Shown here piece after piece: positions 1 to 64,000 of a stretch of DNA of 64,000 bases. The stretch is from Streptomyces antibioticus (GTDB lineage: Bacteria; Actinomycetota; Actinomycetes; Streptomycetales; Streptomycetaceae), in contig NZ_KQ948430.1 of NCBI RefSeq assembly GCF_001514065.1, positions 181,816 through 245,815 of the forward strand. The letters are read 5' to 3'. The notes under the pieces were generated by a model. That model did not search any database. It had not been told where the DNA came from and worked only from the letters and a program-made list of their open reading frames with translations. Numbering within the stretch: the first letter of the stretch is position 1; every line of letters starts with the position of its first letter. The position numbers and the translations under genes were made by a program.

Positions 1-800
1 ACGAGGGTGGCGTCGGCGGGCCCGCACTGAGTGTTGGAGACGACGTACGCGGACCCGAACACCTGGAACGCGTGGATCGACTCCAGCAGCACGTTGAAGA
101 ACAGCACGGGGGAAATCATCGGCAGCGTGATGTTCCAGAACCGGCGCAGCGGTCCGGCGCCGTCCATCTCGGCGGCCTCGTACAGCTCCTGCGGGACCTG
201 CTTGAGGCCGGCCAGGAAGATGACCATCGGCGCGCCGAACTGCCAGATGCTCAGCGCGACCAGCGCGTAGAGGACGTAGTCCGGGTTGCCGATCCAGCCG
301 CCGACATCGAGTCCGAAGATCTTCTGGGTACGGTCCACGATCGCGTCGTCCGAGAACAGCGCCCGCCACACGAAGCCGACGGAGACGCTGGCGCCGATGA
401 GCGAGGGCATGTAGAAGGCGGCCCGGTACAGCCCCTGTCCGCGCCGCTTCTGCGCGAGCAGCAGCGCGACGCCGAGGGCCAGAAGCAGCTTGAGCGGGGT
501 GGCCACGACGACGTACTTCAGTGTGACCTCGACCGACTTCTGCCAGCGCGGGTCCTGGAACATGGTCGTGAAGTTGTCGAGGCCGACCCACTCCGGCGGG
601 GTGAAGAGGTTGTAGCGGGTGAACGCGTAGTAGAGCGACGCGATCATCGGCCCCGCCGTGAGCACCAGGAACCCGGCGATCCACGGCGACATGAAGAGAT
701 AGCCGGCGATGTTCTCGCGGCGCCGCCCGCGCCGCCCCGCGGCAGGAGCGGCGGGCCGCTTCTTCGCCGGGCGCGCGGGCGCTTCCTTGACGAGCGTCAT
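1..800 (-). CDS. Sugar ABC transporter permease, MalF type (3' end outside window)
   Basis: Inner-membrane permease of a carbohydrate ABC importer; 266 residues are visible and the C-terminus lies beyond the left edge. The start ATG at 800 follows a Lys/Arg/Ala-rich cytoplasmic N-terminus, then hydrophobic segments (YLFMSPWIAGFLVLTAGP and later). The EAA loop that docks on the ATPase is present (ELYEAAEMDGAG followed by ITLP). It starts 15 nt after the stop of the binding lipoprotein gene, so the two form an operon; a second permease would be expected further left. The substrate cannot be read from sequence, but sugars are usual for this family. Confidence 0.9.
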   Translation of the reverse strand, partial: MTLVKEAPARPAKKRPAAPAAGRRGRRRENIAGYLFMSPWIAGFLVLTAGPMIASLYYAFTRYNLFTPPEWVGLDNFTTMFQDPRWQKSVEVTLKYVVVATPLKLLLALGVALLLAQKRRGQGLYRAAFYMPSLIGASVSVGFVWRALFSDDAIVDRTQKIFGLDVGGWIGNPDYVLYALVALSIWQFGAPMVIFLAGLKQVPQELYEAAEMDGAGPLRRFWNITLPMISPVLFFNVLLESIHAFQVFGSAYVVSNTQCGPADATL

Positions 801-814
801 GGTGGTACGTCCCC

Positions 815-2104
815 TCAGCCCGCGAACGCGGCCTTGGCCTCGCTGAACAGCGCCTTGGCGGCGTCGGCGGGCTTGGTCTTGCCCTGGGACACCTCGGCGG
901 CGATGCGTAGGAACGCCGCTTCGACAACATCGGCGCCGGACGGATGCGGGGTGATCTTCCCCAGCACACCGGCCTTGGCGACCTCTTCCTCGTACGCCTT
1001 GACGCCCTTGTTCCGGTCGTCGGTGGGCACGAACGCGTCGTACTGCTCGGTCGTGGAGAGGATGCCGCGGTCGTAGCCCATGATCTTGCCGACCTCAGGG
1101 TCGTGGACCATGAAGGAGATGAACTGGGCGGCCTCCTTGGGGTGCTTGGTCCCGGAGAAGGCGCTGAGCATCAGCGAACCGAGGTACTGGCCGGTGTCCT
1201 TGCCGTCCGTGGTGGGGATCGGCGCGAGTCCGTAGTCCGACTCGCCCTCGCCCTCGTAGCGGATGGAGAAGTTGTCCCAGGTGAACTCGGACGCGGCGAG
1301 ACCGGCCGACAGGCCCGACTTGGGCTGCACCTGCTCGATCTTCTTCGGGTCGGCGACGAGCCCGGACTTCACGCGCTTGTAGCCGTCCGCCCACCACGGC
1401 GTCAGGTCGTCCTCGGTGAAGCCGAGATCGGAGTCGGTGAAGAACGCCTTGCCGTTCTGACGGAGGTACAGGTCGTAGAGGTACATGATGCCGAAGTAGC
1501 CGGTGTCACCGGCGATCTTCAGCTTGTCCTGGATGGTCTGGAGGGCGTCGAAGTACTCGTCCCAGGTCCAGCCCATCTTCGCCTCGACGCCCGCCTTCTT
1601 GAAGGCCTTGAGGTCGATGACGAGCGCCATGGTGTTCGCGCCGACGGGGATGCCGAGCTGCTTGCCGTCGACCTGACCGTTCGCCAGCACGCCGTTGCGG
1701 AAGTTGTTCAGGTCCAGGTTCCCGGAGTCCGCCTGGGACTTGAGGTCCATCAGAACTCCGCGCTTGTCGTACTTGCGCAGGAATCCGACGGCATTCTGGA
1801 AAACGTCCGGCGGATTTCCACCGGAGGCCTGCGTCTGGAACTTCTCCCAGAACGCCGCGTAATCGGTGAATTCAGGCTTTATCTTGATCTTCGGGTGCTT
1901 CTTCTCGAAGACCGCGATCGCCTTCTTCATGGCAATGGTCCGCGGCTCGCCACCCCACCAGGCGTAACGGAGCGTCACATTCCCGTCACCGGAGCCGCCA
2001 TCACCGCCCCCGCACGCCGTCGTCGTCGCCAGCCCCAGCGTGGCCGCCGCTCCACCGGCCGCCTTCAGGATCGTACGCCTCTCAACATTCCTGCTGGTTC
2101 CCAC
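815..2104 (-). CDS. Extracellular solute-binding lipoprotein of a sugar ABC importer
   Basis: 429-aa substrate-binding protein (SBP family 1, MalE-like) that captures a sugar outside the membrane for the adjacent permease. The N-terminus carries a twin-arginine signal (VERRTILKAAGG) and a lipobox ending at Cys32 (ATTTAC-GG), so it is probably exported folded by Tat and lipidated. Family features include the YAWWGGEPR start of the mature fold. First gene of the visible operon; two LacI-type palindromes lie just upstream of its start, suggesting control by a LacI-family repressor encoded elsewhere. The ligand is unknown. Confidence 0.92.
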   Translation of the reverse strand: MGTSRNVERRTILKAAGGAAATLGLATTTACGGGDGGSGDGNVTLRYAWWGGEPRTIAMKKAIAVFEKKHPKIKIKPEFTDYAAFWEKFQTQASGGNPPDVFQNAVGFLRKYDKRGVLMDLKSQADSGNLDLNNFRNGVLANGQVDGKQLGIPVGANTMALVIDLKAFKKAGVEAKMGWTWDEYFDALQTIQDKLKIAGDTGYFGIMYLYDLYLRQNGKAFFTDSDLGFTEDDLTPWWADGYKRVKSGLVADPKKIEQVQPKSGLSAGLAASEFTWDNFSIRYEGEGESDYGLAPIPTTDGKDTGQYLGSLMLSAFSGTKHPKEAAQFISFMVHDPEVGKIMGYDRGILSTTEQYDAFVPTDDRNKGVKAYEEEVAKAGVLGKITPHPSGADVVEAAFLRIAAEVSQGKTKPADAAKALFSEAKAAFAG

Positions 2105-2140
2105 AGTCGGGCCCTCCCCGCAGCGTCGTTGCCGCCTGCA

Positions 2141-2165
2141 TGAATCGTTTCAAGTAAGCGCTTGC
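2141..2165. promoter_or_regulatory. Two adjacent LacI-family-type operators upstream of the sugar importer
   Basis: Two CG-centred palindromes lie 37-61 bases before the binding-protein start: TGAATCGTTTCA (2141-2152) and GTAAGCGCTTGC (2154-2165, core AAGCGCTT perfectly symmetric). Both have the form of LacI/GalR operators and sit about 1.3 helical turns apart. Seen directly; repressor identity is inference. Confidence 0.55.
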
Positions 2166-2387
2166 TGGCACAAGGTACGAAGCCCCTCGGAGGGCGTCAA
2201 TGATTCGGACAGGAATTTCTTGCGGCGCGACCCGGCGAGTTGGCGGCGCAGCGGAGCACTGTGCCGCGGCACAGAGTGGGAAGTCGCAGGTGAGCCAGTC
2301 GAGTTCGACCGGCCGGACGCGAACTGGCCTGTCGCCCCCTAAGGTTGCCCGGCCGGAATTCGTCGGCGGATCCGGAGCCGGAGACGA
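2166..2387. other. Intergenic region without a recognisable gene
   Basis: This is the rest of the 325-bp gap between the binding-protein start and the tRNA-Val gene. Open frames here lack a ribosome binding site and overlap the tRNA, so I treat them as non-coding. It probably contains the sugar-operon promoter, but no clear -10/-35 pair was found. Confidence 0.4.
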
Positions 2388-2422
2388 CGACGGCCCGTCT
2401 GCTGCTCGCAGACGGGCCGTCG
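2388..2422 (-). terminator. Hairpin terminator of tRNA-Val(CAC)
   Basis: A 15-bp perfect stem (arms 2388-2402 and 2408-2422, loop TGCTC) begins 8 nt beyond the 3' end of the tRNA on the minus strand. There is no long U-tract, as is common for Streptomyces terminators. Confidence 0.75.
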
Positions 2423-2429
2423 GTCCGGG

Positions 2430-2501
2430 TGGGCGATACTGGGTTCGAACCAGTGACCTCTTCGGTGTGAACGAAGCGCTCTCCCACTGAGCTAATCGCC
2501 C
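2430..2501 (-). tRNA. tRNA-Val, anticodon CAC
   Basis: 72-nt cloverleaf on the minus strand: acceptor GGGCGAT pairs with ATCGCCC, the D arm is TAGCTCAGTGGGAGA, the anticodon stem CTTCG/CGAAG closes loop TTCACAC (anticodon CAC, reads GUG), and the T arm contains GGTTCGAA. CCA is not encoded. A strong hairpin follows. Confidence 0.97.
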
Positions 2502-2564
2502 GGACGCAGGAAGAACATTACCCCATGTCAGGGGGTGCCTGAGCACCCCTGGCGCGGCCGGCGG

Positions 2565-3017
2565 TCACTGGTCCTTGATGTTCCAGGGCATCTCGAAGCC
2601 GAACTTGTAGACGTAGACCGCGACGATCGCGGCCACGATCACCAGGCCGATCGACGTCAGGATGATGTTGCGCCGGCGAACCTTGGGGTCGAGCGCCCGC
2701 TGTGCCGCCTCGGTCACCTTGCGTTTCGTCCAGCGCAGCACCAGCTGGGCCCAGACGAACTCGGTCGCCCAGATCGCCATGCCGCCGAAGATCACGACCC
2801 AGCCGGGTCCCGGCAGCGGAAGCATGATGATGCCCAGGACCACGACCGCGAGGCCGATGATGAAGATCCCGACCTGCCAGCTCAGGTGCAGCACGCGGCG
2901 GGCCTTGATGAATTCCGGCGCTTTCGAGCCGAGCCCCTGCTCGTCCTGCGCCCCGCCGGTCTGCGTCTCGTCCGATGCCACGGCCACCTCGGCCCGCTCG
3001 TCACTCCCCGTGTTCAT
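2565..3017 (-). CDS. Small PGPGW-motif transmembrane protein (TIGR02611-like)
   Basis: 150-aa membrane protein. A charged N-terminus is followed by a helix pair around VGIFIIGLAVVVLGIIMLP, the motif LPGPGWVV that names the PGPGW family, and a C-terminal helix (IILTSIGLVIVAAIVAVYVY). Function of the family is unknown. ATG at 3017 was preferred because the encoded N-terminus is acidic as expected; a GTG at 3050 would add 11 residues and cannot be excluded, as neither has a strong ribosome binding site. Divergent from ssgB. Confidence 0.8.
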   Translation of the reverse strand: MNTGSDERAEVAVASDETQTGGAQDEQGLGSKAPEFIKARRVLHLSWQVGIFIIGLAVVVLGIIMLPLPGPGWVVIFGGMAIWATEFVWAQLVLRWTKRKVTEAAQRALDPKVRRRNIILTSIGLVIVAAIVAVYVYKFGFEMPWNIKDQ

Positions 3018-3208
3018 ACAGCCAAACCCTACCGGAGAGAAACCAGTCACCGGAATGGTCGTACCTCGCGAACAGGACCTCGGCCGGAAGAGTTACGTAA
3101 AGGCACGCAAAACACTCAGAGGGGTTTACAACGGCACCGTAGGTGGCATGTCGATTTCGCCGACGTGCGAATCCCCGAGCGCACACTGAGCGAAAGGCCC
3201 TGGCGCTT

Positions 3209-3622
3209 ATGAACACCACGGTCAGCTGCGAGCTGCACCTGCGCCTCGTTGTGTCGAGCGAGTCCTCCCTGCCTGTCCCCGCAGGCCTGCGGTACGACAC
3301 GGCCGACCCCTACGCCGTGCACGCCACCTTCCACACCGGAGCCGAGGAGACCGTCGAGTGGGTGTTCGCCCGCGACCTCCTCGCGGAGGGCCTCCACCGG
3401 CCCACCGGCACCGGCGACGTCCGAGTCTGGCCGTCGCGCAGTCACGGTCAGGGCGTCGTGTGCATCGCCCTGAGCTCTCCGGAGGGCGAAGCCCTGCTCG
3501 AGGCCCCGGCACGGGCCCTGGAGTCGTTCCTGAAGCGCACGGACGCTGCGGTGCCCCCCGGCACCGAGCACCGGCACTTCGACCTTGATCAGGAGCTCTC
3601 GCACATCCTGGCGGAAAGCTAG
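3209..3622 (+). CDS. ssgB: SsgB, sporulation-specific cell division activator
   Basis: 137-aa SsgA-like protein, the conserved SsgB member. In streptomycetes SsgB positions FtsZ in aerial hyphae so that sporulation septa form, and it is essential for sporulation. The sequence from MNTTVSCELHLRLVV to the end QELSHILAES matches my memory of S. coelicolor SsgB almost residue for residue, and the length is the same. ATG at 3209 is supported by AAAGG 12 nt upstream and by the family N-terminus; an upstream in-frame start would add an Arg-rich tail not found in the family. It stands alone, with its own upstream region of about 190 bp. Confidence 0.97.
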   Translation: MNTTVSCELHLRLVVSSESSLPVPAGLRYDTADPYAVHATFHTGAEETVEWVFARDLLAEGLHRPTGTGDVRVWPSRSHGQGVVCIALSSPEGEALLEAPARALESFLKRTDAAVPPGTEHRHFDLDQELSHILAES

Positions 3623-3876
3623 GGCGAGGCCTCACCAAGCCGCCCGGCGCCGTCGACTCGGGGTGACGGCTCGGGCCAAGACAACCGCATAGGTACGCAC
3701 ACCGGCGCTGTCACCGCGGATCCTCGCGGGACGGCGCCGGTGCGCTTGTGCTGTCCGTCCGCCGCACGTCGGCACGGGATCCGGGCGGCCGCGACCGGTA
3801 CAGCCGCTCGGGAAGCCACTACCATCGGCCAGCATCGGCGGGCACCCGCCCGACCCCCCAGGCCAGGGAGCGAAAT

Positions 3877-4437
3877 GTGCTGATCACCCATGACACCCGG
3901 TGTGCCCTCGATGCCGTGGTGGATCTGGTGAACACCGCACCGGAGGACGCCACGACCCCGGACGCGCTGCCGGATCTCGTCGCTCTCGAGGATTTCGTAC
4001 AAAAGCACGAGATCAGTGATGTCGGGGTGCTCTCCGAGTTCGACCTCTCCGCGGTGCGCAAGATCCGCGGACGGTTCGCCGCGATCTTCTCGGCCCCGGA
4101 CGCCCGGACCGCCGCCGGAATGATCAACGAGCTGGTGGCCGCCGCGGGCACCACTCCCCGGCTCACGGATCACGACGGCTACGACTGGCACGTGCACTAC
4201 TTCGCCCCGGGCGCCTCCGTCGCCGATCACCTGGCGGCCGACTGCGGGATGGCGCTGGCCTTCTTCGTGGTCGCCGGGGAGCAGGAGCGGCTGCGGCGCT
4301 GCGAGGCGCCCGACTGCCGGCGCGCCTTCGTCGACCTGTCCCGCAACCGCTCGCGCCGCTACTGCGACAGCCGCACCTGCGGGAACCGGCTGCACGTGGC
4401 CGCCTACCGGGCGCGTCGGAAGGAAGCGGCGGGCTGA
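3877..4437 (+). CDS. CGNR zinc-finger (ABATE-domain) protein, putative stress regulator
   Basis: 186-aa protein with the N-terminal ABATE domain followed by a C-terminal CGNR zinc finger: CEAPDCRRAFVDLSRN then YCDSRTCGNR, giving four metal-binding Cys. Members are thought to be DNA-binding regulators, but function is largely inferred. The start is GTG at 3877, set by GGGAG five to six bases upstream; more upstream frames read through non-conserved sequence. Follows ssgB on the same strand after 254 bp, so probably has its own promoter. Confidence 0.87.
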   Translation: MLITHDTRCALDAVVDLVNTAPEDATTPDALPDLVALEDFVQKHEISDVGVLSEFDLSAVRKIRGRFAAIFSAPDARTAAGMINELVAAAGTTPRLTDHDGYDWHVHYFAPGASVADHLAADCGMALAFFVVAGEQERLRRCEAPDCRRAFVDLSRNRSRRYCDSRTCGNRLHVAAYRARRKEAAG

Positions 4438-4504
4438 GCGTCAGCGCTCAGCGGGAGTGTCGACGCGGTACCCGGCGGGTGACGCCGGGTACCGCGGGAA
4501 TGGC

Positions 4505-4657
4505 TCACAGCAACAGCAGATCGTGCAGCGCAGCCATGAGCAGCAGACACCCGATCACCGCAAGGAAGATCATCAGCGGTGGCTGGGAAAGGGCGAAAAG
4601 GCACCCGCGCGGCTCGTCCTGAGGCGGCGCGGCGTCGCTCTGTGTCGTGTCCAGCAT
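4505..4657 (-). CDS. Small single-pass membrane protein (50 aa)
   Basis: Short ORF: a polar, acidic N-terminus (MLDTTQSDAAPPQDEPRG) followed by one hydrophobic helix (LMIFLAVIGCLLLMAALHD) to the C-terminus. Codon use has the G/C third-base bias of neighbouring genes, which argues for coding. No clear ribosome binding site was found and no function is recognisable. It is convergent with the CGNR gene. Confidence 0.55.
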   Translation of the reverse strand: MLDTTQSDAAPPQDEPRGCLFALSQPPLMIFLAVIGCLLLMAALHDLLLL

Positions 4658-4812
4658 CTCGCGGGCGATGATGGCGCAGACAGCACCCCTCGTGTTACCA
4701 ACACGCCCGGAAACGCAGGGTAGTTCGCCGGATCCCGTGATCTCCGGTCCAGAACGTTCACGTTCGCGTTCGGATCGGCGCCGACTGTGTCGTTTCAGTC
4801 AGTCCGCGTCCG

Positions 4813-5253
4813 TCATATGCCGTGCTTCTTCAGGATGGCCTCGATGTCGCTGAAGTCGTCCGCGGCCCCGGAGCGCGGGGCGGCGGCCGGGCGGGACGCG
4901 GGGCGGGCGCTCGGGCCGAGGGAGGGGGCCGAGGCCGCCGGGGCCACCGCCTCACGCTGGGCCGACCGGGCCGCCCTGCGCTCCTTGCGGGTGCCGCCGC
5001 GGCGGCGCTCCACCGCGCGCGTGGCGGAGAAGAGCAGCCAGGCGGCGCCGAGCACACCGAAGCCGGCCCACGCCGTGACGCTGAACGCCGTGTCGGCCGC
5101 CCACTCGACGACGCCGGTCATCACCAGGCCGATCGGCACGAGGGAGTACGCGGCGATCCGGGCGGCCGCGAGGAAGCGCTTGCGGTACGCCGTGACCGCC
5201 GCGATGCCCAGGCCGGCCGCGGAGGCGGCGGAACAGACGGTCTCGGCAATCAT
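4813..5253 (-). CDS. Hypothetical membrane protein with charged Ala/Pro-rich tail
   Basis: 146 aa. Two hydrophobic segments (SAASAAGLGIAAVTAY and, after a short loop, IAAYSLVPIGLVMTGVVEWAA with AWAGFGVLGAAWLLFS) are followed by a basic stretch (ERRRGGTRKERRAAR), an Ala/Pro/Ser linker and a conserved-looking end FSDIEAILKKHGI. The start ATG at 5253 has a good GGAGG site 5 nt upstream. I do not recognise a family function; it appears to be conserved among streptomycetes by its careful C-terminal motif, which is inference. Confidence 0.75.
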   Translation of the reverse strand: MIAETVCSAASAAGLGIAAVTAYRKRFLAAARIAAYSLVPIGLVMTGVVEWAADTAFSVTAWAGFGVLGAAWLLFSATRAVERRRGGTRKERRAARSAQREAVAPAASAPSLGPSARPASRPAAAPRSGAADDFSDIEAILKKHGI

Positions 5254-5438
5254 CCGGTCCTCCAGGCAGGGGTCGGTCGGGCAGTTCGTCCCTTCCATCC
5301 TGCACCGCCCGAACCCCATGGGGCCATGCTCCGGCAGGACATCAGGGACATCTCCGGGTCACATCGTCCGCAGGTGCCGGTCGAAGGGGGCACCGGGGTC
5401 GATTCGGTCGTTCGCAGGCCGGCTGGGAGACTGAGGGC

Positions 5439-5960
5439 ATGAGTGACTCCTCTCCCGCGCGTCCCGTCGTTCCCGTGCTCGATGTCTGGTGCGAGCTCCA
5501 GTGCGCCGACTGCCGTGACGCCCTGGACGACATCCGGGCGCTGCGGGCCCGCTACGGCGACCGGCTGGAGTTGCGTCTGAGGCACTTCCCGCTGGAGAAG
5601 CACAAGCACGCCTTCGCCGCCGCGCAGGCCGCCGAGGAGGCCGCGGAGCAGGGCAAGGCGTGGGAGTACGTCGAGGCCGTGCTGGGACGGGTCGAGGAGC
5701 TGGACCGCAAGGGAGAGCCCTTCCTCGTCGAGGTCGCCGGTGAACTGGGTCTCGACGCCGAGGAGTTCGACACCGCGCTGATCGACGGCCGGCACATCCT
5801 GATCGTGGACGCCGACCAGGCCGAGGGCAAGGCGATCGGCGTCACCGGCACCCCGACGTACGTCGTCGACGGTGAGCGTCTCGACGGCGGCAAGAGCCAG
5901 GAGGGCCTGCGCGACCGCATCGAGGAGATCGTGGACCGGCTGCTGGCCGAGAACGCCTGA
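5439..5960 (+). CDS. DsbA/FrnE-like thioredoxin-fold protein
   Basis: 173-aa thioredoxin-fold protein without signal peptide, so cytoplasmic. It has a CxxC active site (CADC, residues 22-25), preceded by CEL so that three Cys lie close together, the DsbA-type helical insertion, and the cis-proline loop GTPTYVVDGERL. Such proteins are disulfide oxidoreductases or isomerases; the substrate is unknown. ATG at 5439 is preceded by GGGAGACTGAGGG. Single gene. Confidence 0.85.
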   Translation: MSDSSPARPVVPVLDVWCELQCADCRDALDDIRALRARYGDRLELRLRHFPLEKHKHAFAAAQAAEEAAEQGKAWEYVEAVLGRVEELDRKGEPFLVEVAGELGLDAEEFDTALIDGRHILIVDADQAEGKAIGVTGTPTYVVDGERLDGGKSQEGLRDRIEEIVDRLLAENA

Positions 5961-6000
5961 ACCTGCGGCTCCGAAGGCCCCTCGACGGCTACAGCAACGG

Positions 6001-6825
6001 CTACAGCAACGGCTTGTAGAAGGCGTAGCGCGTCGTCTCGTACCCCAGTGACTCGTACAGGCGCTCGGCCGGGGTGTTGCCCGCGAACACGTTGAGGCCC
6101 AGGGTGCTGCTGCCCAGGGCGTGCGCCTGGGTCTCCGCCAGCAGCATCAGGGCGCGGCCGTGGCCATGGCCTCGCTGGGCCGGGTCCACCTCGACGTCGT
6201 AGACGAAGGGCTTGCCGTCCCGCAGGGCGAGCCACAGGACGCCCACGCGCGTGCCCTCGTGTTCGAGGATGGTCAGCCATGTGTCCCCGGTGGCGAAGCC
6301 CTGGGGCAGGAGGATCTCGTGGTCGCGCCGGGACTTGGCGCGGGCCTCGGCCTCGGGCACGCCCCGGGCGATCCAGGTGCGCGCGTAGTCCTCGGTCTCG
6401 TGCACCAGCCAGGCGTCGAAGTCGGCCTCGGTCATGGGCCGCGCCCGGTAGCCGGCCGGCAGCGTGGCCGGGGTGTCGGCGAGCTGCTTCCGCATGCCGC
6501 GGTTGCGCAGGACGTAGCCGAGCGCCCGGACGAGCCGCAGCGCCGCCTCCTCGGTCGCGGCGACACCGATCTGGATCTCCCGGCAGCCCCAGCCGCGTGC
6601 GACCTCCTCGGCGGCCAGCGCGGCCACCGTCCCCCGGCCCCGGCGCCGGTCGGGTTCCTCGATGCGCAGATCGTGGATGCACGCCACCGACGCTCCGAAG
6701 GCGGGCGACGTGCCGAGGCGGACGGTGCCGACGGGACGGCTGTTCACGCACACCTGGTAGCGGCGGGAACGTGTGCCGTCGGCATGCTGCTGGAGCGGCT
6801 CGGTCGGCCGCAGGGTGGTGGTCAT
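6001..6825 (-). CDS. Tandem GNAT-family N-acetyltransferase
   Basis: 274 aa made of two GNAT folds. The first (about 25-115) has an acetyl-CoA loop RRRGRGTVAALAAE; the second (about 125-274) has QRGHGHGRALMLLAE and the typical ending LYESLGYETTRYAFYKPLL. The family transfers acetyl from acetyl-CoA to amines; the double form resembles mycothiol-synthase-like proteins but is not MshD by its own motifs. No strong ribosome binding site precedes ATG 6825; TAGAAC lies 7 nt upstream of the start, so a leaderless mRNA is possible. The stop codon region is tandemly duplicated (see findings). Confidence 0.85.
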   Translation of the reverse strand: MTTTLRPTEPLQQHADGTRSRRYQVCVNSRPVGTVRLGTSPAFGASVACIHDLRIEEPDRRRGRGTVAALAAEEVARGWGCREIQIGVAATEEAALRLVRALGYVLRNRGMRKQLADTPATLPAGYRARPMTEADFDAWLVHETEDYARTWIARGVPEAEARAKSRRDHEILLPQGFATGDTWLTILEHEGTRVGVLWLALRDGKPFVYDVEVDPAQRGHGHGRALMLLAETQAHALGSSTLGLNVFAGNTPAERLYESLGYETTRYAFYKPLL

Positions 6826-6891
6826 CAGGGGTGTTCTACCCGCTGCCGTGCTCCGGGGCAGCTCAATATTCGACCGGGCCCGAGGGGGCTG

Positions 6892-7713
6892 TCACGGATC
6901 GAGGTCGTTGCCCGCCCGCTCGTCGAAGATCCGCATGGCCTTCGCGGTCACCGGTCCCGGTGCACCGGGCAGTTCGCGGTCGTCGACGCGGTGCACGGCC
7001 TGTACGTCGCGCAGGGTGGAGGTGAGGAAGACCTCCTCGGCCCGCTCCAGGACGTCCAACGGCAGGTCGGTCTCCTTGGCGCCGGTCCATTCGGCCGTCA
7101 ACGCGCGCGTGATGCCCGCGAGGCAGCCGGAGGCGAGCGGCGGGGTGTGGAGCTCGCCGTCCAGGACGACGAAGACGTTCGACCCGGTGCCCTCGCAGAG
7201 CTGTCCCACGGTGTTGGCGAACAGCGCCTCCGAGGCGCCCCGGCCGTGCGCGCGGGAGAGCGCGACGACGTTCTCGGCGTACGAGGTGGTCTTCAGGCCC
7301 GTCAGGGCGCCGCGCTCGTTGCGGGTCCAGGGGACGGTGATCACTGCCGTGGAGTCGGGGCGGCGCTTGGTCTCGCCGAGGGCGACGACCAGGGTCGGGC
7401 CGTGTTCACCGCGGTCGGAGCCGAGGGGGCCGTGGCCGCCGGTGTAGGTGATGCGCAGCCGGCCGAGCGGCATGGGGTTGGCGTCGAGGACGGCGGCGCA
7501 GGCGCGGCGCACCTCGTCGAGGTCCGGCTCGGGCAGACCCAGACCGCGCGCCGAGAGGGTCAGCCGGTCCAGGTGACGGGTCAGGGCGAACGGGCGGCCG
7601 TCCACCGCCTTCACGGTCTCGAAGATGCCGTCGCCCACGGTCAGCCCGTGGTCGAAGACGGAGACGCGGGCGGCCTCGCTGTCCTGAAGCCCGCCGTCGA
7701 GCCAGATCTTCAC
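6892..7713 (-). CDS. pabC: Aminodeoxychorismate lyase (class IV aminotransferase fold)
   Basis: 273-aa PLP enzyme of aminotransferase class IV. It would release pyruvate from 4-amino-4-deoxychorismate to give p-aminobenzoate for folate. Visible features are DHGLTVGDGIFETVKA near the N-terminus, the active-site region LKTTSYAENVVALSRA with the conserved Lys, EALFANTVGQLCEGTGSNVFVV, and FLTSTLRDVQAV. The GTG start at 7713 overlaps the pabB stop as GTGA and has GGAGAGGGA upstream, so translation is coupled. A branched-chain aminotransferase-like role is less likely given the pabB partner. Confidence 0.9.
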   Translation of the reverse strand: MKIWLDGGLQDSEAARVSVFDHGLTVGDGIFETVKAVDGRPFALTRHLDRLTLSARGLGLPEPDLDEVRRACAAVLDANPMPLGRLRITYTGGHGPLGSDRGEHGPTLVVALGETKRRPDSTAVITVPWTRNERGALTGLKTTSYAENVVALSRAHGRGASEALFANTVGQLCEGTGSNVFVVLDGELHTPPLASGCLAGITRALTAEWTGAKETDLPLDVLERAEEVFLTSTLRDVQAVHRVDDRELPGAPGPVTAKAMRIFDERAGNDLDP

Positions 7714-8756
7714 GTCGGTAGTCCCTCTCCACTCACCTCGTACGTTCCCGACGCTACCGCGAGCAGCCGGGCGGCCTTCAGCTCGGTCTCCCGCCACTCC
7801 CCCTCGGGGTCGGAACCCCAGGTGATCCCGGCGCCGGTGCCGAAGCGCAGCACGCCCCGGGCGCGGTCGATCCAGAAGGTGCGGATGCCGACAGCCAGCT
7901 CCCCGGTACCCCGGTCGGCGTCGACCCAGCCGATGCCGCCGCAGTACGGGCCGCGCGGCGCCGTCTCCAGGGCGTCGATGATCCGCAGGGCGCTGGACTT
8001 GGGCGCGCCGGTGACCGAGCCCGGCGGGAAGGCGGCATCCAGCAGTTCCGGCCAGCCGGCGCCCTCGCGCAGCTCACCGCGGACGGTCGAGACGAGGTGC
8101 ACGAGACCGGGGTGCTTCTCCACGGCGCACAGGTCGGGGACGCTGACGCTGCCGGTGGCGCAGACCTGCCCGATGTCGTTGCGGACCAGGTCCACGATCA
8201 TGACGTTCTCGGCGTAGTCCTTCTCCAGGAGGTCCGCCTCGGTGCGTCCGGTGCCCTTGATCGGCCCGGACTCGACGACCCGGCCCTCGCGGCGCAGGAA
8301 GAGCTCGGGTGAGGCAGTGGCGATCTCCACACCGTGCTCCGGCAGCCGAATCGTTCCTGCGTACGGTGCCGGGTTGCCGCGGGCCAGCAGGGCGGTCAGC
8401 GCGTCCACGTCGGCGTCGGGCGCCACAGGCGCGCTCAGGACGCGGCAGAGGTTCGCCTGATAGACCTCACCGGCCGCGATGTGCTCCCGTATCCGCCGCA
8501 CTCCCGCCGTGTACCCGGCACGGTCGAGGGACGACGTCCAGTCCCCGACCGCCGGGCCGTGCCACGCCCCCGGCACCGGGGCGGGCACTGGCTCCTGTCG
8601 TACGTCCCGGAAGCGGGCGCAGGTCAGACGGCCCTCGAAGTCGGCACAGACGGCCCAGAAGCCACTGGAGTCCAGGGCGGCCGGGTCGCTGGTGACGTCG
8701 AGGAGACCGGTGGCGACACGGTCACCGAAGCGGGCGAGAGGAGCGAGGTCGAGCAC
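7710..8756 (-). CDS. pabB: Aminodeoxychorismate synthase component I
   Basis: 348-aa chorismate-binding enzyme, shorter than classical PabB because the N-terminal part is reduced. With a glutamine amidotransferase it makes aminodeoxychorismate. Key motifs: EVYQANLCR, SPELFLRREG, SGPIKGTGRT with the catalytic-type Lys, IVDLVRNDIGQV, PPGSVTGAPK and YCGGIGWVD. GTG 8756 lacks a ribosome binding site, but TAGACT lies 6 nt upstream, which suggests a leaderless mRNA. No amidotransferase (pabA) gene is in the window, so it must be supplied from elsewhere. Confidence 0.92.
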   Translation of the reverse strand: MLDLAPLARFGDRVATGLLDVTSDPAALDSSGFWAVCADFEGRLTCARFRDVRQEPVPAPVPGAWHGPAVGDWTSSLDRAGYTAGVRRIREHIAAGEVYQANLCRVLSAPVAPDADVDALTALLARGNPAPYAGTIRLPEHGVEIATASPELFLRREGRVVESGPIKGTGRTEADLLEKDYAENVMIVDLVRNDIGQVCATGSVSVPDLCAVEKHPGLVHLVSTVRGELREGAGWPELLDAAFPPGSVTGAPKSSALRIIDALETAPRGPYCGGIGWVDADRGTGELAVGIRTFWIDRARGVLRFGTGAGITWGSDPEGEWRETELKAARLLAVASGTYEVSGEGLPT

Positions 8757-8762
8757 GCGTCG

Positions 8763-8768
8763 AGTCTA
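8763..8768 (-). promoter_or_regulatory. Candidate -10 element of leaderless pabB
   Basis: TAGACT on the minus strand ends 6 nt before the GTG of pabB, placing the expected transcription start at or next to the start codon. No clear -35. Confidence 0.4.
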
Positions 8769-8864
8769 TGGCGGGTGTCCCGCGGGTGACCTGGTCATGT
8801 CCCTTCGGAGCCCCTGAGCAGGTGCGCGGGCGGACGCAGCGCAGCACGCTGCACAAACGCGTTT

Positions 8865-8892
8865 TTGTACTGGCCCAGGAATCCGCTAGAGT
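8865..8892 (+). promoter_or_regulatory. Promoter of the tRNA cluster
   Basis: TTGTAC (8865-8870), 16-bp spacer, TAGAGT (8887-8892), a close match to the housekeeping-sigma consensus; about 40 nt upstream of tRNA-Gly. Confidence 0.7.
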
Positions 8893-8933
8893 TCAACACG
8901 TCGCCGGGCCGCGCAAGCGGAACGGAAAGACAG

Positions 8934-9006
8934 GCGAACGTAGCTCAGTTGGTAGAGCGCAACCTTGCCAAGGTTGAGGTCGCGAGTTCGAACCTCGTCG
9001 TTCGCT
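8934..9006 (+). tRNA. tRNA-Gly, anticodon GCC
   Basis: 73-nt cloverleaf: acceptor GCGAACG/CGTTCGC, anticodon stem CAACC/GGTTG with loop TTGCCAA (anticodon GCC, reads GGC/GGU), T loop GTTCGAA. First gene of a five-tRNA run; CCA not encoded. Confidence 0.97.
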
Positions 9007-9047
9007 CGGAAGAGCAAGGGGGATCATCCCGAACCCCCGACACTCCT

Positions 9048-9118
9048 GGTGGAGTGGCCGAGAGGCGAGGCAACGGCCTGCAAAGCCGTCTACACGGGTT
9101 CAAATCCCGTCTCCACCT
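9048..9118 (+). tRNA. tRNA-Cys, anticodon GCA
   Basis: 71-nt cloverleaf: acceptor GGTGGAG/CTCCACC, anticodon stem ACGGC/GCCGT with loop CTGCAAA (anticodon GCA), T loop GTTCAAA. Lies 41 nt after tRNA-Gly and probably shares its transcript. Confidence 0.97.
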
Positions 9119-9122
9119 CCAA

Positions 9123-9194
9123 GGACGATTAGCTCAGCGGGAGAGCGCTTCCCTGACACGGAAGAGGTCACTGGTTCAATCCCAGTATCGTCCA
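9123..9194 (+). tRNA. tRNA-Val, anticodon GAC (copy 1)
   Basis: 72-nt cloverleaf: acceptor GGACGAT/ATCGTCC, anticodon stem CTTCC/GGAAG with loop CTGACAC (anticodon GAC, reads GUC/GUU). Only 4 nt after tRNA-Cys. Confidence 0.97.
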
Positions 9195-9226
9195 CTGGAT
9201 CTTCGGGTTCATCGAAGGTCTGACCC

Positions 9227-9298
9227 GCGCGATTAGCTCAGCGGGAGAGCGCTTCCCTGACACGGAAGAGGTCACTGGTTCAATCCCAGTATCGCGCA
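9227..9298 (+). tRNA. tRNA-Val, anticodon GAC (copy 2, variant acceptor stem)
   Basis: Same as copy 1 from base 4 to base 69, but the acceptor reads GCGCGAT/ATCGCGC: pairs 2-71 and 3-70 are changed on both sides so pairing is kept. Anticodon loop CTGACAC. Confidence 0.97.
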
Positions 9299-9330
9299 CG
9301 CAAGATCCACAGTCTCGACTGTGATCCCGA

Positions 9331-9402
9331 GGACGATTAGCTCAGCGGGAGAGCGCTTCCCTGACACGGAAGAGGTCACTGGTTCAATCCCAGTATCGTC
9401 CA
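9331..9402 (+). tRNA. tRNA-Val, anticodon GAC (copy 3)
   Basis: Identical to copy 1 along its 72 nt (acceptor GGACGAT/ATCGTCC, loop CTGACAC). Last tRNA of the run. Confidence 0.97.
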
Positions 9403-9408
9403 CACACC

Positions 9409-9437
9409 GAAGCCCCCGGCCTTGTGCCGGGGGCTTC
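9409..9437. terminator. Terminator between the tRNA cluster and the zinc-ribbon gene
   Basis: 12-bp perfect stem (GAAGCCCCCGGC, 9409-9420; arm 9426-9437), loop CTTGT, followed by TTCGTGTG. It lies 6 nt after the last tRNA and 26 nt beyond the stop of the convergent gene, so it can serve both strands. Confidence 0.8.
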
Positions 9438-9463
9438 TTCGTGTGTGCCGGCCGTCAGGCCGC

Positions 9464-9757
9464 TCAGCTGGAGAACAGCATGTGGCCGAAGCTCTTGTGC
9501 CGCTGGTGGTGGCCGTAGTGGCCGCCGTGGTGACCGCCGTGCTGCGGGGCTCCCCAGGCGGGGGCCGCGGGGGCCGGGTACGCCTGCGGGGCGGCCGGGG
9601 GCGGCGGGGCGGGCTGGGTCCACTGGGACTCCAGGCGGGTCAGCGCCTCCAGCTCGCCGTAGTCCAGGAAGATCCCGCGGCAGCCACTGCACTGCTCGAT
9701 CTGAACGCCGTTGCGGTTGTACGTGTGCATGGGCGCGTGACACTTGGGGCACTGCAT
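9464..9757 (-). CDS. TFIIB-type zinc-ribbon protein with His-rich tail
   Basis: 97 aa. The N-terminus is a zinc ribbon (CPKCHAPM ... CSGCRGIFLDYGELEAL), the zf-TFIIB family pattern; the middle is Pro/Ala-rich; the end is His-rich (HGGHHGGHYGHHQRH), which could bind further metal. Function unknown. ATG 9757 has GAGGAG 11 nt upstream; frames upstream are not conserved-looking. Confidence 0.8.
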   Translation of the reverse strand: MQCPKCHAPMHTYNRNGVQIEQCSGCRGIFLDYGELEALTRLESQWTQPAPPPPAAPQAYPAPAAPAWGAPQHGGHHGGHYGHHQRHKSFGHMLFSS

Positions 9758-9837
9758 CGTCGGCTCAACTCCTCGCCGGTCGGTCCTGCTTCGTGTTCCG
9801 CCAGGACAGACACTGTCCGGCTGCGGTCGGTTGCACC

Positions 9838-10773
9838 CTACTTCGCGAATGTCCCGGTCAACTCCGGTGGGACGGAACCCATTCGGGCACAGGCGTCGAT
9901 AAGGGACTGCTCTGCCTCGTCCAGCGGGCGGTCCGCCGCGAGGGCCTTGGTGAGGAAGCGTGCGGCGGTCTGCACGGTCAGCGCGCGGGCCGGGACGTCC
10001 AGGGCGGGCCAGGGGTCGCCGTCGGGCGGTACGGCGGGGCCGCCCGCGGCGCGGTAGGCGTCGAGGAAGCGGGTCCACTCGTCGGGCGGGAGCAGTCCGC
10101 AGGCGTACCAGGCGGCCGGGCGGGCGAGGTCCCAGGCGGGGACGCCGGTTCCGAGGTCGTCGACGTCGATGAGGAGCCACGGGCCGTCGGGGGCGGGGTG
10201 GCGGACGAGCTGGCCGAGGTGGAGGTCGCCGTGGCAGAGGGTGCGGGTGTCCGGCATCGGGGCCTCGGCGCGGGCCCAGGCCGGGAGGGTGGCCCAGGCT
10301 GCGAGGACGGGGTGGGCGGCGGGGTGCGGTGGTGCCGCGCGGAGGCGGTCGACCGCGTGGGCCGCCTTGGCCGGCCCGCGCATCGCCGGGAGGCCGGGAG
10401 CGGCCGGGGTGCGGTGGAGACGGGCGAGGAGGGTCGCCGCCTCCTCCCAGGGGGCCGCGTCCGGGTCCTGCGGGTCCACGGGGCTGCCGTACGGCCAGAA
10501 CGTGACGAGGCGGTCGTGCAGGGCGGCCGGGGTGGGGGCGAGCGGCGGGAGGAGGATGCCCGGGAGACGGGTGGCCGTGGCGAGGCGGGGGGTCAGCTCC
10601 GCGACGGGGGTGCTCGGGGCGTGGGCCTTCGCGACCGTGTCGGCATGGCGGACGACGGTGGCGTCGGGGCGGTCGGCGAGGGTGCTGGTGCCGCAGACGC
10701 AGGACGGGGTGCGGGCATGGGCCGTGACCTCGGCCCGGGTGGTGAGCTCGGCGAGCAGGGCGGTGGCGGTCAC
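9838..10773 (-). CDS. Phosphotransferase of the aminoglycoside/choline kinase (APH) family
   Basis: 311-aa APH-fold protein. The catalytic loop is CHGDLHLGQLV with the catalytic Asp, followed by LIDVDDLGTGVPAWDLARPAAW, which carries the metal-binding Asp. The N-terminal lobe is weakly conserved, with WPYGSP in place of clear ATP-loop motifs. Substrate unknown; resistance should not be assumed, as most such chromosomal genes are housekeeping or metabolic. GTG 10773 follows GAGGGAGCCCC. Confidence 0.8.
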   Translation of the reverse strand: MTATALLAELTTRAEVTAHARTPSCVCGTSTLADRPDATVVRHADTVAKAHAPSTPVAELTPRLATATRLPGILLPPLAPTPAALHDRLVTFWPYGSPVDPQDPDAAPWEEAATLLARLHRTPAAPGLPAMRGPAKAAHAVDRLRAAPPHPAAHPVLAAWATLPAWARAEAPMPDTRTLCHGDLHLGQLVRHPAPDGPWLLIDVDDLGTGVPAWDLARPAAWYACGLLPPDEWTRFLDAYRAAGGPAVPPDGDPWPALDVPARALTVQTAARFLTKALAADRPLDEAEQSLIDACARMGSVPPELTGTFAK

Positions 10774-10875
10774 GGGGCTCCCTCGGGCGGTGCACGGTCA
10801 GGCTGCGAGGGTACGGGGGTCCCGCATCTGCCGGGACCCGGCGGGGACCGCTGTTCGCGACGACCGTGTCGCGGA

Positions 10876-10916
10876 AAAAAGCAATGCCGGCGCAGCTCCC
10901 CAGCTGCGCCGGCATT
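10876..10916 (-). terminator. Strong intrinsic terminator of the small gene at 11004-11201
   Basis: 15-bp perfect stem (10883-10897 with 10902-10916), loop of four bases, then on the minus strand GCTTTTTT. One of few classical U-tract terminators here; it lies 87 nt after the stop of the gene it serves and just upstream of the APH-family gene, insulating it. Confidence 0.85.
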
Positions 10917-11003
10917 TGTGCCGTCCGCCGCACCCCCGTCCCCACGGGGTTTCATGGGTGGATGTCCCCGCCCGAACCGCTCTTCCGGGCCTGGGGTCGC
11001 CGC

Positions 11004-11201
11004 TCAGCGCCCCAGCATCACTCCCACGGACGACGCCTGTGTGGCCACCGTCTCCCAGCCTCCGAAGAGGAGGAAGAGCAGGACCGCAGGAGGAAGGGCC
11101 ATCAGCGTCGCCACCAAGGGGTGGCGACGGCCCGTGCGGCGGGGGCGGAACGTGGTGCGTCCCTGTGTGCGGACGATCGTCCGCGGTGCCGTGTGGGCCA
11201 T
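11004..11201 (-). CDS. Small membrane protein (65 aa)
   Basis: Basic N-terminus (MAHTAPRTIVRTQGRTTFRPRRTGRR) followed by one transmembrane helix (PLVATLMALPPAVLLFLLFGG) and a short outside tail. ATG 11201 has AGGAGAGGG 5 nt upstream. Orientation by positive-inside rule: N-in. Function unknown; it has its own strong terminator, which supports it as a real gene. Confidence 0.75.
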   Translation of the reverse strand: MAHTAPRTIVRTQGRTTFRPRRTGRRHPLVATLMALPPAVLLFLLFGGWETVATQASSVGVMLGR

Positions 11202-11398
11202 GGTCCCTCTCCTGACCGTTTCCGTTGTCTTTGGCAGCGGCGGGTGTCTGACCTCGGGGGACGAGTGCTGCACCCGCCGCTTGACCTCAAATCTAGGCGG
11301 GCGGCGGGCGCCGCACGTCATGCCCTCGTACCGATTGCCGGGCCTCCCGGAGGATGACCCATGACCTGCGGAGTACTCCCCTGGGTGGAGACCAGGAC

Positions 11399-11674
11399 CT
11401 AGGTCTCCGGGTCTTCCCGGAGGGGGCGCCCGCTGTGCCCTGGTTTCTCCGAGCTGTCCTCGCGCGGCACCGGCTGCTCGACCAGCGCCAGGACACGGGT
11501 CGCCATGAAACGGGCCGTACGGACCACCGACCCGTTCCGGGTGACTTCGCTCACTTCCACGACTCCTCGGCGGACCGCCGTCTCCACTCGGCGGCCCGCC
11601 CTGCTCGCCACCACCTCGTACGTGCGTGTCGTGTCCCCTGCGTCCACGACTATCTCCACACGATCACCCTTCAC
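11399..11674 (-). CDS. Hypothetical protein (91 aa)
   Basis: Predicted beta-rich small protein: VKGDRVEIVVDAGDTTRTYEVV, then RRVETAVRRGVVEVSEVTRNG and RTARFMATRVLALVEQPV, with a disordered charged tail. No signal peptide, no recognised family. GTG 11674 is chosen because AAGGGGG lies 9 nt upstream and upstream sequence is poorly coding. It is divergent from the protein kinase gene and separated from the small membrane-protein gene by 197 bp. Confidence 0.7.
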   Translation of the reverse strand: MKGDRVEIVVDAGDTTRTYEVVASRAGRRVETAVRRGVVEVSEVTRNGSVVRTARFMATRVLALVEQPVPREDSSEKPGHSGRPLREDPET

Positions 11675-11870
11675 AGGTTCAATCCCCCTTCTGTGACGGA
11701 TGGTTGGGAGAGCGCGCGCGTCAAAGCCCCGCGGTTCGCGCGCTCCCTGACCACTCCTCAATTCTCCCACCGGGCACTGACAATCCGTCGGGACGAGAGG
11801 GCGCGGCCTCTGCGCGCGGGCGGCCGCATGTACGTAAGCTGTGGCACGTCACACGGACCGGGCAGCGGGG

Positions 11871-13289
11871 ATGAACATGGCGATGATGCGCCTGAGGCGC
11901 GAGGACCCGCGCGTCGTCGGCTCGTTCAGGCTTCACAGACGGCTCGGCGCGGGCGGTATGGGCGTCGTCTACCTGGGCTCCGACAAGAAGGGGCAGCGGG
12001 TCGCGCTGAAGGTGATCCGGCCCGATCTGGCGGAGGACCAGGAGTTCCGTTCGCGGTTCGCGCGTGAGGTCTCGGCGGCCCGGCGGATCAGGGGCGGTTG
12101 TACGGCACGGCTCGTGGCGGCCGATCTGGAGGCCGAGCGGCCGTGGTTCGCCACCCAGTACGTGCCCGGGCCCTCCCTGCACGACAAGGTCGCCGACGAG
12201 GGTTCCCTGGTCGCGGCCGAGGTCGCCGCGATCGGTGCGGCGCTGTCGGAGGGGCTGGTCGCGGTGCACGAGGCCGGTGTGGTGCACCGGGATCTGAAGC
12301 CGTCCAACATCCTGCTCTCCCCCAAGGGTCCGCGGATCATCGACTTCGGCATCGCCTGGGCGACGGGGGCCTCGACGCTCACGCATGTCGGCACCGCCGT
12401 CGGCTCGCCCGGCTTCCTCGCGCCGGAGCAGGTGCGCGGCGCGGCCGTCACTCCGGCCACCGACGTGTTCTCGCTCGGTGCGACGCTCGCGTACGCCTCG
12501 ATGGGCGACTCGCCCTTCGGGCACGGCAGTTCCGAGGTGATGCTGTACCGGGTGGTGCACGAGGAGGCGCAGCTGCACGGCGTGCCGGACGCTCTTGCTC
12601 CGCTCGTGCGTGCCTGTCTCGCCAAGGACCCCGAGGAGCGGCCCAGCACGCTCCAACTGTCGTTGCGGCTCAAGGAGATCGCCGCGCGGGAGGCGCAGGG
12701 GCTCGCCGACGTACGGCCGCCCGCGCCGCGCGGCGCCGACGTCGACCGGCCCGCCGGGCGGGTCACCGAGAGCTATCCCGACCCGCAGCGGTTGCAGCAG
12801 CGGCGGCCTCCGGGGACGCAGCCGGGGCCCACGCAGCGCACTCCGGCGCCGCGCGGCGGTACGCCGTCGTCCTCGCGCGGACCGGCTCCCTCGCGGAACG
12901 GGACACCGTCGCGGGGTGGTGGCCCCACGTCCCGATCCGGTGCCCGGCCGACCCCGGCCTCGCGGAACACGACGCGGTCCGGCGGCGGGAGCCGTCCCGC
13001 GCCGCGCAGTGGTACGGGGCGTCCGGCGCCCAGGACCACGGGGACGGGCCGGCGGCCCGCCAATCCGCGGCTGCTGCGGCAGCGGCTGTTCGTCTTCGTG
13101 GTCGTCACCCTGCTGGTGGCGCTCGGCATCGCCGCGGCGCAGGGGTGCCAGGGTCCGGCGCGGGGCATCGGCGACGAGCGTGACGGCGTACGGCAGCAGC
13201 AGGTGCATAACCCGCCGCACTATCCGCCGCTGGACAAGGGGAAGTTGATGTCCGAGCGGTTCGAGTCGACGTTGGAGACGTCCGACTAG
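11871..13289 (+). CDS. PknB-type serine/threonine protein kinase with C-terminal membrane anchor
   Basis: 472-aa Hanks-type kinase. Kinase domain about 20-280: glycine loop RLGAGGMGVVYLG, ATP-binding Lys47 in VALK, VVHRDLKPSN catalytic loop, DFG in IIDFGIAW, and activation segment GTAVGSPGFLAPEQ. Then about 110 residues of Pro/Arg/Ser/Gly linker, one membrane helix (about 404-423, LFVFVVVTLLVALGIAAA), and a short tail (about 50 residues) outside without PASTA repeats. Start taken at ATG 11871; ATG 11877 fits the GGGG site better, and GTG 11841 is possible. It probably senses a signal via the membrane tail; targets unknown. Confidence 0.93.
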   Translation: MNMAMMRLRREDPRVVGSFRLHRRLGAGGMGVVYLGSDKKGQRVALKVIRPDLAEDQEFRSRFAREVSAARRIRGGCTARLVAADLEAERPWFATQYVPGPSLHDKVADEGSLVAAEVAAIGAALSEGLVAVHEAGVVHRDLKPSNILLSPKGPRIIDFGIAWATGASTLTHVGTAVGSPGFLAPEQVRGAAVTPATDVFSLGATLAYASMGDSPFGHGSSEVMLYRVVHEEAQLHGVPDALAPLVRACLAKDPEERPSTLQLSLRLKEIAAREAQGLADVRPPAPRGADVDRPAGRVTESYPDPQRLQQRRPPGTQPGPTQRTPAPRGGTPSSSRGPAPSRNGTPSRGGGPTSRSGARPTPASRNTTRSGGGSRPAPRSGTGRPAPRTTGTGRRPANPRLLRQRLFVFVVVTLLVALGIAAAQGCQGPARGIGDERDGVRQQQVHNPPHYPPLDKGKLMSERFESTLETSD

Positions 13290-13292
13290 GGC

Positions 13293-14111
13293 TTAGAGTT
13301 CGGGACGACCCGTGGCCACCGCGTAGAAGGCGACCGCTGCCGCTGCGCCGACGTTGAGGGAGTCGACGCCGTGGGCCATCGGGATGCGGACCCATTCGTC
13401 GGCGGCGACCAGGGCCTGGGTGGAGAGGCCGTCGCCCTCCGCGCCGAGCATCAGGGCGACGCGGTCCATCTTGTGGGGGGCCGCCTCGTCGAGGGTCTTG
13501 GCCTTCTCGTCCGGGGTGAGGGCGAGGAGCGTGAAGCCGGCCTCGCGGACCGACTCCAGGCTCTTGGGCCAGGTGTCGAGACGGGCGTAGGGGACCGAGA
13601 AGACCGCACCCATCGAGACCTTCACGCTGCGGCGGTACAGGGGGTCCGCGCAGTCCGGGGAGAGCAGGACCGCGTCCATGCCCAGGGCCGCCGCCGAGCG
13701 GAAGATCGCGCCGATGTTGGTGTGGTCGTTGACCGACTCCATGACCACCACCCGGCGGGCGGTCTGGAGGAGGTCGGTCGCCGTCGGCAGCGGCTTGCGC
13801 TGCATGGAGGCGAGCGCACCGCGGTGCACGTGGTAGCCGGTGACCTGCTCGGCGAGCTCCGGGCTGACGGCGTAGACCGGGGCCGGGAGTTCGTCGATGA
13901 CGTCGCGCATGACGTCGACCCACTTGGCGGACAGCAGCATCGAGCGCATCTCGTAGCCGGCGTCCTTGGCCCGTCTGATGACCTTCTCGCCCTCGGCGAT
14001 GAACAGGCCTTCGGCCGGTTCGCGCTTGCGGCGCAGCTCCACGTCGGTCAGGCCTGTGTAGTCGCGCAGGCGCGGGTCGTCGGGGTCCTCGACGGTGATG
14101 AGATCGGCCAC
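13293..14111 (-). CDS. SpoU/TrmH-family RNA 2'-O-methyltransferase
   Basis: 272-aa SPOUT methyltransferase that transfers methyl from S-adenosylmethionine to a ribose 2'-O of rRNA or tRNA. An N-terminal substrate-binding part (FIAEGEKVIRRA) precedes the trefoil knot motifs NIGAIFRSAAALG, LGAEGDGLS and IPMAHGVDSLNVGAAAAV. The exact nucleotide is unknown; a 23S rRNA target is most likely for this subgroup. GTG 14111. Its stop is only three bases from the convergent kinase stop. Confidence 0.9.
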   Translation of the reverse strand: MADLITVEDPDDPRLRDYTGLTDVELRRKREPAEGLFIAEGEKVIRRAKDAGYEMRSMLLSAKWVDVMRDVIDELPAPVYAVSPELAEQVTGYHVHRGALASMQRKPLPTATDLLQTARRVVVMESVNDHTNIGAIFRSAAALGMDAVLLSPDCADPLYRRSVKVSMGAVFSVPYARLDTWPKSLESVREAGFTLLALTPDEKAKTLDEAAPHKMDRVALMLGAEGDGLSTQALVAADEWVRIPMAHGVDSLNVGAAAAVAFYAVATGRPEL

Positions 14112-14175
14112 AGGGTGATACTGCCTTGCTCTGGGTGCGGTGCCAACGGCTGGGAACGAGTTGTGTTACCCGGGG

Positions 14176-15408
14176 TTACTCAGATGCCACCGGGCCTACG
14201 GCGACGACCTCGCCGATGACGATCACCGCCGGGGGCTTCACATCCTCGCGTACGACCGTCTCGCCGACCGTCGCGAGGGTGGCGTCCACGCGGCGCTGGG
14301 CGGCGGTGGTGCCCTCCTGAACCAGGGCGACCGGGGTGTCCGCGGACTTGCCGTGGGCGACCAGCGTCTCGGCGATCTTTCCGATCTTGTCGACGCCCAT
14401 GAGGATGACGAGCGTGCCGGTGAGCTTGGCCAGGGACGGCCAGTCGACCAGGGAGCGCTCGTCGTCAGGGGCGACATGGCCGCTGACCACCGTGAACTCG
14501 TGTGCGACACCGCGGTGGGTGACCGGGATGCCTGCCGCGCCCGGGACCGAGATCGAGCTGGAGATGCCGGGGACGACGGTGCAGGGGATGCCGGCCTCGG
14601 CGAGGGCGTGCAGCTCCTCCATGCCACGGCCGAAGACGTAGGGGTCGCCGCCCTTCAGCCGTACGACCGACTTGCCCTGCTTGGCGTGCTCGATCAGCGC
14701 GTTGTTGATGGCCTCCTGGGCCATGAAACGGCCGTACGGGATCTTCGCCGCGTCGATCACCTCGACGTGCGGCGGGAGCTCGGCGAGGAGGTCGCGGGGG
14801 CCGAGGCGGTCGGCGATGACGACGTCGGCCTCGGCGAGCAGGCGGCGGCCGCGGACCGTGATGAGGTCCGGGTCGCCGGGGCCGCCGCCGACGAGGGCGA
14901 CGCCCGCGGTGCGGGTGCGGTGGTGGGGGGCGACGAGGGTGCCGTCGCGGAGCCCCTCGACGACCGCGTCGCGGATGGCGGCGGTGTGGCGGGGGTCGCG
15001 GCCCCGCGCGTCGGTGGTGAGGACCGCGACCGTGACGCCTTCGCTGTGACCGGTGGCGGGGGTCCAGGCGGTGGCCTGGTCGGCGTCGTCGGAGCGGACG
15101 CACCAGACGCGGTGCGCCTCGCCTTCGGCGGAGGCCGCGGCGTTCGCCTCCGTGTCGCTGGTGGCGATGAGGGCGTACCAGGCGTCGGCGAGGTCGCCGG
15201 TCGCGTAGGGGCGCTTCTCCCAGGTGATCTCGCCCGCGTCCGCCATGGCTTCGACGGAGGGGGTCGCCTCGGGGGACACGAGGAGGATGTCGGCGCCCGC
15301 CGCGATCAGGGCCGGGAGGCGGCGCTGGGCGACCTGACCGCCGCCGAGGACGACGACCTTGCGGCCGGTGAGGCGGAGGCCTACGGGGTAGGCGGGGTTT
15401 TCGGCCAT
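14176..15408 (-). CDS. cobA: Uroporphyrinogen-III C-methyltransferase fused to precorrin-2 dehydrogenase domain
   Basis: 410-aa two-domain enzyme like CysG. Residues 1-150 form the NAD-binding precorrin-2 dehydrogenase/ferrochelatase part (LTGRKVVVLGGGQVAQRR); residues about 165-405 form the methyltransferase (GGGPGDPDLITVRG, VVRLKGGDPYVFGRG, PVTHRG, ILMGV). It makes precorrin-2 and possibly sirohydrochlorin for siroheme or cobalamin. ATG 15408 follows GAGGAG. Downstream of the BluB-CobT gene in the same direction, consistent with a B12 group. Confidence 0.93.
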   Translation of the reverse strand: MAENPAYPVGLRLTGRKVVVLGGGQVAQRRLPALIAAGADILLVSPEATPSVEAMADAGEITWEKRPYATGDLADAWYALIATSDTEANAAASAEGEAHRVWCVRSDDADQATAWTPATGHSEGVTVAVLTTDARGRDPRHTAAIRDAVVEGLRDGTLVAPHHRTRTAGVALVGGGPGDPDLITVRGRRLLAEADVVIADRLGPRDLLAELPPHVEVIDAAKIPYGRFMAQEAINNALIEHAKQGKSVVRLKGGDPYVFGRGMEELHALAEAGIPCTVVPGISSSISVPGAAGIPVTHRGVAHEFTVVSGHVAPDDERSLVDWPSLAKLTGTLVILMGVDKIGKIAETLVAHGKSADTPVALVQEGTTAAQRRVDATLATVGETVVREDVKPPAVIVIGEVVAVGPVASE

Positions 15409-15528
15409 GAGGGTGCGGCTCCTCTGGGGGCTTGGCGGGGGCCCTGACGTGCAGATTTTAGGGGGCGGGCGGTCTTGGCGGCTGAGGTGTCCGATGGCTG
15501 GGCTGCGATGCCGGGTGCGGACGCACGG

Positions 15529-15566
15529 GCATGAGGGCTCGAGGGAATCCCCCCGAGCCCTCGTGC
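15529..15566 (-). terminator. Terminator-like hairpin after the BluB-CobT gene
   Basis: GAGGGCTCG (15533-15541) pairs with CGAGCCCTC (15554-15562), extended at both ends with a mismatch and a wobble; 8 nt beyond the stop codon on the minus strand and before cobA, so cobA likely has its own promoter. Confidence 0.65.
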
Positions 15567-15573
15567 TTCCGTC

Positions 15574-18500
15574 CTACTTCTCGGTTACCCCTGCCGAGTC
15601 GAACGTCGCCACCTCGTGCATCGCTCTCGCCGTGCTCTGGACGAGCGGGAGGGCCAGCAGTGCGCCCGTGCCTTCGCCGAGGCGCAGGTCGAGGTCGACC
15701 AGAGGACGCAGGCCGAGCTTGTTCAGGGCGGCCACATGGCCGGGCTCGGCGCTGCGGTGCCCCGCGATGCAGGCCGCGAGGACCTCGGGGGCGATCGCGC
15801 GGGCGACCAGCGCGGCGGCGCCGGCGCTGACGCCGTCCAGGATCACCGGGGTGCGCAGCGAGGCGCCGCCCAGGAGGAGGCCGACCATCGCCGCGTGCTC
15901 GAAGCCGCCGATCGCCGCGAGGACGCCGATGGGGTCGGCAGGGTCCGGCTGGTGGACCTCGATGGCCCGGCGGACGACCTCGGTCTTGCGGGCGAGGGTC
16001 TCGTCGTTGATGCCCGTGCCGCGGCCCGTGACCTCGGCCGGGTCGGTGTCCGTGAAGACCGAGATCAGGGCCGCGGACGCCGTCGTGTTCGCGATGCCCA
16101 TCTCGCCCGTCAGCAGCGCCTTGTTGCCGGCCGCCACCAGATCGCGGGCCGTCTCGATGCCGACCTCGATGGCCTGCTTGGCCTCCTCGCGGGTCATCGC
16201 GGGGCCGGCGGTCATGTCGGACGTGCCCGCCCGGACCTTGCGGGGCAGCAGACCGGGGGTGGCGGGGAGGTCGGCGGCGACGCCGACGTCCACCACGCAG
16301 ACCTCGGCGCCCACCTGGCTCGCGAACGCGTTGCAGACCGCGCCGCCACCGAGGAAGTTGGCCACCATCTGGGCCGTCACCTCCTGCGGCCAGGGGGTGA
16401 CACCCTGGGCGTGCACGCCGTGGTCGCCGGCGAAGATCGCGACGGCCGCGGGCTCCGGGATCGGCGGCGGGCACTGCCGGGACAGGCCGGACAGCTGGGC
16501 GGAGATGATCTCCAGCATGCCGAGCGCGCCGGCCGGCTTGGTCATCCGCTTCTGCCGCTCCCAGGCCTCGCCGAGCGCCTTCGCGTCCAGCGGGCGGATC
16601 TGCGAGACGGTCTCGGCGAGCAGGTCGTGCGGCTCCTCGCCGGGCAGGGCGCGGCGGCCGTACGTCTCCTCGTGCACGACCCACGACAGCGGGCGGCGCT
16701 TGGACCAGCCGGCCTGCATCAGCTCGGGCTCGTCCGGGAACTCGTCGACGTATCCCACGCACAGGTAGGCGATGACTTCGAGGTGCTCGGGCAGGCCGAG
16801 CGCCCGCACCATCTCGCGCTCGTCGAAGAAGCTGACCCAGCCGACGCCGAGGCCTTCGGCGCGGGCGGCGAGCCAGAGGTTCTCGACGGCGAGCGCGGCG
16901 GAGTACGGCGCCATCTGGGGCTGGGTGTGCCGGCCGAGGGTGTGGCGGCCGCCGCGGGTCGGGTCGGCGGTGACGACGATGTTCACCGGGGTGTCGAGGA
17001 TCGCCTCGATCTTCAGTTCCTTGAACTGCTTCGCCCGGCCCTTGGGGAGGGACTTGGCGTACGCGTCGCGCTGGCGCATCGCCAGTTCGTGCATGCTGCG
17101 CCGGGTGTCCGCGGAGCGGATGACGACGAAGTCCCACGGCTGCGAGTGGCCGACGGACGGGGCCGTGTGGGCCGCCTCCAGGACGCGGAGCAGCACCTCG
17201 TGCGGGATGGGGTCGCTGCGGAAGCCGTTGCGGATGTCGCGGCGCTCGCGCATGACCTTGAGGACGGCCTCGCGCTCGGCATCGTCGTAGGCGGGCGCGG
17301 CCGGGCCGGTGGACTGACGTACTTCTTCCACGGTGGCCGTGCTTTCTTCCTGATCGGCGGCCCGGGTGTCCAGGTCGTCGGCGTTCTGTGCGAGTACTGC
17401 GTCTTCGAGCTCGGGGTCGCCGTCTCCGTCCCGGGGGGCGGGCACGGCGGGTTGGCCCGGGGCCGCGGGTGCCTCGGTCGCGTCGGTCTCGGGTGCCTGC
17501 CCGGCCTCTGCGGTGTCCGTCGCCTCCGCGGGGAGGACGAGCGGCTGCGGCGGGGTGGGGGCCAGGTGCGGTGTGGTCGGCACCGAACCCTCCACCGGGA
17601 CGAACTGCCCCATGGGCTGCTCGGGGTGGGGGCCCCACGGGGCGCCGGGCGCGAGGTCCGGGGCGGCCGGGGTCTGTGCGGGCGTGGCCTGGTCCATGAA
17701 CAGGACCTGGGGGCCTGCGGGTTGGCCGACGAGTGCCTGCGGGGGTGTGGGGAGGGGTGGCTGCGGGGCGGCTGCCTGCACGGAGGCCTCGGAGGCCGGT
17801 GCGGGGGCGGCCTGGAGGTCGGCAGGGTGGGCCGCGTCCGTCAGGGGCGCGGGAGCCGGTGCGTCCAGGGGGGCTGCTGCCGGGGCCTCGGGCTGGGGCC
17901 CGTCCGGGGTGTGGGACGGGGCGACCGCGTTGTGAGATGCGGTGGCCTCGTCCGGCTGAGCGGCAGGGGCGGCCGGCTGCTCGGACTGCGCCTGTGCGAT
18001 GTCCGCGGGGCCGGGCAACGGCTCGGTGCCGGGGGTGAGTTCCGCCGGTGGTTCTACGACGGTGGCCGCGGCGGCCGCAACGGGGTCGGCGGGCGTGGCC
18101 GGGGTGCCCTCCGGCTGCGCGAGCTCATCGGCGACGGCTGCGGAGGGAGCCGTGGCCTCGGCCTTGGGGGCTGTGGCGAGCAGGGGCTCCGACGCGGACT
18201 GGTCCACGTCTGCCTCCGGGGGGGCCGGTACGGCTTCGGGCGCGGGAGGCGCGGGCACGGTGGCCTCGGGACCGGCGACGTCGGGCGCGGCTTCGTCGGG
18301 CAGGGCGGCGACAGGGTCGGAGGCCTCGGCGGCAACCTCGGCGACCGGCACCTGCTCGGTCTCGGGCGCCGGCGCCTCCTCAGGCTGCGGCGCAAGGGCC
18401 TCTCCGGCCTCGGCAGCCTCCGATGCGACGACCGGAGGCTCGATGCCCTGAGCGGCGTCGACCGGGTGTGCGGCCTCAGCCTCGGGGGCCACCTCGGCGA

Positions 18501-19722
18501 CCTGGGACTGACCGGCGTCGGCGACGGGCTCCTCCGCGACACCCGCACCGCCGGGCTCGGGCACGCTCCCGCCCCCCGGAACCTCTCCGTCCGTTGCCTC
18601 GACGCTCACCGCGTCCGGCGCCTGAACCGCCGTAGAAGCCTCAGAGGCCTCGGAGTTCACAGGTGCCGTAGGAGGCACAGGCGCCGTAGAAGCGGCAGGA
18701 GCCGTAGAGGCGGCAGGAGCGTCGGAAGCGGCAGCGACCGTCTCACCGTCCGCGTCGCCTCCCGCACCGGCGACGGGCACACCCTCGCCCTCCGCCGGAA
18801 CGCCTTCACTCCCGACCGGCTCGGGCCCCGACTGTGCGCCCTCGGGGTACGCGCCTGCTGTCTGGCCACTTTCCGGCTGCACCCCCTCCGGCTGTTCCGC
18901 CTCAGCGGCGGCACCCGCCTGTGTGGTCAGGCGGGCGACCGCGGCCTCGGCCGCGCTCACCGGCTCGGGGGCGTGCTGGGCCGTGGGGGCGGCGGCCGGG
19001 ACAACCGTTTCGGCAGCCTGGGCCACCGCGCCCGCCGGAGCGGGGGCACCCCAGGCGGTGGCGCCCTGTGGGGCCATCTCGCGCAGGGGCTGCGGGAGGT
19101 CGAGATACTCGGGGCCGGTGGTCTGCGGGCCCGCGTGACGGGCGGGGGCACCCGCGGGGCCGCGGTCGGCGAGGGAGCGGACCGGGCTCGCGGAGGCGTC
19201 GGGGATGGGCGGGCCGAGGTGCAGCGGCCGGCGGGGGGTGATCGGCGGGATCGGCATCGACGGAGCCGACGGGGCCGTGGCGACGGGCTGCGGGGCCGGT
19301 TCACGGACGCCGCCGAGGTCGACCGAGCCGCTGTCGCGACCGGACATCTCGTGCGGACCGGGTTCGTGCACACCGTCCCCGTAAGCGGCGGCCGGCGCCG
19401 GCTCCGCGTGGGACTCATGCGCGGGCTCGGCGAAGGGCTGGTACGCCGGGTCCGCGAAGGCCTGGTACGCCGGGTCCACCGGCGGCTCCTGGGCGGCTTC
19501 CGCCGGCGGCGCCTGCACGGTCTCGACGACGGGCTCCGGTGCGGGCGGGGCGACCTCGTTGCCCCATGCGCCCTGGGCGCCCGGCAGCAGCAACAGGTCT
19601 TCGTCCTCGGCGGTGGTCTCGGAGAGGTAGGTGTACGCACCGTGCGCGGGAACGCCCGGCTGCTCCACCATGCCTGCGTTCTCCGGCAGCCCCTCGCCCG
19701 GGACCTGGCCGGTGTCGGTCAT
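15574..19722 (-). CDS. cobT: Giant fusion: long disordered region + BluB-like nitroreductase + CobT
   Basis: 1382 aa. About 1-810 is low-complexity Pro/Ala/Glu-rich sequence with short repeats (for example DPAYQAFADPAYQPFAEP) and no predicted fold. About 814-1030 is a flavin nitroreductase-fold domain (RERRDIRNGFRSDPIP, HTAPSVGHSQPWDFV, GLGVGWVSFF) like BluB, which makes 5,6-dimethylbenzimidazole from FMNH2. About 1031-1382 is nicotinate-nucleotide:DMB phosphoribosyltransferase (RMTKPAGALGMLE, FAGDHGVHAQGV, GEMGIANTTASAAL, GRGTGIND). So one chain could make the lower ligand of cobalamin and activate it. ATG 19722 has GAGGGG 7 nt upstream; an in-frame ATG about 135 nt upstream lacks such a site. 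Confidence 0.88.
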   Translation of the reverse strand: MTDTGQVPGEGLPENAGMVEQPGVPAHGAYTYLSETTAEDEDLLLLPGAQGAWGNEVAPPAPEPVVETVQAPPAEAAQEPPVDPAYQAFADPAYQPFAEPAHESHAEPAPAAAYGDGVHEPGPHEMSGRDSGSVDLGGVREPAPQPVATAPSAPSMPIPPITPRRPLHLGPPIPDASASPVRSLADRGPAGAPARHAGPQTTGPEYLDLPQPLREMAPQGATAWGAPAPAGAVAQAAETVVPAAAPTAQHAPEPVSAAEAAVARLTTQAGAAAEAEQPEGVQPESGQTAGAYPEGAQSGPEPVGSEGVPAEGEGVPVAGAGGDADGETVAAASDAPAASTAPAASTAPVPPTAPVNSEASEASTAVQAPDAVSVEATDGEVPGGGSVPEPGGAGVAEEPVADAGQSQVAEVAPEAEAAHPVDAAQGIEPPVVASEAAEAGEALAPQPEEAPAPETEQVPVAEVAAEASDPVAALPDEAAPDVAGPEATVPAPPAPEAVPAPPEADVDQSASEPLLATAPKAEATAPSAAVADELAQPEGTPATPADPVAAAAATVVEPPAELTPGTEPLPGPADIAQAQSEQPAAPAAQPDEATASHNAVAPSHTPDGPQPEAPAAAPLDAPAPAPLTDAAHPADLQAAPAPASEASVQAAAPQPPLPTPPQALVGQPAGPQVLFMDQATPAQTPAAPDLAPGAPWGPHPEQPMGQFVPVEGSVPTTPHLAPTPPQPLVLPAEATDTAEAGQAPETDATEAPAAPGQPAVPAPRDGDGDPELEDAVLAQNADDLDTRAADQEESTATVEEVRQSTGPAAPAYDDAEREAVLKVMRERRDIRNGFRSDPIPHEVLLRVLEAAHTAPSVGHSQPWDFVVIRSADTRRSMHELAMRQRDAYAKSLPKGRAKQFKELKIEAILDTPVNIVVTADPTRGGRHTLGRHTQPQMAPYSAALAVENLWLAARAEGLGVGWVSFFDEREMVRALGLPEHLEVIAYLCVGYVDEFPDEPELMQAGWSKRRPLSWVVHEETYGRRALPGEEPHDLLAETVSQIRPLDAKALGEAWERQKRMTKPAGALGMLEIISAQLSGLSRQCPPPIPEPAAVAIFAGDHGVHAQGVTPWPQEVTAQMVANFLGGGAVCNAFASQVGAEVCVVDVGVAADLPATPGLLPRKVRAGTSDMTAGPAMTREEAKQAIEVGIETARDLVAAGNKALLTGEMGIANTTASAALISVFTDTDPAEVTGRGTGINDETLARKTEVVRRAIEVHQPDPADPIGVLAAIGGFEHAAMVGLLLGGASLRTPVILDGVSAGAAALVARAIAPEVLAACIAGHRSAEPGHVAALNKLGLRPLVDLDLRLGEGTGALLALPLVQSTARAMHEVATFDSAGVTEK

Positions 19723-20089
19723 GCGTACCCCTCGCCCATCGGTTAGTGCTTCTACGACCAGCTCACCGGGAACGGCGCACCGACCGCCCCCGCAGTGAAG
19801 AACGAGCGTGCGTGCCCAGCGGCACGAACGGCCCGCCGAGAAAGACGACAAAGCCATTAACTGGCATTGTCCCGGCCGTTCCCCCGTCGCGACAGGTTGA
19901 TCCGCGACAGCCCGCTGTGGACTGCGCCACGTTGCGCGTCCTCCGGTTCTGCCGTACCACACCCACCCCAAAACGGGCGCGTTTTCCGGACATTGACGAA
20001 CGAAAGACCGGGCCACCGGGTGCGGTACAACAGTCCGCCAGCCTACCGCGCGCGGTACGACAACAGGATCACCGGGACGGCGTACAGAG
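19723..20089. other. Intergenic region upstream of the BluB-CobT gene
   Basis: 367 bp without a convincing gene. I searched both strands by eye for a cobalamin riboswitch (B12 box) and found none. Presumably holds the promoter of the fusion gene; no clear -10/-35 seen. Confidence 0.4.
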
Positions 20090-21301
20090 TCACACCGTGC
20101 GGTCGGCGAGCGCCCCGCTGAGCAGGAACGCGACGCTCCGTTCCGTCTCCGTCCAGGCCCTGGTGTCGAGTTCGAGGGACTGGAGGAGGGCGCACTCGAC
20201 GCGGTAGCCGTGCTCCGTGAGATCACGGCCGATGAGTTCGGCCTCGTCGCGCGTCGCGGCGTGGGCGACGATGCGCTGCGGGCGGCGGTCGGCGACCGCG
20301 GAGACGACGGCGGCTCCCCCGCCGCCGACGCGGACGACGTCCGGTTCGGGCAGGTTCTCCAGGACGTGCGGGGCGGTGCCGCGGACGATCTGGAGCTGGA
20401 CGCCGAAGCGACGGGCGGCGGCGTCGGTGCGGCCGCAGGCGGTGAGGTCGCGGTCGACGGCGATGACGGCGGCGCCGGCCCGGGCGGCCTCGACGGCGAA
20501 GGCGCCGCTGCCGCAGCCGATGTCCCAGACGAGGTCGCCGACGCGCGGGCCGAGGCGGGCGAGTTGAGCCGCGCGCAGCAGATCCGTCTCACCCTCGCCG
20601 AGCGGGCCGTCGTACGCCTCGGCGGGCTGGGTCCAGCCACGCGGCCCGGTGCCCGGGTCGCGTCCGGAGATCCAGCCGCCGTCCTCGCCCGCGCTGACCG
20701 GGCCGCCGATGACGATGACCACGTTGGGGTCGCGCCAGGTGTGGTCGGCGGCCTTGTCGGAGGTGAGGATGGTGACCTGTTCGCGGTCGGTGCCGAGTTC
20801 CTCGCAGATGACGAAGGTGCGGTGGACGCCCTCCATGAGGAGACCGAGTTCGGCGGGGCCCGCGCCGGGTGAGGTGAGGACGGCGACCTTGGTGTGGGCG
20901 CGGCACACGTTCACCGCGCGGCGCAGGGTGCGGCGGTGTGCGACGACCACCTGGGCGTCGTCCCAGGGCATGCCGGCGCGGGCAAAGGCGGCGGCGACCG
21001 AGGAGACGGCGGGGACGACCTCGACCTCCAGGCCGAACTCGGGTGCGCGCAGGGTTCGTACGACTCCGAAGAACCCGGGGTCGCCGTCCGCGAGGACGAC
21101 CGCGGTGCCGCGGTGGCCGGCGATCCGGCGGGCGGCCAGCGCGACGCTGCCGAGGCGGATGCGCTCGGCGGCGGGCGGCACCTCGGGCAGTGCCAGGTGG
21201 TGGGGGGCGCCTGCCACCAGCGTCGCGGCGCCGAGCGCTGCACGGGCCGCGGCCGTCAGGGGCGAGCCGTCCCAGCCGATCACCGTGACCCGGTCGGCCA
21301 T
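20090..21301 (-). CDS. cobL: Precorrin-6Y C5,15-methyltransferase (decarboxylating)
   Basis: 403-aa bifunctional cobalamin enzyme. The N-terminal half is a CbiE-type tetrapyrrole methyltransferase (VTVIGWDGSPL, VLADGDPGFFGV, VPAVSSVAAAFARAGMPWDDA); the C-terminal half (about 225-400) is a CbiT-type methyltransferase with DLVWDIGCGSGAFAVEAAR and AVDRD. It methylates C5 and C15 and removes the acetate carboxyl of precorrin-6Y. ATG 21301 has GGAGA 9 nt upstream. Same direction as BluB-CobT but separated by 367 bp. Confidence 0.93.
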   Translation of the reverse strand: MADRVTVIGWDGSPLTAAARAALGAATLVAGAPHHLALPEVPPAAERIRLGSVALAARRIAGHRGTAVVLADGDPGFFGVVRTLRAPEFGLEVEVVPAVSSVAAAFARAGMPWDDAQVVVAHRRTLRRAVNVCRAHTKVAVLTSPGAGPAELGLLMEGVHRTFVICEELGTDREQVTILTSDKAADHTWRDPNVVIVIGGPVSAGEDGGWISGRDPGTGPRGWTQPAEAYDGPLGEGETDLLRAAQLARLGPRVGDLVWDIGCGSGAFAVEAARAGAAVIAVDRDLTACGRTDAAARRFGVQLQIVRGTAPHVLENLPEPDVVRVGGGGAAVVSAVADRRPQRIVAHAATRDEAELIGRDLTEHGYRVECALLQSLELDTRAWTETERSVAFLLSGALADRTV

Positions 21302-21401
21302 CTTCGTCAGTCTCCAGGTTTGCGCAGGTCGTCAGGGGCGGGCTTGGTGAGGGTACCTGGTCGACCCGGCGAACGCGGCAGCGGTACCGTCCGCCCCTGG
21401 T

Positions 21402-22040
21402 TCAGTTCCAGTCGCCGTACGACGTGAAACCGCCCGTGTCGGCCAGCTGCTCCCCGGCGCCCTCGATGTCCTCCGGCAGCAGGCTCCAGACGATGAAGTC
21501 GGTGCGGACGTCGGCCCAGGTGTCGTCCTCGGTGCGGACGCGCGCTATGCAGGCGTTGCGCAGGACGCCCTCGCTGATGCAGCCGATCTTCTGGGCGACC
21601 TGCTGGGAGGCGGTGTTGTCGGCGGCCGTGCGGAGCTCTATGCGCTCGAACTTCTGGTCGGTGAACAGCCATTGGGCGGTGGCGAGGGCGGCCTCGGAAG
21701 CGTAGCCCTCGCCGCGGGCCCAGGGGGCGATGATGTACGACAGTTCGGTGGACCGGATGTGCCAGTTGGTCTTGGTGAGCTGGACGATGCCGACCAGGCG
21801 CTGGGTGAGGAACTCGGTGACGGCGAGGTCGAGGCCGCGGCCCGCGGCGCGTTCGGTGGGCGCGTACTCGGTGATCCAGCCGCGCGCGTTCTCCTCGGTG
21901 AAGGGCTGGGGGACGTCGGTCCAGGCGGTGATCTGCTCGTCGTTCATCATCTCGGTCAGGGCGGGCACATCGTCCTCGTCGAGGGGACGCAGCACCAACC
22001 GCTCCGTGCTGATGGAGATGTTGGGGAAGGTGCTAGTCAT
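21402..22040 (-). CDS. RimJ/RimL-type GNAT acetyltransferase
   Basis: 212-aa GNAT protein of the ribosomal-protein/spermidine type: ISTERLVLRPLDEDDVPALTEM at the start, acetyl-CoA-binding region APWARGEGYASEAALATAQW, then IELRTAADNTASQQVAQKIGCISEGVLRNA, typical of RimJ/RimL relatives. Substrate unknown. ATG 22040 with GGAG about 10 nt upstream; an earlier in-frame start lacks one. Confidence 0.87.
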   Translation of the reverse strand: MTSTFPNISISTERLVLRPLDEDDVPALTEMMNDEQITAWTDVPQPFTEENARGWITEYAPTERAAGRGLDLAVTEFLTQRLVGIVQLTKTNWHIRSTELSYIIAPWARGEGYASEAALATAQWLFTDQKFERIELRTAADNTASQQVAQKIGCISEGVLRNACIARVRTEDDTWADVRTDFIVWSLLPEDIEGAGEQLADTGGFTSYGDWN

Positions 22041-22131
22041 GCGCCGCTCCGTAACCTTCGGAAAACCTTCAAGTCCTGCCGGGGTCCTGCTGAACTGCCC
22101 AGCATGCAGCATGAAAGCACTGGACCGCACT

Positions 22132-22166
22132 ACAGGGTCCACCCGGGGTGAGCGAGTGGACCCTGT
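22132..22166 (-). terminator. Terminator of the metNIQ operon
   Basis: 11-bp perfect stem ACAGGGTCCAC (22132-22142) with GTGGACCCTGT (22156-22166), 13-nt loop, beginning 27 nt beyond the last metQ stop on the minus strand. Confidence 0.75.
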
Positions 22167-22193
22167 GCGTGGCGATACGCGGTATACGCGCCG

Positions 22194-23015
22194 TCAGCCG
22201 GTGGTGACCGGCAGGACGCTGCCCTGGTACTTGTCCTCGATGAACTTCCTGACCTCCGCGGAGGTCAGGAGCTTCGCGAGCTTCTCGACCCGGGGGTCGT
22301 CCTCGTTGCCGCGCTTGACGGCGAGGAGGTTGGCGTAGGGGTTGTCCTTCGCCGACTCCAGGAGGATCGCGTCCTCGGTGGGGCTGAGGCCCGCGTCCTG
22401 GGCGTAGTTGTTGTTGATGACCGCGGCGGCCACGTCGTCGAGCGAGCGCGGCAGTTGGGCCGGTTCCAGCTCCTTGAACTTCAGGTGCCGGGGGTTGGCC
22501 GTGATGTCCGCGGGGGACGCGTCGGTGGCCGCGCCGTCCTTGAGCGTGATGACGCCCTCGGCGGCGAGGAGTTTCAGCGCGCGGCCCTCGTTGGTGGTGT
22601 CGTTGGGCACGGCGACGGTGGCTCCGTCGGCGAGCTTCGTGACGTCCGTGACCTTCTTCGAGTAGACGCCCATGGGCGGGAGGTAGGCGTCCACGACCGG
22701 AACGAGGTCGGTGCCCTTGGACTTGTTGAAGTCGTCCAGGTAGGGCTTGTTCTGGTAGAGGTTCGCGTCCAGCGAGCCTTCCTGGAGCGCGGTGTTCGGC
22801 AGGACGTAGTCCGTGAACTCCTTGATCTCCAGCTTCAGGCCCGCCTTCTCGGCGAGGTTGTCCTTGATGTACGTCAGGACCTCGCCGGCCGGGACGGCGG
22901 TGGCGCCGACGACCAGGGTGTCGTGGTCACCACCACCGCCGCTGTCTTGTGAACCGCAGGCGGCGAGCCCGAGGGCGAGGGCGAGGACCGAGGCGGCGGT
23001 GAGTGTCTTGCGCAT
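22194..23015 (-). CDS. metQ: MetQ-type methionine-binding lipoprotein (second copy)
   Basis: 273-aa NlpA/MetQ lipoprotein that binds methionine outside the cell for MetNI. Signal and lipobox: ALALGLAAC-GS (Cys20). Family motifs TDYVLPNTALQEGSLDANLYQNKPYLDDF and AVPNDTTNEGRALKLLAAEGVITLKDG. ATG 23015 preceded by TGAGGCAC. It is the last gene of the operon, 10 nt after its paralogue, with which it shares the whole architecture; ligand preferences may have diverged (for example D- versus L-methionine), which is inference. Confidence 0.92.
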   Translation of the reverse strand: MRKTLTAASVLALALGLAACGSQDSGGGGDHDTLVVGATAVPAGEVLTYIKDNLAEKAGLKLEIKEFTDYVLPNTALQEGSLDANLYQNKPYLDDFNKSKGTDLVPVVDAYLPPMGVYSKKVTDVTKLADGATVAVPNDTTNEGRALKLLAAEGVITLKDGAATDASPADITANPRHLKFKELEPAQLPRSLDDVAAAVINNNYAQDAGLSPTEDAILLESAKDNPYANLLAVKRGNEDDPRVEKLAKLLTSAEVRKFIEDKYQGSVLPVTTG

Positions 23016-23025
23016 GCCGGGTGCC

Positions 23026-23865
23026 TCAGAACGACGCGATGACGGAGCCGTCGTACTTGTCCTCGATGAACTTCTTGACCTCGGGTGAGGTGAGGAGCTT
23101 CGCGAGCTTCTTCACGCGCGGGTCGCTCTCGTTGCCGTCCTTGACCGCGAGGAAGTTGCCGTACGGGTTGTCCTTGGCGGACTCCAGGACGAGGGCGTCC
23201 TTCGCCGGGGACAGGTCGGCCTCGATGGCGTAGTTGCCGTTGATGACGGCCGCGTCGACGTCGTCCAGGGAACGCGGGGTCTGGGCCGCCTCCAGCTCCT
23301 TGAACTTGAGGTCCTTGGGGTTCTTGGTGATGTCCGCGGGGGTCGCCTCGTTGCCCACGCCGTCCTTGAGCGTGATGATCCCGTTGGCGGCGAGCAGCTT
23401 CAGGGCGCGGGCCTCGTTGACGCTGTCGTTCGGGACCGCGATCGTCGCGCCGCTCTTCAGCGCGTCGGCGCTCTTCACCTTGTGGGAGTAGAGGCCGAGC
23501 GGCTCCAGGTGGACCGTCACGACGGGCACGATGTGGGTGCCGTTCTTCTTGTTGAAGTCGTCGAGGTACGGCTGGTTCTGGAAGTAGTTGGCGTCGACCG
23601 AGCCGTCCTCCGTCGCCGTGTTCGGCGTGACGTAGTCCGTGAACTCCTTGACCTCCAGGTCGAGGCCCGCCTTCTTCGCCAGGTGGTCCTTGACGTAGGT
23701 GAGGATCTCGGCGTGCGGGACGGGGCTCGCGGCGACGACCAGCGGTCCGCTGGAGTCGGAGGAGGAGCCGGCGGAGGAGGAGTCCTCGGAGCCGCAGGCG
23801 GTCAGCCCGAAGGTGAGGGCTCCGGCGGCGAGGACGGCGGTGGTGAGCTTTGCGGTGTTACGCAC
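23026..23865 (-). CDS. metQ: MetQ-type methionine-binding lipoprotein (first copy)
   Basis: 279-aa NlpA/MetQ lipoprotein; lipobox FGLTAC-GS (Cys24), a Ser/Asp linker, then TDYVTPNTATEDGSVDANYFQNQPYLDDF and VPNDSVNEARALKLLAANGIITLKDG. GTG 23865 with GGAAAGG 9 nt upstream. It lies 79 nt after metI; the gap holds a small hairpin, so its dosage could be set separately from metNI. Confidence 0.92.
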   Translation of the reverse strand: MRNTAKLTTAVLAAGALTFGLTACGSEDSSSAGSSSDSSGPLVVAASPVPHAEILTYVKDHLAKKAGLDLEVKEFTDYVTPNTATEDGSVDANYFQNQPYLDDFNKKNGTHIVPVVTVHLEPLGLYSHKVKSADALKSGATIAVPNDSVNEARALKLLAANGIITLKDGVGNEATPADITKNPKDLKFKELEAAQTPRSLDDVDAAVINGNYAIEADLSPAKDALVLESAKDNPYGNFLAVKDGNESDPRVKKLAKLLTSPEVKKFIEDKYDGSVIASF

Positions 23866-23895
23866 GAAAAGTGCCTTTCCTTTTGGGCAGAGCGA

Positions 23896-23916
23896 CCCCG
23901 CGGTTGTGGTGCGGGG
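23896..23916. other. Intercistronic hairpin between metI and metQ
   Basis: CCCCGC (23896-23901) pairs with GCGGGG (23911-23916); a run of seven T follows on the plus strand, which on the minus-strand mRNA is an A-tract before the hairpin. It might stabilise the metQ end of the mRNA. Short stem, so low confidence. Confidence 0.3.
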
Positions 23917-23944
23917 AAGTTTTTTTGGGGGGTGAGAACCCGGG

Positions 23945-24670
23945 TCAGACGGTCTTGGTGTCCGCCGTCGCGGCCTTCAGCAGCCGCAGCTTCGGCGCCG
24001 GACCCGACTTGCCGCCGCGGCTGTGCAGCGAGCGGGCCGCGAAGTCGCCGGCGAACTGGATCAGCGAGATGACGACCGCGAGGATCGCGACGGTGATCCA
24101 CATGAGCTGGGTCTCGAAGCGCTGGTAGCCGTAGCGGATGGCGATGTCGCCGAGGCCGCCCGCGCCGACGGTGCCGGCCATGGCGGAGTAGCCGATGAGC
24201 GCCACGATCGTGGTCGTGGTGCTGGCGATCAGCGAGGGCAGCGACTCCGGTACGAGGACCTTGCGGACGATCGTCCAGGTGTTGCCGCCCATCGACTGCA
24301 CGGCCTCGACGAGTCCGCCGTCCACTTCGCGGACAGCCGTCTCGACCAGACGCGCGAAGAACGGGATGGCCCCGATGGCGAGCGGCACGATCGCGGCCTC
24401 GCGGCCGATGGTGGTGCCCGTGATGGAGCGGGTGAACCCCATCAGGGCGACCATCAGGATGATGAACGGCATCGAGCGGGCGACGTTCACGACCTGCCCG
24501 ATGACCTTGTTGGCGACGACGTTCTGGAGGAGTCCGCCGCGGTCGGTGAGGACGAGGAGGACGCCGAGCGGAAGTCCGCCGACGACGGCGATGACGGTGG
24601 ACCAGCCCACCATGTAGAGGGTGTCCCAACACGCCTGGGACAGCAGGGGCTGCATCTCGGACCAGGTCAC
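23945..24670 (-). CDS. metI: Methionine ABC transporter permease
   Basis: 241-aa inner-membrane permease with about five helices (TLYMVGWSTVIAVVGGLPLGVLLV and others) and the MetI-type ATPase-docking segment LVEAVQSMGGNTWTIVRKVLVPESLPSL. GTG 24670 overlaps the metN stop as GTGA, with GAAGGTG upstream, so translation is coupled to metN. Confidence 0.94.
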   Translation of the reverse strand: MTWSEMQPLLSQACWDTLYMVGWSTVIAVVGGLPLGVLLVLTDRGGLLQNVVANKVIGQVVNVARSMPFIILMVALMGFTRSITGTTIGREAAIVPLAIGAIPFFARLVETAVREVDGGLVEAVQSMGGNTWTIVRKVLVPESLPSLIASTTTTIVALIGYSAMAGTVGAGGLGDIAIRYGYQRFETQLMWITVAILAVVISLIQFAGDFAARSLHSRGGKSGPAPKLRLLKAATADTKTV

Positions 24671-25698
24671 TTGGCACCTTCCTTCACCAGCAGGTCTTCA
24701 CCGACGACATCGATCTGGAGGCCCTGCTCGCGCAGGAAGCCGACCGGAACGACGTTGTCCTCGTAGCGGCCGGGCAGTTCGATGCGCATCCGGCCGACCT
24801 GGAGGCCGCCGACGGTGTCGATGGCGGCGCCGAGGATCGAGATGTCGATGTTGTAGGTGCGCGACAGCTGGGAGATGACCGGCTGGGTCGCGGCCTCGCC
24901 GTGGAAGGTGACGTCGACGACGGTGCGGTCGGCGCCGGTGGCCTCGCCGCCGACCGGGAAGAGCGCGGTGGCGAGCTCGGAGCCCGGGGTCGCGAGCAGC
25001 TCGCTGACCGTCCCGGACTCGACGATGCGGCCGTTCTCCATGAGGGCGGCGGAGTCGCAGATCGACTTCACGACGTCCATCTCGTGCGTGATGAGCAGGA
25101 CGGTCAGGCCCAGTTGCCGGTTCAGGTCGCGCAGCAGCTGGAGGATGGAGCGGGTGGTCTCCGGGTCGAGGGCGCTGGTGGCCTCGTCGGAGAGCAGCAC
25201 CTTGGGGTCGCCGGCCAGGGCGCGGGCGATGCCGACGCGCTGCTTCTGGCCGCCGGAGAGCTGGGCCGGGTAGGCCTTGGCCTTGTCGGCGAGTCCGACG
25301 AGGTCGAGGAGTTCGAGGGCCTTGCGCGACCGCTCCTTCCCCGACTTGCCGAGGATCTCCAGGGGCAGCTCGACGTTGTCCTGGACGGTCCGGGAGGACA
25401 GCAGGTTGAAGTGCTGGAAGACCATGCCGATACGGCTGCGCGCCTCGCGGAGTTCCTTGCCGGCCCGCGGGCCGCGCCCGGCGAGGGCGGTGAGGTCCTG
25501 ACCGGCGACGGTGACCGTGCCGGCGGTGGGGCGCTCCAGCAGGTTGACGCAGCGGATGAGGGAGGACTTGCCGGCGCCGGACTGGCCGATGACGCCGTAC
25601 ACCTCGCCTTCGCGGACGTGGAGATCGACGCCGTCGAGGGCGGTGACCTCGCGGCCGCGTGAGCGGTAGACCTTGGTCAGGCCCGATGTGGTGATCAC
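24667..25698 (-). CDS. metN: Methionine ABC transporter ATPase
   Basis: 343-aa ABC ATPase, equal in length to E. coli MetN. Walker A GQSGAGKSSLIR, Q-loop VFQHFNLLSSRTV, signature LSGGQKQRVGIARAL, Walker B VLLSDEATSALD, H-loop LLITHEMDVV, and a C-terminal ACT-like NIL domain (about 265-343) that binds methionine and inhibits transport when internal levels are high. GTG 25698 gives the family N-terminus; an in-frame ATG at 25809 would add 37 residues of non-family sequence. A Cys/Met-rich leader peptide precedes it. Confidence 0.92.
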   Translation of the reverse strand: MITTSGLTKVYRSRGREVTALDGVDLHVREGEVYGVIGQSGAGKSSLIRCVNLLERPTAGTVTVAGQDLTALAGRGPRAGKELREARSRIGMVFQHFNLLSSRTVQDNVELPLEILGKSGKERSRKALELLDLVGLADKAKAYPAQLSGGQKQRVGIARALAGDPKVLLSDEATSALDPETTRSILQLLRDLNRQLGLTVLLITHEMDVVKSICDSAALMENGRIVESGTVSELLATPGSELATALFPVGGEATGADRTVVDVTFHGEAATQPVISQLSRTYNIDISILGAAIDTVGGLQVGRMRIELPGRYEDNVVPVGFLREQGLQIDVVGEDLLVKEGAK

Positions 25699-25862
25699 TG
25701 GGATTCCATCACTGTCGAGTTCGTACGCGGGCGTGGGTGTGCCCTGGTACGAGAGGAACGGGTGTGCGCGGGGCAGCACGGTCACGTACGGCGAGGCCGG
25801 TACGGACATGCCACAGCTGCTCGCTTCGGGGCGCGAGGCTCAGGGGGTGGTGCGGGGGCCCT

Positions 25863-25907
25863 CTAGAAGGCGCACATTCGACACATACAGCGAGCACCGG
25901 GCGTCAT
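25863..25907 (-). CDS. Cys/Met-rich leader peptide upstream of metN
   Basis: A 14-codon ORF, MTPGARCMCRMCAF, ends 164 nt before the metN start. It has a ribosome binding site (GAGG, 5 nt before ATG) and its second half is Cys-Met-Cys-Arg-Met-Cys, five sulfur amino acids in six codons, including a rare CGA codon. This composition directly upstream of a methionine importer suggests a ribosome-stalling attenuator that senses charged tRNA-Cys/tRNA-Met. Poly-Cys leaders acting this way are known in mycobacteria; this instance is inference. Confidence 0.6.
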   Translation of the reverse strand: MTPGARCMCRMCAF

Positions 25908-25983
25908 GGTCGCCTCGGTCGCAAAGGTGCGGCAGCTCGTCGTGGTCATGGAATCAGTAAAGCAGACGCATGGTCCTTACCAA

Positions 25984-26014
25984 CCGCCGCTGTCCGCATG
26001 CTGGACAGCGGCGG
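25984..26014 (-). terminator. Terminator of the HAD phosphatase gene
   Basis: 12-bp perfect stem CCGCCGCTGTCC/GGACAGCGGCGG with a 7-nt loop GCATGCT, 7 nt beyond the stop of the gene at 26022 on the minus strand; it separates that gene from the metN leader. Confidence 0.75.
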
Positions 26015-26021
26015 ACAGCGG

Positions 26022-26672
26022 TCAGGGGCGGACGGAGATCTCCACTCCCCCGTCGGTGACCAGTGCGGACAAGGCCGACAGGTTCTCGATCACCAGGTCG
26101 GCGTCCAGCTCGTGGGCCTGGTGGGTTGTGGTCAACGCCACGGTGGTCATTCCGGCGGCGCGACCGGCCGCGAGACCGGCGGGCGCGTCCTCGAAGACGA
26201 CGCAGTCGGCGGGGTCGACGCCGAGTTCGCGGGCGGCGAGGAGGTAGGGCTCGGGGTCGGGCTTGCCGCGGGTGATGTCGTCGGCGGAGACGAGGGTCTT
26301 GGGCAGGATGCCGACGGCGTCGAGGCGGGCCTCGGCGAGCCGCCGGGTGGCCGAGGTGACGACGGCCCACCGGTCGGCGGGCAGCGACGCGAGGAAGTCC
26401 CGGGTGCCGGGCAGCAGTTGAACGCCGTCATTCGGTACGTCCGCCACCTCCAGCTGCTCGATCCGCGCGACGGCCTCGGGCACGATCTCGGCGGGCAGCA
26501 GATCGGCGGCTATCTCGACGGCCGGTCTCCCGTGCAGCTCCACACGCGCGAAGTCCTCGGCCGTGATGCCGTACTCCTCGGCCCACTGCCGCCAGCAGCG
26601 GTCCACGGAGGCGAGGGAGGAGACGAGCGTGCCGTCGTTGTCGAAAAGCATGGCCTGTGCACGGATCTTCAT
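26022..26672 (-). CDS. HAD-family phosphatase (beta-phosphoglucomutase/sugar phosphatase type)
   Basis: 216-aa haloacid-dehalogenase-fold hydrolase. Motif I LFDNDGTLVSS with the nucleophile Asp, motif II VVTSAT, motif III region ITRGKPDPEPYLLAA with Lys, and motif IV VFEDAPAGLAAGRAAG. This pattern is that of sugar-phosphate phosphatases such as YfbT/HxpB. ATG 26672; N-terminal MKIRAQAMLFDNDG fits the family. Divergent from the small membrane-protein gene pair. Confidence 0.9.
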   Translation of the reverse strand: MKIRAQAMLFDNDGTLVSSLASVDRCWRQWAEEYGITAEDFARVELHGRPAVEIAADLLPAEIVPEAVARIEQLEVADVPNDGVQLLPGTRDFLASLPADRWAVVTSATRRLAEARLDAVGILPKTLVSADDITRGKPDPEPYLLAARELGVDPADCVVFEDAPAGLAAGRAAGMTTVALTTTHQAHELDADLVIENLSALSALVTDGGVEISVRP

Positions 26673-26783
26673 GCCCTCGACCCTACGGGGTCGCGCCCCT
26701 TGCTCGAATCTCTCTGTACGGGGCCTCGGGGCGAGGCCGGGGCCGACCCCGGCCGGTCTTCCGTGCCGTAATAAGGTCGCTGC

Positions 26784-27143
26784 ATGCTTGATGCCCTGAC
26801 GCTCGTGACCGGCGTCGCCGCGCTGCTGCTCGCCGCTTGGTGCGGCTGGGCCGCCTACCGTGACCAGCCGACGAAGGACTGGCACTTCATCGGGATGGGC
26901 GTGGTGTCGCTGCTGGCACTGGTCCAGCTGATCGTGGGGATCGTGCAGCTGGCCCGGGGCGAGAAGCCGGAGCAGGGGACGACGATCTTCGTGGCGTATC
27001 TGCTGGGCGCGTTCGCGTGTGTCCCGGCGGCGGGGCTGATGTCGCTGACCGAGCGCTCGAAGTGGGGCTCGGTGACGGCGGCCGCCGGCGGTGTGGTGCT
27101 GGCGGTGCTGGAGGTGCGGCTCTATGACATCTGGGGAGGCTGA
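26784..27143 (+). CDS. Small integral membrane protein (119 aa)
   Basis: Three to four hydrophobic helices (LTLVTGVAALLLAAWCGWAAY, FIGMGVVSLLALVQLIVGIVQLA, IFVAYLLGAFACVPAAGLMSL, VTAAAGGVVLAVLEVRLY). No recognised family by name. ATG 26784 with AAGG 7 nt upstream. Its stop overlaps the initiation region of the next gene, with which it forms a two-gene operon. Confidence 0.8.
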   Translation: MLDALTLVTGVAALLLAAWCGWAAYRDQPTKDWHFIGMGVVSLLALVQLIVGIVQLARGEKPEQGTTIFVAYLLGAFACVPAAGLMSLTERSKWGSVTAAAGGVVLAVLEVRLYDIWGG

Positions 27144-27144
27144 G

Positions 27145-27567
27145 GTGGCGGCGACCGAGGAGAAGCCGACGCGGCTGATCAGCGGGCCGGGGATGCTGCT
27201 GGTCTGGCTGTACGGGGTGATGGTGGTCGGCGCGGTGTCGCGCTCGGCGTACCAGATCGCCACCGAGTTCGACCGCGCGCCGCTCGCCTACTCACTGTCC
27301 GCGGTGGCGGGCGTGGTCTACGGGTTCATCACGTACTCGCTCGTACGCGGCGGCGAGACCGCCCGCAAAGCGGCGCAGGTGTGCTGCGCCGCCGAGCTCG
27401 CGGGTGTGCTGATCGTCGGTACCTGGACCCTGATCGAGCCCTCGGCGTTCCCGGACGCGACGGTGTGGTCGGACTACGGCATGGGCTACATCTTCATCCC
27501 GGTGCTGCTGCCGCTGTCCGCGCTGTACTGGCTCCGGAAGGCCGGCACCGCCACCGCTACGCGGTAG
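27145..27567 (+). CDS. Small integral membrane protein (140 aa), partner of upstream gene
   Basis: About four helices (GMLLVWLYGVMVVGAVSRSA, YSLSAVAGVVYGFITYSLV, AAQVCCAAELAGVLIVGTWTL, GYIFIPVLLPLSALYWL). The start is set at GTG 27145 because GGGGAGG lies 5 nt upstream within the end of the previous gene; an ATG at 27124 would overlap it by 20 nt. Function unknown; the two proteins may act as a membrane pair. The 3' end overlaps the convergent acetyltransferase gene by 11 bp. Confidence 0.8.
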   Translation: MAATEEKPTRLISGPGMLLVWLYGVMVVGAVSRSAYQIATEFDRAPLAYSLSAVAGVVYGFITYSLVRGGETARKAAQVCCAAELAGVLIVGTWTLIEPSAFPDATVWSDYGMGYIFIPVLLPLSALYWLRKAGTATATR

Positions 27568-28054
27568 CCGCGTACGTCCCCGCCGGCTTCTCCAGGACGA
27601 TCATCGGTACGCCGTCGTTGCCCTGGGACGTGCCCACCGCCTCGTAGCCGACCTTGCGGTAGAGGCGGAGGTTGCCCTCGCTGCGGTGGCCGGTGAAGAG
27701 GCGGAAGCGGGTGGCGCCGCGCTCCTCGGCCAGGGCCGACTCCGCCGCCCTCAGGAGCCGGGCACCGATGCCGTGGCCCTGGAGGCGGGGGTGGACGCAG
27801 AGCTTGCCGATGGCGGCCGAGCCGTCCTCGGCGACATGGCCGCGGACCGAGCCGACGACCTCCTCGCCGAGCCGGGCCACGAAGACGCAGTCCGAGACGA
27901 CCTCCTCACGGACCGAGTCCAGGCTCTGGACGAGCGGATCGATGCGGTAGTTGCCGTACAGCGCCGCCTCGCTCTGGAAGCACAGGTACTGCAACCTGAA
28001 GATCTGCTCCGCGTCCTGCACGGTCGCCGCAGAGATGGTCACGCTCATGCCCAT
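27557..28054 (-). CDS. GNAT-family N-acetyltransferase
   Basis: 165-aa GNAT protein. Acetyl-CoA loop HPRLQGHGIGARLLRAAESAL, followed by FRLFTGHRSEGNLRLYRKVGYEAVG, a clear single-domain GNAT. ATG 28054 with GGGAGGCG 7 nt upstream. Substrate unknown. Confidence 0.87.
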   Translation of the reverse strand: MGMSVTISAATVQDAEQIFRLQYLCFQSEAALYGNYRIDPLVQSLDSVREEVVSDCVFVARLGEEVVGSVRGHVAEDGSAAIGKLCVHPRLQGHGIGARLLRAAESALAEERGATRFRLFTGHRSEGNLRLYRKVGYEAVGTSQGNDGVPMIVLEKPAGTYAATA

Positions 28055-28099
28055 GTGCGCACGCCTCCCGCTCACCTGATCGCCTGTCGTCCCTCACTC

Positions 28100-28630
28100 C
28101 TATCCCCGCGCTCCGCGGGCCGCAACCTCCGGTGTGAGCAAACGACGCAGACAACCCAGGCATCTGGAACGTTCCGGACCGAGACTGCCCTGTGAGATAC
28201 CCAACTCCCCCGCGATTTCGCGGTAGGTGAGGTCCTTCGGGGAGAGCAGCGCCTCCATCAGCCGGGGACAGCGGCCCGGCAGTCGGCGTACCGCGTCCCG
28301 CAGCGCCCGGCGCCGCGCGGCGGCCAGGGCGTGGTCCTCGGGACTGCGGCCGGCCTCGTCCGCGGGCTCGCTCTCATACGGCCGTTCGAGTCGGGTCGTA
28401 CGACGGGAGCGGCGCGCCTCGGAGCGGACGGCCCGGCGGAGCCAGCCCGGCGGGTCCATGGGCGGGCCGTCGGTGTCGAGGCGTTCCAGGAGGCGGAGCC
28501 AGACCGCCTGTTCCAGATCGCCGGCCTCGGCGCCGGAGGCGTGCGCCTCCGCGGAGGCCTCGGCGGTGAGCAGCGGGCGCAGGGTGCTGAGCAGCTCGTG
28601 CTGCGGGGCGGTGACCAGGTCGTACGTCAT
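28100..28630 (-). CDS. RNA polymerase sigma-70-family (ECF-like) sigma factor
   Basis: 176 aa. Region 2-like segment DLEQAVWLRLLERLDTDGPP with PPGWLRRAVRSEARRSRR, and region 4 DAVRRLPGRCPRLMEALLSPKDLTYREIAGELGISQGSLGPERSRCLGCLRRLL, which holds the helix-turn-helix for the -35 element. It is small and has a reduced region 2. No anti-sigma gene is adjacent. ATG 28630 chosen (GTG 28639 also possible); a GDPD-terminator hairpin lies just upstream. Confidence 0.82.
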   Translation of the reverse strand: MTYDLVTAPQHELLSTLRPLLTAEASAEAHASGAEAGDLEQAVWLRLLERLDTDGPPMDPPGWLRRAVRSEARRSRRTTRLERPYESEPADEAGRSPEDHALAAARRRALRDAVRRLPGRCPRLMEALLSPKDLTYREIAGELGISQGSLGPERSRCLGCLRRLLTPEVAARGARG

Positions 28631-28644
28631 ATGGCTCACGACGC

Positions 28645-28676
28645 GGCCGTCCGGGCGGCGGGTTGCCCGGACGGCC
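28645..28676 (-). terminator. Terminator between GDPD gene and sigma-factor gene
   Basis: 12-bp perfect stem GGCCGTCCGGGC/GCCCGGACGGCC with 8-nt loop, 28 nt after the GDPD stop and 14 nt before the sigma-factor ATG. If the sigma gene is transcribed from upstream, this hairpin would occlude its start. Confidence 0.75.
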
Positions 28677-28704
28677 GGTTGTCACCCCGATCGGGGGCGG
28701 GCGC

Positions 28705-29895
28705 TCAGCTGTTGACGAAGTCCTCGCGGGCCAGCAGGCCGGTGTCCGCGTTGTCGGTGAAGACACCGTCGATGCCGGTGGCGAAGTACGCCTTGTAGGC
28801 GCCGAAGACATCGCCGTACGCGTCGGGGTCCGTGCCCTTGCGGAAGCTGGTCGGCAGGAAGGGGTTCTCGTTGCGCATGGTGTAGGGGTGCAGGATCAGC
28901 CCCACCTTGTGCGCGTCGGCGACGAGGGTGGTCGGCGTGGTGAGGTTGCCGTTCGCGTCCTTCGGGATGACCAGGTCGAGGGTGGGGCCGATGCCCTGCG
29001 CGTAGCCGGCGATCTCGCGGAGCCCGGCGGGCGTGATCAGGTCGGCGACCGTGCGCGGGTCGCCCGCCTCGACGAAGTCCCAGGGCCGGCTGGTCGCCGA
29101 CGACAGCAGGACGACCAGCGGGTTGTCGACCAGACGGTTCAGGCGCTGGATGCTGCTGGGCTCGAAGGACTGGAGGATGACCGGCGCGTTGCGGCCGTCC
29201 TTGCCGTGCTTGCGCAGCAGCTTGGCGACCCGCTCCTCCAGGCCGAGGCCGAGCTTGCGGAAGTAGGTGGGGTGCTTGGTCTCGGGGTAGATCCACACCT
29301 GCTTGCCGCGCTTGCGGGTCTGCTCGTCCTGCCACTTCAGGACCTCTTCGAAGGTGGGGATCTCCCAGCGCCCGTTGTAGAGGGTGTTGTGCGGACGGTT
29401 GGCCGGGATGCGCTCGATCGCGCGCAGGGTCTTCAGCTCGGCGAGCGTGAAGTCCTCGGTGAACCAGCCGGTGACGGAGACGCCGTCCAGCACCTTGGTC
29501 GTCTTGCGGTCGGCGAACTCCTTGTGGTCCGCGACGTCCGTCGTCCCGCCGATCTCCGGCTCATGACGGCAGACCAGGTGACCGTCCTTGGTGGGCACCA
29601 GGTCGCCGGCCTCGACGACGTGCGCGCCGAGGTCGAGGGCGAGCTGGTACGACCCGAACGTGTGCTCGGGGCGGTAGCCGCTGGCACCCCGGTGGCCGAT
29701 GATCGTCGGCACCGGCAGGCTTCTCAGCCCGCCGCCGTGCCGCGCCTCGGCGGTCCCCTCGGCCGCGGCGGCTCTCGCCGTACCGGACAGACCGAGGACC
29801 GCTCCCCCGGCGCCGAGCACGGCCGCGCCGAGGAGCGCCCGCCGTCCGGTTACACCCGTCTGCCCGTCCACGGCCTGCGAATCCTGCGATCCCAT
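28705..29895 (-). CDS. glpQ: Secreted glycerophosphodiester phosphodiesterase
   Basis: 396-aa exported GlpQ-type enzyme that releases glycerol-3-phosphate from glycerophosphodiesters, or acts on teichoic acid. N-terminal Tat-like signal (TGRRALLGAAVLGAGG) ending near ARAAAAE. Active-site start HRGASGYRPEHT is intact, as is the second His in CRHEPEIG; the metal-ligand motif usually written E-x-D reads VVEAGDLVPTKDG here, with one extra residue. ATG 29895 has AAGGAGGG 5 nt upstream. Phosphate starvation control is usual for this family; no PHO box was identified. Confidence 0.92.
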   Translation of the reverse strand: MGSQDSQAVDGQTGVTGRRALLGAAVLGAGGAVLGLSGTARAAAAEGTAEARHGGGLRSLPVPTIIGHRGASGYRPEHTFGSYQLALDLGAHVVEAGDLVPTKDGHLVCRHEPEIGGTTDVADHKEFADRKTTKVLDGVSVTGWFTEDFTLAELKTLRAIERIPANRPHNTLYNGRWEIPTFEEVLKWQDEQTRKRGKQVWIYPETKHPTYFRKLGLGLEERVAKLLRKHGKDGRNAPVILQSFEPSSIQRLNRLVDNPLVVLLSSATSRPWDFVEAGDPRTVADLITPAGLREIAGYAQGIGPTLDLVIPKDANGNLTTPTTLVADAHKVGLILHPYTMRNENPFLPTSFRKGTDPDAYGDVFGAYKAYFATGIDGVFTDNADTGLLAREDFVNS

Positions 29896-30218
29896 GAGCG
29901 CCCTCCTTGCGTCGGCTCGTCACTGCGGGCCGATCGTAGGTGCGTGTACATGACCGCGGGGAGACCTGAGGCGGAACACGCGGGTGACTCGGGATGTCGC
30001 ACATGAGGCGCAAGTTGACAGCCCGTCAGGCCGCGGGCGCGATGTCCGTCACATGATGGCCATCCGGTTACGGGCTGTCTTCAGCGCGCCATCGCAGGTA
30101 AACCCGCGTCAACACTGCGTAAGACCTCGGTGAACCCGATGTGCAAGACCCCCCGGCCCGCGAGTATCGTCCTCACCTGCACAGACTTAGACCGATTCCC
30201 TTGACACCGGAGGACCCG
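29896..30218. other. Divergent regulatory region between glpQ-type and plsC-type genes
   Basis: 323 bp without a gene. TTGACA at 30015-30020 is a possible -35 for the rightward gene but no good -10 follows at 17 bp. A 10-bp inverted repeat (GACAGCCCGT 30017-30026, ACGGGCTGTC 30070-30079) overlaps it. Confidence 0.35.
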
Positions 30219-30890
30219 TTGTCCCGCTTCGCGCTCATCAAGGCAGTGCTCGGACCGATCATGCGCCTGATGTTCCGCCCCCAGGTGGAAGGCGCCGAGC
30301 ACATTCCCGGGGACGGCCCGGTCATCCTGGCCGGCAACCACCTCACCTTCATCGACTCGATGATCCTTCCGCTCGTCTGCGACCGGCAGGTCTTCTTCAT
30401 CGGCAAGGACGAGTACGTCACCGGGAAGAGCCTGAAGGGCCGGCTCATGGCGTGGTTCTTCACCGGCGTCGGCATGATTCCGGTGGACCGGGACGGTGGA
30501 CGCGGTGGCGTCGCCGCGCTGATGACCGGGCGGCGGGTGCTGGAGGAGGGGAAGGTCTTCGGCATCTACCCGGAGGGGACGCGGTCCCCCGACGGGCGGC
30601 TGTACCGGGGGCGTACCGGTATCGCGCGGCTGACCATGATGACGGGGGCGCCTGTGGTGCCGTTCGCCGTCATCGGCACGGACAAGTTGCAGCCGGGCGG
30701 TGCGGGGATGCCCCGGCCGGGCCGGGTCACCGTTCGGTTCGGTGAGGCGATGGAGTTCTCCCGGTACGACGGGATGGATCGGGACCGGTATGTGCTGCGG
30801 GCTGTGACGGACTCGGTGATGGCTGAGGTCATGCGGTTGTCGGGGCAGGAGTACGTGGACATGTATGCGACTAAGGCCAAAGCCGCGTAA
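30219..30890 (+). CDS. 1-acyl-sn-glycerol-3-phosphate acyltransferase (PlsC family)
   Basis: 223-aa membrane-associated acyltransferase of phospholipid synthesis. The HX4D motif is NHLTFIDS; FFIGKDEY, GVGMIPVDRDGG and FGIYPEGTRSPDG are the other family blocks. The start is TTG 30219, fixed by GGAGG 6 nt upstream and by the family N-terminus (SRFALIKAVLGPIMRLMF); an ATG at 30141 adds non-family sequence. Ends 55 nt before the convergent MFS gene. Confidence 0.9.
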   Translation: MSRFALIKAVLGPIMRLMFRPQVEGAEHIPGDGPVILAGNHLTFIDSMILPLVCDRQVFFIGKDEYVTGKSLKGRLMAWFFTGVGMIPVDRDGGRGGVAALMTGRRVLEEGKVFGIYPEGTRSPDGRLYRGRTGIARLTMMTGAPVVPFAVIGTDKLQPGGAGMPRPGRVTVRFGEAMEFSRYDGMDRDRYVLRAVTDSVMAEVMRLSGQEYVDMYATKAKAA

Positions 30891-30901
30891 GGGTTCGTTG
30901 T

Positions 30902-30955
30902 CGGGTGCGGGTTCGCTGTGGCTGGTCGCGCAGTTCCCCGCGCCCCTAAGCGGCG
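30902..30955 (-). repeat. Streptomyces-type interspersed repeat (copy 1)
   Basis: Reads on the minus strand CTTAGGGGCGCGGGGAACTG then CGCGACCAGCCAC and an ACCCGCACCCGAC end; nearly identical over more than 50 bp to the copy at 45534-45589. It lies between convergent genes and its edge supplies the stop codon of the MFS gene. Confidence 0.8.
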
Positions 30956-32472
30956 TTGTCCAGCCGTTGGCCACGGAGCAGGAACCAGGCTGCAATCGCC
31001 GTAGCGAGCAGGACCGCTGCACCCGCGCCCGCTGCGATCGCCAGGCCGTCGACGAAGGACTCCCTCGCCGACGTGAGTAGTGCCTGAGCCTGGTCCGACG
31101 GCAACTTCGCCGCCGCCTCCACCGCCGCGCCCAGTGACTCATGGGCGCCCTCCGGTGTGCCCGCCGGAGCCGCGAAGCCCCGGTACACGCCCGTCACGAT
31201 CGAGCCCAGTACGGCGATGCCGAGGGCAGCGCCCAGTTCGTACGCCGTCTCCGAGACCGCGGACGCCGAGCCCGCCTGCTCCTTCGGGACGCCGGAGAGG
31301 ATCACGTCCGCCGTCACCGTGAAGGAGAAACCGGCGCCGATGCCGACGACCAGCAGGGCGGTGCCGAGCAGCGGGTAGCCGGTGCTCTGGTCGATGACCG
31401 TCAGCGAGGCCAGTGCCACGCCCACCGCCGCCAGGCCGCCGGAGACCACCGCGCGCACCGACCAGCGGCGGGCCGCCCAGCCCGCGACCAGACCGGCCGC
31501 CACCGCGCCCACCGCGGCGGGGAGTTCGGCGAGGCCCGCCTCCAACGGGCGGCGGCCCTGGACGAGTTGCAGGTACTGGGAGAGGAAGAAGACCAGGCCG
31601 GAGAGGCCGAGGATGGTCAGCAGGTCGGCCAGGACCGCCGCGCTGAAACCACGGTTGCGGAACAGACGCATGTCCAACAGGGGTGTCGGCAGAGTCAGTT
31701 GGCGGTGGACGAACCAGTACAGGGCCGCCGCACCAAGGGCGCCCACGCCGAGGATCTCCCAGCCGAAGCCGTGCGTGGCCGTCTCCTTGACCGCGTACAC
31801 CACCGCGATCATGCCGACCAGGGACAGGGTCACGCTGATCAGGTCCCACGGGCCCGGGTTGGGGTTCTTCGACTCGGGCAGCAGCTTGATGCCGACGAGG
31901 ACGAGGACCGCCATCACGGGCAGGTTGATCAGGAAGACCGAGCCCCACCAGAAGTGTTCGAGCAGGAAACCGCCGGCGATCGGGCCGATCGCGGTGCCCG
32001 CGGAGGCCGTGGCGCCCCAGATGCCGACGGCGAGGCTGCGTTCGCGGGGGTCGTGGAAGAGGTTGCGGATCAGGGCGAGGGTCGCCGGCATGAGGGTCGC
32101 GCCCGCGACGCCCAGGAGGGCGCGGGCGAGGATCATCAACTCCGGTGTCGTGGCGTAGGCGTTGAGGACCGATATCGCGCCGAACGCGGTCGCGCCGATC
32201 AGGAGGATGCGCTTGCGGCCGATGCGGTCGCCGAGGCTGCCCATGGAGACGAGCAGACCTGCGATGACGAAGGAGTAGACGTCGCCGATCCAGAGGAGCT
32301 GGGAGCCGGTGGGGTTCAGGTCCTCGCTGATGTAGGGGGTCGCGAGACCGAGGACGGTCGCGTCGACGGCCACCAGCAGCACGGCGAGCACGAGGACGGA
32401 CAGCGCGAGCCACCGGCCCGGGCGCTGGGTCACCGCCTCGGTCGTGGTCGTCGGCTGCAGGGTGCTGGTCAT
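30946..32472 (-). CDS. MFS drug/metabolite exporter, DHA2 (EmrB/QacA) family
   Basis: 508-aa, 14-helix major facilitator. Motif A region VSMGSLGDRIGRKRILLIG and motif C region ALLGVAGATLMPATLALIRN / GTAIGPIAGGFLLEHFWWGSVFLINLPV mark a proton-driven exporter. ATG 32472 overlaps the TetR stop as ATGA, so the repressor and pump are co-translated. The stop codon lies in an interspersed repeat. Substrate unknown; typical partners are antibiotics or dyes. Confidence 0.92.
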   Translation of the reverse strand: MTSTLQPTTTTEAVTQRPGRWLALSVLVLAVLLVAVDATVLGLATPYISEDLNPTGSQLLWIGDVYSFVIAGLLVSMGSLGDRIGRKRILLIGATAFGAISVLNAYATTPELMILARALLGVAGATLMPATLALIRNLFHDPRERSLAVGIWGATASAGTAIGPIAGGFLLEHFWWGSVFLINLPVMAVLVLVGIKLLPESKNPNPGPWDLISVTLSLVGMIAVVYAVKETATHGFGWEILGVGALGAAALYWFVHRQLTLPTPLLDMRLFRNRGFSAAVLADLLTILGLSGLVFFLSQYLQLVQGRRPLEAGLAELPAAVGAVAAGLVAGWAARRWSVRAVVSGGLAAVGVALASLTVIDQSTGYPLLGTALLVVGIGAGFSFTVTADVILSGVPKEQAGSASAVSETAYELGAALGIAVLGSIVTGVYRGFAAPAGTPEGAHESLGAAVEAAAKLPSDQAQALLTSARESFVDGLAIAAGAGAAVLLATAIAAWFLLRGQRLDNAA

Positions 32473-33035
32473 GATTCCTCTCTCGGTTCGGTGTGGTACC
32501 TCAGTGCGCCGCCGAGCAGCAGCTCGACGATCATGTAGTGGAAGTCGTTCCGGGCCACGCGGCCCTCCGCCACCGCCCAGGCGCCGGAGGCCAGCAGGCC
32601 GTACAGCGCCTCGGTGAGCCAGGCCGGGGTCAGGTCGATGCGGAACTCACCGGTGGCCTGGCCGCGTCGGAAGACGGCCGCGATGCGGTCGTCGATCCTC
32701 GTCCAGCCGGGGTTCTGGCTCTCCCCCTCGAACAGCTGGTTCTCGGTGTAGAGGAAGGCGAGCAGGGCGGCGGCCGGTTCGATCTCGCGGACGAGGCGGT
32801 GCACGGCGTCCCGCGCCGGGCCCTCGTCGAGGCGGGCCGCGTCCAGCGCGGCCTCGCACTCCTCGATGCCGAGCGCCTCAAGAGCCCGTACGAGTGCGTC
32901 GCGCCCGGCGAAGTGCCGGTGCAGTGTGGCCCGGCTGATCCCGGCGGCCTTGGCGACCTCGTCCATGGTCGCGGTGGATTTGCGGGTCAGCAGGGCCGCG
33001 GCACTGCGCAGCACGTGAGCACGATCGACAGCCAT
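32469..33035 (-). CDS. TetR-family repressor of the MFS exporter
   Basis: 188-aa TetR regulator: N-terminal helix-turn-helix (TMDEVAKAAGISRATLHRHFAGRDALVRA) and a ligand-binding C-terminal part. Starts at ATG 33035 (family-like MAVDRAHVLRSAAALL); in-frame ATGs at 33053 and 33062 overlap the palindrome upstream. No ribosome binding site is visible at 33035, so the mRNA may be leaderless. First gene of the TetR-MFS pair; probably autoregulated. Confidence 0.9.
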   Translation of the reverse strand: MAVDRAHVLRSAAALLTRKSTATMDEVAKAAGISRATLHRHFAGRDALVRALEALGIEECEAALDAARLDEGPARDAVHRLVREIEPAAALLAFLYTENQLFEGESQNPGWTRIDDRIAAVFRRGQATGEFRIDLTPAWLTEALYGLLASGAWAVAEGRVARNDFHYMIVELLLGGALRYHTEPREES

Positions 33036-33054
33036 GAGACAACGATAACCCATG

Positions 33055-33072
33055 TGAGACATTCATGTCTCA
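33055..33072. promoter_or_regulatory. Palindromic operator of the TetR-MFS operon
   Basis: Perfect inverted repeat TGAGACATTCATGTCTCA (8-bp arms, 2-bp centre), located 20-37 bp upstream of the TetR start. This is the expected form and place of a TetR binding site. Further TGAGAC half-sites occur on both sides (ATGAGACA at 33034-33041 and GTCTCAC at 33087-33093). Confidence 0.75.
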
Positions 33073-33117
33073 TTAAAGGCGTAAGCGTCTCACCCAGTGA
33101 TGTTGATCAGGGGTTTT

Positions 33118-34089
33118 TCAGTGCCAGGGCAGGCTGCCGCGCTTCTCCCAGTACGCCCGCGGCTCCTCCGCCAGCTCGGCCAGGCGGGCCAACTGGTCCT
33201 CGTCCAAGTCCACGACCGCCGCGTGCAGGTTGGACGCGAGCTGGTTGGTGGTCGCGGCTCCGGACAGGACGACACCGGCCCAGGGCTGCCGCAGGACGAG
33301 GGCGAGGGCGACCGCGTCGCAGCCGAGGGACGTTTCCGCCGCTACGGCCTTCAGGGCGTCCGGCGCGTACGGGTCCGCGAGCCTGCCGTTGGCCATGCCC
33401 TCCTTGACGATCACCGTCAGCCCGGCGTCGTGGGCCTCGGCGAGGGCGGGGGCGGCGGAGGTCTCCAGGGCGTTGTACGTCGACTGCACGGTACGGAAGA
33501 GGCGTTCGCCGTCCACCGTGACCTCCAGGGCGGCCCGGATGGCGTCCGCCTGGGCGGGGCCGCTGGTGGAGAAGCCGATGCTGATGCCGTCGGCGGCGGC
33601 CTCGGCGAGCCTGCCGTGGAGTTCCTTGTCGGTGAGGGCCGGACTGTCCGGGGTCACCGAGTGGATCTGGTAGAGGTCGAGGTGGTCGCCGAGGAGTGCG
33701 GCGGTCTCGCGGCGCTGACGCTCGTAGGTGTCGAGGCTGTGGTCCTTGACCTCGTGCTTCTCGGTGTCCGTGGACCAGGCGGCGGTGTAGGTGTAGCCCC
33801 ACTTGCTGCCGATGACCACGTCGTCGATGTCGGGGCGGGCGTTCAGCCAGTCGGCGAGGAACTCCTCCGAGCGGCCGTAGGAGCGGGCCGCGTCGAAGTA
33901 GCGGACGCCTTGGAAGTAGGCGGCGTCGAGGAGTTCGTGCGTGCGGGTTCGTAGCGCCTCGGCGCTCCGATTGTCTCCCAGGTCTTCGTCGCGGCCCAGG
34001 TTGATGTAGCCGGGGCGACCGACTGCGGCGAGGCCGAGGCCGATGTGGCAGGTGGGGGTGGTGGCTGTGGCGAGTCGGGCGAAGGGCAT
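33118..34089 (-). CDS. Aldo/keto reductase family oxidoreductase
   Basis: 323-aa NADPH-dependent TIM-barrel reductase. The catalytic tetrad is visible: Asp and Tyr in YFDAARSYGRSEEFLADWL, Lys in VVIGSKWGY, His in LYQIHSVTP. Phosphate-binding region VVLSGAATTNQLASNL near the C-terminus. ATG 34089 chosen for the N-terminus MPFARLATATTPTCHIGLGL; only a weak ribosome binding site. Substrate unknown. Confidence 0.88.
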   Translation of the reverse strand: MPFARLATATTPTCHIGLGLAAVGRPGYINLGRDEDLGDNRSAEALRTRTHELLDAAYFQGVRYFDAARSYGRSEEFLADWLNARPDIDDVVIGSKWGYTYTAAWSTDTEKHEVKDHSLDTYERQRRETAALLGDHLDLYQIHSVTPDSPALTDKELHGRLAEAAADGISIGFSTSGPAQADAIRAALEVTVDGERLFRTVQSTYNALETSAAPALAEAHDAGLTVIVKEGMANGRLADPYAPDALKAVAAETSLGCDAVALALVLRQPWAGVVLSGAATTNQLASNLHAAVVDLDEDQLARLAELAEEPRAYWEKRGSLPWH

Positions 34090-34147
34090 GCCCACAACGT
34101 AACGCGGGATGCCGTTCGCCGGAGAGCTCGGGTTGTGCGGTGACTTG

Positions 34148-34221
34148 GCGGGTGCCGGTGCTCCGTGGTTGCTCGCGCAGTTCCCCGCGCCCCCATAGGG
34201 CCTACGGCCCATGGGGGCGTT
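34148..34221 (-). repeat. Interspersed repeat (copy 2) with strong hairpin, argH terminator
   Basis: On the minus strand a 14-bp stem with one bulged base (34188-34202 with 34206-34219, loop TAC) is followed by the shared core GCGCGGGGAACTGCGCGA and CAACCACG. It begins 11 nt after the argH stop, so it probably terminates argH, and shares the core with copies 1 and 3. Confidence 0.8.
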
Positions 34222-34231
34222 GAAAACAGGC

Positions 34232-35671
<1,440 letters not shown>

Positions 35672-35690
35672 TCATCGCCGCATTCAAGGT

Positions 35691-35719
35691 TATGCATGAG
35701 TATGCAGACCTCTGCATGA
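35691..35719 (-). promoter_or_regulatory. Candidate tandem ARG boxes (ArgR sites) of argH
   Basis: Overlapping TATGCATGAGTATGCAG and TATGCAGACCTCTGCATGA, i.e. three TGCA-centred half-sites, 32-60 bp before the argH start. TGCAT(A) half-sites are typical of actinobacterial ARG boxes and match the type upstream of argC. Confidence 0.65.
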
Positions 35720-35855
35720 TTCGTCAATCTGACCCTCTTTTTGGTTTCCCTTTGAACATGGGAAACCGCTTGCTCGTACCTCACCCCGAACGCAGGCGCC
35801 GCGTTTGTACACACCAAGAACTCGAAGACACTCCCGACCCTTGTGAGGCATCCGC

Positions 35856-36767
35856 ATGTCCAGGGCTCTTCCTAAGTACAACAAGCGCCGCGTCGCCCTC
35901 ATCGGCAGCGCCACCGCACTGGCGCTGACCGGTGCGGTGATCGCCGGTTCCGCCCTCGCCGGGGAGAGCTCCAAGAGCAGCGGCGCCACCAACGCCCGCA
36001 CCCTGGCGAGCCCCGGCACCATCAGCTGCCCGGACGTCGCCTCCAAGCTCCCCGCGATCCCCGCCTCCGCGCAGGCCGAGGTGACCCGCAACCTCACCCT
36101 CCTCCAGACCCAGATCAACGAGGCCAACAAGCGCCTCGTCGACACCGTCGGCCAGGGCGGACCCAACTTCGTCCAGAACGCCATCCTCGGCCCCCTGAAG
36201 GACAAGCGGGTCGCGACGGTCAACCGGATCGCCACCGCCATCGGACGGACCGCCGCCAAGCCCCAGGGCCTGGACGCCCTCGCGCCCTGCGCCCTGAACG
36301 CCGGCGGCGCGGCAGGGAACACGGGGAACGCCGGAAACGCAGGGAACGCGGGCAACGCAGGGAAGAACACCGGCAACGCCGGAAACGCGGGCAACGCGGG
36401 CAACGCGGGGAACGCGGGGAACGCGGGGAACGCGGGCAAGAACACCGGCAACGCCGGCGCAGGCAACGCGGCGGTCGGCACCATCAGCTGCCCGGACGTC
36501 GCGTCCAAGCTCCCCGCCGTTCCGGCCTCCGCCAAGGCCGAGGTGGACCGCAACCTCGCCCTCCTCCAGACCCAGATCAACGAGGCCAACACGCGACTGG
36601 TCAACACGGTCGGCCAGGGCGGACCCAACTTCGTCCAGAACGCCATCCTCGGCCCGCTGAAGGACAAGCGGACGTCCACCATCGACCGCATCGCCATCTC
36701 CATCGGCCGGACCGCCGCGAAGCCGCAGGGCCTGAACTCCCTGGCTGCCTGCACGCTCACCAAGTGA
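35856..36767 (+). CDS. Secreted protein: duplicated domain joined by an Asn-Ala-Gly repeat linker
   Basis: 303 aa. Signal peptide about 1-36 (RVALIGSATALALTGAVIAGSALAGE). Two copies of a ~95-residue domain, from GTISCPDVASKLPA (residues 54 and 208) through TQINEANKRLVDTVGQGGPNFVQNAILGPLKDKR-like blocks to AKPQGL, each with a Cys near either end (one likely disulfide per domain). Between them is a ~60-residue linker built of GNA/NAG triplets with two KNTG breaks. ATG 35856 has GAGG upstream. I do not recognise the family; an extracellular or cell-wall role is likely. Strong purifying similarity of the copies suggests recent duplication. Confidence 0.85.
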   Translation: MSRALPKYNKRRVALIGSATALALTGAVIAGSALAGESSKSSGATNARTLASPGTISCPDVASKLPAIPASAQAEVTRNLTLLQTQINEANKRLVDTVGQGGPNFVQNAILGPLKDKRVATVNRIATAIGRTAAKPQGLDALAPCALNAGGAAGNTGNAGNAGNAGNAGKNTGNAGNAGNAGNAGNAGNAGNAGKNTGNAGAGNAAVGTISCPDVASKLPAVPASAKAEVDRNLALLQTQINEANTRLVNTVGQGGPNFVQNAILGPLKDKRTSTIDRIAISIGRTAAKPQGLNSLAACTLTK

Positions 36768-36781
36768 CGTGACAGGCGCTG

Positions 36782-36817
36782 TGGCCGCCCCGTGTTCTGC
36801 GCCGGCCGGGGCGGCCA
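36782..36817 (+). terminator. Terminator of the duplicated-domain protein gene
   Basis: 11-bp perfect stem TGGCCGCCCCG (36782-36792)/CGGGGCGGCCA (36807-36817), 14-nt loop, 14 nt after the stop codon. Confidence 0.75.
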
Positions 36818-36852
36818 TGGCGGGATCCAGGCAAACGGAGCCCGCTATTCAT

Positions 36853-36881
36853 TAGACAGGCGAAAGATCTGCGCCCATAAT
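36853..36881 (+). promoter_or_regulatory. Leaderless promoter of the PNPOx-family gene
   Basis: TAGACA (36853-36858), spacer of exactly 17 bp, CATAAT (36876-36881); the start codon at 36890 lies 8 nt beyond the -10, so the mRNA should start at or next to the ATG. There is no ribosome binding site. Confidence 0.7.
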
Positions 36882-36889
36882 CGTTAGAC

Positions 36890-37477
36890 ATGGGAAAGAC
36901 TTACGAACGCATAGACGGCAGGCTGCGCACTTTCATCGAGGCGCAGCCTCTTTTTTTCACCGCGACCGCCCCGCTGGCGGGTGACGGCACGGTCAACCTC
37001 TCCCCCAAGGGCCTCAAGGGCTCCTTCAAGGTCATCGACGAACTGACCGTCGCCTACCTGGACTTCGCCGGGTCCACCGCCGAGACGGTCGCGCATCTGC
37101 GGGAGAACGGCCGAATCACGCTCATGTGGTGCGCCTTCCAGGGCCCGCCCAACATCGTCCGGGTGCACGGCGAGGGCGAGGCGGTACTGCGCGACGACCC
37201 CCGCTTCAAGGAACTGCTCACGCACTTCCCGGACATCGACCCGAGCCTGCACGGCCTGCGGGCGATCATCGTGGTGACGGCCCGGCAGGTCCGGGACTCC
37301 TGCGGCTACGCGGTGCCCTTCATGACGTACGACGAGGACCGCGACCTGCACGCCCGGCGCTTCGCGCGTGAGGACGACGAATCCCTCAGCGCCTACTTCG
37401 CCAAGAAGGAGCACATCGCGACCAGCCTGGATGGCCTACCCGGGCTGCCGCTGCCGTTGCCGCCCTCTACCGTCTGA
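36890..37477 (+). CDS. Pyridoxamine 5'-phosphate oxidase-family flavin/heme protein
   Basis: 195-aa split-barrel protein: MGKTYERIDGRLRTFIEAQPLFFTATAPL, VNLSPKGLKGSFKVID, YLDFAGSTAETVAHLRENGRITLMWCAFQGPPNIVRVHG. This is the subgroup that binds FMN (or F420) rather than making PLP. Leaderless start at 36890. Followed at 3 nt by the L,D-transpeptidase gene, so the two are probably co-transcribed. Confidence 0.85.
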   Translation: MGKTYERIDGRLRTFIEAQPLFFTATAPLAGDGTVNLSPKGLKGSFKVIDELTVAYLDFAGSTAETVAHLRENGRITLMWCAFQGPPNIVRVHGEGEAVLRDDPRFKELLTHFPDIDPSLHGLRAIIVVTARQVRDSCGYAVPFMTYDEDRDLHARRFAREDDESLSAYFAKKEHIATSLDGLPGLPLPLPPSTV

Positions 37478-37480
37478 GCC

Positions 37481-38185
37481 ATGGGCTCCCCCGCCGTCGC
37501 CACGGCTCTCGTGTCCGCGTCCCTCCTCGTGCTCGGCGCCGCGCCCGCCGGTGGGCAGCCGCCGCTTCCCTTCCGGATGGCCGACGCCGGGGGCGGCACC
37601 CAGCTGATCACCGCGGTGGCTGCGAAGGCCTCCGCCACCTCCGGCACGGTCACCTGGTGGGAGCTCGACAACGGGTGGTGGGTGAAGGCCGGTTCGGCCA
37701 AGGCGCGGTTCGGGGCGAACGGCCTCGTGGAGGGTTCCGCGCGCAAGCAGGGCACGAACACGACGCCGGCAGGGTTGTACGAGCTGCCGTACGCCTTCGG
37801 CATCAAGGCCGCGCCGCGCGGGACGTCGTACAAGTACCGTCCCGTGCGCCAGAAATCGTGGTGGTGTCAGGACAACGAATCGCGGGTCTACAACCGTTGG
37901 AGCGAGCCCCGCGCCAAGGACTGCCGGGCCGGCGAGTCCGAGCATCTGATCGCGTACGAGAAGCAGTACGCGTACGCGCTGGTGATCGGGTTCAACTACG
38001 CGAAGCCGGTGCGGGGGCGGGGTGCCGGGATCTTCCTCCATGTCAACGGGAGGGGGGCGACGGCCGGTTGTGTGTCCGTGTCGGCGGACGCGATGCGCCG
38101 GATCCTGAAGTGGGCCGATCCCGGGCAGGCGCCGCACATCGCGATCGGTACGACGGGCGGGCGGACGGCGATCACCCGGTACTGA
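37481..38185 (+). CDS. L,D-transpeptidase-like (YkuD-fold) exported protein
   Basis: 234 aa with an N-terminal signal peptide (ATALVSASLLVLGAAPAGG). The catalytic motif FLHVNGRGATAGCVSVS contains the nucleophile Cys and the His of the YkuD fold, used for 3-3 cross-linking of peptidoglycan. Tyr/Trp-rich middle (WWELDNGWWVKAGSAKARFG). No strong ribosome binding site; the start at 37481 is 3 nt after the previous stop, suggesting translational re-initiation. The end overlaps the convergent kinase gene by 14 bp. Confidence 0.85.
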   Translation: MGSPAVATALVSASLLVLGAAPAGGQPPLPFRMADAGGGTQLITAVAAKASATSGTVTWWELDNGWWVKAGSAKARFGANGLVEGSARKQGTNTTPAGLYELPYAFGIKAAPRGTSYKYRPVRQKSWWCQDNESRVYNRWSEPRAKDCRAGESEHLIAYEKQYAYALVIGFNYAKPVRGRGAGIFLHVNGRGATAGCVSVSADAMRRILKWADPGQAPHIAIGTTGGRTAITRY

Positions 38186-39674
38186 GCCGGACGGTGAAGG
38201 TGGTCGAGCCCTGTGCGCTGCGCAGGCTCACCTCTCCGCCGTGTGCCTCGGCCACCGCGGCCACGATCGACAGGCCCAGGCCCGCGCCGCCGCCCGGGGC
38301 GTCGGTGCGGCGGCGGTCGGCGCGGGTGAAGCGTTCGAAGACGCCGGGCTGGATGTCCTCGGGCACGCCGGGGCCGTCGTCGTGGACCGTGAGGACGGCC
38401 GTGGCGGCCTCGACCCCGGCCTTGGACCCGGCCTTGGACCCGGCCCTGGCCTCGGTCTCCAGGGAGACCGTCACCTTGGTGCCCACAGGTGTGTGCCCAC
38501 GCGCGTTGGCCAACAGGTTGGCCAACAGCTGTTGCAGTCGGTGGGCGTCACCCGTGACCGTGACCGGTTCCTCGGGGAGTTCCAGCGTCCAGCGGTGATC
38601 GGGGCCCGCGGCCCGGGCGTCCGTCACCGCGTCCAGGACCAGCATGGTGAGGTCGACCGGGTCGCGCTCCAGGGGGCGGCCCGCGTCCAGCCGGGCCAGC
38701 AGCAGCATCTCGTCGACCATCTCGCCCATGCGGGCCGACTCGGCGGCGATGCGCTCCAGGGCCCGGGTGATCTCCGGCGGGACCGGGCCGGGGTGCAGCA
38801 GTGCCAGTTCCGCGTGGCCGCGCACCGACGCCACCGGGGTGCGCAGCTCATGGCTGGCGTCGGCGGCGAAGCTGCGCAGCCGCTCCTCGCTCGCGTGCCG
38901 CTTGGTGAGCGCGTCCTCGACATGGCCCAGCATGCGGTTGAAGGCGCCGGCGACCTGGCCGACCTCGCTGCGGGCGTCGGACTCCGGGGCCCGCGGCGGC
39001 AGCGCCACCTCGCCGCTGGCCAGCGGGAGTTCGCTGACCCGGGTGGCGGTCGCCGCGACCCGGCTCAGCGGGCGGAGCGACCAGCGCACCCAGAGCGCCC
39101 CGGCCACGCCGGTGACGGTGAGGGCGAGGCCGAAGACGATCCCGGCGAGCAGTTCGAGGCGGTGGACCGTGGCCTCGACGGGCTCCAGGGGCAGGCCGGT
39201 GATCAGGACGTCGCCGTCCTTGCCGCTCGTCACCAGCACGCGGTAGTCGTCGAGCGCCTTGAGGTCGACGGTGTGGGCCCTGCCGTCGGCCGGGATCGAG
39301 GCGAGCCGCTTCTCGTCGCCCCGGGTCAGCGAGACGTTCTCGGTGCCGCTCGGGCGGACGACCGCCGCGTGGGTGGCCGTGCCGTCGACCAGCCGGGCGC
39401 CGAAGGTGCCGGTGGCCTGGCGGCGGGTGTCGCCGCGTTCGTCGCCGTCGTGGTCGTCGGGAAGGGTTCCGTTGTGCTCCAGGCTCACCGCGAATCGGTT
39501 CCCGGCCTCGGTCAGCTGCTCGTCGAGGCGGCCGACGAGAAAGCCCTGGAGCCCGACGACGGCCGCCAGGCCGACCGCGGCACAGCTCACCGCCAGCAGG
39601 ACCACCAGGCCGCAGGTGAGCCGGGCGCGCAGGGTGTGCGGGCGGGGCAGACGGCGCAGGAGAGCGCGGGTCAC
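38172..39674 (-). CDS. Sensor histidine kinase of a two-component system
   Basis: 500 aa. Membrane helices at about 17-40 and 165-190 enclose an extracellular sensor domain; HAMP follows, then HisKA with phosphorylated His in ASHELRTPVASVRGH and HATPase motifs (LLANLLANARGHTP, DDGPGVPED, GAGLGLSIV). An inserted repeat KAGSKAG lies inside the ATPase domain. GTG 39674 overlaps the regulator stop as GTGA. Located divergent from the ferric-reductase/FMN genes, so probably controls them. Confidence 0.93.
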   Translation of the reverse strand: MTRALLRRLPRPHTLRARLTCGLVVLLAVSCAAVGLAAVVGLQGFLVGRLDEQLTEAGNRFAVSLEHNGTLPDDHDGDERGDTRRQATGTFGARLVDGTATHAAVVRPSGTENVSLTRGDEKRLASIPADGRAHTVDLKALDDYRVLVTSGKDGDVLITGLPLEPVEATVHRLELLAGIVFGLALTVTGVAGALWVRWSLRPLSRVAATATRVSELPLASGEVALPPRAPESDARSEVGQVAGAFNRMLGHVEDALTKRHASEERLRSFAADASHELRTPVASVRGHAELALLHPGPVPPEITRALERIAAESARMGEMVDEMLLLARLDAGRPLERDPVDLTMLVLDAVTDARAAGPDHRWTLELPEEPVTVTGDAHRLQQLLANLLANARGHTPVGTKVTVSLETEARAGSKAGSKAGVEAATAVLTVHDDGPGVPEDIQPGVFERFTRADRRRTDAPGGGAGLGLSIVAAVAEAHGGEVSLRSAQGSTTFTVRLSTG

Positions 39675-40411
39675 GGGGTCACCGGCTTGAGCACGTATCC
39701 GGCGCCGCGCACGGTGTGGATCATCGGCTCCCGGCCCGCGTCCACCTTCTTGCGCAGGTAGGAGATGTACAGCTCGACGACATGAGCGCGGCCGCCGAAG
39801 TCGTAGGACCACACCCGGTCGAGGATCTGGGCCTTGCTGAGCACCCGGCGCGGGTTGCGCATGAGGAAGCGGAGCAGTTCGAACTCGGTCGGGGACAGTT
39901 CGATCAGCTCACCCGCGCGGGTCACCTCGCGGGCGTCCTCGTCCATGACCAGGTCGCCGATGGTCAGCCGCGGGCCTTCCTCCAGCTGCCGGGCCATGCC
40001 GGCGCGGCGCAGCAGTCCGCGCAGCCGGGCGACGACCTCCTCCAGGCTGAAAGGCTTGGTGACGTAGTCGTCGCCGCCCGCCGTGATCCCGGCGATCCGG
40101 TCCTCGACGGCGTCCCGGGCGGTGAGGAAGAGCACGCACACGTCGGGCTTCACGGCGTGCAGGCCGCGCAGCACGGCGAAGCCGTCGGTGTCGGGCAGCA
40201 TCACGTCCAGGACGACGGCGTCGGGCAGCAGCTCGCGGGCCGCGGCGACCGCCGAGGCCCCGTCGCCGGCGGTGCGGACCTGCCAGCCCTCGTAGCGCAG
40301 GGCGCCGGACAGGACCTCGGCGAGGTCCTCGTCGTCGTCCACGACGAGGACGCGCAGCGGGGTGCCGTCGGGGCGGGCGAGGGCGGGGCGGCCGGAGCGG
40401 GTGGTGTTCAT
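39671..40411 (-). CDS. OmpR-family response regulator
   Basis: 246 aa. Receiver domain with acidic pocket VVDDDED, phosphorylated Asp in VVLDVMLPDTDG, LFLTARDAVEDRIAGITAGGDDYVTKPFS; C-terminal winged helix (ELSPTEFELLRFLMRNPRRVLSKAQIL ... HVVELYISYLRKKVD). ATG 40411 with GAAGGG upstream. First gene of the pair; repeats in its upstream region are probably its own binding sites. Confidence 0.94.
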   Translation of the reverse strand: MNTTRSGRPALARPDGTPLRVLVVDDDEDLAEVLSGALRYEGWQVRTAGDGASAVAAARELLPDAVVLDVMLPDTDGFAVLRGLHAVKPDVCVLFLTARDAVEDRIAGITAGGDDYVTKPFSLEEVVARLRGLLRRAGMARQLEEGPRLTIGDLVMDEDAREVTRAGELIELSPTEFELLRFLMRNPRRVLSKAQILDRVWSYDFGGRAHVVELYISYLRKKVDAGREPMIHTVRGAGYVLKPVTP

Positions 40412-40484
40412 GGCCCTTCACAGGTGTGGTGTGCGTGGCGCTTCCAGGATCGCCCCTGGCGGGTCACCGTCGCGCCCCCGGTTG

Positions 40485-40537
40485 CTCTGAGTTTCCTCTG
40501 AGTGCGCTCTGAGGGAGCCGCTTCAGAGGGTTCTGAG
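40485..40537. promoter_or_regulatory. Direct-repeat binding region for the response regulator
   Basis: CTCTGAG occurs at 40485, 40496 and 40507, each 11 bp apart, with a reversed copy (TTCAGAG, 40522-40528) and a further TTCTGAG at 40531. Eleven-base spacing is the helical register used by OmpR/PhoP-type dimers. The site lies between the divergent regulator gene and the oxidoreductase genes. Confidence 0.7.
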
Positions 40538-40585
40538 AAGTTCGGCCCGCACAGTGGCGTCCTGGCAGGACGAAAGGACGTACGC

Positions 40586-40615
40586 ATGACCACCCTGAAC
40601 GAGGCGTACTCATGA
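40586..40615 (+). CDS. 9-aa upstream ORF overlapping the first ferric-reductase gene
   Basis: ATG at 40586 (MTTLNEAYS, stop 40613-40615), preceded by GAAAGGACG, ends in an ATGA overlap with the start at 40612. Its start codons read the same first three codons ATG-ACC-ACC as the main gene. May couple translation; existence as a functional peptide is unproven. Confidence 0.45.
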   Translation: MTTLNEAYS

Positions 40616-41961
40616 CCACCGTGTACGAGCGGACGGCGCCGCCCGTGCCGCGCGCCGCCCCGCGCTCCCCCGCGGGCCCGCTGCTCGTCCTGCTGTGGGG
40701 CGGGGCTGCGGGCGCGGTCGCGCTGTGGTGGGCGAACACCGCTTCCGTGGTCGGGGCGGCCGGCTGGCTGACGAACGCCGGGCGGATCGCCGGGCTGCTG
40801 TGCGGGTACGCCTGTGCCGTGCTGGTCGGGCTGATGGCGCGGGTGCCGCTGCTGGAGCGCCGGATCGGCTCGGACCGGGTGGCGCGCTGGCACGCGATGG
40901 CGGGCCGCTACACGATCGGTCTGCTGGTGGCGCACATGGTGCTCATCCTGGCCGGCTACGCCGCCCAGGACGGCCAGTCGCTCTGGCACGAGACGGTGAC
41001 GGTGGTCCTCGACTACCCGGAGATGCTGAAGGCGACCGCCGGCACGCTGGTCCTCCTCGCGGTGGGTGTCACCTCGGCGCGGGCCGTGCGGCGCCGGGTC
41101 GGGCACGAGTTCTGGTACTACGTCCATCTGCTGACGTACGCGGCCGTGTTCCTGACCTTCTTCCACCAGGTCCAGCTGGGCTCCGACCTCACGGCCGGCC
41201 CGGTGCGGGCCGCCTGGTACGCGCTGTACCTGGGAGTGGCGGCGCTGGTGCTGTGGTTCCGGGTGCTCGTGCCGGTGCGGCTGAATCTGCGGCACCGGCT
41301 GCGGGTGGAGTCCGTGCACCGGGAGGCGCCGGACGTGTGGTCCGTCGTCGTGCACGGGCAGGGGCTGGAGCGACTGGGCGCCCAGGCCGGGCAGTTCTTC
41401 CGCTGGCGGTTCCTCACCCCGGGCATGTGGGGCACGTCGACGCCGTACTCTCTGTCGGCGCCGCCCCGCGGGGACCGGATGCGGATCACGGTGAAGGCGC
41501 TCGGCGACCACAGCACCGCCGTGGCGCTGCTGCGGCCCGGCACCCGGGTGTGGGCGGAGGGGCCGTACGGCGCGCTGACCGCCGAACGGCGCACCTCGCA
41601 CCGGGCGTTGCTCATCGCGGGCGGCGTCGGTGTCACCCCGCTACGGGCGCTGTTCGAGACGCTGCCGGGCGAGGTGACGCTGCTGTACCGGGCACGGACG
41701 GTCGAAGGCCTGGCGCTGGGCGGCGAGTTGGAGGCCCTGGCGCGGTGGCGCGGGGCGCGGGTGCACTACCTGCTCAACGGGCCGGACGGCGAACGTCCGC
41801 GCCTGAGCGCCGAGTTGTTGCGAGCGGCCGTACCCGAGGGGTTGGCCGGGCACGACGTGTACCTGTGCGGACCTGACGGCTTCGCCCGTGAGGTGTACGG
41901 GGCGCTGCGAGCCGCCGGGGTGCCCGACCGCCGTATCCACCACGAGTCGTTCGAGTTGTGA
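40612..41961 (+). CDS. Ferric-reductase-like transmembrane NAD(P)H oxidoreductase 1
   Basis: 449 aa. N-terminal half: six helices, heme-binding His pairs in WHAMAGRYTIGLLVAHMVL and YVHLLTYAAVFLTFFHQ (14 residues apart, two b-type hemes). C-terminal half: FAD domain (FRWRF, TPYSLSAPP) and NAD(P)H domain (GGVGVTPLRALFE, YLCGPDGFAREVY, ending RIHHESFEL). It would take electrons from NAD(P)H and pass them through hemes to the outside face. GAGG lies 7 nt before the ATG. Ends 10 nt before its FMN-protein partner. Confidence 0.9.
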   Translation: MTTVYERTAPPVPRAAPRSPAGPLLVLLWGGAAGAVALWWANTASVVGAAGWLTNAGRIAGLLCGYACAVLVGLMARVPLLERRIGSDRVARWHAMAGRYTIGLLVAHMVLILAGYAAQDGQSLWHETVTVVLDYPEMLKATAGTLVLLAVGVTSARAVRRRVGHEFWYYVHLLTYAAVFLTFFHQVQLGSDLTAGPVRAAWYALYLGVAALVLWFRVLVPVRLNLRHRLRVESVHREAPDVWSVVVHGQGLERLGAQAGQFFRWRFLTPGMWGTSTPYSLSAPPRGDRMRITVKALGDHSTAVALLRPGTRVWAEGPYGALTAERRTSHRALLIAGGVGVTPLRALFETLPGEVTLLYRARTVEGLALGGELEALARWRGARVHYLLNGPDGERPRLSAELLRAAVPEGLAGHDVYLCGPDGFAREVYGALRAAGVPDRRIHHESFEL

Positions 41962-41971
41962 GGCCACGCAC

Positions 41972-42415
41972 GTGCACGCACTGAGGAAGAACCATCCGCT
42001 GCGCCGGATCGTGCTGGCGAGCGCCGCCACCGTCTCGGGCATGGTCCTGCTGTTGTCGCTGAAGCCGCACGACACCCCGGCCGCCATAGCCGTCACGTCC
42101 CCCTCGGCGAACCCCTCCACGGCCCCCTCGGCGGCGGGGACGGGCACGTTCACCGGCGACTCGGTGCAGACCCGCTGGGGGCCCGTCCAGGTCCGGATCA
42201 CGGTCAAGGGCGGCAAGCTCACCGACGTCACGGCGGTCGCCTACCCGTCGGACAATCCGCGGGACCAGGAGATCAACAGCTACGCCCTCCCCCGGCTGCG
42301 GACCGAGGCCCTCCAGGCGCAGAGCGCGGACATCGACACGGTCTCGGGGGCCACCTACACGAGCGACGGTTACCGCCAGTCGCTCCAGTCCGCCCTCGAC
42401 TCGGCGACCGGCTGA
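41972..42415 (+). CDS. Exported FMN-binding-domain protein (one domain)
   Basis: 147 aa. N-terminal anchor with an RR-hydrophobic pattern (NHPLRRIVLASAATVSGMVLLLSL), disordered linker, then an FMN_bind domain (VRITVKGGKLTDVTAVAYPSD) with the flavinylation motif DTVSGATYTS, whose Thr takes FMN from ApbE. So it should carry covalent FMN on the outside and receive electrons from the preceding reductase. GTG 41972 with GAGG 8 nt upstream. Confidence 0.88.
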   Translation: MHALRKNHPLRRIVLASAATVSGMVLLLSLKPHDTPAAIAVTSPSANPSTAPSAAGTGTFTGDSVQTRWGPVQVRITVKGGKLTDVTAVAYPSDNPRDQEINSYALPRLRTEALQAQSADIDTVSGATYTSDGYRQSLQSALDSATG

Positions 42416-42490
42416 ACACCCAGGCGTCACGGCACGTATCTCAGGGCCAAGGGACCACGCCACCCCCCTTGCCCCGCTCCCGGAGGAATC

Positions 42491-43873
42491 GTGACCACCA
42501 CGCTCGCAGGCGGCCGCGCCGCCCGCCGCCAGACGATGCGCCGCATCCGCCCGCGCCGCTCCCCGGCCGTCCCGCTGGTGATCGCCCTATGGGCGGGCGC
42601 GGCGGCGGTGCTGTGGCTGTGGTGGGACAACACCCCCTCCCTCGCGGACAACACCGCGAAGATCCTCGCGGCGGGCCGGATCACCGGTCTCCTCGCGGGC
42701 TATCTGATGGCGCTGGTCGTCCTGCAGATGGCCCGGGTGCCGGCGCTGGAGCGGCGGGTGGGCTCGGACCGGGTCGCCCGCTGGCACGCGATGAGCGGCC
42801 GCTACACGGTGAGCCTGGTCATCGCGCACGTCTTCCTGATCACCTGGGCGTACGCGCTCCAGGCCGGCAAGTCGCTCGGCGACTTCGTGCAGCAGTTCAT
42901 GGACATGGTCACGAACCTGCCGGACATGGGCAAGGCGGCGATCGGCACCGGCCTGCTGGTGGTCATCGCGCTGCTGTCGGTCGGCGGGGTCCGGCGCAGG
43001 CTGCCGTACGACACCTGGTACCACGTCCACCTGCTCACCTACGCCGTGGTGTTCCTGACGTTCTGGCACCAGATCACCACCGGCAACGAGTTCGCCGTCC
43101 AGCCCACCGCGAAGACCTTCTGGTACGGGCTCTACGGCATCGTCACCGCGCTGGTGGTCTGGTACCGGATCCTCACCCCGCTCCGCCTCAACCTCAGGCA
43201 CCGGATGTACGTCGAGGCGGTCATCGAGGAGACGCCGGGCATCGTGTCGGTGCTGATCGGCGGGAAGAAGCTGCACCGGATGGGCGCGGAGGCCGGGCAG
43301 TTCTTCCGCTGGCGGTTCATGGCGCCCGGCATGCGGTTCAGCTCCCACCCGTACTCGCTGTCGGCCGCGCCCCGCCCGGACATGCTGCGGATCACGGTCA
43401 AGGCGATCGGCGACCACACCGCCCGGCTGCGCGAACTGCGCCCCGGCACCCGCGTGTGGGCCGAGGGCCCGTACGGCGCCCTGACCGCCCAGCGCCGCAG
43501 CCGCGGCAAGGTGCTGCTGGTGGCGGGCGGCGTCGGCATCACGCCGATGCGGGCGCTGTTCGAGACGCTGCCCGGGGCGTCCGGTGACATCACCCTGCTC
43601 TACCGGGCCAACAGCACCCAGGACCTGGCGCTGTGGGACGAGCTGGCCACCATCGCCGACGAGCGGGGCGCCCGGCTGATGTACGCGGTCAACAGTCCGG
43701 ACGGCGAGCGGCCCGACATCTCGGCGGAGCGGCTGCGGCAGAAGCTGCCGGACATCGACGACCACGACGTGTTCCTGTGCGGGCCGCCCGGCTTCGCACA
43801 GTCCGTGTACGACTCGCTGCGCGACGCGGGCGTGCCGGCCCGCCGTATCCATCACGAGTCGTTCGAGATGTGA
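42491..43873 (+). CDS. Ferric-reductase-like transmembrane NAD(P)H oxidoreductase 2
   Basis: 460-aa paralogue of the first reductase with the same layout: heme His in WHAMSGRYTVSLVIAHVFL and YHVHLLTYAVVFLTFWHQ, FAD motif HPYSLSAAPRPD, NAD(P)H motif GGVGITPMRALFE, end RIHHESFEM. GTG 42491 preceded by GGAGG. The two reductases are clearly a duplication, as are their FMN partners. Confidence 0.9.
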   Translation: MTTTLAGGRAARRQTMRRIRPRRSPAVPLVIALWAGAAAVLWLWWDNTPSLADNTAKILAAGRITGLLAGYLMALVVLQMARVPALERRVGSDRVARWHAMSGRYTVSLVIAHVFLITWAYALQAGKSLGDFVQQFMDMVTNLPDMGKAAIGTGLLVVIALLSVGGVRRRLPYDTWYHVHLLTYAVVFLTFWHQITTGNEFAVQPTAKTFWYGLYGIVTALVVWYRILTPLRLNLRHRMYVEAVIEETPGIVSVLIGGKKLHRMGAEAGQFFRWRFMAPGMRFSSHPYSLSAAPRPDMLRITVKAIGDHTARLRELRPGTRVWAEGPYGALTAQRRSRGKVLLVAGGVGITPMRALFETLPGASGDITLLYRANSTQDLALWDELATIADERGARLMYAVNSPDGERPDISAERLRQKLPDIDDHDVFLCGPPGFAQSVYDSLRDAGVPARRIHHESFEM

Positions 43874-43952
43874 GCCACGCTCCCGCACACACGTCACATC
43901 ACGGCCCCTCAACTCTGCTCGGCAGCCCCAGACTTCAGGAGTTCATTCAGCC

Positions 43953-44735
43953 ATGAGGAAGAGTCATCCGATCCGGCGTGTCGTCCTGGCCGGCGCCGCC
44001 ACCGTCTCCGGGATCGTGCTGCTGCTGTCGCTGAAGCCGGCGTCCGACCCGGCCTCCGCGTCCGCGGCGGGCGGGGCGGTCCCGCCGGCCGCCGCCCAGG
44101 AGTCGGCGCAGGGCGGGGCGCAGGCGGCGGGGCAGAGCACGTCCACCGGGGACGCCGCGCAGACCCAGTACGGTGCCGTCCAGGTACGCATCACCGTCGT
44201 CGGCAACAAGATCACCAAATCGGAGGCGGTGCAGGCGCCGCAGGGCGGGACCAGCACCCAGAAGACCGAACTGGCCGTCCCCAAGCTCAACGCGGCGGTG
44301 GTCGCCAAACAGAGCCCCGACATCGACACCGTGTCGGGGGCGACGTACACGAGCGAGGGCTACAAGAAGTCCCTCCAGTCGGCGATCGACAAGGCGAACG
44401 CCGCCGCCTCGGCCGCCCAGCCCTCGCAGGGCGCGTCGGCCCCCGCCCAGGGTGCCGCCGCCTCCAAGACCCTCACGGGCACGGTCGCGCAGACCCAGTA
44501 CGGCCCGGTCCAGGTCCGCATCACGGTCAGCAACGGCAAGATCACCAAGGCCGAGGCGGTCCAGGCGCCCCAGGGCGGGACCAGCACCCAGAAGACCGAG
44601 CTGGCCGTGCCGAAGCTCAACGCGGCGGCGGTGGCGGCCGGCAGCGCGGACATCGACTCGGTGTCCGGGGCCACCTACACCAGCGCGGGCTACAAGAAGT
44701 CCCTCCAGTCGGCGCTGGACCAGGCCGGTGGCTGA
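43953..44735 (+). CDS. Exported protein with two tandem FMN-binding domains
   Basis: 260 aa: anchor SHPIRRVVLAGAATVSGIVLLLSL as in the single-domain paralogue, then two FMN_bind domains (about 75-150 and 180-258), each with its own flavinylation motif (DTVSGATYTS and DSVSGATYTS). The repeats are nearly identical (QYG.VQVRIT.., KTELAVPKLNAA). It could hold two covalent FMN, giving a relay. ATG 43953 with CAGGAG. The stop overlaps the ApbE start. Confidence 0.9.
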   Translation: MRKSHPIRRVVLAGAATVSGIVLLLSLKPASDPASASAAGGAVPPAAAQESAQGGAQAAGQSTSTGDAAQTQYGAVQVRITVVGNKITKSEAVQAPQGGTSTQKTELAVPKLNAAVVAKQSPDIDTVSGATYTSEGYKKSLQSAIDKANAAASAAQPSQGASAPAQGAAASKTLTGTVAQTQYGPVQVRITVSNGKITKAEAVQAPQGGTSTQKTELAVPKLNAAAVAAGSADIDSVSGATYTSAGYKKSLQSALDQAGG

Positions 44736-45528
44736 CACCGTGGCCGAGTCGGCAGATGCTCCCGCCGCGGTACGTCATGCGGAGGAGGTCATGGGGACCG
44801 TCTTCTCCTTCGACGTCCGCGGCGGGGACCCCGATGCCGTCCAGGCGGCACTGGCGGAGGCGGTGGCCGGGCTGCACCGGGTCGACGCCGTCTTCAGCAC
44901 GTACCGCGAGAACAGCCAGATCTCCCGGCTGGCCCGCGACGAGCTGACGGTGGCGGAGTGCGACCCCGAGGTCGCCGAGGTCCTCGAGCTGGGAGCGGAG
45001 GCCGAACGCACCAGCGACGGCTGGTTCAGCCTCCGCTACGAGGGCCGCCTCGACCCGACGGGCATCGTCAAGGGCTGGGCGGTGGAGCGCGCGGCCAGAC
45101 AACTGCTCAGGGCGGGCGCGACCGGGGTCAGCCTCAACGGCGGCGGGGACGTGCAGTTGCTCGGCACGCCGGGGCCGCAGCGCCCGTGGCGGGTGGGGGT
45201 CGCCGATCCGCTGCGGCCGGGGGGTCTGGCGGCGGTGGTGTCAGCGGCGGGCACGAGCGAGCTGGCCGTGGCGACCTCCGGCACGGCAGAACGCGGCGCC
45301 CACATCGTCGACCCCCGCACCGGCCGCTCCGCGGTGACGGACCTGGTCGCCGTGACGGTGGTGACCCCCAGCGTCACCTGGGCGGACTGCTGGGCGACGG
45401 CGGCGTTCGCGATGGGTTCGCGGGAGGGGTTGCGGTGGCTGGAATCACTGCCGGACGTGGAGGCGCTGCTGATCACGGCGGGCGATGAGGTCAGGTGCAC
45501 AGGGGGCTTGGCTTCAAGACTCGGGTGA
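44728..45528 (+). CDS. apbE: FAD:protein FMN transferase (ApbE) without signal peptide
   Basis: 266 aa. Motifs: EVMGTVFSFDVRG, DPTGIVKGWAVERA, SLNGGGDVQLLG, ATSGTAERGAHIVDPRTG, TWADCWATAAFAMG (Mg-ligand Asp/Thr). It moves FMN from FAD to Thr/Ser in the SGAT motif of FMN_bind proteins, here both neighbours. Typical ApbE is exported, but this one has no signal or lipobox. GTG 44728 overlaps the previous stop by 8 nt; GTG 44740 is another option. Confidence 0.9.
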   Translation: MADTVAESADAPAAVRHAEEVMGTVFSFDVRGGDPDAVQAALAEAVAGLHRVDAVFSTYRENSQISRLARDELTVAECDPEVAEVLELGAEAERTSDGWFSLRYEGRLDPTGIVKGWAVERAARQLLRAGATGVSLNGGGDVQLLGTPGPQRPWRVGVADPLRPGGLAAVVSAAGTSELAVATSGTAERGAHIVDPRTGRSAVTDLVAVTVVTPSVTWADCWATAAFAMGSREGLRWLESLPDVEALLITAGDEVRCTGGLASRLG

Positions 45529-45533
45529 ATGGA

Positions 45534-45589
45534 CGCCCTTAGGGGCGCGGGGAACTGCGCGACCAGCCACGAAGCACCCGCACCCGACG
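45534..45589 (+). repeat. Interspersed repeat (copy 3) after apbE
   Basis: Hairpin CGCCC-TTAG-GGGCG followed by the shared core GCGCGGGGAACTGCGCGA, then CCAGCCACGAAGCACC and CGCACCCGAC; starts 6 nt after the apbE stop, between convergent apbE and argR. Nearly identical to copy 1. Confidence 0.8.
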
Positions 45590-45593
45590 ACGA

Positions 45594-46139
45594 TCAATGC
45601 CCGTTCTGAGCCAACCTCAGCAAGTGCTCAGCCAAAGCCTGGCCCCCCACCGGATCACGGCTGATCAGCAACAACGTGTCATCACCGGCGATGGTCCCGA
45701 GAATGTCATGCAGCTCAGCCTGATCAATGGCCGACGCCAGAAACTGAGCCGCACCCGGCGGAGTACGCAGCACCACAAGATTCGCCGAAGCCTCCGCGGA
45801 GATCAGCAGCTCCTGCGACAGCCGCCGCATCCGCTCTTCCTTCGCCGACTCCCCCAGCGGCGCCCGAGGCGTACGGAAACCGCCCTCGCTCGGCACCGCG
45901 TAGATCAGGTCGCCGTCGGTGTTACGGATCTTCACCGCGTTCAGCTCGTCCAGGTCCCGGGACAGCGTCGCCTGCGTGACGCTCAGCCCGTCGTCGGACA
46001 AGAGCTTGGCCAACTGGCTCTGCGACCGCACCGGTTGCCGGTTGAGGATGTCCACGATCCGGCGGTGCCGCGCCGTGCGCGTCTGCGGCACCGCAGGCCC
46101 GCCGGCCCCGTTCTGCTCATGCTCCTGCGCCTGGCTCAT
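45594..46139 (-). CDS. argR: Arginine repressor/activator ArgR
   Basis: 181-aa hexameric ArgR. N-terminal winged helix ([50 protein letters not shown]), C-terminal arginine-binding/oligomerisation part ([40 protein letters not shown]). With arginine it represses the arg genes via ARG boxes. ATG 46139 fits the family start MSQAQ; ATG 46163 overlaps the argD stop as ATGA and would add 8 residues, so coupling is possible. Last gene of the operon. Confidence 0.95.
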
Positions 46140-46159
46140 CGACGTCTCATTTCTCCGGA

Positions 46160-47365
46160 TCATCCGTCCCCGTCGGCTGCGTTCGCCGCCTTCGCCGCGT
46201 CAAGAACGCCGGGCAGCGCCTGGAGCAGCGCAGCCACCTCGTCGTCGCCGAGGTTCAGCGGCGGCATGAGCCGTACGACATCGGGGGCGGGCGCGTTCAC
46301 CAGGAAACCGGCGTCCTGAGCCGTCTGCTGCACCTGGGGCGCGAGCGGCTCGGTGAGCACGATACCCAGGAGGAGCCCGGAGCCCCGGACGTGGTCGACC
46401 AGCGGGTGTCCCAGGGACTCGATTCCCTCGTGCAGCGCGGCGCTCTGCCGCTTGACGTTGTCGAGCAGTCCGTCACCGGCGATGGTGTCGAGGACGGCGA
46501 GTCCGGCGGCACAGGCGACCGGGTTGCCGCCGAAGGTCGTGCCGTGGTGGCCGGGCTGGAGCAGCTCCGCGGCCCGGCCGAAGGCGACGGTGGCGCCGAG
46601 GGGCAGTCCGCCGCCGAGTTGCTTGGCGAGGGTGACGACGTCGGGCAGGACGCCCTCGTGGGCCTGGTACTCGAACCAGTGCCCGGTGCGGCCGACGCCG
46701 GTCTGCACCTCGTCGAGGACCAGCAGCGCGCCCTTGGCCGCGGTGATCGCCCGGGCCGCCTTGAGGTAGCCGGCGGGCGGGACGACGACGCCGTTCTCGC
46801 CCTGGATGGGCTCGATGACGACGAGCGCGGTGTCCTCGGTGACCGCGGCGGCCAGCGCCTGCGCGTCGCCGTACGGCACATGCGTGACGTCCCCCGGCAG
46901 CGGCAGGAACGGCGTCTGCTTGGCGGGCTGGCCGGTGAGGGCGAGGGCACCCATGGTGCGGCCGTGGAAGCCGCCCTGCGTGGCCACCATGTGGCTGCGC
47001 CCGGTCAGCCGGCCGATCTTGAAGGCGGCCTCGTTGGCCTCGGCGCCGGAGTTGCAGAAGAAGACCCGGCCGTCCCGGCCGAAGTGCTGGAGCAGCCGTT
47101 CGGCGAGGGCGATCGTCGGCTCGGCCATGAAGAAGTTGGAGATGTGGCCGAGGGACGCGATCTGCTTGCTGACGGCGTCTATGACCGCCGGGTGGGCGTG
47201 GCCGAGCGCGTTGGTGGCGATGCCGCCGACCCAGTCGTAGTACTGCTTGCCCTCGGAGTCCCAGACCTTGAGGCCTTCACCGCGGACGAGGGGGAGGCGC
47301 GGGGTGCCGTAGTTGTTCATGAGCGAGCCCTGCCACCGCTGGGTGAGCTCCTGATTGTCGGTCAT
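46160..47365 (-). CDS. argD: Acetylornithine aminotransferase
   Basis: 401-aa class III PLP aminotransferase that makes N-acetylornithine. Key blocks: [62 protein letters not shown] with the PLP Lys, and [23 protein letters not shown] 47365 overlaps the argB stop as ATGA. Confidence 0.96.
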
Positions 47366-48269
47366 TCCCCATCCCCCTCTTGCGCGTCCGGCACGACCAT
47401 CGTGCCGATGCCCTCGTCGGTGAAGATCTCCAGCAGGATCGAGTGCTGGACCCGGCCGTCGATGACGCGGGCGGTGGTGACGCCGTTGCGCACGGCGTGC
47501 AGGCAGCCCTCCATCTTCGGGACCATGCCGGAACTCAACTCCGGCAGCAGCTTCTCCAGTTGGGAAGCGGTGAGGCGGCTGATCACCTCGTCGCTGTGCG
47601 GCCAGTCCTCATAGAGACCCTCGACGTCCGTGAGGACCATGAGAGTCTCCGCTCCAAGAGCAGCAGCGAGTGCCGCAGCCGCCGTATCAGCATTGACGTT
47701 GTAGACATGGTGGTCGTCCTGGCTACGGGCGATCGACGAGACGACCGGGATCCGGCCGTCGGCGAGCAGGGCCTCGATCGCGCCCGTGTCGATCGCGGTG
47801 ATCTCGCCCACCCGTCCGATGTCGACCAACTCGCCGTCGATCTCGGGCTGGTGCTTGGTGGCGGTGATGGTGTGCGCGTCCTCGCCGGTCAGACCGACGG
47901 CCAGCGGTCCGTGCTGGTTGAGCAGCCCGACCAGCTCGCGCTGGACCTGTCCGGCCAGCACCATCCGTACGACGTCCATGGCGTCCTCGGTGGTGACGCG
48001 GAGGCCGGCCTTGAACTCGCTGACGATGCCGGCCTGGTCGAGGGCGGCGCTGATCTGCGGGCCGCCGCCGTGCACGACGACCGGCTTGAGGCCGGCGTGG
48101 TGCAGGAAGACGACGTCCTGGGCGAACGCGGCCTTCAGGTCCTCGTCGATCATGGCGTTGCCGCCGAACTTGATGACGACCGTCTTGCCGTTGTGCCGGA
48201 CGAGCCAGGGCAGCGCCTCGATGAGGATCTGCGCCTTGGGCAGCGCGGTGTGTTTGCGGGTCACGTTGC

Positions 48270-48273
<4 letters not shown>
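47362..48273 (-). CDS. argB: N-acetylglutamate kinase
   Basis: 303-aa amino-acid kinase. [10 protein letters not shown] (ATP site), [47 protein letters not shown]. Phosphorylates N-acetylglutamate; usually the arginine-feedback-inhibited step, and the N-terminal helix ([20 protein letters not shown]) typical of the arginine-sensitive type is present. ATG 48273 overlaps the argJ stop as ATGA. Confidence 0.96.
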
Positions 48274-50491
<2,218 letters not shown>

Positions 50492-50499
<8 letters not shown>

Positions 50500-53044
50500 T
50501 CTTGGCGAGGTCCCTCCGGGAGGCGGCTGGGTGCGCCGAGGGCTGGAGGGGGCGCCGTCGTCGCACCACGCCCAGCAGGATCACGATCACCGAGGCCACT
50601 CCCCCGACTGTCATACCCAGTCGCAGACCGGGTGGCCGGAAGGTGCAGGTCACGTCGTTCGACGTGCCGTCGAGAGGCACGGACACCAGCCCGTGGTAGT
50701 TCCCGGCCGGGGCGGCGGCGGAATCGCCGACGGCGCAGCGCCAGCCCGCGATTCTCGGGGCCGCGACGACGGCGATTCCCGTACTGCCCCTCGGGAGCTC
50801 CGCCCGGATCGTGCCGTCCGAGACCGTCACCTTCGTGGCACCGGTGTGCGCGAGCCGCCGGACGACGGTGTCCAGCTTGCCGGTGTCGAGGCAGCCGACC
50901 GCGCCGACCGGGATCCTGCCCGGGCGGTGTGCGGACAGCTCGATGGTCAGCCGCCCGGACGGCGGGACCGTACCGAGCGGCTGCATGGCGGCGCGCCTGC
51001 TCGCGTCGGCCCTGAAGCGGGCGGCCGGTCCCGGAGCACCGGTGAGCCGGGCCGTGCCCGTGAAGCGCGGGGCCCAGAGGTACGCCTCGCTGCCCGCCGG
51101 GCACCGGGCGGTGACGGTCTCGGCGCTCACGACGAGCCGGGGCACGGTGTAGACGCGGGCGCCGAGCAGCAGCTCCTGGTTGCGGTACGGCGACGGCCCG
51201 AAGGCAGGCGCGGCGGCGGCCGTGGGTCGTACGGTCACCAGGGGCGGCACGTCCTGACGGGAGACGGTCAACCGGCCGTCGGGCTCGGGATACCGGCTCT
51301 GGTGCGGGTCCGGGGGTGAGTGCACCCGGGCGCCGACGGAGAAGATCACGTCCGTGACGGCGTTGTCCAGGCTCTGCAGGCTGCGGCCGCCGGAGGTCCA
51401 GCCGCCGCCGAGGGCGGTGAGCGTACGAAAGAGCACGTCGGAGGTGTGGCTGCTGTAGTACTGGGCGCCCTGGCCGCCGACGAGCATCGGGTCGTTGGCG
51501 ACGGTCTGCTCGCGGCCCGGGTCGGTGCGGTAGCGGGGCCAGCCGTCGGCCTGTGCGATCGCCTCCGACTGCCGCTGCTGCCGGTCGCCCCAGGGCGTGT
51601 AGTCGTCCAGGTGCGCGAGCCGCAGCCGGGAGGCCACGGCGGAGGTGGCGACGGTCTCGCCGAACTGGGCACCGAGCAGCAGCACCGCGGCGAGCGCGAC
51701 CGGCACGGTACGGCGCGGACCGCCGAGCAGACGCCGGGCTCGGTCCCCGAGCGGACGCCACCCGCCCCGCCCGCTCGACCGGCCCAGCAGGACCAGCCCG
51801 CCCAGCGTGCCCGCGGCGGCAAGGAGCAGCACCGGCCAGGCGACCTGACGTACCAGATCGCTGCGGCTCGCGACGGCCACGATCAGGGTGAACAGAGCGG
51901 CGGACGCGCCCAGCGTCCGCGGCGCCGGCACACCGTACGAGAGCGTGTGCCAGGCGGTCATCACCAGCAGCGCGCACACCACGAAGGCCTGCCGGTAGGG
52001 GCTGCCCTGCGGGGCGGCGAAGGCGTGCCAGAGCAGATGGGTCGGGTCCCACTGCATCGACAGCGTCACCCCGGCCACCAGCAGCGGCCATCCGGTGCGC
52101 ACCCGCCGGGGAGCCGCCCGGTGGAAGGGCAGGGCGAGGGCGAGCAGCAGGGCCGTGGTGCCGACGAAGAGCGCCGGCGAGCCGAAGCTGTACGTCGTCG
52201 GCAGCAGCCGGGCCAGCAGGTCCTGGGCGCCCACCGGTTTGAACTCCGTGAACCTGCCGGGGGAGGCGTGGGTGGTGCCGAAGTAGACCACCGTCACGAC
52301 GGGCGCGGCCAAGCCGACCCCGAGGGCCACGGTCAGTGCGGCGCGGCCCGCCACCGCCGCCTTTTGGCGCCACGGGAGACCGGACAGGGCCAGCCTCAGG
52401 AGCAGGACGAGACCGGCGGCGAGGGTGGCCATGTACGCCGTGTAGAAGTTGGCGATCCAGGCCGCCGTCACGACGAGTACGCCGAGGAGCGGTCGCCTCC
52501 GGTGCAGAATCCATTCTCCGACCAGGCACAGCAGCGGCAGCGCGATGAGGCCGTCGAGCCACATGAGGTTGTAGACGGCCGCCGCCACGGTCCACCCGCA
52601 CAGGGCGTACGACGCTCCCAGCAGCCCCGCGGCCCACCAGCGCCCGGGGCGCTGCACGAGCAGCAGCCAGGCCATGGCCGCGGCGGCGCACGCGACCTTC
52701 AGGACGGTGATCACATACACCGCGAGGTCGATCTCGTCCCGCGGGAACACCGCCACGAGCAGGGCGAAGGGGCTGGTGAGGTAGGTGCCGAGGTCGGGCA
52801 GGAAGCTGCTGCCGTACCCGGACTGCCAGTTGACGAGGAGACCGCCGTCGGCGCGGCCGTGCAGCAGGTCCCACAGGTGGGCGTGGAAGGGGACGTACTG
52901 GTTGCCGAGGTCGTTGACCGTGCGGGTGCGAGGGCCTAACGGGTAGCTGCGGGCGACGGCGTCGGCGACGCAGAACATGACGCCGGCGACCAGCGCCGCG
53001 AGCCCGGCCGCGGCCCGCCGAGGCCGCGAAATACCGCTGTGCAA
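50492..53044 (-). CDS. Large YfhO-family polytopic membrane protein
   Basis: 850 aa with about 13 helices in the first two thirds and a beta-rich external C-terminal part (about 640-830) before a last helix and basic tail. YfhO-type start of the helical part (GNQYVPFHAHLWDLLHG, WQSGYGSSFLPDLGTYLTSPFALL); GT-C-fold glycosyltransferase-like, in other bacteria linked to lipoteichoic acid glycosylation. The N-terminus is short and basic; TTG 53044 with GGGGGG 6 nt upstream is preferred, because upstream frames give non-membrane, poorly conserved sequence. An alternative later ATG cannot be excluded. Confidence 0.82.
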
Positions 53045-53198
53045 TTCGATCCCCCCGTCCGGGGGCTGGTCGGGCCCCCGCGCTTTTTTAATTCGGTGCG
53101 CCCTTTTAGACAGAGGGGGAATCCGACGGGTTGTGCATCCGCGAAAAGTGGTGGAATGAATTCCAGCTTGTTCACGGGTTAATGGCGGGTGCACGCGA

Positions 53199-53224
53199 CT
53201 GGAGTCCACTCCAGGCTCTACGGT
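53199..53224 (+). promoter_or_regulatory. MerR-type palindrome and leaderless promoter of the CMD-family gene
   Basis: Perfect inverted repeat CTGGAGTCCACTCCAG (53199-53214) immediately followed by TACGGT (53219-53224), a possible -10; the ATG at 53232 is 7 nt further on. A palindrome between the -35 and -10 positions is typical of MerR-family control. Confidence 0.55.
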
Positions 53225-53231
53225 CTTGTGC

Positions 53232-53699
53232 ATGACTGACGGACGATCCGACATGAGCGGCAGCACCACCCGTGAGGAGCGTTTCGCGCAGGGCCTGAAG
53301 GTGCTGCGGAGCGTCGACGGCGAGGCCGGGCAGCGGGTCATCGACTCGCTCGCCGACATCAGCCCCGAGATGGGCCACCAGATCGTCGCCTGGGGCTTCG
53401 GCGAGATCTACTCCCGCCCCGAACTCCAGCCCAGGGACCGCCAGTTGGTGACGCTGGGCATGCTCACCGCGCTCGGCGGCTGCGAGCCGCAGCTGGAGGT
53501 GCACGTCAACGCGGCGCTGAACGTGGGCCTGACGCCCCAGCAGATCGTCGAGGCGCTGCTGCACTCCGCCGGTTACTGCGGCTTTCCGCGCGCCCTGAAC
53601 GCCACGTTCGTCGCGAAGAAGGTCTTCGCCGAGCGGGGGCTGCTGCCGGTCGAAGGGCAGCAGCCCCCGCCCCGTGAGAATCCGCCTACTTCTGCTTGA
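53232..53699 (+). CDS. Carboxymuconolactone decarboxylase (AhpD-like) family protein
   Basis: 155 aa. CMD fold: QPRDRQLVTLGMLTALGGCEPQLEVHVNAALNVGLTPQQIVEALLHSAGYCGFPRALNA. The usual CxxC of AhpD is absent; only C at ...GGCEPQ and SAGYCGFP remain, so it is not a peroxidase partner of the AhpD type and is closer to 4-carboxymuconolactone decarboxylase. ATG 53232 lies 7 nt after TACGGT, a possible leaderless start; ATG 53253 is an alternative. 3' end overlaps the convergent GH51 gene by 14 bp. Confidence 0.88.
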   Translation: MTDGRSDMSGSTTREERFAQGLKVLRSVDGEAGQRVIDSLADISPEMGHQIVAWGFGEIYSRPELQPRDRQLVTLGMLTALGGCEPQLEVHVNAALNVGLTPQQIVEALLHSAGYCGFPRALNATFVAKKVFAERGLLPVEGQQPPPRENPPTSA

Positions 53700-56163
53700 T
53701 CCGCAGGAACGTCACGGAGTTCGCCGGGAAGGTGTACGTGAACCGGTCGGCGACCCCGTCGAACGTGGACCGCACCGGTGCGACCGGCGTCTCGGTCTCG
53801 GTGTTCACCGCGTTGGCGTCGGCCGTCAGCGTGGTGACCCGCGCCTTGGACCCGACCTTCGCACCGCCGAGGTCGATCGCCGTACGGGCCGCGGCGGCCT
53901 GGGCGTTGACGACCTTGACGATCAGGTCGCCGGTCTTCTTGTCCTGGGTGACGACCTGGCGGAACGGCTCGGCCGGCTTGTCGTCGGTGAAGCTGCCCCA
54001 CTCCTGGCCGTCGAGGTACAGGGTGACCTGGCGGCCGCGCACCTTGATGTCGATGTCGTAGGTGCGGCCCGTCTCGATGGACCCGGCCTTGGAGATGAGC
54101 GTCGACTTGCCGCCGTCCACTGCCTGTTCGACGGCGTTGAGGGTGTTGCCCCAGCCGCCGAGGTTCCACCAGTAGTAGTTGCCGGTGTCCTTGACGCCGA
54201 AGGCGACGAGGAAGCCCTCCTTGCCGGACTTCTTGGTGGCCTTCACCTTCAGGTCGTAGTCGTGCCAGTTGGTGTCACCCGCCGACACCATGGTGTTCTC
54301 GGCGGCGACATCGGTCTGCACGTACTGCCCGTCCTGGATGCTCCAGCTGCCACCACCGGTGTGCGTCCACTGGGAGGCGTCACCGGAGAAGTCGTCGCTC
54401 AGCAAGGAGGTGCCGTCGGCGTCCGTGACCCGGACGTCGTCGTAGGCCGCGCCGGTCGCCCAGGTGGACAGGCCGACGGCGCCGGTGAGGGGGCCGGTGA
54501 GCGAGGGGGTGCCGGTGGCGGTCGATGGGACGACGCGGTCGCCGACGTTGTTCATGAACAGCTTCTGGACCTCGTAGTTGGCCGAGTTCCAGGCCGCGTG
54601 GTTGTTGAACCAGATGAGGTCCGGCCGCCACTGGACATAGTCCTCGTTGGCGAACAGCGGGGCGTACGAGGCGAGTTTGACGACGTCCGCGTTGCGCTCC
54701 AGGCCGGTCATGTACGCCGCCTCGGCGAGACCGTTCTTGAAGGCGTTGCCCCACGAGGCGTATTCACCGAGGAAGACCTTCGGGCCGTTCCTGTCGTAGG
54801 AGTCGTAGCGGTCGTTGTTCTGGAGGAACCACTGGGTGCTGTTGTAGTAGTGCTCGTCGACCATGCCGACCTTGGCGTCCTTGTTGAGTTTCCATGCCGT
54901 GTCGAAGGTCGGACCGGCGTCGTCCGGGCCGGAGTTGGAGATGACCGTGATGCCGGGGTACTTCGCCTCGATGGCGGCGCGGAACTGCTGGAACCGGGCG
55001 AAGAACGCCTCGGGGAGGTTCTCCTCGTTGCCGACCTCGATGTGGGTGAGATGGAAGGGCTTGGGGTGGCCCATCCGGGCGCGCTTGCTGCCCCACTCGC
55101 TCGTCACCGGGCCGTTGGCGAACTCGATGAGGTCCAGGGTGTCCTGGATGTGCCGCTTGAGCAGCGCCTCGTCGTCGACGGCCTTGTCCTGGCCGCAGCC
55201 CGTCACCAGGGCGGGGACGACGGGCAGCGGCATGGCGCCGATGTCCTCGGAGAGGCGGAAGTATTCGTAGTAGCCAAGGCCGTAACTCTGGTTGTAGCCC
55301 CAGAAGTTGGCGTTGGTGGCGCGCTCCTCGACCGGGCCGATGGTGTCCTTCCACTGGTACGAGCGCTTGCGCTGGTACCCGGAGGCCTCGCTGTAGTCCT
55401 CCATGGAGCCGGTGTTGACCAGGCAGCCGCCGGGGAAGCGGACGAAGCCGGGGTGCAGGGCCTCGATCTTCTCGGCGAGGTCCTTGCGCAGGCCGTTGGG
55501 CTCGTTCCGGTAGGTGTCGTGCGGGAAGAGGGACACCATGTCGAGCGCGGTCGCGGCGGAGGAGCCGACGGTGAGGCGTCCGGCGCTGCTGGTGCGGGTC
55601 GCGGTGAAGGTGGCCTTGTACTTGGCCCAGCCGCGCTTCGGCACGGCCACCCGGCGGGCGGTCGCGAGGCTTCCGTCGGCGTCCTGGAGGGTGACCGTGA
55701 GGGTCGTACCGGCCTCGGCGCGGGCCCAGACCGAGAAGTCGTACCGCTTGCCCTCCTCGACGTGGATGCCGGTGTTGTAGCCCGTGTTCGTGAGGGACGA
55801 ACCGGCGCCCAGGGAGAGGTAGTTGCGGTTGCGGGAGTTGAGACGCCCGTCGTCGTCGACGACCCGGCCGGTGCCGTCGACCGTCCAGGAGGTGAGGGGC
55901 GTGTACGACCTGTTGTCGTCGGTGGAGTATTCGAAGGAGCGGTTCTGCACGAGCTCGGCGTACAGACCGCCGTCGGCGGCCCGGTTGATGTCCTCGAAGA
56001 AGACGCCGTACATCGTGTCGTCGATCCTCGCGCCCTTGGCGGTGGGGTCGACGACGATGGCGTAGTCGGTGGCATTCTCGGCGTGGGCGGGGGCGGGGAT
56101 GAGGCCGGCCGCTGCCACGAGGGCGGTGGCGGCCATGCCGTATCTCCAGCGGGTGCGTGACAT
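53686..56163 (-). CDS. Secreted alpha-L-arabinofuranosidase, GH51, multi-domain
   Basis: 825 aa. Signal peptide ends about PAHAEN. An N-terminal GH51 beta domain is interrupted by a CBM4_9-like segment (about 70-190), then the TIM barrel with acid/base Glu in HIEVGNEENLPEAFF (about 380) and nucleophile Glu in FLGEYASWGN (about 466); about 588-725 is a laminin-G-like insertion (LSDDFSGDASQWTHTGG to LYLDGQEWGSF); the C-terminal beta domain follows. It removes arabinose from arabinoxylan or similar. ATG 56163 with GGAG. Confidence 0.9.
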   Translation of the reverse strand: MSRTRWRYGMAATALVAAAGLIPAPAHAENATDYAIVVDPTAKGARIDDTMYGVFFEDINRAADGGLYAELVQNRSFEYSTDDNRSYTPLTSWTVDGTGRVVDDDGRLNSRNRNYLSLGAGSSLTNTGYNTGIHVEEGKRYDFSVWARAEAGTTLTVTLQDADGSLATARRVAVPKRGWAKYKATFTATRTSSAGRLTVGSSAATALDMVSLFPHDTYRNEPNGLRKDLAEKIEALHPGFVRFPGGCLVNTGSMEDYSEASGYQRKRSYQWKDTIGPVEERATNANFWGYNQSYGLGYYEYFRLSEDIGAMPLPVVPALVTGCGQDKAVDDEALLKRHIQDTLDLIEFANGPVTSEWGSKRARMGHPKPFHLTHIEVGNEENLPEAFFARFQQFRAAIEAKYPGITVISNSGPDDAGPTFDTAWKLNKDAKVGMVDEHYYNSTQWFLQNNDRYDSYDRNGPKVFLGEYASWGNAFKNGLAEAAYMTGLERNADVVKLASYAPLFANEDYVQWRPDLIWFNNHAAWNSANYEVQKLFMNNVGDRVVPSTATGTPSLTGPLTGAVGLSTWATGAAYDDVRVTDADGTSLLSDDFSGDASQWTHTGGGSWSIQDGQYVQTDVAAENTMVSAGDTNWHDYDLKVKATKKSGKEGFLVAFGVKDTGNYYWWNLGGWGNTLNAVEQAVDGGKSTLISKAGSIETGRTYDIDIKVRGRQVTLYLDGQEWGSFTDDKPAEPFRQVVTQDKKTGDLIVKVVNAQAAAARTAIDLGGAKVGSKARVTTLTADANAVNTETETPVAPVRSTFDGVADRFTYTFPANSVTFLRIKQK

Positions 56164-56320
56164 GAATACTCCGCGGCTCGACAGAGGGAGTCGTTCAAGG
56201 CATGTGCGAGACGTTCGGGATATCGGACACTGATCAGCACTTCGAACGGCAAGATAGGGAGGGAGATCGAAGAGCGTCAACGGGTCGTGCGGTACCGAAA
56301 GTGTCGAAAGGGAGGGACCG

Positions 56321-56764
56321 ATGGGCGAGTTCTGGCCGGTACCGGACGTGCTGACCTTTCTGGCCGGGAGCTGGCGGGCGGAGCGGACCGTGCGGGACCT
56401 GGCGAGCGGGGACACGGGGGCATTCACCGGCACGACGGTTTTCGGCCCGTCGGACGGGGACGGCCTCCTGCACCACGAGTCGGGCACCTTCACCTGGCTC
56501 GGCGTCCCGCGCCCCGCAGAGCGGACGCTGCGGTTCCTGCCGGGCGGGCGGCCGGGCACGGCGGACGTCCGATTCGCCGACGGCCGGCCCTTTCACGACC
56601 TGGACCTGACGACCGGCCGACATGTCGCCGACCATCCGTGCTCGGCGGACCTCTACCGCGGCGAGTTCAGCGTCCTGGACGCGGACCACTGGCGGACGGT
56701 GTGGCGGGTGGGCGGCCCCGCGAAGGACCTGGTGCTGACCACCGACTACAGCCGCGAGAGCTGA
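56321..56764 (+). CDS. DUF6314-family hypothetical protein
   Basis: 147 aa with the pattern VLTFLAGSWRAERTVRD...GAFTGTTVF, LLHHESGTFTW, FADGRPFHDLDLTTG, HPCSADLYRGEF, RTVWRVGGPAKDLVLTTDYSR, the whole of the DUF6314 lipocalin-like fold. Function unknown. ATG 56321 with GGAGGGA 4 nt upstream. Its last 8 codons lie in a 24-bp tandem duplication. Confidence 0.88.
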   Translation: MGEFWPVPDVLTFLAGSWRAERTVRDLASGDTGAFTGTTVFGPSDGDGLLHHESGTFTWLGVPRPAERTLRFLPGGRPGTADVRFADGRPFHDLDLTTGRHVADHPCSADLYRGEFSVLDADHWRTVWRVGGPAKDLVLTTDYSRES

Positions 56765-56788
56765 ACCGACTACAGCCGCGAGGACTGA
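56741..56788. repeat. 24-bp tandem duplication spanning two convergent stop codons
   Basis: ACCGACTACAGCCGCGAG plus AGCTGA (56741-56764), followed at once by the same 18 bases plus GACTGA (56765-56788). The first copy ends the DUF6314 gene; the second encodes the end of the phosphatase on the other strand. Confidence 0.85.
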
Positions 56789-57363
56789 GCCGACGCCGCG
56801 TCGAAGCGCAGGTTCCAGCGGCCGGCGTGGCCGGTGAGGGTGGTGGTCGACAGAGGGCGGACGTCGATGTTCCAGTACGTCGACGGGGGCGCCTTCAGGG
56901 CGTACACCAGCGCCGCCCGGACCACCGAGGGTTCGGCGACGGCGACGATCCGGCCGCCGTCCTCCACGGGCCGGGTGTCGAGCCAGCCGCCGACGCGGGT
57001 GATGAACGACAGCAGCGACTCACCGCCGTGGGGCGTGCCGCTCGGGTCGGCGAGCCAGGCGTCCACCGCCTCCGGCTCCCGCGCCATCGCCTCGCCCAGC
57101 GTCAGTCCGCGCCAGCGGCCCATGTCGCAGTCCCGCAGCGCCAGTTGCACGAGCGGGGCGTAGCCGAGGGCGTCACCCGTGGCGCGGCTGCGCGGGGTCG
57201 GCGAGCAGTAGCGCAGCTCGGCCGCGGACAGGGGCAGCAGCTCCTGCGCGGAGCGCTGCACCTCGTCCCAGCCGGCCTGATCGAGGGGCCGGTCGTCCTC
57301 GAACCGCTCCGCGAGCAGCGGGGAGCTGCGGGCGGCGGCGACGAATGTGACCCGGAGTGCCAT
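56770..57363 (-). CDS. Histidine-phosphatase-family protein
   Basis: 197 aa. Phosphoglycerate-mutase-like fold: VTFVAAARSSPLLAERFEDDRPLD in place of the usual RHG motif (here A-A-R-S, so the catalytic His is missing), LPLSAAELRYCSPTPRSRATGDALG, RDCDMGRWRGLTLGEAMARE and RIVAVAEPSVVRAALVYALK, where the usual second His is also replaced by an E-P pair. So phosphatase activity is doubtful. ATG 57363. Confidence 0.8.
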   Translation of the reverse strand: MALRVTFVAAARSSPLLAERFEDDRPLDQAGWDEVQRSAQELLPLSAAELRYCSPTPRSRATGDALGYAPLVQLALRDCDMGRWRGLTLGEAMAREPEAVDAWLADPSGTPHGGESLLSFITRVGGWLDTRPVEDGGRIVAVAEPSVVRAALVYALKAPPSTYWNIDVRPLSTTTLTGHAGRWNLRFDAASAQSSRL

Positions 57364-57495
57364 GCGGTGATGGTGGGTGGAGAAAGTGCGCAGGTCAAGG
57401 GGCGTTACCCGGGAGTTACGCAGGGTCCGTAAACCCTCACACCCGGGTCGGGACGGGCCGGACAAGTCGCCTGAAACGATGGGCCTTGGTACGCC

Positions 57496-57921
57496 CTAGT
57501 ACAGATACGCCATCCACCGGTCCGGCCCGGCGAGCGGCGCGAACCCGGCCTTCTCGTAGACGCCGTGCGCGTCCTGGGTGGCCAGCAGGATGCGCCGCAG
57601 ACCGTACTCCCGCAGATGCTCGCGCACCGCCTCGACCAGCGAGGTCCCGATCCCCTTCCCGCGCACGGACGGGTCGACGTACACATCGCACAGCCACCCG
57701 AAGGTGGCCCGGTCGGTGATCACCCGTGCGTAGGCCGCCTGCTCCCCCGAAGCGGTGTCGTACACCCCGAAGTTCAGCGACCCGGCGATGGCCCGGTCCT
57801 GCTTCTCCCGGGAGCGGCCGAGTGCCCAGTAGGCGTCCTCGGACAGCCAGCGGTGCACCCGCTCGGCGTCGATGCGGTCGGGGTCGGTGGAGATCTCGTA
57901 GCCGGTGGCGAGGTCGCTCAT
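57496..57921 (-). CDS. GNAT-family N-acetyltransferase
   Basis: 141-aa GNAT protein: WLCDVYVDPSVRGKGIGTSLVEAVREHLREYGLRRILLATQDAHGVYEKAGFAPL, with the acetyl-CoA loop RGKGIG. Family members include sialic-acid-type and antibiotic modifiers; substrate unknown. ATG 57921 with GAGGATCC upstream. Convergent to nothing; upstream is the MocR gene (same strand). Confidence 0.87.
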   Translation of the reverse strand: MSDLATGYEISTDPDRIDAERVHRWLSEDAYWALGRSREKQDRAIAGSLNFGVYDTASGEQAAYARVITDRATFGWLCDVYVDPSVRGKGIGTSLVEAVREHLREYGLRRILLATQDAHGVYEKAGFAPLAGPDRWMAYLY

Positions 57922-57974
57922 GCCGGGATCCTCGCAGGAGGCGGCGGCCGGGTGCGAACGGTTTCCGCGCTCCC

Positions 57975-59408
57975 CTACAGCACCTCGTCACAGGCGGTAC
58001 GGAGTCGTCGTACCCCTTCCGCGATCTCCCCCGCCCCCGCGACCGCCGCGAAGCTCAACCGGATGTGGCCTGCCGGGGGTTCGGCGCTGAAGTAGGGGCG
58101 GCCCGGGGTGAGGGCGACGCCGGCGCGCAGGGCCGCGGCCGTCAGGGCGGACTCGGGGAGGGTCTCGGGCAGGCGGAGCCAGAGGTGGTAGCCGCCGGAC
58201 GGGATGTGGGGCAGGGCCAGTTCGGGGAGGTGCAGGCGCAGGGCCGAGGTCATGGTGTCGCGGCGGGCTCTCAGGTCCGCGGAGATCGCCCGGAGATGGC
58301 GGGGCCAGGCCGGGGAGCCGACCAGTTCCAGGGCGGCCTCCTGGAGGGGGCGCGGCACGAAGAAGGTGTCGACGATCTGGATGGCGCGCAGGCGTTCCAG
58401 AACGGGGCCGCGGGCGGCGAGCGCGCAGACACGGAAGCTCGGCGAGGTGGCCTTCGTCAGCGAGCCGACGTGGACGACCACGCCGTCCGCGTCCTCGGCG
58501 GCCAGCGGGCGCGGGAGTTCACCGGCGTCCTCGTGCACGAGCCGTCGTACGAAGTCGTCCTCGACGACGAACGCGCCCGCCTCGCGCGCGATCCGCAGCA
58601 CCTCGCCCCGGCGTTCGGGGGCCAGCACCGCGCCGGTCGGGTTCTGGAAGAGGGGCTGGCAGATGAACACCCGGGCGCCGGTGGCCCGGAAGGCGTCCGC
58701 GAGCAGTTCGGGGCGTACGCCGTCGGCGTCCACCGGGACCGGCACCGGGCGCAGGCCCGCCGCCCGGGCGATCGCCAGCATGCCGGGATACGTGGGCGAT
58801 TCGACCAGGACCGGCGCGCCCGGCGGCGCCAGCGCGCGCAGCGCGATCGTCAGCGCCGACTGGCCGCCCGCGGCGATCAGCACCTCGGCCGCGCTCACCG
58901 CCCCGCCGATGCTCCGCGCGAACCACTCCCGCAGCTCCACCAGCCCCTCCAGCGGCGGCCTCCCCCACGCCCCGGGACGCCGTGAAGCCCGGGACAGCGC
59001 GGCGGCGAGGGCCTGCTCGGGCTGGAGGGAGGGGTGCAGATAGCCGCCGGTGAACTCGATGACACCGGGCGGCGGGGCGGCGAGCGAGACGACGACCCCG
59101 GACGCGTCCACCGAGCGCGGTACGAGGTCCGGGGACGCGTCCGCGCTGAGGGCCACCTCCTGCCAGGAGGTGTCACCGGCGGGAGCGGCCGTCGTCCGGG
59201 GCCGGCTGCGGAACGCCCCGGCGCCGGGGCGGGTCACCACCAGCCCCTCCGCGACCAGCTGGGCCAGGGCCCGGGAGACGGTCACCGGGCTCACCCGGTA
59301 CTGCTCCACGAGGGCTCGGCTCGACGGGAGCTTTCCACCCGGCGAGTAGCGGTTGAGCTCCTGCCGCAGGCGTTCCGCCAGTTCACCGACGCTGCTACGC
59401 TCTTGCAT
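57975..59408 (-). CDS. MocR/PdxR-type GntR regulator with aminotransferase-like domain
   Basis: 477 aa. GntR winged helix (about 5-70: LAERLRQELNRYSPGGKLPSSRALVEQYRVSPVTVSRALAQLVAEGLVV), then a class I aminotransferase-like domain with the PLP-binding Lys in SLTKATSPSFRVC and FQNPTGAVLAPERR. PdxR members switch PLP synthesis on low PLP; others control unrelated transporters. ATG 59408 overlaps the divergent EamA start; TACTCT lies 8 nt upstream, so the mRNA is probably leaderless. Probably regulates the adjacent transporter. Confidence 0.92.
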   Translation of the reverse strand: MQERSSVGELAERLRQELNRYSPGGKLPSSRALVEQYRVSPVTVSRALAQLVAEGLVVTRPGAGAFRSRPRTTAAPAGDTSWQEVALSADASPDLVPRSVDASGVVVSLAAPPPGVIEFTGGYLHPSLQPEQALAAALSRASRRPGAWGRPPLEGLVELREWFARSIGGAVSAAEVLIAAGGQSALTIALRALAPPGAPVLVESPTYPGMLAIARAAGLRPVPVPVDADGVRPELLADAFRATGARVFICQPLFQNPTGAVLAPERRGEVLRIAREAGAFVVEDDFVRRLVHEDAGELPRPLAAEDADGVVVHVGSLTKATSPSFRVCALAARGPVLERLRAIQIVDTFFVPRPLQEAALELVGSPAWPRHLRAISADLRARRDTMTSALRLHLPELALPHIPSGGYHLWLRLPETLPESALTAAALRAGVALTPGRPYFSAEPPAGHIRLSFAAVAGAGEIAEGVRRLRTACDEVL

Positions 59409-59422
59409 GAGAGTAGAGAGTA
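59396..59422. promoter_or_regulatory. Divergent leaderless promoters with overlapping start codons
   Basis: TACGCT (59396-59401) is placed 5 nt before the plus-strand ATG at 59407, and TACTCT on the minus strand (59417-59422) is 8 nt before the minus-strand ATG at 59408. Each -10 lies inside the other gene's first codons, so the regulator bound here would affect both. Confidence 0.55.
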
Positions 59423-60321
59423 GCGCTACTGCCCCCGTCACGATAGCGGTCGACAGCCGGCCGTCGAGGGCGACCGGCACCTTCCTCGCCGCGCTCGGTG
59501 TCGTCGCCTTCTCCCTGACCTTCCCCGCGACCGCGTGGGGCCTGGAGGGCTTCGGGCCGTGGTCACTGGTCGCCGTGCGGTCGGTCCTCGCGGCGCTGAT
59601 CGCCGGGGCCTGTCTGCTGGCCCTGCGCGTCCCCCTGCCGGACCGGCGGCACCGGACCGGGCTCGCGGTCGTCGCCGCCGGGGTCGTCGTGGGCTTCCCG
59701 CTGCTCACCACCCTCGCGTTGCAGACCTCCACCACCGCGCACGCCGCCGTCGTGGTCGGTCTGCTCCCCCTCACCACCGCGCTGCTGTCCGCCCTGCGGA
59801 TGGGCACCCGCCCGTCCCGCACCTTCTGGACGGCCGCCCTCGCCGGCGCCGCCGCGGTGATCGCCTTCACCGTCCAGCAGAGCGGCGGCGCCCTCACCAC
59901 CGCCGACCTCTACCTCTTCGCCGCGCTTCTGGTGTGCGCCGCCGGGTACACCGAGGGCGGCCGGCTGGCCGGGGTCATGCCGGGCTGGCAGGTCATCGGC
60001 TGGGCGCTGGTGCTGTGTCTGCCGCTCACCCTGCCCGCCGCCGTGGTGGCGTTGTCGTACGAGCCCGTCGACCTGACCTTCCACAGCGTGAGCGGTCTGC
60101 TCTGGGTCGCGGCGGGCTCGCAGTTCCTCGGGCTGGTCGTCTGGTACCGGGGCATGGCGACGATCGGCATCCCCAAGGCCAGCCAGTTGCAGTTGGCCCA
60201 ACCGCTGCTCACACTGGTGTGGTCGGTGCTGCTGCTCGGCGAGCACCTGACGGTGGCCGCCCCACTGACGGCCGCGGCGGTGCTGGTGTGCATCGCCGTC
60301 ACGCAGCGGGCGCGCGGTTGA
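59407..60321 (+). CDS. EamA/DMT-family transporter (10 helices)
   Basis: 304 aa with two EamA repeats of five helices (TFLAALGVVAFSLTFPATAWGLEG; AALLVCAAGYTEGGRLAG and following). DMT exporters move amino acids, purines or drugs. ATG 59407 shares two bases with the divergent MocR gene's start, and a -10-like TACGCT precedes it, so the mRNA is probably leaderless. Pairing of MocR and EamA genes is common and suggests control by PLP or its ligand. Confidence 0.9.
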   Translation: MRVESSATAPVTIAVDSRPSRATGTFLAALGVVAFSLTFPATAWGLEGFGPWSLVAVRSVLAALIAGACLLALRVPLPDRRHRTGLAVVAAGVVVGFPLLTTLALQTSTTAHAAVVVGLLPLTTALLSALRMGTRPSRTFWTAALAGAAAVIAFTVQQSGGALTTADLYLFAALLVCAAGYTEGGRLAGVMPGWQVIGWALVLCLPLTLPAAVVALSYEPVDLTFHSVSGLLWVAAGSQFLGLVVWYRGMATIGIPKASQLQLAQPLLTLVWSVLLLGEHLTVAAPLTAAAVLVCIAVTQRARG

Positions 60322-60413
60322 GGGCGGGTACGCACCGGTTCCCACCGGGTCCTCGCGCCGTAGACTCAAGGCCACGGACCGCTGCTCCCGTACACGGTGA
60401 GGAGGCCCCGAAG

Positions 60414-60608
60414 ATGCGTGCAACCGTGGGCGACCAGCTCGTCCAGCACGGCAGGGTGGTCGGACAGCACGACAAGGTCGGCGAGATCGTCGAGGTCATG
60501 GGACAGGGCGGCAACCCCCCGTACCGCGTCCGTTTCGAGGACGGGCACGAGGGTGTGTGCTCACCCGGCCCCGACACCGAGATCCGGCACCGGCAGCAGA
60601 CCGCCTAG
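60414..60608 (+). CDS. DUF1918-family small protein
   Basis: 64 aa: VGDQLVQHGRVVGQHDKVGEIVEVMGQGGNPPYRVRFEDGHEGVCSPGPD, a DUF1918 beta-barrel-like protein, function unknown. ATG 60414 has GAGGAGG 8 nt upstream. Its stop is 1 nt from the stop of the convergent GH-like gene. Confidence 0.88.
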   Translation: MRATVGDQLVQHGRVVGQHDKVGEIVEVMGQGGNPPYRVRFEDGHEGVCSPGPDTEIRHRQQTA

Positions 60609-60609
60609 C

Positions 60610-61872
60610 TCACCTCGGGGGCTCCGCGGGCTCCTGATAGTGGTCGGCGACCACCCGCGTCATGGCCCCGATCGGATCCGCGGCGACCTCGCGCGCGGCG
60701 AAGAAGACATGCCCGCGCACCTGCGTCTGGTCGGACGCCAGCGCGAGGTGTTTCGACAGTTCGGCGGGGTCCTGCCAGGCGGCGGACTGCGCCGGGTCAC
60801 CGGCCTTGTAGAGGGCCTCACCGATGTACAGCTTCGTGCTGCTGCCCCGCGCCTGCTGGGCCCACCAGGGCACGAGCTTGGCGTAGTCGGCGACCGAGAA
60901 GCCGATGTTCCAGTAGATCTGCGGGACGATGTAGTCGATCCATCCCTCCCGCACCCATTTACGGGTGTCGGCGAAGACGTCGTCGTACGCCTGCATCGCC
61001 TTGGTGTCGGAGCCGAGCGGGTCGGTGGAGGCGTTGCGCCACACACCGAAGGGGCTGATCCCGAACTGGGTGATCGGCCGGATCTGCTTGATCTTCGCGG
61101 CCATCTCCAGGACCAGCTTGTCGATGTTGCTGCGCCGCCAGTCCCCCCGGGTGTCGAAGCCGCCGCCGTAGGCGTCGAAGGCCGCGTCGTCGTCGAAGGT
61201 CTGGCCCGCGACCGGATACGGGTAGAAGTAGTCGTCGAAGTGGACCGCGTCCACCGGGTACGTGCGCACCGCGTCCAGGATCGCCTTCTCCACGAAGGCG
61301 CGGACCTCGGGCAGCCCGGGGTTGTAGTACATCTTGCCGCCGTACTTCACCACCCACCCCGGGTGCACCCGGGCGGGATGAGAGGCGACGAGCTTCGTCG
61401 GATCGGTGTGGTTGGCGATCCGGTACGGGTTGAACCAGGCGTGCAGCTCCAGACCGCGGGCGTGGGCCTCCTCGACCGCCGTGCCGAGCGGGTCCCAGCC
61501 GGGCGCCTTGCCCTGGGTGCCGGTGAGGACCTGCGACCAGGGTTCGTACGGCGAGGGCCACAGCGCGTCGGCCGTCGGCCGCACCTGAAGCATCACCGCG
61601 TTCAGCCGCCGCTGCACCGCCCGGTCGAGCAGTTTGATCAGCTCGGCCCGCTGCTGTGCGGCGCTCAGCCCCGCCTTCGAGGGCCAGTCGCGGTTGGCGA
61701 CGCTCGCCACCCACACGCCCCGCATCTCACCGGGTCCCCGGCGCCGCGGGGAGTCCGATCCGCCCGCCATCGCCGCGCCCGCCGCCACCGCGCCGCCGCC
61801 CGCCACCAGAGCCGACAGGGCGGTCACCGCGAACGCCCGCCTCGACAGCGGCGACTTCCGATGCATCCTCAC
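60610..61872 (-). CDS. Exported glycosyl hydrolase-like (GHL10) protein
   Basis: 420 aa with a Tat-type signal (LSRRAFAVTALSALVAGGG). The conserved GHL10 core is EMRGVWVASVANRDWPSKAGLS, LNAVMLQVRPTADALWPS, ELHAWFNPYRIANHTD, YPVDAVHFDDYFYPYP, FGISPFGVWRN, and IDYIVPQIYWNIGF; this family acts on peptidoglycan-linked sugars or similar. Start GTG 61872 with GGAGG 6 nt upstream; ATG 61866 is near-equal. Cell-surface location inferred. Confidence 0.85.
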   Translation of the reverse strand: MRMHRKSPLSRRAFAVTALSALVAGGGAVAAGAAMAGGSDSPRRRGPGEMRGVWVASVANRDWPSKAGLSAAQQRAELIKLLDRAVQRRLNAVMLQVRPTADALWPSPYEPWSQVLTGTQGKAPGWDPLGTAVEEAHARGLELHAWFNPYRIANHTDPTKLVASHPARVHPGWVVKYGGKMYYNPGLPEVRAFVEKAILDAVRTYPVDAVHFDDYFYPYPVAGQTFDDDAAFDAYGGGFDTRGDWRRSNIDKLVLEMAAKIKQIRPITQFGISPFGVWRNASTDPLGSDTKAMQAYDDVFADTRKWVREGWIDYIVPQIYWNIGFSVADYAKLVPWWAQQARGSSTKLYIGEALYKAGDPAQSAAWQDPAELSKHLALASDQTQVRGHVFFAAREVAADPIGAMTRVVADHYQEPAEPPR

Positions 61873-62186
61873 TCGTACCTCCGTGCACGTTCCGTCCAGC
61901 CGCAGCCTCCCATGCGGACCCCGCGCATTCGATCAACGATCGCCGAAGGGAACGTGCAGATTTGCGGCAGGCGACGAGTGCGGGCGCCGAGTCGTCCCAC
62001 GCCCCGGGCAGTGAGCCGCCGGCAGGGTCCCGGGACCAGCGGTCCGCTCGACCTCCGGCTGATCCGCCGTCGAGCATGTCCGACCCGATCGATCGATCAT
62101 CGATACTTTCCAGTAACGTGCACGGATGGAGCAGGCTGCGAACCACGCGGGTCCTGCCGGATTCGTAGATCTGCGAAGGGGACGAT
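61873..62186. other. Divergent intergenic region of the GHL10 and dehydrogenase genes
   Basis: 314 bp without a gene. It holds a 16-bp near-palindrome TTCGTAGATCTGCGAA (62162-62177; 14 of 16 positions symmetric) just before the ribosome binding site of the dehydrogenase gene, and a GATCGATCGATC run nearby. No strong promoter identified. Confidence 0.35.
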
Positions 62187-63047
62187 GTGACCGACATCGA
62201 GCGCGTCGGAGTGGTGGGCTGCGGCCAGATGGGAGCGGGCATCGCCGAGGTGTGCGCCCGCTCCGGACTGGACGTGAAGGTCGCCGAGACCACCGGTGAG
62301 GCCCTGGAGATCGGCCGGACCCGGCTGCTGAACTCCCTGACCAAGGCCGCCGAGCGCGGCAAGATCAGCGAGGAGGAGCGCGACTCCGCGCTGGCCCGGC
62401 TCTCCTTCACCACCGACCTCGGCGAGTTCGCCGACCGCGATCTGGTGATCGAGGCCGTCGTGGAGAACGAGCAGGTGAAGACCGAGATCTTCCAGGTGCT
62501 CGACCAGGTCGTGACCCGCCCGGACGCGATCCTCGCCTCCAACACCTCCTCCATCCCCCTGGTGAAGCTCGCGGTCGCCACCTCGCGGCCCGACCAGGTC
62601 ATCGGCATCCACTTCTTCAACCCCGCCCCGGTGCAGAAGCTCGTCGAGCTGATCCCGGCCCTCACCACCTCCGAGGGCACGATCAGCCGCGCCCAGGGCT
62701 TCGCCGAGAAGCTCCTCGGCAAGCACGCGATCCGTGCGCAGGACCGCTCCGGCTTCGTGGTGAACGCCCTCCTGGTGCCCTACCTCCTGTCCGCGATCCG
62801 GATGTTCGAGTCGGGCATCGCGGGCCGCGAGGACATCGACAACGGCATGGAGATGGGCTGCGCCCACCCGATGGGCCCGCTGAAGCTGTCCGACCTGATC
62901 GGCCTGGACACCATCGTCTCGATCGCCAACTCGATGTACGAGGAGTACAAGGAGCCGCTGTACGCCGCTCCCCCGCTGCTCCAGCGCATGGTCGACGCCG
63001 GCCGCCTCGGCCGCAAGACCGGTTCCGGCTTCTACACCTACGGCTGA
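62187..63047 (+). CDS. 3-hydroxybutyryl-CoA dehydrogenase
   Basis: 286-aa NAD-dependent 3-hydroxyacyl-CoA dehydrogenase (FadB2/HbdA type). Rossmann start VGVVGCGQMGAGIAEVCARSG, ASNTSSIPLVKLA, GIHFFNPAPVQKLVELIP with catalytic His, DRSGFVVNALLVPYL, GCAHPMGPLKLSDLIGLD. It interconverts acetoacetyl-CoA and 3-hydroxybutyryl-CoA in fatty acid or butyrate pathways. GTG 62187 with GAAGGGGA 4-5 nt upstream. Confidence 0.94.
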   Translation: MTDIERVGVVGCGQMGAGIAEVCARSGLDVKVAETTGEALEIGRTRLLNSLTKAAERGKISEEERDSALARLSFTTDLGEFADRDLVIEAVVENEQVKTEIFQVLDQVVTRPDAILASNTSSIPLVKLAVATSRPDQVIGIHFFNPAPVQKLVELIPALTTSEGTISRAQGFAEKLLGKHAIRAQDRSGFVVNALLVPYLLSAIRMFESGIAGREDIDNGMEMGCAHPMGPLKLSDLIGLDTIVSIANSMYEEYKEPLYAAPPLLQRMVDAGRLGRKTGSGFYTYG

Positions 63048-63270
63048 CACGTCTCGGCCGGTTGCACAGTGCCCGTTTCAGGGTGCTGATGACACAGTGC
63101 GACGAACACGGGCCCGGCACTCTTCGGAGCGCCGGGCCCGCCGTATTCACACACCGTGTGCGCGCCGGGCACGCATATGCCCGTCGCACACGCTCCCCAC
63201 GCGCCCACCAGGGCGGTTGACTCTTCATGCGCATGCAAGGGATGTGATGACTACGGAAAGGAGCGGAAAA

Positions 63271-63528
63271 GTGACCGCCGACCCGGAGCATCCCGTGGTC
63301 CATGGAGAACTCGCAGAGTTACGCCGCCGCCTCGACGTCGCGTACGCGCGTGTCGAGGGAGGGCTCGCTCTGCTGAGTCATCGCACGGAGGAGACCGACA
63401 AGGAACTCGACGACCTGAGTTCACGGATCGTCGCGCTGGAGCACGCCCGTTGGCCGCTGCCCGCGGTCGCGGCCGTCACGGCCGTGGGCGCGCTCGTCGT
63501 CGCGGTCTGGCAGGCTCTCGGGCACTAG
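63271..63528 (+). CDS. Small coiled-coil protein with C-terminal membrane anchor
   Basis: 85 aa: heptad-like charged segment (HGELAELRRRLDVAYARVEGGLALLSHRTEETDKELDDLSSRIVALEHARWP) followed by a helix (LPAVAAVTAVGALVVAVWQAL) at the very C-terminus. GTG 63271 chosen because GGAAAGGAG is 7 nt upstream; ATG 63247 would add 8 residues. Function unknown; tail-anchored, N-in topology inferred. Confidence 0.75.
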   Translation: MTADPEHPVVHGELAELRRRLDVAYARVEGGLALLSHRTEETDKELDDLSSRIVALEHARWPLPAVAAVTAVGALVVAVWQALGH

Positions 63529-63549
63529 AGAGCAGGACGTGGTGGGGGA

Positions 63550-64000
63550 TCAGGGCAAGACGTCCTGCCCGAGCCTGAGATGGTGCAGCAGCAGTAGCGC
63601 GGCCGCCATGTTGGCGGCCGGGACCTCGCCGCGGGCGACCATGTCGGGGACGAGCTTGAGGGGGACCCATTCCCGACGGTCCGACTCGAAGTCGTCCACA
63701 GGGTGTCCGACGTACTCGCCCTCCTCGGCCCAGTAGATGTGGTGCCGGGCGTCGGTGAGGCCGTTGGACGGTTCCACGCTCATGAGGTGGTGCAGCGGGC
63801 CCGGCCGCCAGCCGGTCTCTTCCTCGAGTTCCCTGGCGGCCGCGCTCGCGATGTCCTCACCGTCCTCGACGACGCCCGCGGCCAGTTCCCACCCCCAGCT
63901 GTCGGTGATGAAGCGGTGGCGCCACAGGAGCAGGACCTCGTTGGCCTCGTTCACCACCGTGGCCACGGCGACGGGCCGCAGCCGTATCAGAAAGTGATCC
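63550..64000 (-). CDS. Nudix hydrolase (5' end outside window)
   Basis: At least 149 residues; the start lies beyond the right edge, as the frame is open to base 64000 (DHFLIRLRPVAVATVVNEANE). The Nudix box GVVEDGEDIASAAARELEEETGW contains the metal-binding Glu residues; it hydrolyses a nucleoside diphosphate linked to another moiety. Downstream SNGLTDARHHIYWAEEGEYVGHP is the ADP-ribose pyrophosphatase-like region. Substrate unknown. Confidence 0.9.
   Translation of the reverse strand, partial: DHFLIRLRPVAVATVVNEANEVLLLWRHRFITDSWGWELAAGVVEDGEDIASAAARELEEETGWRPGPLHHLMSVEPSNGLTDARHHIYWAEEGEYVGHPVDDFESDRREWVPLKLVPDMVARGEVPAANMAAALLLLHHLRLGQDVLP

Follow-up and report, generated by a model that had tools for sequence, protein, structure and literature searches.

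A doubled MsrQ-like flavinylation locus in Streptomyces with a predicted two-component switch and an ApbE enzyme without a recognisable export signal

Introduction

In the textbook layout, flavin transferases of the ApbE family are extracytosolic enzymes. The closest described relatives of the locus analysed here are the MsrQ-like flavinylation clusters, which the available text of PMC8238504 reports as broadly conserved in Actinobacteria and which combine a PF01794 protein carrying a C-terminal NAD-binding domain with an FMN_bind protein and apbE. The same text counts 157 clusters in which a multi-flavinylated protein is accompanied by additional FMN_bind proteins, so that the presence of two FMN proteins in one cluster is not new in itself. 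Within the genus, SaFMN3 from Streptomyces azureus was purified carrying three covalently bound FMNs, and one of its domains was crystallised (8P2A), as described in the accessible part of PMC10339131. Given these precedents, the proposal of the initial annotation that the system is a good candidate for one undescribed in this genus is not supported. A more distant parallel is found in Listeria, where, according to the available text, FAD is exported to an ApbE outside the membrane (PMC9973259). No physiological role of an MsrQ-like system in Streptomyces was found in the literature searched.

Here, we analyse a locus from Streptomyces antibioticus, contained in a stretch of 64,000 nucleotides (the window). 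Like the MsrQ-like clusters, it encodes a PF01794 membrane protein with adjoining apbE and FMN_bind genes, but it differs from them in three respects: there are two reductases, a two-component module comes with a predicted box of its own, and ApbE lacks a recognisable signal; no mention of these features was found in the available text of PMC8238504. Its FMN proteins share with SaFMN3 the homologous FMN_bind repeats, the SGAT threonine as the (here predicted) site of covalent FMN, an N-terminal membrane segment and a flanking flavin transferase gene, although SaFMN3 has three domains, whereas FMN2 of the window has two. The FmnB/PplA/EetB system of Listeria likewise comprises an ApbE-type enzyme and a flavinylated surface protein and passes electrons out of the cell, as is predicted for the locus in the window. 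However, it relies on an outside ApbE that needs FAD export, whereas the window combines heme reductases with a signal-less ApbE.

Results

The locus spans positions 38172-45528. Genes for a sensor histidine kinase (HK; 38172..39674, minus strand) and an OmpR-type response regulator (RR; 39671..40411, minus strand) diverge from five plus-strand genes, which encode, in this order, the ferric-reductase/NOX-like membrane protein FRD1 (40612..41961), the FMN_bind protein FMN1 (41972..42415), the FRD1-like protein FRD2 (42491..43873), the second FMN_bind protein FMN2 (43953..44735) and the flavin transferase ApbE (44728..45528). Gene order and strands were checked and agree with the initial annotation; the starts of HK, FMN1, FRD2 and ApbE were chosen among in-frame GTG codons. 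In a Pfam scan of nine proteins, all domains of the cluster exceeded the curated cut-offs. HK, scanned in a version two codons shorter at its start than the listed ORF, carries HAMP, HisKA and HATPase_c domains, and RR carries Response_reg (91.3 bits) and Trans_reg_C (93 bits). The two reductases match Ferric_reduct (PF01794; 59.7 and 65.1 bits, cut-off 28) and NAD_binding_1 (31.7 and 42.5 bits), while FAD_binding_8 was recognised in FRD2 only (27.7 bits). FMN_bind is found in one stretch of FMN1 (43.1 bits) and two stretches of FMN2 (71.3 bits), with one and two copies, respectively, of the flavinylation motif SGATYTS that had been read from the sequence before, and the ApbE domain (PF02424) scores 161.3 bits.

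Each reductase is predicted to contain two heme-binding sites, based on invariant histidine pairs, a feature already noted in the initial annotation. The predicted ligands H99/H113 and H180/H193 (FRD2 numbering) are conserved without exception across 30 aligned Streptomyces reductases. In a wider alignment of 185 rows, built from 188 reductase matches after exclusion of three with at most 350 residues, no row lacks any of the four, and the NAD-site GxG as well as the CG of CGP are equally invariant (185/185). With four heme histidines, in pairs 14 and 13 residues apart, and their FAD and NAD motifs, these proteins resemble the NOX/ferric reductase superfamily, but they differ from it in their apparent coupling to covalent-FMN partner proteins. 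The FRD1/FRD2 pair is a Streptomyces-specific duplication: FRD1 is 58% identical to FRD2, and in a quick tree the two form sister clades within Streptomyces (support 99, 99 and 100 for the joint clade). Acquisition of FRD1 was rejected, as it is sister to FRD2 inside Streptomyces.

In a search of solved structures, FRD2 matched 8qt6, which we take to be a Streptococcus NOX, and its kin at an E value of 5e-14 and, more weakly, NOX/DUOX chains. These matches favour a reading in which the reductases act as stand-alone NADPH oxidases or ferric/cupric reductases and the FMN proteins as side carriers or oxygen scavengers, as does the reaction of reduced SaFMN3 with oxygen, given as 1.2 per second in the accessible part of PMC10339131. 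We nevertheless regard it as unlikely, because a reductase and an FMN_bind gene adjoin in 76 of 80 places across the class (67 of these 76 also showing ApbE in view), so that the reductase seems tied to its carrier, in a sample that covers only places fetched by an FMN_bind match.

The ApbE of the window matches solved ApbE structures (E 3.5e-16) and shows neither a recognisable signal peptide nor a lipobox, as would be expected of an extracytosolic lipoprotein. This feature had been overlooked in the initial annotation. As neither of the two ApbEs encoded in the genome has an export signal recognisable by hydropathy, the carrier proteins probably receive their flavin in the cytosol, ahead of export. 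Scored by a hydropathy window, on which the export calls for the FMN proteins rest as well, plus a lipobox pattern, 135 of 135 judgeable FRD-linked ApbEs are without a recognisable signal (137 scored; the fragments L190 and L151 were set aside as unjudgeable). No hydrophobic N-terminal window or lipobox was detected in 78/78 ApbEs of the Streptomyces argR locus, a set that is not independent, since it comprises the window's own enzyme together with near relatives (81-94% identity to the query), nor in the judgeable enzymes of the second Streptomyces type (9/9, of 10) and of other Actinomycetes (48/48, of 49); nine of nine further Streptomyces ApbEs gave the same result. As a control, the same hydropathy measure revealed a strong segment in six of seven ApbEs from FRD-less loci outside the class, and the seventh, cut by a contig end, shows a lipobox. 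Moreover, in L067, L075 and L083 a stop codon closes the ApbE frame directly 5' of the short N-terminus, so that a longer form is impossible there. Together, the missing signals and these closed frames speak against the textbook layout, in which ApbE would reach the outside of the membrane via an unrecognised route and FAD would be exported to it. That layout draws on the description of the ApbEs of electron-export systems as extracytosolic in the available text of PMC9973259 and PMC12052999; the proteins studied in PMC10339131 (accessible part), too, were taken there as consistent with flavin transferases outside the cell, which counts against cytosolic loading. For the present locus, we consider the textbook layout distinctly unlikely.

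The second domain of FMN2 matches 8p2a, the solved SaFMN3 domain, at an E value of 1.3e-36, and FMN1 likewise at 1e-24. A number of three such domains is commonest in the short form of the locus (39/57) and of two in the long form (28/30). Hydropathy identifies an N-terminal hydrophobic segment, as expected of a signal peptide, in both FMN1 and FMN2, whose N-termini contain HPLRRIVL and HPIRRVVL, respectively. The pattern RR.[FGAVML][LITMVF] lies directly before the hydrophobic run in these two proteins and in all 104 ORFs scored among the 111 from argR loci, and the first charged residue after the run is Lys in 104/104. Because of their twin-arginine N-termini, Tat is the likely export route of the predicted FMN1 and FMN2 proteins, in the window's branch only. 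For other Actinomycetes, 52 FMN N-termini were scored (8 further ORFs were unscored); only 17 fit the pattern and 35 are without a match, some carrying KK or no pair, and the FMN N-terminus of the same genome's second cluster has KR. Tat export as a class-wide route was rejected on the basis of the 17/52 count; since twin arginines are not general, the export route after a cytosolic ApbE is unsettled across the class. According to the positive-inside rule, an Arg pair before a hydrophobic run places the following domain outside, so that the twin arginines argue for FMN domains facing outwards. A reading opposed to this placement, which could invoke the cytosolic appearance of ApbE and the cytosolic fumarate reductase of Klebsiella (PMC12052999, available text), is very unlikely in view of the Arg pair in every scored argR-locus protein and of the secretion signal and membrane segment that a predictor assigned to SaFMN3 (PMC10339131, accessible part).

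The search for the same gene order proposed in the initial annotation recovered the full set with its two-component genes in 23 of 80 relatives of the locus; the genes therefore cluster far more than by chance. Among the 68 checkable Streptomyces loci, defined as those in which 4.5 kb or more of sequence precede FRD2, HK, RR, FRD1 and FMN1 are all present in 23, all absent in 45 and partly present in 0, and in these 45 loci the FRD2-FMN2-ApbE core has no matching HK or RR beside it. HK-RR-FRD1-FMN1 thus forms an all-or-none module, and the sensor travels with FRD1-FMN1, not with the core. This co-occurrence, together with the conserved, near-unique repeat box described below, supports the earlier suggestion of a dedicated sensor. 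The sensor region of HK, predicted to lie outside and to span about 130 residues, bears an acidic/His-rich stretch and differs from its counterpart in the kinase of the second cluster. Beyond Streptomyces, just 10 of 56 places show a divergent RR gene adjacent to the reductase.

Three CTCTGAG repeats with 11-bp spacing in the gap between RR and FRD1 (40485..40513, plus strand) constitute a predicted RR binding box, based on their conservation and near-uniqueness. The repeats are conserved in 18 of 24 gaps of long-form relatives, with one repeat deviating in the other six. A second predicted box lies in the opposite orientation on the FRD1 side (40522..40539, minus strand; TTCAGAG-N4-CTGAGAA on the plus strand) and contains many invariant columns across 18 aligned gap regions; it may serve the same regulator. 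With up to two mismatches, the box occurs four times in the window (two of these being the same places on the other strand), and 100 shuffles of the window gave a mean of 0.57 matches, none reaching four. In the 10.1-Mb genome, three matches with at most one mismatch were found, two of them at the RR-FRD1 gap, and a control pattern gave 0. The third (C10:82675), CTCTGAGAGCGCTCTCAG, resembles a palindrome and lies some 80 bp ahead of a putative secreted serine protease gene, named by reading the ORF. A wider RR regulon gained no support, as this match looks like another regulator's site, but the motif model is narrow and RR may have further targets. Outside the genus, an exact copy of the box is present in L137 and near copies in L141 and L143.

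The 7-bp direct repeats with a 4-bp spacer recall the sites of PhoP-type OmpR regulators, as described for M. tuberculosis PhoP in the available text of PMC4832192, but the box word CTCTGAG is different, and none of the 25 NCBIfam matches listed for RR reaches the cut-off of its model. The main text of a review of S. coelicolor two-component systems (PMC9739842) does not mention FMN, ferric or flavin, and a literature search for CTCTGAG gave nothing relevant among the matches listed; neither result links HK and RR to a two-component system already described in Streptomyces.

Discussion

On balance, we think it probable that the locus encodes a doubled, two-component-controlled version of the actinobacterial MsrQ-like flavinylation system, with flavoproteins that are loaded inside the cell and then exported. 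FRD1 and FRD2 would draw electrons from cytosolic NAD(P)H and pass them across the membrane, first via FAD and then via two hemes, to covalent FMN on the membrane-anchored proteins FMN1 (with a single flavin) and FMN2 (with two), a route that the initial annotation had put forward, that the domains imply and that fits the published MsrQ-like model. The outside acceptor would most likely be oxygen, a quinone-like metabolite or an oxidised metal. FMN would be attached by ApbE in the cytosol, the site of FAD synthesis, and export of the loaded flavoproteins would follow, in this branch by Tat. HK may sense an outside signal, upon which RR would switch FRD1-FMN1-FRD2-FMN2-ApbE, putatively a single operon, and its own genes via the CTCTGAG repeats.

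An iron link is suggested by VIT1-bearing MsrQ-like clusters (PMC8238504) and by the iron-uptake precedent of Bifidobacterium sifE (PMC5449479), according to the available text of both sources. Iron uptake as the role of this cluster stays only a possibility, because there is no transporter among the nine proteins scanned with Pfam.

The kind of system is already known; unusual are its own sensor switch and the apparently in-cell flavin-attaching enzyme. Our analysis adds the all-or-none module, the Streptomyces duplication of the reductase, the CTCTGAG repeats and the signal-less ApbEs. As a tentative generalisation, which we hold with somewhat less than even confidence, Actinomycetes may load FMN inside and export the loaded carriers (by Tat in the argR-locus branch) with no FAD exporter, and the private two-component switch of the doubled form may target only this operon. 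If true, an ApbE that stays inside would provide a testable alternative to the Listeria scheme, with loading inside followed by export, and would solve the supply of FAD without an FAD exporter. The sensor module, with its all-or-none occurrence, and the near-unique box in turn offer a handle on the stimulus and, through the stimulus, on the acceptor.

Gene content and kinship of the cluster

The seven genes of the initial annotation lie where, and in the order in which, it had placed them. Above the curated Pfam cut-offs, they encode a single HAMP histidine kinase (HK, 38172-39674, minus strand), a single OmpR-type regulator (RR, 39671-40411, minus strand), two Ferric_reduct/NAD_binding_1 reductases (FRD1, 40612-41961, and FRD2, 42491-43873), a single-domain and a double-domain FMN_bind protein (FMN1, 41972-42415, and FMN2, 43953-44735) and a single ApbE (44728-45528), the last five on the plus strand. 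The histidine pairs proposed earlier as heme ligands are conserved in the alignment of reductases from the fetched loci, in which H99, H113, H180 and H193 of FRD2 are unchanged in all 185 rows (188 hits, less three that were too short). The proposed FAD/NAD motifs likewise held, with P-Y-S and GxGxTP residues aligned in both reductases and NAD_binding_1 recognized in both, while FAD_binding_8 was recognized solely in FRD2. For the window system, we infer the direction of electron flow, the acceptor, the stimulus and the heme and flavin content. Nearby, 35856-36767 encodes a secreted-looking protein in which an Asn-Ala-Gly repeat linker joins two similar domains.

The initial annotation regarded the system as a good candidate for one undescribed in this genus, a view that its kinship does not support. 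MsrQ-like systems, with a PF01794 protein in 1797 clusters from 1468 genomes, are reported to be broadly conserved in Actinobacteria, typically accompanied by apbE and an FMN_bind gene. An NAD-binding domain is included in 1437 of these clusters, the combination that also forms the core of the window cluster; the same paper counts 157 clusters that pair a multi-flavinylated protein with further FMN_bind proteins (PMC8238504). Moreover, SaFMN3 from Streptomyces azureus has been purified with three covalent FMNs and described as oxygen-reactive, with a midpoint potential of -184 mV (PMC10339131). Both FMN proteins of the window match its domain structure, 8P2A (FMN2, E 1.3e-36; FMN1, E 1e-24). 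The window cluster is thus a variant of an already described kind.

Long and short forms of the locus

A search with the window's ApbE yielded at least 467 confirmed relatives; among the best 80, which were kept, 79 are titled Streptomyces and one 'Actinobacteria bacterium'. argR is visible in 77 of these 80 loci, and the remaining three end near ApbE. In the 68 checkable loci, which have FRD2 and at least 4.5 kb of preceding sequence, HK (>70% identical), RR (>80%), FRD1 and FMN1 are either all present (long form, 23 loci) or all missing (short form, 45 loci), with no partial set. The 12 loci outside this count comprise three with FRD1 and FMN1 that end before the two-component system, six core-only loci on short contigs and three that fall short of FRD2. 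L032 and L071 carry remotely similar HK and RR genes (32-37% identical) on the far side of argR. The short form consists of the core FRD2-FMN2-ApbE, often directly after a YkuD (L,D-transpeptidase-like) gene. In the long form, this gene (37481-38185 in the window) and HK are convergent; in many short forms, it shares the strand of FRD2 and precedes that gene by ~100 bp.

Domain counts for FMN2 cover the window, the 80 loci and nine more; three were left out as incomplete, and for four FMN2 genes broken into several frames the pieces were summed. Among 30 long forms, 28 have two domains (one and three in one each); among 57 short forms, 39 have three (two in 15; one, four and five in one each). 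The form of L042 and L079, which begin at FRD2, is uncertain. Because the relatives are not independent, this link between domain number and form is an association only. The number of FMN_bind domains in FMN2 changes readily within Streptomyces, with five in L062 (8317-10005) and four in L024 (8617-9999). In five genomes (L022, which also contains a run of N, L032, L047, L072 and L080), FMN2 is spread over two or three frames; given the repeats, these are likely assembly errors, real decay being possible.

A quick tree of 120 reductases places FRD1 and FRD2 as sister groups inside Streptomyces (support 99 each, 100 jointly); row L194, labelled single, is an FRD1 with its neighbors beyond the sequence retrieved. 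Next comes a weakly supported group (84) of six rows with one reductase each, and a divergent RR adjoins the reductase in four of them (L128, L137, L141 and L143). The simplest history would start from a sensor with a single reductase set, pass through tandem duplication of the set and end in recurrent losses of the sensor-FRD1-FMN1 module.

Proposed regulation

The RR-FRD1 gap contains a predicted RR box of three CTCTGAG repeats with 11-bp spacing (40485-40513) and a predicted second box, an oppositely oriented repeat pair (40522-40539). With small variations allowed, the pair of CTCTGAG repeats is kept in 18 of 24 such gaps (window and 23 loci), and one repeat deviates in the other six. Genome-wide, with at most one mismatch, the box pattern occurs three times, twice in the RR-FRD1 gap, and a reversed control pattern gave no match. 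PhoP boxes, with 7-bp repeats and a 4-bp spacer (PMC4832192), have the same architecture. In a class sample hand-picked among the matches listed and uneven over families, a divergent RR adjoins the reductase in 23 of 76 FRD+FMN places (10 of 56 outside Streptomyces), and in several others an RR lies further away, or downstream in the same orientation.

All five FMN_bind domains and both ApbE genes found in the genome (99.98% complete, 29 contigs) belong to the window cluster or to a second cluster (G000:C7, ~467-472 kb; L010 7230-12321), in which RR and HK diverge from FRD-FMN (two domains)-ApbE. In some relatives of the latter, the 11-bp repeat is a different one, built on the core CGACAG; a test for exact 7-mers found it in L185, L186, L188, L190 and L191, and not in L010 itself, L184, L192 or L193. 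As the kinase sensor regions are also unlike, each cluster seems to have its own switch. The sensor region of the window HK contains an acidic/His-rich stretch (DDHDGDERGDTR), mostly conserved among 22 aligned sequences and partly retained outside the genus (L128, L141 and L143), that could possibly be a metal site.

Proposed export and flavin attachment

FMN1 and FMN2 share an N-terminal stretch of the form HPxRRxVLAxAATVSGxVLLLSLKP. The scoring pattern, RR.[FGAVML][LITMVF], which we take to be TatP-like, is present in all 104 scored argR-locus ORFs, and Lys is the first charge past the hydrophobic run in each, features in keeping with Tat export. Seven ORFs were unscored: five pieces of split FMN2 (L022, L032, L047 twice, L072), L080, whose N-terminus lies in a different frame, and L028, a stray short match. 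Tat export does not extend to the class as a general rule: proteins of the second-cluster type have KR in 9 of 11 cases (two scored RR owing to residues further upstream), and the pattern is missing in 35 of 52 scored proteins from other Actinomycetes (eight more unscored).

The window ApbE begins with MADTVAESADAPAAVRHAEEVMGTVF. Within the up to 60 residues before the ApbE domain, neither a 14-residue uncharged window of mean hydropathy ≥1.5 nor a lipobox was detected in FRD-linked ApbEs from the Streptomyces argR locus (0/78), the Streptomyces second type (0/10) or other Actinomycetes (0/49). As L190 (of the 10) and L151 (of the 49) are fragments with unjudgeable N-termini, all 135 judgeable proteins are signal-less by this measure, as are nine further Streptomyces ApbEs (L195-L203); L036, L040, L056, L168 and L170, with no FRD in view, had been excluded beforehand. 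Among seven control ApbEs from FRD-less loci outside the class, the same measure detected a strong segment in six, and the seventh, truncated by a contig end, has a lipobox; L222 and L223, also outside the class, with ApbE beside an FMN_bind gene, showed no segment.

In the text portions consulted from five papers on flavinylation (PMC8238504, PMC11334425, PMC12052999, PMC9973259 and PMC10339131), no statement appears that actinobacterial MsrQ-like ApbEs lack a signal. Cytosolic ApbEs are known from Klebsiella and eukaryotes (PMC12052999), and Tat substrates are reported to be loaded inside, extracytosolic ApbEs depending on exported FAD (PMC9973259). Since both ApbE genes found in the genome lack a signal, flavin attachment would take place in the cytosol, unless ApbE exits via an unrecognized route.
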